Source: a virus. Taken from it: a stretch of 20,426 bases of DNA. The notes below the pieces were generated by a model. That model was not told the origin of the DNA. It searched no databases and saw only the letters and a program-made list of their open reading frames with translations. How positions within the stretch are numbered: position 1 is the stretch's first letter; each line of letters begins with the position of its first letter. Below are positions 1-20,426 of this stretch, piece after piece. Position numbers and translations under genes: made by a program. The stretch covers positions 1 to 20,426 of the IMG/VR virus record IMGVR_UViG_3300045885_000274. The stretch is one strand, 5' to 3'.

Positions 1-26
1 TCGGGGCGATACGGGCTGGCGGTCAT
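1..26 (-). CDS. 5' end of an unidentified leftward gene, cut by the window edge
   Basis: Only the first eight codons are present, reading M-T-A-S-P-Y-R-P on the minus strand. The ATG overlaps the TGA of the upstream gene as ATGA, so the gene is the next member of the leftward recombination operon. Nothing can be said about its function. Confidence 0.5.
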
Positions 27-226
27 GCGACCTCCACGGTGGTGGTGATCTTCAGGATGCAGATACGCTTGTTGTCGTGATTGTTCTTGACGTTTGCGGA
101 GCTGAGCGAGTCATGACGGTCGCCGAGGAGTAGCGTGCCCGCTGGCGACATCCACAGGTTCACCCAGTGCGTGACCGGCACCGAGTGCTTAACCGTCACC
201 TCGTCGGGGGCAACCTTCGCGTTCAT
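23..226 (-). CDS. Small hypothetical protein of the recombination operon
   Basis: A 67-residue protein that I do not recognise. It has no signal peptide, membrane segment or obvious motif; the C-terminal third is beta-strand-like (KRICILKITTTVEV). Its ATG overlaps the stop codon of the upstream gene (ATGA) and its own stop overlaps the next start the same way, so it is probably translationally coupled inside the leftward operon. An accessory role in replication or recombination is inferred from position only. Confidence 0.6.
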   Translation of the reverse strand: MNAKVAPDEVTVKHSVPVTHWVNLWMSPAGTLLLGDRHDSLSSANVKNNHDNKRICILKITTTVEVA

Positions 227-663
227 TTGACGATCCCCGTTAAAGCGATTGCCTGCTCGACAAGCTCCTGAGCGAGATGCCCTCGCCGTTTCATCATTTC
301 AATTTGATGGCGGGCATACTCAACCTCGGAAACATTCGACTCGAAAATCTTCATCGCCTTGATGCGCCCGCGCTCTTTTTTGTCAGTCGCATACTCGATG
401 CACAGCAGCTCTCTCCGTCCGATCAGGTAGCGGAGCAATCGCGATGCACGCTTGCGCACGCGATCCCGATTCGCGAGCGTGTTCCGCTGGAACATCGTGC
501 GAGCCATACATTCGACCGAACACCACTTTTCGCTCGGCTGCTCAAGATGCCAGTGAAGATGCTCCACGGCATTGTCCTGTCTCCACCCGCGAATCGCCAC
601 GGCGCGATTGTTGACCTGCACCAGCTCGGGACCGGGGACAACCTGCAGCGTAGTATTTCCCAT
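223..663 (-). CDS. Hypothetical protein, basic, possible nucleic-acid binding
   Basis: A 146-residue protein from the ATG at 663; a GTG one codon upstream is possible, but the ATG forms a TGATG junction with the preceding stop and has AAAGGAT upstream. The middle (about residues 48-110) is rich in Arg and Lys and reads like a helical segment followed by a short strand ending in RIKAMKIF, which would fit a winged-helix fold, but this is only a pattern impression. No catalytic motif was seen. It lies downstream of the exonuclease, annealing-protein and DUF3102 genes, so a role in DNA metabolism is inferred from context. Confidence 0.6.
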   Translation of the reverse strand: MGNTTLQVVPGPELVQVNNRAVAIRGWRQDNAVEHLHWHLEQPSEKWCSVECMARTMFQRNTLANRDRVRKRASRLLRYLIGRRELLCIEYATDKKERGRIKAMKIFESNVSEVEYARHQIEMMKRRGHLAQELVEQAIALTGIVK

Positions 664-1220
664 CACAGTGATCCTTTCAGAATGTTGCGGACCTTGTTCA
701 GTCGGGCCATCGCTTCGGAGGACCCGCCCTTGTCCGGGTGAAGTTTCGATGCGAGCACCTTGTAGCCGATGTCAATGAGCTGGTGCCCGAGCTGCCGCAG
801 CAGCTCGCGCTCGCGTTGCTGATTCTGGCGCTCGCGAGCGAGGTGATCCACGCTCACCTTGTTCACCACTTCCTTCACTGGGCGATACCAGTCGCCCACA
901 TTCGCCGGACGATAGCCCTGCGACTTTCCTAACGCTTCCTGCATGCTCGCAAATTGGCGTGGACTTGCCATTTTGAGTTTAGGAACAAGCTGCATGTATT
1001 CCCGCGCCGTGCGATAACTGCGGCTGAAGTTGCGCTCTACCCAGCCTTTGAAATCGCCGTGGGGCATTTGCCCCTTCGCTTCTAGCAACAGCTCACCCGC
1101 GCGACGATAATGTTCCAGCCCAGCGGCGTCGCCAGCTTCCATTTCGTCTTTGATCAACGGCACCAGAACGCGCAGCGGCCTCGCGACCGCAGTGCCTTGA
1201 ACTTCGGCAACGTCAGGCAT
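663..1220 (-). CDS. DUF3102-like protein with C-terminal J-domain-like HPDKGG motif
   Basis: 185 residues from the ATG at 1220, which has AGGGGGTG at good spacing; a GTG two codons upstream also overlaps the previous stop. Residues about 18-80 match my memory of the DUF3102 pattern: a helix with GELLLEAKGQMPHGDF, then a Trp and a helix-turn-helix-like stretch with SYRTAREYMQL. A linker of about 50 residues, charged in its second half, follows. The C-terminus holds a helix, HPDKGG at 161-166 and a second helix, which is the helix II-HPD-helix III core of a J-domain. J-domains stimulate Hsp70 ATPase through HPD. The domain is short, and a clear helix I and helix IV are not seen. Its partner could be host DnaK, recruited to the recombination or replication complex; this is inference. 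Confidence 0.7.
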   Translation of the reverse strand: MPDVAEVQGTAVARPLRVLVPLIKDEMEAGDAAGLEHYRRAGELLLEAKGQMPHGDFKGWVERNFSRSYRTAREYMQLVPKLKMASPRQFASMQEALGKSQGYRPANVGDWYRPVKEVVNKVSVDHLARERQNQQRERELLRQLGHQLIDIGYKVLASKLHPDKGGSSEAMARLNKVRNILKGSL

Positions 1221-1222
1221 GG

Positions 1223-2359
1223 TCACCCCCTGATCCGACGCCGCGCAGCATCGAGGTGCTGCTGGCCTAGCTGAGCTTCATCCGCGTCTTGGATTTGCAC
1301 CGCGATGGCCTGCGCCCGCCGCAAGTCCTCTTCGGTGATCGCTGCCCGACAGAACTTCACTAGGTCCACGAGCGCCGCCGACGCTTCCACCTCGGGCTGC
1401 TGGGGCGCGGGGCCGACCGTAGCCGGTGCCTGTGCCGGGGGTGTAGCCGGTGCCGCCGCACGCTGCTGGGCCTCTTTACGGGCCTGCAGGCGCGACCGGA
1501 CGGCGGCCCGGGGATTCGGTGCCACCGGATCGCCTGCGGCCTCGCCTGTGCCCGCTGGTGCCCCGGCAGGGGCATCCAGAAGCTCGAACCAATCCCCGGG
1601 CTGGCTCATGCCGTCGCGCAGGCTGGTGAAAATCTTCCCGAGCTGCACCATCATGCCCGGGGTGATCGCCTCGATCCGGCGCTGGATGCGCTTCTCTAGC
1701 TGCGCCTTGGTGACGCCCAGCTCGGCGAACTGGGCGAGCAGATTCTGCACGCGCTCCGGGGTGACTTCGACCTTGGTCCGGAGCGTGCTCTCGCACTGCT
1801 TCACCGCGCTCTCGACTACATCGCCCGGGATCACGCGCAGGATGCACGCCCGCAGGCGGCGGCTCGCCGCATTCGCAACGTGCTCGTAGATGTCGCGGGG
1901 ATCGTGGAGCTGGTGCCTGCCCTGCTTGGTGTAGCGCTCGTGCGTCACGTCGAACACGAGCTGCGAGCGTGCGCCGCTCTGCATGTCCCACGCGAACGCC
2001 TGCACCTTGGTCGCGCCGGGGCGCTCTTCGAGCACGCGCCAGCCGAAGTCGAGGTGCCCCCAGTGCTGCGCGATGCACTCGGCGAGCCGGATCGAAGGCC
2101 CCCGGATGTCAGTCCCGCCGCGTGCGTATTCGTAGAGTGCGCCCTCGGCGAGTGTGGGGCGCGTGCATGCCTGCAGGATGCGGTCCACCACTTCCATTTC
2201 ATTGCGGGGGAAGCGCCGCGCCATCACCATCGCGCCCTGCACCTCGGCAATCTCGCGGGCTGCCACTGCGGCGGTCGCGACCTCGGTGCCCCCGGGCCGC
2301 GCCACTACCGGCGCGGACGCGAAGGGATTCTCAACGTGCTGGCTGGTCTCTAAGTTCAT
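1223..2359 (-). CDS. Putative phage single-strand annealing / recombination protein
   Basis: 378 residues. A conserved core spans about residues 35-260 (FPRNEMEV, ARGGTDIRGPSIRLAE, HDPRDIYEHVANAASRRLRA, VTKAQLEKRIQRR, SLRDGMSQPGDWFEL), followed by a low-complexity Ala/Pro/Gln linker at about 262-325 and a short helical tail. The core resembles a widespread phage family usually found beside YqaJ exonucleases. I call it the annealing partner because its start lies inside the exonuclease gene's end (29-base overlap), the arrangement of lambda exo/bet-type pairs. It would pair complementary single strands left by the exonuclease. The linker and tail could recruit host single-strand-binding protein. 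The ATG has AAGGAAA upstream. The family identity is probable, not certain; it is not an obvious RecT, Erf or Sak by eye. Confidence 0.7.
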   Translation of the reverse strand: MNLETSQHVENPFASAPVVARPGGTEVATAAVAAREIAEVQGAMVMARRFPRNEMEVVDRILQACTRPTLAEGALYEYARGGTDIRGPSIRLAECIAQHWGHLDFGWRVLEERPGATKVQAFAWDMQSGARSQLVFDVTHERYTKQGRHQLHDPRDIYEHVANAASRRLRACILRVIPGDVVESAVKQCESTLRTKVEVTPERVQNLLAQFAELGVTKAQLEKRIQRRIEAITPGMMVQLGKIFTSLRDGMSQPGDWFELLDAPAGAPAGTGEAAGDPVAPNPRAAVRSRLQARKEAQQRAAAPATPPAQAPATVGPAPQQPEVEASAALVDLVKFCRAAITEEDLRRAQAIAVQIQDADEAQLGQQHLDAARRRIRG

Positions 2360-3233
2360 CGGTTTCCTTTAGCTTGGAAAATCGGGAGTCAACAAACGTG
2401 GATGGCTCGACCACGTAACCCTTGCGCGTGGTGAGCTTGCGCGTCAACTGGATGCCACCCTCGAACACGAGGCGCGAGGATTCGCCCATGCGATACAGCA
2501 GGTGCTGCTTCGCGCCGTCCGCGATCTTCTGGTAGCTCTTCGCTTTCGCGAGCGCATCCTCGAACGCGGCGCGGTAGCTCTCGTCGCTCTCGGACGCGGT
2601 GAGCGTCCTGCCATCGGTCCCGGGATAGAGGCGCTTCAGCAGCTCGCCCGCATCGTCGCGATCCCAGTCCACCGGGGGCGGTGTCGCGGTCTCGACCAGC
2701 CGCCAGAACTGCGCTTCGCCCTCGATGATCAACTGCTGCAGCTCGGCGTCCGCTGGCACCTCGTAGATGCGGAAGTCATTGCCGCCGATCAGCACCGCGA
2801 TGTCGGCAACGAGGAGACCCGTGACCGCGAGATAGTGCTGGACCTGCAGCATGTAGTGGTGCGGCACCTCGTCAGTCCCGGGCTTGCCCCAGCCGTCCGC
2901 CCGCGCCGCCGTCTTGGCCTCGAACACGCGCCGATCATCGGTCACGCCGTCAAGGTGCGCGACCATGAAGGCGTGCTTCGGGTGGCGCAGCGTGCCGGTC
3001 GGCAGGCCGACAAGGCGCTTGGTGACGGTCGCATACTCCTGCCGGATCACCGGCTCCAGCAGCGTGCCCCAGCGCATCGCAGCGAGCAGCATGGCAGGCG
3101 GCTCGCGCCGCTCGCGCTTGTCGAGGAAGAGTTCCAGCGGTGACTTGAACGGCGACAACCCGAGAGCCGGGGCCGCATCCGATCCACCGAGGCCGGTGTG
3201 GCGCTCGGCGAGCTGCTGCTCAGTGAGACTCAT
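2331..3233 (-). CDS. YqaJ-family phage recombination exonuclease
   Basis: 300 residues with the hallmarks of the YqaJ/lambda-exonuclease branch of PD-(D/E)XK nucleases: GGSDAA at 16-21, the LEP motif at 59-61, HLDG with D95, then the E-x-K signature EAKTA (E105, K107), and the QVQHYLAVTG segment with Q130 and H133. Such enzymes degrade one strand of duplex DNA from ends and hand the remaining strand to an annealing protein. The start ATG has a strong GGAGGGGG ribosome site, and a sigma70-like promoter lies 56-85 bases upstream. It is the first gene of the leftward operon and overlaps the putative annealing protein. The C-terminal third (about 205-300) is a lysine-rich helical region typical of the family. 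Confidence 0.9.
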   Translation of the reverse strand: MSLTEQQLAERHTGLGGSDAAPALGLSPFKSPLELFLDKRERREPPAMLLAAMRWGTLLEPVIRQEYATVTKRLVGLPTGTLRHPKHAFMVAHLDGVTDDRRVFEAKTAARADGWGKPGTDEVPHHYMLQVQHYLAVTGLLVADIAVLIGGNDFRIYEVPADAELQQLIIEGEAQFWRLVETATPPPVDWDRDDAGELLKRLYPGTDGRTLTASESDESYRAAFEDALAKAKSYQKIADGAKQHLLYRMGESSRLVFEGGIQLTRKLTTRKGYVVEPSTFVDSRFSKLKETDELRDQPAR

Positions 3234-3288
3234 GCCCCCTCCGTGAGACCTCCCGGCGAGGATGAAGCCCGCGCTAGGAGGGAGGGCT

Positions 3289-3318
3289 ATCCTACGCTTG
3301 CGATTCCCGCCGCGTCAA
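3289..3318 (-). promoter_or_regulatory. Sigma70-like promoter of the exonuclease operon
   Basis: On the minus strand TTGACG (3313-3318) is followed after 18 bases by TAGGAT (3289-3294). Transcription would start about 45 bases before the exonuclease ATG. It lies just downstream of the terminator of the preceding leftward unit, so the recombination operon is probably transcribed independently. The TACGGG palindrome of the neighbouring units is absent here. Confidence 0.6.
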
Positions 3319-3327
3319 CGGTGGGCG

Positions 3328-3357
3328 AAAAAAACCCCGGGCGAGTGAGGCCCGGGG
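3328..3357 (-). terminator. Rho-independent terminator, leftward
   Basis: An 8-bp perfect stem (3335-3342 paired with 3350-3357, GCCCGGGG/CCCCGGGC) with a 7-base loop is followed on the minus strand by seven T residues. It sits right after the 58-residue leftward gene and before the exonuclease promoter. Its design nearly repeats that of the terminator at 13334-13363. Confidence 0.9.
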
Positions 3358-3380
3358 CTGCGGGTGCGAGCGCCGCGATA

Positions 3381-3557
3381 CTACACTGCTGCTCCGTTGC
3401 GCAGCAACGTTGCGGACGCGTCGCTGCGATTCTCGGCCTTGCGCCAGCTCGCGATGAACGCCTGAGCTTCGCGCTTGGACCTGAATGTATGCAGGCCGGT
3501 CATCCATTGACCGCCCGCGATTCTCACCTGCCACCTCACCTTCAGCGGGGCCTTCAT
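3381..3557 (-). CDS. Small hypothetical protein
   Basis: 58 residues starting MKAPLKVRWQ. The ATG at 3557 overlaps the preceding TGA by one base (TGATG), which decides the start over the longer upstream reading frame that runs antiphase through the preceding gene. It contains a strand-rich start and a helix (SKREAQAFIASWRKA), a pattern seen in small phage proteins with an AP2-like or SPOR-like strand/helix layout. That is only a weak resemblance. It is the last gene before a strong terminator and so is co-transcribed with the 159-residue gene. Confidence 0.65.
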   Translation of the reverse strand: MKAPLKVRWQVRIAGGQWMTGLHTFRSKREAQAFIASWRKAENRSDASATLLRNGAAV

Positions 3558-4036
3558 CACAGCACCCCCAGCATGGCGTAAGGCTCGCTCTTCACCTTCA
3601 TTTGCTCCAGCCGCACGTTGATCGCGGCACGGTCCTCGTTCACGATCTTGCGGAAGGCATCCATGTCGTAGCGCTTCGCGTTCCGGGTCCAATCTTCGAC
3701 TTCAAGCGACTCCTCGGCCCAGCCCTTCGGGCGCTCCGCGTGCTTGACCGAGACCGCGCCAGTGGTGAAGCGGTGCGCGAAGGTCACGTAGTAAACGTGT
3801 TCGATGTCGCCGTGCAGATCGGTGGTCAGGTCATACACCGGGCGCGGCGCAGGCTCGTGGGCTTCCTTCTCGTAGGTCTCGGCCATCATCGCCCGCAGGA
3901 ACGCGCTGGGCGTCTTGTGGACGCCGAGCTTGGTGTAGATGTCGGCCCCGGTCTCGGCGAGGTAGCCGTCATAGTGGCGATACAGGTGGATCACGCTCTT
4001 ACCAGACTTCACAACGATGTTGCATCGGGTGCTCAT
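3557..4036 (-). CDS. Conserved phage hypothetical protein (STRCNI family)
   Basis: 159 residues from the ATG at 4036, chosen because the leader ACAGGAGACAAAGAC sits directly before it; 30 further in-frame codons upstream run through the promoter and operator and are not expected to be translated. The opening MSTRCNIVVKSG followed by IHLYRHYDGYLAETG belongs to a pattern I recall from many phage and bacterial proteins of unknown function. No membrane segment or catalytic signature is evident. It is the first gene of a two-gene leftward unit expressed from the promoter at 4082-4110 and should be controlled by the palindrome inside that promoter. Confidence 0.75.
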   Translation of the reverse strand: MSTRCNIVVKSGKSVIHLYRHYDGYLAETGADIYTKLGVHKTPSAFLRAMMAETYEKEAHEPAPRPVYDLTTDLHGDIEHVYYVTFAHRFTTGAVSVKHAERPKGWAEESLEVEDWTRNAKRYDMDAFRKIVNEDRAAINVRLEQMKVKSEPYAMLGVL

Positions 4037-4081
4037 GTCTTTGTCTCCTGTCAGTTGATTGAAAAGGTCACTACAGGGGAG

Positions 4082-4110
4082 AGTATACGGGAATCCCGTA
4101 GCGAGTGCAA
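4082..4110 (-). promoter_or_regulatory. Leftward promoter with an operator inside its spacer
   Basis: On the minus strand TTGCAC (4105-4110) and TATACT (4082-4087) are 17 bases apart. The 15-bp perfect palindrome TACGGG-N3-CCCGTA (4086-4100) fills most of the spacer, and its last TA is the first TA of the -10 box. A protein bound there would block sigma binding. It drives the 159- and 58-residue genes. Confidence 0.75.
4086..4100. promoter_or_regulatory. Operator palindrome, copy 1
   Basis: TACGGGAATCCCGTA, a perfect 6-3-6 inverted repeat overlapping the leftward -10 box. It is one of three perfect copies within 155 bases. Confidence 0.75.
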
Positions 4111-4172
4111 CGGGAATAGCGCACATCCGGGCGATTCCGGGGGGCCTGAAAAAGCCTTATGGATCAGTGGGC

Positions 4173-4187
4173 TACGGGAAGCCCGTA
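4173..4187. promoter_or_regulatory. Operator palindrome, copy 2 (middle)
   Basis: TACGGGAAGCCCGTA, a perfect 6-3-6 inverted repeat midway between the two divergent promoters. It overlaps a possible rightward -10 (TATACC at 4186-4191) that has no good -35, so it may be an auxiliary site for cooperative binding or looping, or mark a weak promoter. Confidence 0.7.
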
Positions 4188-4214
4188 TACCCCCTCGGGA
4201 GGGGCATTTACCCC

Positions 4215-4243
4215 TTGCGCCACATACGGGTTTCCCGTAGACT
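4215..4243 (+). promoter_or_regulatory. Rightward promoter with an operator inside its spacer
   Basis: TTGCGC (4215-4220) and TAGACT (4238-4243) are 17 bases apart. The palindrome TACGGGTTTCCCGTA (4225-4239) begins four bases after the -35 and shares its final TA with the -10, exactly the geometry of the leftward promoter. It would drive the accessory operon beginning at 4285. Confidence 0.75.
4225..4239. promoter_or_regulatory. Operator palindrome, copy 3
   Basis: TACGGGTTTCCCGTA, a perfect 6-3-6 inverted repeat overlapping the rightward -10 box. Confidence 0.75.
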
Positions 4244-4284
4244 ATGCCCTGCAGTATCCCATTAACCAGACAGGAGACAAGAGC

Positions 4285-4806
4285 ATGAGCAAGAAGGGCA
4301 ACTACTACCGAGTGATGCGCGACGGCTTCGCGATCTACCGCTGCAGCCCGCGCCCCTACGTGAGCGTGAACCTCGCGACGCTGAGCTTCAGCAGCAAGAT
4401 GCTTCCCGGCAACGTGCCGGTCGAGCAGGTCCCGGCCCCGAAGGTGATCCGCGTGAGCGGTGAAGCGTGGGGCACGAAGGTCACCCGCACCTACCTCGAA
4501 GGCGAGCGCCCGGTGACGCACACCGTGGCCTACAAGGGTCGCGGTGGCTGGCTGAACTGGGACAAGGTGAAAGCAGCGGGCAAGGATTCGCTCACCATGG
4601 AAGAGCAGAAGCAATTCATGGAACCGGCGGACCCGAACCACATCAGCTTCGACAACTACAGCTACACCAGCCGCGAGCAGGCAGAGAAGAATGCGGCCTA
4701 CATCCGCGAGAACATCGAGAGCCAGAAGGCGGGCACGCGGCCCGAGTATTCGGGCACCTACTCGATCAATGACGTGCAGGTGGTCGAGCTGAAGGGGCGC
4801 TCGTGA
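4285..4806 (+). CDS. Hypothetical protein, first gene of the rightward accessory operon
   Basis: 173 residues from the ATG at 4285, preceded by the recurrent leader GACAGGAGACAAGAGC; an in-frame extension upstream would run through the promoter and is rejected. It is soluble-looking and mixed alpha/beta, with a Tyr-rich start and a helical stretch (SREQAEKNAAYIRENIESQ) before a C-terminal strand. I do not recognise a family. It is first in the operon controlled by the TACGGG palindromes, so it is probably made strongly when repression is lifted. Confidence 0.7.
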   Translation: MSKKGNYYRVMRDGFAIYRCSPRPYVSVNLATLSFSSKMLPGNVPVEQVPAPKVIRVSGEAWGTKVTRTYLEGERPVTHTVAYKGRGGWLNWDKVKAAGKDSLTMEEQKQFMEPADPNHISFDNYSYTSREQAEKNAAYIRENIESQKAGTRPEYSGTYSINDVQVVELKGRS

Positions 4807-4991
4807 GCGCGAAGAGCAACAGGAAGGCCATCATGAAGCAGGTGATCGCCGAAGCGGCAGCCGGGGCCTTCGTGGCCGAGGCGACCGTCGAGGCGATCAT
4901 CCGAAGCCTGCACGATGGCCTCGACCGGGCGGGCGGCTTCCCGACCACAGTGCAGCGGCTGGAGGACATCCTCCGCTGCTTCGATGACTAA
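4803..4991 (+). CDS. Small hypothetical helical protein
   Basis: 62 residues from a GTG that overlaps the previous stop (GTGA). A second candidate start is the ATG at 4833 with AGGAAGG upstream, giving 52 residues (MKQVIAEAAA). The protein is mostly helical and acidic, ending in RLEDILRCFDD, with no recognisable motif. The next gene begins 17 bases after its stop with its own strong ribosome site. Confidence 0.55.
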   Translation: MSAKSNRKAIMKQVIAEAAAGAFVAEATVEAIIRSLHDGLDRAGGFPTTVQRLEDILRCFDD

Positions 4992-5008
4992 CCAGACAGG
5001 AGACAAGC

Positions 5009-5236
5009 ATGAATCTGAACGCATACACGGATAGCGTGAACCTGCTGATGGATCACGCGCAGCACAACAGCAACCTCGACGCCCGCATCGCGGCCCGCCA
5101 GCGCATCATCGAGCTGGCGGTGTCGCTGCACGCGGTGGTCGAAGCCGACGCGTCGCTCAAGCTCTCGCTCAGCGAGAAGCAGGAGCGGCGTGCGCGTGCG
5201 GCCAAGCTGGTGAAGATCACCACGGAGGGCAAGTGA
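5009..5236 (+). CDS. Small hypothetical helical protein
   Basis: 75 residues, almost all predicted helix (DHAQHNSNLDARIAARQRI and following), with a basic C-terminus. The start is fixed by the repeated leader ACCAGACAGGAGACAAGC directly before the ATG. No family recognised. The separate strong leader inside an operon otherwise made of overlapping genes suggests it is translated at a higher or independent level. Confidence 0.6.
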   Translation: MNLNAYTDSVNLLMDHAQHNSNLDARIAARQRIIELAVSLHAVVEADASLKLSLSEKQERRARAAKLVKITTEGK

Positions 5237-5238
5237 CC

Positions 5239-5556
5239 ATGGGCTACTCATGCACCAGCGCAGCGCTGAGAACGCTGCAGGCGATCAAAGAGACGTGCGG
5301 CGCGGACCTCACCGCGTCCAATGAAGTCCTGCTCTACAAGCGCAAGCGCCTCGCCTTTTTCGAGCGCGGCACCGAGCAGGATGACGGCGCAATAGTGGGC
5401 GAGGTGTTCGACAACTTCGGGCGGCTCGGCGAGTTCCGGATCAACCCGGACGGCACGATCCACCACTTCCCGGGGCTGCTCACATTCGACCGGCGCAAGG
5501 TCGAGTGGATCGTGAAGCAGCCCGATTACACGCCACGCGTGCAGGGGGTGATCTAA
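5239..5556 (+). CDS. Hypothetical protein
   Basis: 105 residues from the ATG at 5239; a GTG at 5233 that overlaps the preceding stop is an alternative. GGAGGG lies just upstream. Residues 30-75 are strand-rich (NEVLLYKRKRLAFFERG, GEVFDNFGRLGEFRINPDG), suggesting a small beta domain. I do not recognise the family. It is joined to the next gene by a TAATG overlap. Confidence 0.6.
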   Translation: MGYSCTSAALRTLQAIKETCGADLTASNEVLLYKRKRLAFFERGTEQDDGAIVGEVFDNFGRLGEFRINPDGTIHHFPGLLTFDRRKVEWIVKQPDYTPRVQGVI

Positions 5557-5801
5557 TGATCCTCGAAATCGCATTAGGCATTGTGGTCGCGGTCATCATT
5601 CTGGCCGCAGCTCGGCCCGTGCTGGGCTTCGTGCTCTACATGATCGCCGAGAGCTTCGAGTCGAAGCCGAAGCAGGCACCGCAGCCGAGGATCGCGCCAG
5701 AGCCGATCACGCGGCGGCAGCTCGTCGGGGCTGGCATCGCGTTCGCGCTGCTCGCGTTCGCGCTCTTCGGGGCCTACGCGGGCTGGTGGGGGCTGTCATG
5801 A
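5556..5801 (+). CDS. Small membrane protein with two transmembrane segments
   Basis: 81 residues. A hydrophobic helix spans about residues 2-30 (LEIALGIVVAVIILAAA and on) and a second about 56-78 (VGAGIAFALLAFALFGAYAG). They are joined by a Pro- and Lys-rich linker carrying the charged residues. Size and topology would also fit a holin or spanin-like accessory, but there is no endolysin nearby, so no function is assigned. The start overlaps the previous stop (TAATG). Confidence 0.6.
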   Translation: MILEIALGIVVAVIILAAARPVLGFVLYMIAESFESKPKQAPQPRIAPEPITRRQLVGAGIAFALLAFALFGAYAGWWGLS

Positions 5802-6214
5802 GGCCGACACTACTGCAGACAGCCCGGGCGGCGGTCGCCGCCGCCGTGGCGGCCTTCGTGATCGCGGGCGTGATCGGATCGAGGGCACACGCGCAGGACA
5901 GGCCGACAACGGTCTACTCCTACTTCACGGGCAACAAGCTCAAGGCGGACATCACTTCAGACGTGGCGACGCTGCGGATACGGGGAACGGCTTATATCCT
6001 CGGCGTCCATGATGCGCTCTCGGTGCTCGATCTGGTCTGCGTGCCGGATGGCGTGACTGGCAATCAGCTCCGCGACGTGATGAAGCTCTACCTTGAGAAC
6101 AACCCGCAGCGGCTTCACTACGTTGCTGCGGATTTGATCGAGACTGCGCTGCTCGAAGCGTGGCCGTGCGAGAAGCAGCCCGCTCGCGTGCGGCCCGGAT
6201 CGGGGAGCTTCTGA
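5798..6214 (+). CDS. Rap1a/Tai-like secreted protein
   Basis: 138 residues from the ATG at 5798 (ATGA overlap). An Arg-bearing start, an Ala/Val-rich hydrophobic core and RAHA before Q33 form a signal peptide cleaved near residue 32. The mature part carries the Rap1a/Tai family pattern: a G-x-A-Y-I-L-G-V-x-D segment, a first Cys in VCVPDGVT, a YL-x-x-(N/H)P segment, and AWPC with the second Cys; the two Cys probably form a disulfide. Known members include Serratia immunity proteins that neutralise type VI peptidoglycan amidase effectors in the periplasm. In a phage it could protect a lysogen or modulate cell-wall enzymes; that is inference. Confidence 0.75.
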   Translation: MRPTLLQTARAAVAAAVAAFVIAGVIGSRAHAQDRPTTVYSYFTGNKLKADITSDVATLRIRGTAYILGVHDALSVLDLVCVPDGVTGNQLRDVMKLYLENNPQRLHYVAADLIETALLEAWPCEKQPARVRPGSGSF

Positions 6215-6411
6215 TGAACAGGCGAGAGCAAGCACTGGCATCAGCCCGGATCGCGGGCTACCACGATGACGGGCGCAGCTTCACGCGGCTGATCGTCGAG
6301 GCCCGCGTCAACCGGCAGGCAATGAATGCGGCATGGATGGACGGCAAGCGTGCGCTCGCCGCAGGCGTCGGCTGCACCTGCCGCGACTGTGCGGCGAAGG
6401 CGGGCGCATGA
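6214..6411 (+). CDS. Small hypothetical protein with CTCRDC motif
   Basis: 65 residues, starting at a TGATG overlap with the previous gene. It is basic and helical, with a C-terminal GCTCRDCAAKAG in which Cys-x-Cys-x-x-Cys could bind a metal. Only three cysteines are visible and there is no nearby fourth ligand, so zinc binding is uncertain. No family recognised. Confidence 0.55.
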   Translation: MNRREQALASARIAGYHDDGRSFTRLIVEARVNRQAMNAAWMDGKRALAAGVGCTCRDCAAKAGA

Positions 6412-6575
6412 GCTACGCGGTCAAGCTCGCGCTCGTGATGGCGGTCGCCGCTTCCACCTACGTGGTGGCGCTCGCCTTCAGCATCGAGCTGGGCATCGAG
6501 TTCTACGTGTTGCCCGTCATCGCCGCGCCCTTCGATGGCGTGGCTGCGATCCTGCGATCCGGAGGTGCATCATGA
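6408..6575 (+). CDS. Small membrane protein
   Basis: 55 residues; the ATG overlaps the previous TGA (ATGA). One long or two short hydrophobic stretches cover residues about 5-45 (VKLALVMAVAASTYVVALAF, then EFYVLPVIAAPF), so inner-membrane location is likely. There is no cysteine and no lipobox. Function unknown. Confidence 0.55.
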   Translation: MSYAVKLALVMAVAASTYVVALAFSIELGIEFYVLPVIAAPFDGVAAILRSGGAS

Positions 6576-6799
6576 GCTACTGCTTCGACACGTTGAGCAA
6601 GGCGTGGCAAACGATCCGGGCGAAGCTGCCCGATGACGTGCGCGACGCGGAGCTGACGCTGCGCTTCGAGTGGCTGCTGGAAGAGCTGCACGAGGCGAAC
6701 CACCGCCTGCGCGACGCGGTGAATCACGATGAGCGCGTAACCAAGTATGCGCGGGCACTCGACCGCGTGCTGACAGGCACACCACAGGAGGACGCATGA
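6572..6799 (+). CDS. Small hypothetical helical protein
   Basis: 75 residues with an ATGA overlap to the previous gene. It is acidic and almost fully helical (AELTLRFEWLLEELHEANHRL), with heptad-like hydrophobic spacing that would suit a coiled-coil dimer. No motif recognised. The stop overlaps the next start. Confidence 0.55.
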   Translation: MSYCFDTLSKAWQTIRAKLPDDVRDAELTLRFEWLLEELHEANHRLRDAVNHDERVTKYARALDRVLTGTPQEDA

Positions 6800-7002
6800 A
6801 GTTCTACCGCGTGGCATTCTGGACCGATGACCAAATCAGCGCAGGCTTCGGCTGGTATACGCGGCGCAAAGACGCCGAGCGCTCGGCCCGGGACAACGGC
6901 AGCGACCCTGCCGAGGACTTGACCGAGGTCGAGGTGCATCCCACGAAAGACGGCATCCTCGCGGCGTTGAGCCGCTGGGCGCGGCACCCCGACAACGGCT
7001 AA
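6796..7002 (+). CDS. Small hypothetical protein
   Basis: 68 residues starting MKFYRVAFWTDD, with ATGA overlap to the upstream gene and CAGGAGG just before it. The order strand, aromatic turn (GFGWYTRRKDAER), helix, strand (TEVEVHPTKDGIL), helix suggests a small alpha/beta fold found in phage proteins of unknown function. The C-terminus (SRWARHPDNG) resembles a tail I associate with such small phage proteins. Confidence 0.6.
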   Translation: MKFYRVAFWTDDQISAGFGWYTRRKDAERSARDNGSDPAEDLTEVEVHPTKDGILAALSRWARHPDNG

Positions 7003-7014
7003 CTGGAGAAACGC

Positions 7015-7206
7015 ATGAAACCGGAACCACTGAAGAGCCGCACCAAGGCCGAGCACACGCAGCAGCAGGCAGCCGAGCTGCTGGGCGTGCCGGTGAGAAC
7101 GTGGCAGGACTGGGAGCACGGGCGCAGCACCATCAGCCCGCAGCTCCTGCGCTTGTATCGCCACCTCGCCGGGATCGAGCGCATCCCGTTCAGGAGCGCG
7201 TCATGA
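7015..7206 (+). CDS. XRE/Cro-type helix-turn-helix protein
   Basis: 63 residues, nearly all one HTH domain: TQQQAAELLGVPVRTWQDWEHG (about 16-37) is the standard XRE scan, turn and recognition segment, with W-x-x-W-E before the next helix. The start has CTGGAGAA upstream. Such proteins bind short palindromes as dimers. Because it lies inside the rightward operon driven from 4215-4243, it is a candidate autoregulator acting on the TACGGG-N3-CCCGTA operators, but nothing in the sequence proves that link. A Cro-like or antitoxin-like role are both possible. Confidence 0.75.
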   Translation: MKPEPLKSRTKAEHTQQQAAELLGVPVRTWQDWEHGRSTISPQLLRLYRHLAGIERIPFRSAS

Positions 7207-7391
7207 GGCTCGACAAGGCAGCAGGTTCGTGCCGACTCTTGAACTACCGCCACCGCTGGGGCAAAGAGCGGCCCCTGCAGTATGGCGTCATCACCGTCCG
7301 TAAGCAGCAGCTCTGCCTCGACTGTGATCGCGTGCGCGTCATCGCCTACACGCGCAGGGGCAATCACGTCGAGGGCTATTTCACCAAGTAG
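7203..7391 (+). CDS. Small hypothetical protein with CLDC motif
   Basis: 62 residues, start overlapping the HTH gene stop (ATGA). Strand-rich and basic (YGVITVRKQQLCLDCDRVRVIAYTRRG), with a C-x-x-C pair at about 42-45 and an earlier single Cys, which might form part of a metal site. No family recognised. Confidence 0.55.
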   Translation: MRLDKAAGSCRLLNYRHRWGKERPLQYGVITVRKQQLCLDCDRVRVIAYTRRGNHVEGYFTK

Positions 7392-7417
7392 GCACCAACC
7401 AGACAGGAGACAACACC

Positions 7418-7579
7418 ATGAAGCGCATCACCGCAGCACTCGTCGCACTCGCTCTATCCCTCAGCGCAGCCTCGGCATTCGCGAGCTGCACCAGCCACAC
7501 GATCCTCGGGCCAAGAGGGCAGATGCTTTTCTGCACCACCTGCTGCTACGGATCGAGCTGCAACACCACCTGCTTCTAA
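7418..7579 (+). CDS. Secreted Cys-rich mini-protein (53 residues)
   Basis: The ATG follows the repeated leader CCAGACAGGAGACAACACC, which strongly supports translation. Residues 1-22 are a signal peptide (MKRITAALVALALSLSAASA-FA), cleaved before S23 or, if treated as an imperfect lipobox (F-A-S-C), before C24. The mature peptide of about 30 residues has six cysteines including a CC pair (C24, C39, C42, C43, C48, C52) and ends NTTCF. Three disulfides in the periplasm are likely. It is the last gene before a terminator. Function unknown; a role in the lysogen envelope or in superinfection is possible but unsupported. Confidence 0.75.
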   Translation: MKRITAALVALALSLSAASAFASCTSHTILGPRGQMLFCTTCCYGSSCNTTCF

Positions 7580-7602
7580 CGCAGCCCGCACCACGATCCA
7601 CA

Positions 7603-7625
7603 GCCCCGCCGAGCGCGGGGCTTTT
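7603..7625 (+). terminator. Rho-independent terminator of the accessory operon
   Basis: A 7-bp perfect stem GCCCCGC/GCGGGGC (7603-7609 with 7615-7621), a 5-base loop and then TTTT. It ends the rightward operon just before the convergent leftward HTH gene. Confidence 0.85.
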
Positions 7626-7629
7626 CATT

Positions 7630-7830
7630 TCAGCGCGGGCAATAGAGCACCACGCGCTTGAGACCCAGCCGCCGCAGGATCGTCGGGCTGGGCTTCTCTT
7701 TGCCACTCATCACGCCGTAGATGAAAGAGCGGTTGACCCGCCACGCTCTTGCGAGAGCGATGACGCGCCCAGCCTCGCGCACCTTCGCCCGCAGCAGCTC
7801 GCGCACGCCGCGCTCATCGTAAGCCTTCAT
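7630..7830 (-). CDS. Small HTH regulator, Cro-like
   Basis: 66 residues from the ATG at 7830 with GGGGGTG upstream; a TTG 12 bases further up is the only longer option. Residues about 18-50 (GRVIALARAWRVNRSFIYGVMSGKEKPS) form a helix-turn-helix with the turn at W-R-V-N and recognition helix S-F-I-Y-G-V, followed by PTILRRLGL, typical of lambda Cro/CI-like DNA-binding folds. It lies downstream of the CI-like gene on the same strand, about 100 bases away, so it is probably expressed with it. It is convergent with the accessory operon. Confidence 0.7.
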   Translation of the reverse strand: MKAYDERGVRELLRAKVREAGRVIALARAWRVNRSFIYGVMSGKEKPSPTILRRLGLKRVVLYCPR

Positions 7831-7840
7831 CGGCACCCCC

Positions 7841-7885
7841 AAAAAAACGGCGACCCGACAGGAGACAAAGCCTGAAGGCCGCCGT
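7841..7885 (-). terminator. Possible weak terminator or leader between the two repressor genes
   Basis: On the minus strand ACGGCG (7880-7885) can pair with CGCCGT (7847-7852) around a 27-base loop, followed by seven T residues just before the ribosome site of the small HTH gene. The stem is short and the loop long, so termination would be partial at best. The loop also contains, on the plus strand, an orphan copy of the repeated leader. Confidence 0.3.
7854..7871 (+). other. Orphan copy of the GACAGGAGACAA translation leader
   Basis: CCCGACAGGAGACAAAGC is the same sequence that precedes several genes here, but no ATG, GTG or TTG follows at proper spacing; only CTG at 7872 does. The reading frame from that CTG runs 44 codons and overlaps the CI-like gene antisense, with poor coding character. 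It may be a remnant of a lost gene. Confidence 0.45.
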
Positions 7886-7929
7886 GCAGCTCCTCCAACT
7901 CGTGAGAGTCGAAGGCTGCGAACGCTATT

Positions 7930-8634
7930 CTACAGGTCGCGCCCCGCGTAGAACACGCGACCCCATACCGTCACCTCATCCTCGCCATAGCTCGGCGCTT
8001 TGCTGTCAGTCCCGGGCGTGAATACCCAGCCGTTGTCGCGCCGCTTCGCCTTGCGCAAAAAGCCCTGAACGCCATCACGGTCACACGCGCGAGCGCGGCC
8101 CTTGCGCTGCAGGAGATAGATCGCGCCCGCTTCCAGCTCCCGCCGCTTCGGATCGCAAAAGGCGAACTCGCCCTCGTGCAGCCACGGCTCCATTACGTCA
8201 TCAGCCACCTGAAAGTAGATTGTGTCCACTGAACACTCCACCGGACAAGGCCGCAGAACTTCATCAATGCGCTTGGTGAGGTCGCCGAGTCCAACACGCG
8301 GCACAAGCCGGTAGGTGCGAGTGGTGCCGTTGAGTGAATTAACCATGAACTCGGTCTCCTGACGTAGCGCGTTCTTCCCTGCATTATCGAGCGCCAACTG
8401 TTTCAACTTCAGCTTCCCCTCTATGAAGCGTGCGGTGTCCTCCCCAATCGCACGGAACGCATGCAGCAACTGCCACAGGTAAGCGTCCGACCGCCCAATC
8501 TCCCGGGCGAGCTTCGCAGAGTTCCCCTTGTATCGAACCTTCACCAGCTCCTTCAAATTGTTGAGCCTAGTCTTGTGAATCGCCTTCGTTGACGGCGCAC
8601 GGCCACCTCGCGCCCGCTCAGTCCTCGGTGTCAC
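7930..8634 (-). CDS. CI-like repressor with inactive S24 peptidase domain
   Basis: 234 residues from a GTG at 8634, placed by the leader GACAGGGGACATAACC. Residues about 22-75 are an HTH domain (SAKLAREIGRSDAYLWQLLHA with helices 2-3). Residues about 120-234 follow the LexA/CI S24 layout: VADDVMEPWLHEGEFAF at 143-159 matches the usual GDSMEP-x-L-x-x-G-D block, then AIYLLQRKG, a basic strand pair and the terminal V-x-G-R-V. The catalytic Ser position is V147, and the expected Lys (near FLRK, 192-195) also appears replaced. It should therefore dimerise but not self-cleave, so induction would need an antirepressor or another route. Divergent from the Cro-like gene. Confidence 0.85.
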   Translation of the reverse strand: MTPRTERARGGRAPSTKAIHKTRLNNLKELVKVRYKGNSAKLAREIGRSDAYLWQLLHAFRAIGEDTARFIEGKLKLKQLALDNAGKNALRQETEFMVNSLNGTTRTYRLVPRVGLGDLTKRIDEVLRPCPVECSVDTIYFQVADDVMEPWLHEGEFAFCDPKRRELEAGAIYLLQRKGRARACDRDGVQGFLRKAKRRDNGWVFTPGTDSKAPSYGEDEVTVWGRVFYAGRDL

Positions 8635-8676
8635 GGTTATGTCCCCTGTCAGTGAGTGAATCGGATCAACGTCTTG

Positions 8677-8688
8677 TAGCTCCTGCCT
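8677..8688. promoter_or_regulatory. Operator-like site O1 in the repressor control region
   Basis: TAGCTCCTGCCT, carrying the half-site TAGCTCC (GGAGCTA on the other strand). It lies in the 5' leader of the CI-like gene, downstream of its promoter. Confidence 0.5.
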
Positions 8689-8699
8689 GAGTGCAGCAT

Positions 8700-8711
8700 T
8701 AGCGGGAGCTA
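8700..8711. promoter_or_regulatory. Operator-like site O2, TAGC-N4-GCTA
   Basis: TAGCGGGAGCTA is a palindrome with a 4-base centre, located just after the -10 box of the leftward repressor promoter, at its expected start site. With O1 it forms a larger inverted repeat, TAGCTCCTGC against GCGGGAGCTA. Confidence 0.55.
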
Positions 8712-8715
8712 ATGG

Positions 8716-8746
8716 ATTATACGACAGGGGTGCAAGCTGGAGTCAA
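8716..8746 (-). promoter_or_regulatory. Repressor maintenance promoter, leftward
   Basis: On the minus strand a consensus TATAAT (8716-8721) is preceded by TTGACT (8741-8746) with a long 19-base spacer. Transcription would begin near 8709 and run to the CI-like gene. The long spacer may make it dependent on an activator. Confidence 0.6.
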
Positions 8747-8803
8747 CACCCCCGGGGGCCACGATCCAGTGCGATCCGAGAACGTCCGAGCCGGGGACTT
8801 TAC

Positions 8804-8832
8804 TTGCATTCAGATCGCGCCGGAGCTATTGT
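8804..8832 (+). promoter_or_regulatory. Rightward early promoter for cro-like and replication genes
   Basis: TTGCAT (8804-8809) and TATTGT (8827-8832) are separated by 17 bases. A third GGAGCTA half-site (8822-8828) overlaps the -10, as expected for a repressor-controlled early promoter. The transcript would begin around 8839. Confidence 0.65.
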
Positions 8833-8874
8833 TCGATCCCTGACTTCGGCTACACCTCGGGGGAGGATCGAACC

Positions 8875-9243
8875 ATGAAACGCTCACGACGCGCAGGCAC
8901 GAAGAGCTACACGCGCACGGGATTCGGGCGGCCACGCTATCCCGTGGTGGAGAGCCTGCAGCGCTTCCTGAAAGCCTACGGGCACGGCTCCGAGGGCAAC
9001 ACGTCACGCGCACACTTCGCCGAGCGCGTGGGCACCTCAGTGGATTATCTCTTGCAGCTCGGCCTCGGCTTCCGGCAGGCGAGCATGGAGCTGGCGGTGC
9101 GGATCGAGCGAGCAAGCCATGGGCTGATCCGGGCCGAAGAGCTTGCCCCCGGGGGCGACTGGGCCTACCTCGCAGCGCGGATTCCCGATCCGCTGAAGCG
9201 GCGACGCAAGAGCACACGAGCCACCGAACGCGCAACGGCGTGA
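8875..9243 (+). CDS. Cro/YdaS-like HTH regulator
   Basis: 122 residues; the ATG follows GGGGGAGGATC. A basic N-terminus (MKRSRRAGTKSYTRTG) precedes an HTH of the YdaS/Cro type at about 43-85: SRAHFAERVGTSVDYLLQLG with the turn at V-G-T-S, then SMELAVRIERASHGLIRAEEL, the helix that in YdaS-like proteins leads to an L-x-P segment. The C-terminus is Arg/Lys-rich. Position opposite the CI-like gene and directly before the replication gene is the classic cro place, so it probably represses the repressor promoter. The gene is followed by the initiator after 10 bases. Confidence 0.75.
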   Translation: MKRSRRAGTKSYTRTGFGRPRYPVVESLQRFLKAYGHGSEGNTSRAHFAERVGTSVDYLLQLGLGFRQASMELAVRIERASHGLIRAEELAPGGDWAYLAARIPDPLKRRRKSTRATERATA

Positions 9244-9253
9244 GGTGAGGCCC

Positions 9254-10354
9254 ATGCCGGATCGCTACCTGCGTGCTGGGCTGTGGCGCTCGGATCGCTT
9301 CGATCAACTGGGCACCGATGCGCAGCTCTTCTTCGTGCGGCTGCTCTCCGTGGTGGATGACTTCGGCTGCTTCGACGGGCGCGACGGTGTGATCGCTTCA
9401 GCCTGCTATCCAATTCAACGGCGCGAGGAGCCGCTGGCGCTTGCCGAGCTGCAGCTCGCGCAGCTCCTGATTCGCTACACCAACGGCGGCAAGCCCTACA
9501 TCGCACTCCTGCGCTGGGGTGAGCCAAACCGCTATCGCAGGCAGTGCCCTGCACCACCGATCAACGTGGATCGCCCGGGCATCAAATACGCTGGCAAGTG
9601 GGGCCATGACATCGGCTGGGCCAATCCACCGGGCACCGAGCCGGTGAGCGTGCTGCTCGACCAGCACGGCAAGCCCACGATGCCACAGCCACAGGAATGG
9701 CGACGCCCCGGGGACTGGGCACCACCCGATGCACCACCACCACGCGCCGACCGGCTCCCCGGCGGCGGCTGGCAACGTCAACGCGCCGCAGCACGCGCAG
9801 CAAAAGAGGCAGCACTCGACGCGCAAGCCGCCAACTCAGCGCTTCCAGCACCATCAACACCGAAATCAGACCAGTCCCATGTCACTGAGACCAGTAACAC
9901 TAGACCAGTAACAGGTCGGGGACCGAGACCAGTGACTAGTCACAGTATGCAGTCACTGAAAGCGACCAGTGACAGGGAAGTAGTTCCAATAATTCCAAGA
10001 GAGCAGGGTCTGCAGTCACCTGTGGTAATAGCAAATGCTTCTACGTCGCCGATGTCGGAGAAACCGCCGACGACGCCGACCGCGACCAGACCCTTGTCGG
10101 AAGAAAAGAACGGTGTCCGACTCGTCAACGGAGAGTGGCAAGGGCTGAGCGAGGCGCAGCGGCTGCGCTGGCAAGAGGCGTGGCCGCAGCTCTCGATCCC
10201 CGACGAGCTGGACCACATCGCCTTCTACCTCGTGGCGCACCCGGATCGGCTGGCCGAGTGCGAGAAGCATGACGACTATCAGGGCTACATCGTTCGCTGG
10301 CTGCTGCGCGAGGCCAAGCCTACGGTCCGTAGCAGGGGAGCCACTGATGCGTAA
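9254..10354 (+). CDS. Phage replication initiator (O-like)
   Basis: 366 residues from the ATG at 9254, with GAGGTGAGG upstream; an in-frame GTG at 9245 is weaker. The N-terminus (PDRYLRAGLWRSDRFDQLGTDAQLFFVRLLSVVDDFGCFDGR) is the winged-helix start shared by many phage replication proteins, with alternating helices and the VDDFG signature. About residues 150-290 are a low-complexity linker with repeated R-P-V-T; the corresponding DNA carries iteron-like repeats. The C-terminus (about 295-355) is helical, with WQEAWPQLSIPDELDHIAFYLV, and may bind host helicase or its loader. Such proteins melt the origin and recruit DnaB. No separate helicase or loader is in the window. Confidence 0.75.
   Translation: MPDRYLRAGLWRSDRFDQLGTDAQLFFVRLLSVVDDFGCFDGRDGVIASACYPIQRREEPLALAELQLAQLLIRYTNGGKPYIALLRWGEPNRYRRQCPAPPINVDRPGIKYAGKWGHDIGWANPPGTEPVSVLLDQHGKPTMPQPQEWRRPGDWAPPDAPPPRADRLPGGGWQRQRAAARAAKEAALDAQAANSALPAPSTPKSDQSHVTETSNTRPVTGRGPRPVTSHSMQSLKATSDREVVPIIPREQGLQSPVVIANASTSPMSEKPPTTPTATRPLSEEKNGVRLVNGEWQGLSEAQRLRWQEAWPQLSIPDELDHIAFYLVAHPDRLAECEKHDDYQGYIVRWLLREAKPTVRSRGATDA
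9869..9973 (+). repeat. Iteron-like repeats inside the initiator gene, probable replication origin
   Basis: Direct copies of GACCAGT occur at 9869, 9889, 9903, 9927 and 9964; four extend to GACCAGT(A/G)AC. Inverted copies GTCACTG lie at 9881-9887 and 9952-9958, and a perfect palindrome GTGACTAGTCAC lies at 9932-9943. A locally AT-richer stretch follows (about 9976-10060). Lambda-type phages carry iterons in the middle of their initiator gene followed by an AT-rich unwinding zone, and this matches that plan. Spacing is uneven (20, 14, 24 and 37 bases), less regular than in lambda. Confidence 0.65.
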
Positions 10355-10589
10355 GGGTTTTCTCGGTGGCATTCACACTCGGCTCACAGTCGCATGGCCG
10401 GAGTGCGGCTGCACCGATCCCAGCTCGTGCCCGCACTGGCTCGCATGGCAGCGTGCGCTGGGCAGGCTCGACCGTCGCAGCTCTCGCGGTGCTGGGCGAC
10501 CCTCCCCCGGGGTCGAACGCAGGCAGGGGCGGGGCGTGAGCGTAACCGTCCCCTCCTCTCCCTTGCCGGTGCCTGATTTAGTGACTTAG
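10347..10589 (+). CDS. Small hypothetical protein with CGC and CPHW motif
   Basis: 80 residues; the ATG at 10347 overlaps the last codons of the initiator gene and has AGGGGAG upstream. Residues 20-32 (ECGCTDPSSCPHW) group three Cys and a His, which could hold a zinc ion. The C-terminal half is Arg/Ser/Pro-rich and disordered-looking. No family recognised. Confidence 0.5.
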   Translation: MRKGFLGGIHTRLTVAWPECGCTDPSSCPHWLAWQRALGRLDRRSSRGAGRPSPGVERRQGRGVSVTVPSSPLPVPDLVT

Positions 10590-10597
10590 CTGTAGCT

Positions 10598-10972
10598 ATG
10601 AAGTGTCCTAAATGTCGGCGGGAGATAGCTTTTGAGGCGGTTGAGCATGCCGTTTGTGGGTGGAAGATCGCTTCGCGTGTTGCGGTGGGGGTGGTCGCGG
10701 GTGCGGTGGAGCGTGTGGGTGCGGCCCCGCTTCCGGACTTGGAGACGCGCAGGAGGCGGTGGCGGGAGATGAAGGCGCTGGTGAAGCCGGTGGTGTTGCC
10801 TGCTGCGCGGAAGGCGGTGACTGCGATCACGCGCTCGCCCGAGTTGACGCCGGGGCATGGGGGTATGTGCGCGTGCGAGCTGTGTTTTGCGAAGCGCACG
10901 AAGCGCCCGGTGCCGGAGAAGCCGGTGAGTGTGCGAGCCGCGAAGTTGGCGAAGCTCTTCCCGGTGCCGTGA
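10598..10972 (+). CDS. Hypothetical protein with N-terminal zinc-ribbon-like start
   Basis: 124 residues starting MKCPKCRREI, a C-x-x-C knuckle, with another Cys at 20 (VCGW) and a later C-A-C-E-L-C cluster at about 90-95 (GMCACELCFAKRTKRP). The middle is basic and helical. The two clusters could be separate zinc sites or combine. No ribosome site of normal strength is visible before the ATG. Third-codon positions favour G and T more than in neighbouring genes, a mild compositional difference. Confidence 0.6.
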   Translation: MKCPKCRREIAFEAVEHAVCGWKIASRVAVGVVAGAVERVGAAPLPDLETRRRRWREMKALVKPVVLPAARKAVTAITRSPELTPGHGGMCACELCFAKRTKRPVPEKPVSVRAAKLAKLFPVP

Positions 10973-11304
10973 TGCGGACTGTTGCCGTGCCGTGCGGGAG
11001 TTGTCACCTGTGTTGTCGCAAGACCCTCGTTGCGCTGATGCCGGAGGACGCGGGCGAGGGTTACGAGACTGAGGAGCTGGGGGGCGTGACGGTGCTCAAG
11101 CACAAGGCGAATGGTGATTGCGTCTATCTCGGGGAGTCGGGCTGCACGATTCACGGGCGGGCACCCGTCATGTGTCGGGTCTATGACTGTCGCGAGCAGT
11201 ATCGCCGGTATTCGCGGGGGGAGCGGCGCGAGCTGATGCGGCGGCGCGTGCTTGATCCGGAGGTGGTGCGGCAGGCGGCGAAGCTGATACGGGAGTTCGC
11301 GTGA
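10972..11304 (+). CDS. YkgJ-family cysteine-cluster protein
   Basis: 110 residues from the ATG in a TGATG overlap; the much longer upstream reading frame is not used. The pattern CGSCHLCCR (C8, C11, C14, C15), then C50-V-Y-L, GC58-TIHGRAP, and C68-R-V-Y-D-C73 matches the YkgJ/Fli-type cysteine cluster family, whose members are thought to bind zinc or an iron-sulfur cluster. Biological role is unknown in the family. Its presence in a phage early operon suggests modification or metal-dependent protein contact. Confidence 0.8.
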   Translation: MRTVAVPCGSCHLCCRKTLVALMPEDAGEGYETEELGGVTVLKHKANGDCVYLGESGCTIHGRAPVMCRVYDCREQYRRYSRGERRELMRRRVLDPEVVRQAAKLIREFA

Positions 11305-11480
11305 CGCTCATCGAGCAGGTGCGGTGTGTGGAGCGCGAGATTGCGCTGCGGCGCTCGGTGTATCCGAGGTGGGTGGCGCAGAAGCGGATGAAGGCGAGTC
11401 AGGCTGAGCACGAGCTGGAGGCGATGGTGGCGGTGCTCGCCACGCTGACCGAGCTGCTGGTCGCGGAGCGGCGGGCGTGA
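11301..11480 (+). CDS. Small coiled-coil phage protein
   Basis: 59 residues from a GTG overlapping the previous stop (GTGA). The sequence opens MTLIEQVRCVEREIALRRSVYPRWV and continues as one long helix with heptad-like spacing. The pattern VEREIALRRSVYPRWV-x-x-x-RM is one I recall from many phages, always as a tiny protein of unknown function. It is joined to the next gene by TGATG. Confidence 0.65.
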   Translation: MTLIEQVRCVEREIALRRSVYPRWVAQKRMKASQAEHELEAMVAVLATLTELLVAERRA

Positions 11481-11743
11481 TGGGCTTTCCGGTCGAGCGT
11501 GCGCCGCGCTGCCAGCGCCAGTGTGCCATCGAGGGCATGGCGATGAGGAGCACGTATACGGGATTCCGTGGGGAGAGTGCGATGCTGTGGCGAGTATGGG
11601 GCGTGCGGCACCTGCGGTTTTTCTGGCATGCGTGGCGGGTCAACCGCTGGGCGCGGATGTGGGGCGACATAGGTATCGGGACGGGTGTCCCGAACGCTTC
11701 CGACATCGAGCACCTGCGCGGAATCTGGAGGGGTGAGCGATGA
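11480..11743 (+). CDS. Small Trp-rich hypothetical protein
   Basis: 87 residues from the ATG in the TGATG overlap. A shorter alternative starts at 11582 (MLWRVWGVRHLRFFW, 53 residues) with GGGGAGAG upstream, and only this second half looks like a conserved phage family (WRVNRWARMW, DIEHLRGIWRGE). The first 34 residues may therefore be untranslated or a recent extension. It is basic and aromatic, possibly membrane-peripheral. Confidence 0.55.
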   Translation: MGFPVERAPRCQRQCAIEGMAMRSTYTGFRGESAMLWRVWGVRHLRFFWHAWRVNRWARMWGDIGIGTGVPNASDIEHLRGIWRGER

Positions 11744-11976
11744 ACGAGCCGACGATTGTGCGCGAGCCTTACGTGATCATGTTCAAGGTCGAGGGCGCGG
11801 TGGTGTGTCACCTCTATCCGCACGACCTCGATTATCGTGGCTACGGGCTTCTCGTATGCGATCTGGTGCGCCACGTCGCGAATCACTTCGGCGTTGATGA
11901 AGAGGCGGTATGGGGCTGGGTTGAGCGCGAGCGTGATAGACCAACGACGAAACTTCAAGGAGGGCATCCGTCATGA
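11740..11976 (+). CDS. Conserved small phage protein
   Basis: 78 residues with ATGA overlap. The core DLDYRGYGLLVCDLVRHVANHFGVDEEAVWGWVERER is a strongly conserved-looking helical block I associate with phage accessory proteins of unknown role. One Cys and an acidic patch; no catalytic motif. An imperfect TACGGG palindrome inside the gene is noted separately and is not considered an operator. Confidence 0.65.
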   Translation: MNEPTIVREPYVIMFKVEGAVVCHLYPHDLDYRGYGLLVCDLVRHVANHFGVDEEAVWGWVERERDRPTTKLQGGHPS

Positions 11977-12242
11977 GCACACCGAGGACTGACAAGTTTC
12001 AGAGCGAGCTGGGCGCGATCCTGTGGGGCGGCAACGAATCCGCGAGTGTCATTTCGCAGGTCACGCGGCAGATCGCCGCGTGCTGCGAGTTCGCGAGGGA
12101 GCTGGAGCGCGAGCTGCAGGTCGAGCACGGCGATACCGTCCCGGTTGGCAGGCCCGGGAGCTTTGACCAGTTGACCGCTCCGCCGCGAGGCCGCTCGACA
12201 TCCGCGAAACCGAAGCCGAAGCCGAAAGGGGGTAGACGATGA
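11973..12242 (+). CDS. Small hypothetical protein with lysine/proline tail
   Basis: 89 residues, ATGA overlap and AAGGAGGG upstream. N-terminal two thirds helical (VISQVTRQIAACCEFARELERELQ), then a Pro/Gly hinge and a Lys-Pro repeat tail ending KGGRR. The tail suggests nucleic-acid contact or disorder. Not recognised. Confidence 0.6.
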   Translation: MSTPRTDKFQSELGAILWGGNESASVISQVTRQIAACCEFARELERELQVEHGDTVPVGRPGSFDQLTAPPRGRSTSAKPKPKPKGGRR

Positions 12243-12406
12243 AGCTCTTGTATCGAGGGATGCTGCCGCGCTGCGCCCTGTGCGGCAAGATGGGGGCGGA
12301 CGTGGTGATGCCGAATCGCCCGCCGGTGCATCGTGGCTGCGCGGGCGAGCGCTGGGCGCGGGAGCTGCGCAAGACCCGGCGCACCGAGCAGCGGGTGCGG
12401 GCGTGA
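12239..12406 (+). CDS. Zinc-finger-like mini-protein (55 residues)
   Basis: ATG overlaps the preceding TGA (ATGA). C12-A-L-C15-G and, about 20 residues later, H33-R-G-C36 give a four-ligand C-x2-C...H-x2-C set typical of a single zinc knuckle. The C-terminus is an Arg-rich helix (RWARELRKTRRTEQRVR), suitable for DNA or RNA contact. It joins the next gene by a GTGA overlap. Confidence 0.6.
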   Translation: MKLLYRGMLPRCALCGKMGADVVMPNRPPVHRGCAGERWARELRKTRRTEQRVRA

Positions 12407-12633
12407 CGCTGATCGAGGCGATGGAGCTGCGGCGCGGGCACGAGGGAAACCGCGAGGGCTGCTTCCGCATCAGCGAATCCGAGTGGAAGCGCATCATGCG
12501 GGCGTTGAACGCGCTCTTCATCGCGCAAAAATACATGCCCGAGCAGATTCGCGTTCACAACGGCTGGGCACCGCATCCCGATGGCATGGAAGTGCGGGCC
12601 GCGATTGCCGAGCTGATGAGGCCGCAGCCGTGA
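12403..12633 (+). CDS. Small hypothetical protein
   Basis: 76 residues from the GTG that overlaps the previous stop. Contains FRISESEWKRIMRALNALFIAQKYMPEQIRVH, a helix-rich stretch, and ends in a helix. It reads like a small alpha-helical fold with two aromatic anchors. No family recognised. Alternative internal ATG at 12421 would remove six residues. Confidence 0.55.
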   Translation: MTLIEAMELRRGHEGNREGCFRISESEWKRIMRALNALFIAQKYMPEQIRVHNGWAPHPDGMEVRAAIAELMRPQP

Positions 12634-12917
12634 GCTACGTGATGCGCGTCATCGCGGTCTCGGACGGTCGCGGATCGCACCGCATGCTCGAAGCCCATGA
12701 CGTGTTTCTGAAGAGCTTCGACCCGGAAGCGCTTGGCGGTCGCGGCTGGGCGAACTTGACTGACGAAGTGGAGCGGGCGATGAAGTTCGCGACCGTGGCC
12801 GAGGCGATGAAGTTGTGGAGGACGCAGCCGAAGCGCCGCCCCTATCGCGAGGACGGGAAACCGAATCGCCCGTTGACCGCCTACACCGTCAACATCGAAG
12901 AGGAGCCAGTGACATGA
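12630..12917 (+). CDS. Hypothetical protein
   Basis: 95 residues from the GTG in a GTGA overlap; an ATG at 12642 is an alternative. Opens with a strand (VMRVIAVSDG), a loop, then ARG/SER-poor helices and ends TAYTVNIEEEPVT, a closing strand. The layout (strand, long loop, helix FATVAEAMKLWRTQ, strand) is typical for a phage family that handles position-specific edits to host proteins only by analogy; no function is assigned. Confidence 0.55.
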   Translation: MSYVMRVIAVSDGRGSHRMLEAHDVFLKSFDPEALGGRGWANLTDEVERAMKFATVAEAMKLWRTQPKRRPYREDGKPNRPLTAYTVNIEEEPVT

Positions 12918-13153
12918 GACCGCTTTCGATCCGGCAGGCTTCGAGCTGCGAAAATGCGACCAGCCCGAAGTCGAAGTGCCAGTGCCGTTGTGGTGGCGAG
13001 CATCACGGGAGCAAACGCGTGGCCGCGACTGCTGATCGCACCGCTTACGAGGACTTGGCCCCGCACGATCCGCACCACCTGCACAAGACCCGCGCCAGCG
13101 AGAAGCTGCGGCAGAAGCCCTTCCAGCTCGATCCCGGGGAGCGCACGGCGTGA
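12914..13153 (+). CDS. Zinc-binding-like protein with CQCRCGG motif
   Basis: 79 residues, ATGA overlap. Residues 13-32 hold C13, then C23-Q-C25-R-C27-G-G followed by E-H-H-G, a dense Cys/His cluster seen in small phage proteins of the pattern C...SPK(C)xCxCGGxxHG. A zinc site is likely. The C-terminus is polar and charged with another His cluster (HDPHHLHK). Function unknown. Confidence 0.6.
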   Translation: MRPLSIRQASSCENATSPKSKCQCRCGGEHHGSKRVAATADRTAYEDLAPHDPHHLHKTRASEKLRQKPFQLDPGERTA

Positions 13154-13329
13154 CGCCCGAGGAGCACCGCGAGCGGCACCGGGCGCTTCACAAGGCGCTC
13201 GATGAGCTGCTGGCCGACTACCTCGCGCATCACGATGACGCGTTGATCACCAACACCAGCCTGCAGGAGCTGATCGAGTGGAGCTACGAGCAGACGCAGG
13301 TGCCCACACCGATGCGCGGTGAGCGATGA
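13150..13329 (+). CDS. Small conserved phage protein (59 residues)
   Basis: GTG start in a GTGA overlap. The sequence MTPEEHRERHRALHKALDELLADYL, then SLQELIEWSYEQTQVPTP, is a pattern I recall from phages: a His-rich amphipathic helix followed by a second helix with E-W-S-x-x-Q-T. Unknown role. It is the last gene of the long rightward operon, and ends five bases before the A-run of the convergent terminator. Confidence 0.65.
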   Translation: MTPEEHRERHRALHKALDELLADYLAHHDDALITNTSLQELIEWSYEQTQVPTPMRGER

Positions 13330-13333
13330 GGCG

Positions 13334-13363
13334 AAAAAAACCCCGGCCTGTGTCGGGCCGGGG
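13334..13363 (-). terminator. Rho-independent terminator, leftward
   Basis: 8-bp perfect stem CCCCGGCC/GGCCGGGG (13341-13348 with 13356-13363), 7-base loop, then seven T residues on the minus strand. It ends the leftward gene at 13380-13760. Stem length, loop length, T-run and flanking CGC match the terminator at 3328-3357. Confidence 0.9.
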
Positions 13364-13379
13364 TGTCGAGCTGGTGAGC

Positions 13380-13760
13380 CTACTTCATGAAGCCGGGTCT
13401 CAAGCCCGCCGCCATGCGCTCCTCGGCGATGCGCTTGCCGTGACGGCTTCGCACTTGCTTCGTGAGCGAAGTGCGCTGGCGGTCAATCGCTGCGAGCACC
13501 TTGGTCGGCAGGATGTAGCGCACGCTCCCGTTCGCATCGGCCTGCATCACGAAGGTGGTGACGCCTTCCTCGGACTTCACCGATTGAATGTTGTAGGTGG
13601 TCACGTTGCCGTAGAAGTCAATGTGCTGCACGGCTGCGAGCTTGGTGTGCGCCCCGTTTGGCAGCCCGATCAGGCTCGACAACAGCTTGTCGAACGGATC
13701 GGTGGGACGTGATGCGGTCACCTTGTGCGGCGTGCTGCTTCGACTCTCTTCTGCTTCCAT
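13380..13760 (-). CDS. Conserved phage hypothetical protein, single-gene leftward unit
   Basis: 126 residues; the ATG at 13760 follows AACTGACAGGAGACTAGAAAC, the same leader as the gene at 4036. The central part (HIDFYGNVTTYNIQSVKSEEGVTTFVMQADANGSVRYILPTKV) is strand-rich and followed by a basic helix (IDRQRTSLTKQVRSRHGKRIAEERMAAGLRPGF). This FYG-V-TTY...RQR...PGF pattern occurs in phage proteins of unknown function. It is opposite to its neighbours, has its own promoter and terminator, and carries an operator-like palindrome upstream, so it may be expressed in a different phase from the flanking operons, as a moron-like gene would be. Confidence 0.7.
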   Translation of the reverse strand: MEAEESRSSTPHKVTASRPTDPFDKLLSSLIGLPNGAHTKLAAVQHIDFYGNVTTYNIQSVKSEEGVTTFVMQADANGSVRYILPTKVLAAIDRQRTSLTKQVRSRHGKRIAEERMAAGLRPGFMK

Positions 13761-13786
13761 GTTTCTAGTCTCCTGTCAGTTGTTAC

Positions 13787-13801
13787 TACGGATACCCCGT
13801 A
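13787..13801. promoter_or_regulatory. Operator palindrome, copy 4 (one mismatch)
   Basis: TACGGATACCCCGTA, the TACGGG-N3-CCCGTA palindrome with one changed base. It lies in the leader of the 126-residue leftward gene, between the TATAAT at 13827-13832 and the ribosome site. Confidence 0.6.
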
Positions 13802-13826
13802 GCCGGTTCCCTATGTAGCAAACGTA

Positions 13827-13832
13827 ATTATA
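13827..13832 (-). promoter_or_regulatory. TATAAT -10 box of the 126-residue gene
   Basis: A consensus TATAAT on the minus strand, about 67 bases before the ATG. No good -35 is present at 16-18 bases, so the promoter may need an activator or rely on the TG-x-like upstream bases (TTTGC). Palindrome copy 4 lies downstream of it. Confidence 0.45.
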
Positions 13833-13842
13833 GCAAACCGAC

Positions 13843-13932
13843 TTTTGCGAAATCGCGTTCCGGAACGAACGATCAAGGACTTACGAATTTTTCCCCGGGC
13901 TAAAAAAATGCTTGACACGGGTTTTGCGAAAT
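13843..13932. repeat. Direct repeat TTTTGCGAAAT flanking a palindrome
   Basis: The 11-base TTTTGCGAAAT occurs at 13843-13853 and 13922-13932, the second copy covering the ATG of the nuclease gene. Between them lie the perfect 12-bp palindrome CGTTCCGGAACG (13856-13867) and an isolated TTGACA (13912-13917). This looks like a binding-site region that could control both divergent genes. Confidence 0.45.
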
Positions 13933-14290
13933 GACGCTGCGACTGACTGAAGAGCAGTATCGGGCGCTGAAGGCGAAGAAAAAAATCCCGAAGGCATCCG
14001 GCTCGCGCTGGGAGTCGCAGCTCGCGGCCCAGCTCGATGCCGCCGGGATCACCTACGCCCGTGAGTTGCGCTTCCTGAGAGAGCGCAAGTTCCGATTCGA
14101 CTTCGCATTCCCCGGCCCGAGGGTCGCGGTCGAGATTGATGGCGTGGTCCACCGCACCGCGAAGCGCTTCGCGTCCGACCGCGAGAAGCTGAATCTCGCG
14201 ATGCTCGCGGGCTGGCGCGTGCTGCATGTCACCAGTGCGAACGTGCGCGACGGTCGAGCGCTCGCGCTCATCCGCCAGCTCCTCGGGTGA
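13931..14290 (+). CDS. Small PD-(D/E)XK endonuclease (DUF559/Vsr-like)
   Basis: 119 residues. After a basic N-terminus, E28 in SRWESQLAAQL, D57 in RFDFAF, E68 and D70 in VAVEIDGVVH, and the following helix with GWRVLHVTS form the standard core of small restriction-like nucleases, such as the DUF559 and Vsr groups. The usual Lys of the motif is replaced by D70 (E-I-D). It probably cuts DNA with Mg2+. Roles in phages include junction resolution, packaging or host DNA attack. No ribosome site is seen before the ATG; TTGACA lies 14 bases upstream without a matching -10. Placed between the early operon and the packaging genes. Confidence 0.8.
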   Translation: MTLRLTEEQYRALKAKKKIPKASGSRWESQLAAQLDAAGITYARELRFLRERKFRFDFAFPGPRVAVEIDGVVHRTAKRFASDREKLNLAMLAGWRVLHVTSANVRDGRALALIRQLLG

Positions 14291-14301
14291 AGCTCAGGCT
14301 A

Positions 14302-14330
14302 TTGACTCACCACTAGCGCGGCGCGATACT
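14302..14330 (+). promoter_or_regulatory. Promoter of the packaging/head operon
   Basis: TTGACT (14302-14307) and GATACT (14325-14330) separated by 17 bases. The start site would fall near 14337, which favours the ATG at 14369 over the one at 14339 for the first gene. None of the operators described here overlaps it. Confidence 0.65.
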
Positions 14331-14368
14331 GCGGGGCCATGGTCCCTTACCTCGTGGGAGGTGTCGCC

Positions 14369-14524
14369 ATGGTGCTCGCGCTTTTCATCGCAGCAGCAGT
14401 GCTCTTTCTCCTCGCCGCAGTTGCCGCGTTCATCGTTCCCCTCGCAGGGCTGAAGCTGAAACTGGGCTGGCTCGGGCTTTGCCTCGCGACGCTGGCGCAT
14501 ATCTGGCCGAAGTTGGTCGCCTGA
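14369..14524 (+). CDS. Small membrane protein, first gene of the late operon
   Basis: 51 residues from the ATG at 14369 with GGGAGGT upstream; the in-frame ATG at 14339 would add ten residues but lies almost on the promoter start. Two hydrophobic stretches (about 2-25 and 30-46) make a compact membrane protein with few charged residues. A holin-like role is conceivable by size and position but no lysis partner is present here. It overlaps the next ATG by one base (TGATG). Confidence 0.6.
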   Translation: MVLALFIAAAVLFLLAAVAAFIVPLAGLKLKLGWLGLCLATLAHIWPKLVA

Positions 14525-14700
14525 TGCCCAGCTCCTCGGCCAAGCAGGCCCGCACGATGGCGGCTGCCGCGCACGATCCGGGCTTCGCGAAGCGCGTGGG
14601 CATCCCGACCTCGGTCGCGAAAGAGTTCAACGCTGCCGACACCGGCACGCAGCTCCTGCGCCAGTCGGCACGCTCGCGGGTGCTCCGTGGACGCCGCTGA
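14524..14700 (+). CDS. Conserved small phage protein upstream of terminase
   Basis: 58 residues (MPSSSAKQARTMAAAAHDPGFAKRVGIPTSVAKEFNAAD). The S-x-K-Q-A-R-T-M-A-A-A-A-H-x-P-x-F-A-x-x-V-G-I-P-x-x-V-A-x-E-F-x-x-A-D pattern is familiar from phage packaging regions, especially podovirus-like genomes. No function is known to me. A basic tail ends the protein. Confidence 0.7.
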   Translation: MPSSSAKQARTMAAAAHDPGFAKRVGIPTSVAKEFNAADTGTQLLRQSARSRVLRGRR

Positions 14701-14893
14701 ACGCTTCCTGCGTCAACGCGGCAGTGGCGACCGCACGGCGGTGAGTCGCGTCACCGAGGCACTGCCCGGGCAGGCCGCCACCATCGGGGTCTCGCCCGTG
14801 GATCGGCGCGGGCCGCTCTTCGGGGTCTCGCCGGATGAGGAGCGGGCGCGTGCGCTCTCGCGGCAACTGCGTCACGGAGGTTCGCGTGGCTGA
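14687..14893 (+). CDS. Small hypothetical protein
   Basis: 68 residues from a GTG that overlaps the previous gene by 14 bases; its own end overlaps the next gene by 8 bases. Third positions are GC-rich as in true genes, and it fills what would otherwise be a gap. Residues 32-52 contain two similar segments (TIGVSPVDRRGPL and LFGVSPDEERAR), an internal repeat of GVSP. Not recognised. Confidence 0.5.
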   Translation: MDAAERFLRQRGSGDRTAVSRVTEALPGQAATIGVSPVDRRGPLFGVSPDEERARALSRQLRHGGSRG

Positions 14894-15332
14894 GCCGCTT
14901 TGGAAGGCGAACCTCGAACGCGGACGCACGGCGGAAGCGCTGGCGAAGCAGAAGGCGACGCGCAAGGCGAACACGAGTGTGAAGCACGCGATGCTTCGCG
15001 CAGCCGCCGCCTACCAGTTTCGCGGCTCTCGCGAGCTGCTGGAGGAGTGCCGCAAGTTCGCCGACGCGAATGACAACCTCGGGCTGGAGGTTTTCCTGCT
15101 TGAGCACATGTGCGGGAGCGCGGAAGATCGCCGCGCCGTGATGGGCGGATTTTTCAAGCTGATCCCGGTGGAAGTCGCGGGAGCGCTCGATGCGACGCTG
15201 ACGGTGAAGGTGGTGAGCCAGATGGGCGGCGGGCGCGAGGTGGACATCACGCATATCCGCAAGCTCCCGAAGGAAGCCGCGCTCACGATCCCCGGCGAGC
15301 TGGTGCCCGAGGCCGAGCCAGCCGATGCCTGA
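14886..15332 (+). CDS. Putative terminase small subunit
   Basis: 148 residues from the GTG at 14886, with GGAGG upstream. The opening is basic (ERGRTAEALAKQKATRKANTS) and leads into helices (LRAAAAYQFRGSRELLEECRKFADAND), then a long helical segment and a C-terminal strand region with EVDITHIRKLPKEAAL. Position directly before TerL, with an 8-base overlap, is the main argument for a TerS that recognises the packaging site. There is no clear HTH in the N-terminus, so the call is moderate. Confidence 0.6.
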   Translation: MAEPLWKANLERGRTAEALAKQKATRKANTSVKHAMLRAAAAYQFRGSRELLEECRKFADANDNLGLEVFLLEHMCGSAEDRRAVMGGFFKLIPVEVAGALDATLTVKVVSQMGGGREVDITHIRKLPKEAALTIPGELVPEAEPADA

Positions 15333-16689
15333 AATCACGATCCCGAACGGCTTCACGCCCCGGCCCTATCAGGCTCGCGCCATGCTCGCGTTCGACGCCG
15401 GGATCAAGCGCGGGGTCTACGTGTGGGCGCGGCGCTCGGGGAAGGATGTCACCTTCATGCACCAGATCGCGAAGATGGCGCACGAGCGGATCGGCACCTA
15501 CTTCCACATGCTGCCGACCTACACGCAGGCGAAGCGCAACGTGTGGGACGCGATTGACGATCAGGAGCGGCGCATCCTCGACACCGTATTCCCGAAGGCG
15601 ATCCGCCAGTCCACGAATGAAACGGACCTGAAGCTGGGGCTGAGGTGCGGCTCGGTGTATCAGTTGATCGGAGCCGACTCCTACAACTCCGTGGTCGGCT
15701 CCAACCCGGTCGGGATCGTGATGAGCGAGTATGCCCTCATTGATCCGCGAGCGTGGATGTTCTTTCGCCCGATCCTCGCGCAGAACAAGGGCTGGGCCGC
15801 CTTCATCGGCACGCCTCGCGGCTACAATCACTTTCACGATCAGCTCGAAATCGCGAGGCGCGAGGAGGACTGGGACTACTCGATCATTGACGCGGTTCAG
15901 GCGGGCACGATGTCGCAGGCCGACATCGAGAAGGAAATCGCGACCGGCATGCCCGAGGAGCTGGCGCGTCAGGAATACCTCGTAGATTTTTCCGCCGCGA
16001 ATGTCGGCGCGATCCTCGGCAACCGCATCGAGCGGGCCGAGAAGGACGGGCGCATCAGTGACTCGGTGCAGCTCGACCCGGCGGGTGGCGGCATCGTGGT
16101 CTCGTGCGACTTGGGCTATCGCGATGCGGCGGCCTTCTGGTTTTGGCAGGCGATCCCCGGCGGCTTCCAGCTCCTCGGCTATGACGAGGATTCGGGGCTG
16201 GACGCGCCCGAGTGGGTCGAGCGCCTGAAGGCGCAGCCGCTGCCCATCAGCAAGGTGATGCTCCCGCATGACGCGAAGGCCAAGACGATGGCCTCGCGCT
16301 TCTCGGTGCTGGAGACTTTTCTGCAGGCAGGCTTCCGCTGCGGGATCGTGCCGCAGTCGCGGATCGTGGATCGCGTGAACGCGGCCCGCTCGGTGATTAC
16401 GCGCTGCCGCTTCGCGAAGAGTGCGTGCGCGAAGGGCATCCAGATGCTGCGCGACTGGGCATTTAAATACGACGAGGAGCGAAAAACTTTCTCACGCGAG
16501 CCGGAGCATAACTACGCCTCGCACGGCGGGGATGCCTTCTCCTACGGGTGCCAGTCTATCGAGGAGTTTGTCGCAACGCCTTCGCCGCTCGACCGCTATC
16601 GCGACGTGGGGCAGCCCGCGTCCTACGCGTTCCACCTCGAACAGCTTTACTCGGATCGCGAGCAGTCGCTCGGCGGTCGGCATTTTTGA
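15325..16689 (+). CDS. Terminase large subunit (TerL)
   Basis: 454 residues. The ATPase half has a Walker A-like ARRSGKD at 35-41, an adenine-binding Q16 in RPYQARAM, Walker B IVMSEY at 131-136 (E135 as catalytic Glu) and coupling motif GTPRG at 162-166. The nuclease half has D262 in SCDLGYRDAAAF, D317 in LPHD and D404 in HGGDAFSY, the RNase H-like metal triad. It powers DNA translocation into the procapsid through the portal and cuts the concatemer. The start is coupled to the upstream gene by an 8-base overlap. Confidence 0.95.
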   Translation: MPEITIPNGFTPRPYQARAMLAFDAGIKRGVYVWARRSGKDVTFMHQIAKMAHERIGTYFHMLPTYTQAKRNVWDAIDDQERRILDTVFPKAIRQSTNETDLKLGLRCGSVYQLIGADSYNSVVGSNPVGIVMSEYALIDPRAWMFFRPILAQNKGWAAFIGTPRGYNHFHDQLEIARREEDWDYSIIDAVQAGTMSQADIEKEIATGMPEELARQEYLVDFSAANVGAILGNRIERAEKDGRISDSVQLDPAGGGIVVSCDLGYRDAAAFWFWQAIPGGFQLLGYDEDSGLDAPEWVERLKAQPLPISKVMLPHDAKAKTMASRFSVLETFLQAGFRCGIVPQSRIVDRVNAARSVITRCRFAKSACAKGIQMLRDWAFKYDEERKTFSREPEHNYASHGGDAFSYGCQSIEEFVATPSPLDRYRDVGQPASYAFHLEQLYSDREQSLGGRHF

Positions 16690-16701
16690 CAGGAGCGAAA
16701 C

Positions 16702-16905
16702 ATGAAACTAAGAGACGGCGGCACGGCGGTGTTTGTGGCGTTTGCGGTGATGACGGTCTTTGTGGTCGCGGCCACTGCGAGCGGGGAATCAGAGCGGCTG
16801 TGCAAGGCGATGGGCGGCACCTACACGCCCGCGCCGCCACCGGCTGACGTGTGCCCGGGCGGATCGTGGCTCGTGCTCTTCGGTATCAGCTCGCCGCGCA
16901 AGTAG
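16702..16905 (+). CDS. Small exported or membrane-anchored protein
   Basis: 67 residues; the ATG follows GACAGGAGCGAAAC, a variant of the repeated leader. Residues 1-27 form a signal anchor (VFVAFAVMTVFVVAATASG). The remainder has two Cys (C34 and C51), a Pro-rich loop (YTPAPPPADV) and WLVLFG at the end. A disulfide between the two Cys is possible after export. It is inserted between TerL and portal with no counterpart I recognise there. Confidence 0.6.
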   Translation: MKLRDGGTAVFVAFAVMTVFVVAATASGESERLCKAMGGTYTPAPPPADVCPGGSWLVLFGISSPRK

Positions 16906-16914
16906 GAGCGGCCC

Positions 16915-18846
16915 GTGGCCGAGCGCACCACCGAGTTCAAATCGAAGTCCGACCTCTACGAGCGCGAGCTTGCGGCGGCGAAGAAAGAGCTTGAACGCTG
17001 GCAGGAGACCGCCAGCCGCGTAGTCAAGCGCTACCTCGGCGGCAAGACGACCAGCGCCGCATCGGTGTCTGACGACGGTGGCGTGTTCAATCTCTTCTGG
17101 TCGAACGTCAACATCCTGAAGGCCGCGCTCTACGCGAAGCAGCCGCGTGCCGATGTCTCGCGTCGGCACAAGGATTACATGGATGACGTGGCTCGCGTCG
17201 GCGGCGAGATGATCGAGCGCATCTTGAACCTCGACATGGATTCGCGGGCGAGCGACTTCGACGCGGCGCTGCGCCATGTGATCGAGGATCGGCTGGTCCC
17301 GGGCATGGGGCAGATGTGGCTCCGATACGATCCGACCTTCGTCAAGCAGAAGGTCGAGCCGGTGAACGATCCGCAGACCGGGGCGCAGCTCGTGGCCGGT
17401 GGCGAGTTCGAGGTGATCGGCGATGAGCACGTCGCCAGCGATTACGTTTACTGGAAAGACTTCCTCTACTCGCCCGCTCGCACATGGTCGGAGGTGCGCT
17501 GGGTCGCTCGCGGGGTGTGGATGACCCGCGAGCAGTTGGTCGCGAAATTCGGAAAGATCGGCGAGACCGTGCCGCTGCAGAATCCTCGCGGCTCGCGCAA
17601 CACGCTCCCCGAAAACGATCCATGGTCGAAGGCGCAGGTGTGGGAAATCTGGAGCAAAGAGACGCGTTACGTGTGCTGGAAGGTGCTGGGCTTCGAGCCG
17701 CTGCTCGGCGAGCAACCCGATCCGCTCGGGCTGCAGAACTTTTTCCCGTGCCCGAAGCCGCTGATCGCGAACACCAGCACCACCGGCTTCATCCCGAAGG
17801 CCGACTACCAGATGCTGCGCGATCAGTATGTCGAGCTGGACGTGGTGAGCGCCCGCATCGCGCTGCTGGAGGACGCGATCCGCGTCGCCGGGGTCTATGA
17901 CAAGGGCAGCCCGCAGCTCTCGCAGTTGATCAGCAACCGAATCCAGAACGCGATGATCCCGGCGGATAACTGGGCGATGTTCGCCGAGCGCGGCGGCATC
18001 AAGGGCGCGGTGGACTGGTTCCCGCTGGAGCAGGTGATCACCGCGCTCGACAAGCTGCGCGAAGTGAAGCGTGCGCTGATGACGGACCTCTACGAGCTGA
18101 CCGGCCTCTCGGACATCATGCGCGGCGCGACGGTGGCGAGCGAGACCGCGACCGCGCAGCAGCTCAAGGCCCAGTATGGCAGCGTGCGCATGCAGTTCAT
18201 GCAGGGGGAGCTTGCCGAGTTTGTGCAGTCCGCGCTCGGGATCAAGGCCGAAATCATGGCCGCGCACTTCCAGCCCGAGACGCTGATCCGCCGCTCGCTC
18301 ATTGACAAGACACCGGACGCGCCACTCGCCGAGCAGGCGGTGGAGCTGCTGCGCGACAAGCGCATGGCGATCTACTCGCTCGCGGTGGACCCGGACACCA
18401 TGGCGATGGTGGACTACGCCGCCGAGCAGCAGGCCCGCACGCAGTGCATTACGGCGGTCGCAACCTTCCTGCAATCCGCGTGGCCGCTCGCGCAGGCGAA
18501 GCCGGAAGCAACGCCCTTCCTCATGCAGATTCTGCAGTGGCTGCTCGCGGGCTTCAAAGCCGGGAAGCAGATCGAGGGCGTGCTCGATCAGGCGATCACT
18601 GCGATGCAGAACACGCCGCCCCAGCCCGAGAAGCCCAGCCCCGAGGACAAGCGGGCCGAGGCCGATGTCAAGGCGACGATGATGAAGGCGGGCGCGGACG
18701 TGAAGGCGACGCAGATGAAAACGCAGGCCACGATCCAGTCGAATCAGCAGAAGGCGGTGGCGGATGCCCGCACCAAGCAGATGAAGGCGGTTACGCAGGC
18801 CAGCGCCGTGGGCCTGCCTGAAGCGGGTCCGCCGCCCGCGCAATGA
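16915..18846 (+). CDS. Portal protein
   Basis: 643 residues from a GTG with AGGAGC upstream. The N-terminus is a charged helix, then VFNLFWSNVNILKAALYAKQPRADVSRR (about 58-85), which matches the N-L-x-W-S-N-V-x-x-L-K-x-A-L-Y-x-x-x-P block of podovirus-type portals. The central part holds the stem and wing regions, with GATVASETATAQQLKAQYGSVR near residue 402. Residues about 560-630 are a Lys/Ala/Gln-rich long helix (DVKATMMKAGADVKATQMK with similar following segments) like the helical barrel of P22-type portals. Twelve copies form the DNA channel at one capsid vertex. The ATGA at its end leads into a mini-gene. Confidence 0.9.
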   Translation: MAERTTEFKSKSDLYERELAAAKKELERWQETASRVVKRYLGGKTTSAASVSDDGGVFNLFWSNVNILKAALYAKQPRADVSRRHKDYMDDVARVGGEMIERILNLDMDSRASDFDAALRHVIEDRLVPGMGQMWLRYDPTFVKQKVEPVNDPQTGAQLVAGGEFEVIGDEHVASDYVYWKDFLYSPARTWSEVRWVARGVWMTREQLVAKFGKIGETVPLQNPRGSRNTLPENDPWSKAQVWEIWSKETRYVCWKVLGFEPLLGEQPDPLGLQNFFPCPKPLIANTSTTGFIPKADYQMLRDQYVELDVVSARIALLEDAIRVAGVYDKGSPQLSQLISNRIQNAMIPADNWAMFAERGGIKGAVDWFPLEQVITALDKLREVKRALMTDLYELTGLSDIMRGATVASETATAQQLKAQYGSVRMQFMQGELAEFVQSALGIKAEIMAAHFQPETLIRRSLIDKTPDAPLAEQAVELLRDKRMAIYSLAVDPDTMAMVDYAAEQQARTQCITAVATFLQSAWPLAQAKPEATPFLMQILQWLLAGFKAGKQIEGVLDQAITAMQNTPPQPEKPSPEDKRAEADVKATMMKAGADVKATQMKTQATIQSNQQKAVADARTKQMKAVTQASAVGLPEAGPPPAQ

Positions 18847-18947
18847 GCGATGAGTTGCTGCTCATCATCCTCGAAATCATCGGCGCGATTGCAACCGTCG
18901 CCGTGGTGGTCGCGGGTGTTGTGTGCATCGTGCTGATCTTCCGCTGA
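18843..18947 (+). CDS. 34-residue single-span membrane peptide
   Basis: ATG overlaps the portal stop (ATGA). MSDELLLIILEII followed by a Val/Ala/Gly/Ile-rich run to LIFR gives one membrane helix covering nearly the whole chain, with N-terminal acids and one C-terminal Arg. One Cys near residue 28. No ribosome site is needed if translation is coupled. Being so short it could be spurious, but the overlap and clean hydrophobic pattern support it. Confidence 0.5.
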   Translation: MSDELLLIILEIIGAIATVAVVVAGVVCIVLIFR

Positions 18948-18948
18948 C

Positions 18949-19257
18949 ATGCGCCGCGTCTACATCTACGTGAACGGCGAGCTGGTCGAGAAGGGATCGG
19001 TGGCAGCCGCCCCGGTCGCTCCCGACTCCGGTGCCCTGTGGGGCGACCGCCACTACACGGGCCTGAGAGCGTCGGACGGCACGGACATCAGCACGCGCTC
19101 GAAGCATCGCGAATACATGAAGCGCACGGGCCTCACAACCGTGGATGACTTCGGGCAGCACTTCGCCACTGAGGAAGCGAAGCGCCGCGACTTTTTCGCA
19201 GGCCGCGATCCCTCGCGTGCTGCCGATGTTGCCCGCGCCATGGAGCGGCGCAAGTGA
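18949..19257 (+). CDS. Small head-module protein
   Basis: 102 residues starting MRRVYIYVNGELVEKGS, a short strand pair, then HREYMKRTGLTTVDDFGQHFATEEAKRRDFFAGRD and a helical tail. The block R-E-Y-M-K-x-x-G-L-T-x-x-x-D-F is one I recall from podovirus-type genomes just after portal, next to head or scaffold genes. No catalytic motif. A virion or assembly role is inferred from place. Confidence 0.65.
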   Translation: MRRVYIYVNGELVEKGSVAAAPVAPDSGALWGDRHYTGLRASDGTDISTRSKHREYMKRTGLTTVDDFGQHFATEEAKRRDFFAGRDPSRAADVARAMERRK

Positions 19258-20426
19258 CACTCGAAGAGGCCGAAGCGCTCGAACGCTCGGCGGTGCTGCG
19301 CCACAGCCGGGGCCTGCGCGAGACCGCCCGAGCGCTCGGTCAAGGCATGCTCGCGGAAATCCCGGCGGGCTATGAGGGGGCGCTGGAGACGCTGCGGGGC
19401 CTGCGGCAGCGCGACTACTCGAACGCACTGAAGCGCGGAGCTGGTGCCGTCGAGCGTGCGCGGGAGCGCTACGCCTACATGCCCGAGAGCGAAGAGGGGC
19501 AGGCCAATATCGCCGCCATCGGGCGCGGGATCGAGGCGATTGAATCCTCGCCGGTCGGACGCGGCTGGGCCGACTTCACCGCTGCAGCTCCACTCGCCGC
19601 GACCGTGATCGCATCCGGCGCGGAAGTGGTGGGGCCGAAGCGCCCGAAGGTGCCGAAGAGCGTCACCGCACGCCCGCAGCAAATCAGCGCGGAGCGAGCA
19701 GCCGAAATCGAGCGGTATGTGCGGCAAGTCACCGAGTCGCGGGCGAGTCGCGGGCGAGAGTTCACACCGGCAGACCAGCAGGAGTTACGCGATGCGCTGG
19801 CCGCTGCAGGCCGGGAAGATGTGCGCGGCGCAGTCACCGATCCCGAGGAGCCGCGCACGCAGGGCAACGTGTTCGCACGCCGCGCCGATCCGCCGCGCTC
19901 GACCCGCGTGCCCGCTGACGTGGTGGAGCTGGCCGAGGCGCAATCGGCAGCTCGCTCGGCGGCGCTGCGCCGCGCATCCGAGGGCCAGATGGAACTCCCG
20001 GGGCTGGAGCGCACCGAGGCCGAGGCGCGACGCCAAGCACTGCGGGATCGCGTCTGGAATCAGACTTACGACGAGTTCCCGAACGCGATGAACCGGCCAG
20101 CGGTGGAAGCGTTTTTCTCCGAGGGGCGGAGTAACCCGGCGCTCTTCGAGTATGGCGCGGAGCCGCCCGCGAACGTGCGCGGCATCGAGGCGATGGCGAA
20201 GCACTTCGGCGATGAAGCGGGCGAGCGCATCTACGTGGACTATCGCGGCGGCGATGACGAGCCTTACAAGATCGAGAAGCCGAAAACGCACGGGCGCGGC
20301 GAAGTGATGCGCGACCGCTACGGCGATTACAAATACGAGACGGCGGACCCGGGCGACCTCCTGCGCGATGAGTATGGCGACGTGAAGAAAAAGGAAAAGC
20401 TCGTGCAGGAGGAGCTGGTCGGGCCG
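19254..20426 (+). CDS. Large late protein, 3' end cut by the window
   Basis: At least 391 residues from a GTG overlapping the previous stop (GTGA); the frame is open to the window edge. It is rich in Ala, Arg and Glu. An early segment (ALGQGMLAEIPAGYEGALETLRGLRQRDYSNALKRGAGAVERARERY) looks like a helical virion-protein region. A hydrophobic stretch AAAPLAATVIASGAEVVGP follows, and charged helices after it. Near the visible end a doubled R-D-x-Y-G-D motif occurs (RDRYGDYKYE and LRDEYGDVKKK). By position it may be an ejected or scaffold-type virion protein. Function unknown. Confidence 0.65.
   Translation, partial: MTLEEAEALERSAVLRHSRGLRETARALGQGMLAEIPAGYEGALETLRGLRQRDYSNALKRGAGAVERARERYAYMPESEEGQANIAAIGRGIEAIESSPVGRGWADFTAAAPLAATVIASGAEVVGPKRPKVPKSVTARPQQISAERAAEIERYVRQVTESRASRGREFTPADQQELRDALAAAGREDVRGAVTDPEEPRTQGNVFARRADPPRSTRVPADVVELAEAQSAARSAALRRASEGQMELPGLERTEAEARRQALRDRVWNQTYDEFPNAMNRPAVEAFFSEGRSNPALFEYGAEPPANVRGIEAMAKHFGDEAGERIYVDYRGGDDEPYKIEKPKTHGRGEVMRDRYGDYKYETADPGDLLRDEYGDVKKKEKLVQEELVGP

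Follow-up and report, generated by a model that had tools for sequence, protein, structure and literature searches.

A predicted XRE autorepressor and its operators between two divergent units of a phage accessory region

In the window, by which is meant the whole 20,426-nt stretch of phage DNA analyzed here (IMG/VR record IMGVR_UViG_3300045885_000274), two gene units diverge from a control region that carries three perfect copies of a 15-bp palindrome. With a probability of roughly 0.8, these palindromes serve as operators bound by a protein that the phage itself encodes, the 63-aa XRE helix-turn-helix (HTH) protein of 7015-7206 on the plus strand (recognition helix VPVRTWQDWEHGR), which is predicted to repress both units jointly. 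The preliminary description of this DNA had read the palindromes as operators that place both divergent units under one control, and the analysis supports that reading for what are predicted operators. Judged from sequence, the system is real, functional-looking and mostly explained, and it appears to be a new form of autorepression on the known Aca/HigA-like pattern.

The palindrome TACGGG-N3-CCCGTA (TACGGGNNNCCCGTA) occurs as O1 (TACGGGAATCCCGTA, 4086-4100) within the spacer of the leftward promoter, as the middle copy O2 (TACGGGAAGCCCGTA, 4173-4187) and as O3 (TACGGGTTTCCCGTA, 4225-4239) within the spacer of the rightward promoter, no strand being assigned to any of them. No further exact copy is present in the window, and the chance expectation is 0.0024 exact copies per window at 64.6% GC. 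All three had been reported as perfect 15-bp palindromes and are confirmed at these coordinates. The third copy, said to lie midway, is indeed perfect, but it does not occupy the exact midpoint, since its distances to the neighboring palindromes are 72 and 37 bp. A -10-like TATACC is present at O2, and a -35 is absent. Two sites with a single mismatch were also considered. The site at 13787-13801 on the minus strand (TACGGGGTATCCGTA) belongs to the leader that precedes the leftward gene 13380-13760, and its assignment as a candidate fourth operator is suggestive only; this gene and the leftward unit have the leader AACTGACAGGAGAC in common. The site at 11842 falls within a coding ORF and is attributed to chance.

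The leftward promoter (PL, 4082-4110, minus strand) consists of the -35 hexamer TTGCAC at 4105-4110, a 17-bp spacer and the -10 hexamer TATACT at 4082-4087, so that the order is TTGCAC, TCGC, palindrome, TATACT. The rightward promoter (PR, 4215-4243, plus strand) likewise has TTGCGC at 4215-4220, a 17-bp spacer and TAGACT at 4238-4243, in the order TTGCGC, CACA, palindrome, TAGACT. In both, the palindrome begins 4 bases past the -35 and its TA doubles as the start of the -10, and the 17-base spacers, the 4-base offset and the TA common to the -10 are thus as originally described. Both -35 hexamers are weak, matching the consensus at 3 of 6 positions, and for this reason neither PL nor PR was called by a sigma-70 scan. 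The promoters and leaders of the two units (4030-4114 and 4211-4291) look like inverted copies of each other, with 76% identity over 45 nt and 78% over 32 nt. A conserved element, TGATCCATAAGGCTTTTT, adjoins O2 at 4149-4166 on the minus strand; its form across the window and two related phages is TTGAT(T/C)CATAAGGCTTTTT (about 4645-4663 in L049 and about 3373-3390 in L050), and in the window and the relatives alike it runs opposite to the units.

The leftward unit begins with a gene for a 159-aa protein (3557-4036, minus strand; MSTRCNIVV...), of which a 46% identical homolog occupies the equivalent place in L049. It continues with a second small gene (3381-3557, minus strand) and is closed by a strong intrinsic terminator (3359-3333, minus strand), which bears out the proposal that this unit has two genes. 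A promoter-like TTGACG-N18-TAGGAT at 3318-3289 is separate from the leftward unit and could serve the RecE-like exonuclease operon. The rightward accessory operon runs from 4285 to 7579 and comprises about a dozen small genes, hardly any of which has a known family. Its first gene (4285-4806, plus strand) encodes a 173-aa protein with a 40% homolog in L050, where it is the first gene of the leftward unit, and this exchange of lead genes suggests that the leftward and rightward units may be interchangeable in their control. Family matches are nearly absent among the small genes that follow (4803-7002, plus strand); 5798-6214 encodes an immunity protein of the Rap1a type (Pfam E = 1.2e-15), which begins with a stretch resembling a signal sequence. 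PR and the intrinsic terminator at 7602-7622 (plus strand) enclose the gene of the predicted repressor, which comes late in the operon and is followed by two small genes (7203-7391 and 7418-7579, plus strand). Beyond the operon are CI (7930-8634) and a Cro-like protein (8875-9243). A leader, ACCAGACAGGAGACAA, recurs before several genes (4266, 4992, 7399 and 7854) and in reverse at 4041, and the copy at 7854 has no obvious ORF behind it.

The same operator occurs in other genomes at a preferred position. A scan for TTGACA followed after 0-20 bases by the palindrome returned 74 GTDB genomic and 12 viral loci. The offset was 3 or 4 bases in 35 of the 74 GTDB matches, where about 7 would be expected from a uniform distribution (P about 6e-17), and all 12 viral matches fell at offsets 1-4. 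One family of XRE antitoxins was encoded within 2 kb of 38 of the 45 loci at offsets 3-5 and of none of the 29 at offsets of at least 6 (Fisher 3e-14), the off-peak loci acting as an internal negative control. These P values are somewhat optimistic because some loci are near-duplicates (e.g., L015 and L107). Among the toxins at the operator loci are BrnT, HicA and RelE types. An exact-geometry scan of viral contigs found 35 loci, several of them with consensus promoters beside toxin-antitoxin (TA) genes. On one phage contig (L004:10081-10530), divergent promoters carry near-identical operators in their spacers, accompanied by hicA and a gene of the XRE type; as many as four operator sites lie there in about 400 bp. 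Paired exact operators at 20-50 and 60-90 bp were absent from the viral contigs, and thus that collection yielded no second instance of the exact triple. Additionally, when the whole window was compared with named phages by megablast there was no match, the left-hand protein retrieved nothing when used as bait in the viral contigs, and a search of the open literature for the palindrome yielded no relevant paper. A conserved AT-rich viral group (L005, L010, L011, L013, L014 and others) contains TACGGGAATCCCGTA in one fixed sequence context, which lacks an obvious consensus promoter.

A profile built from the operator-linked antitoxins (the loci at offsets 3-5), with the window left out, was compared with the ORFs of the window, which is a fragment of the phage. 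The protein of 7015-7206 scored 38.6 bits (E = 1.2e-11) and the next ORF only E = 0.4, so that one of the four candidate binders proposed earlier is clearly singled out. Applied to 265 kb of control sequence (33 loci), the profile found nothing below its inclusion threshold except HTH proteins belonging to this group. In an alignment of 16 proteins, R9, T29, D32, W33 and E34 are invariant and R37 is nearly so. The structure model is a confident four-helix HTH (pLDDT 93.6), and the protein consists of the HTH alone, with no extra toxin-neutralising domain. The top Foldseek match is Aca10 (E 0.017), with HigA2 and MqsA also listed, although a fold of this small size gives only weak structural E-values. 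Aca10 (PDB 7XI5) is also the top PDB match by sequence, at a weak phmmer E of 0.0025, and Pfam MqsA_antitoxin and TIGR03830 match below the cut-off. Family searches with the neighbors 6796-7002 and 7203-7391 gave no match to a toxin family, and the HTH protein was absent from 369 genomes of one class in which it was sought.

Two related phages and a further HTH homolog provide additional evidence. L049 and L050 resemble the window phage in RecE (64-65%) and in the HTH protein (61-63%), and they possess CI and Cro homologs. Both have divergent promoters between a leftward unit and the HTH operon, each promoter carrying the palindrome GCACA-N5-TGTGC, which begins exactly 4 nt after the -35, the same offset as in the window. 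The left promoter of L049 is TTGACA-cgag-GCACATATCCTGTGC-TATGAT and the right one TTGACC-gtgg-GCACATGATCTGTGC-TATGAT, with L050 arranged likewise; the distance from -35 to -10 is 19 in these phages vs. 17 in the window. Both phages also have a middle copy, at 4625 in L049 and 3353 in L050, which carries one mismatch and adjoins the element TTGATTCATAAGGCTTTTT; this element likewise stands beside the middle operator of the window. A third HTH homolog (64%) occurs in L048, where TTGACA-cag-GCACGGAATCCGTGC precedes a two-gene operon in which the HTH gene is last. The segment R28-T-W-Q-D-W-E34 is identical in the four HTH proteins, while positions 26-27 and 35-38 differ, and R37 is missing in all three HTHs with GCAC sites. 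The layout whose conservation was in question is therefore kept in L049 and L050 in geometry and position, with its letters altered. All sites have changed together with the HTH protein and its recognition helix, as would be expected if that protein binds them, and on this comparison the related phages appear to have kept the layout while site and repressor changed together. The closest HTH homologs use another operator, so it is the wider antitoxin family and this co-change that link protein to operator in the window.

The identity of the binder nevertheless has to be weighed against other readings. In Proteobacteria, chromosomal TA operons (L075, L102 and L103) apparently have the identical 15-mer TACGGGATTCCCGTA as their operator, and the phage might therefore have borrowed a TA operator whose main binder is a host antitoxin of the HigA-like or NadS-like XRE type, the TA status of the host then controlling the accessory genes. 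This is improbable, in that the phage encodes a matching HTH protein within the controlled operon and the operators of L049 and L050 changed together with the phage HTH. CI, the Cro-like protein and a 70-aa HTH protein (7630-7842) are all nearby HTH-type regulators, and binding by one of them would make the palindromes an outlying element of the lysogeny switch. The antitoxin profile, however, gives no score for any of the three, and the cI/cro intergenic region (8634-8875) contains no match to the palindrome at up to 3 mismatches. Palindromes are likewise absent from the cI/cro region of L049 and L050, whose operators lie outside it, and a role for these regulators is accordingly given a low probability. 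The same observations uphold the earlier view that the operators are separate from cI/cro and that the phage has two regulatory circuits.

The palindromes could also be chance repeats or hairpins, such as terminators or parts of a duplicated promoter cassette, and the leader regions do look like inverted copies over 45 and 32 nt, so that two of the copies could stem from a duplication. Terminators and RNA hairpins were rejected because the two promoter sites lack a T-run and precede the predicted starts. L049 and L050 moreover keep the spacer position although the letters differ, and the palindrome concentrates 3-4 bases after TTGACA in unrelated genomes, all of which makes an origin as hairpins or chance repeats highly improbable.

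If the 63-aa protein is the repressor, we infer that one dimer would bind each 15-bp site. Two of the sites take up the promoter spacers and reach into the -10, so that bound repressor would exclude RNA polymerase from PL and PR alike. The earliest transcripts of an infection would give rise to the accessory proteins and the repressor, and accumulation of the latter would then turn off both units, the leftward one with its two genes and the rightward operon with the repressor's own gene. The middle site may aid occupancy. Such a circuit would run alongside CI/Cro in the manner of Aca and HigA autorepression. Since the two promoters have identical operators in equivalent positions, a single repressor should silence them jointly; the term "switch" used in the preliminary description is not supported, as there is no sign of mutual exclusion or of two stable states.

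By fold, the closest known system is Aca10 (PDB 7XI5). Aca proteins of ten families repress promoters that carry such inverted repeats (PMC9410906), with Aca10 as one worked example (PMC9410881). As in the window, a small dimer-type HTH protein is encoded in a phage accessory operon and an inverted repeat lies in the core promoter (PMC9410906, PMC9410881). Aca10 is, however, only 35% identical to the protein of 7015-7206 and its operator, ATACGCTCATTGAGCGTAT, differs from that of the window, where the circuit is predicted to control two divergent units and includes a middle site. Moreover, the window operon contains no recognised known anti-CRISPR gene, its genes being nearly all without a family match. 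In Vibrio cholerae higBA2, HigA2 is similarly an XRE HTH protein with an operator between -35 and -10: TGTACGC-N5-GCGTACA starts after the -35 and extends over the -10, and the bases are contacted by Arg68, Glu71, Asn72 and Arg77 (PMC11006873). The two operators have TACG-N7-CGTA in common, and residues 68, 71, 72 and 77 of HigA2 align with R28, Q31, D32 and R37 of the window protein. HigA2 differs in possessing a disordered N-terminal toxin-neutralising region and a toxin partner, whereas the window protein is an HTH alone and no toxin is recognised in its operon. The BrnT, HicA and RelE operons with XRE antitoxins (L015, L030, L033, L075 and L004) resemble the window in operator sequence and promoter position, but they are toxin-antitoxin pairs, whereas in the window operon many small genes follow one another. 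MqsA of E. coli has a related HTH domain, together with a zinc domain that the window protein lacks, and it recognises a different palindrome. In lambda-type CI/Cro systems, repressor sites also lie between divergent phage promoters. In contrast, a single repressor in the window is predicted to act on both promoters from within the spacer, in a control region of its own and without an opposed pair of regulators.

These comparisons define a second regulatory circuit in these phages and name its likely repressor, and they mark two blocks of small genes as probably under joint control. Blocks under an Aca-like repressor have earlier been a source of anti-defence genes. Because the operators of the phage and of common bacterial TA modules are alike letter for letter, the phage repressor may act at host TA promoters and host antitoxins at those of the phage; this is a speculative and rather unlikely extension, which the common operator makes directly testable. 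If it is true, infection could disturb host TA modules, or a host antitoxin could silence accessory, possibly anti-defence, genes of the phage.

The operators also bear on how this HTH family chooses its sites. In a protein-side search, 7 of 37 loci of the HTH family in viral contigs had a TACGGG site nearby, and thus family membership alone is insufficient to fix the operator. In the promoter spacers of viral family members, TACGGC-N3-GCCGTA stands beside VSVRTLQDWEQGRR proteins and TACGGG-N3-CCCGTA beside TPVATLRDWEQGR proteins, a sister operator pointing to a possible specificity code. A code of one residue, with P26 for TACGGG and S26 for TACGGC, fits the protein-side set and was rejected on account of L008, L101 and L004, which break it. 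Operator, promoter position and recognition helix covary across phages and TA operons with TACGGG, TACGGC and GCAC sites, and this set is ready-made material on the choice of DNA by small XRE repressors. The sister operator was observed in promoter spacers at L130, L131, L136-L146 and L155, mostly by XRE genes of the VSVRTLQDWEQGRR type.
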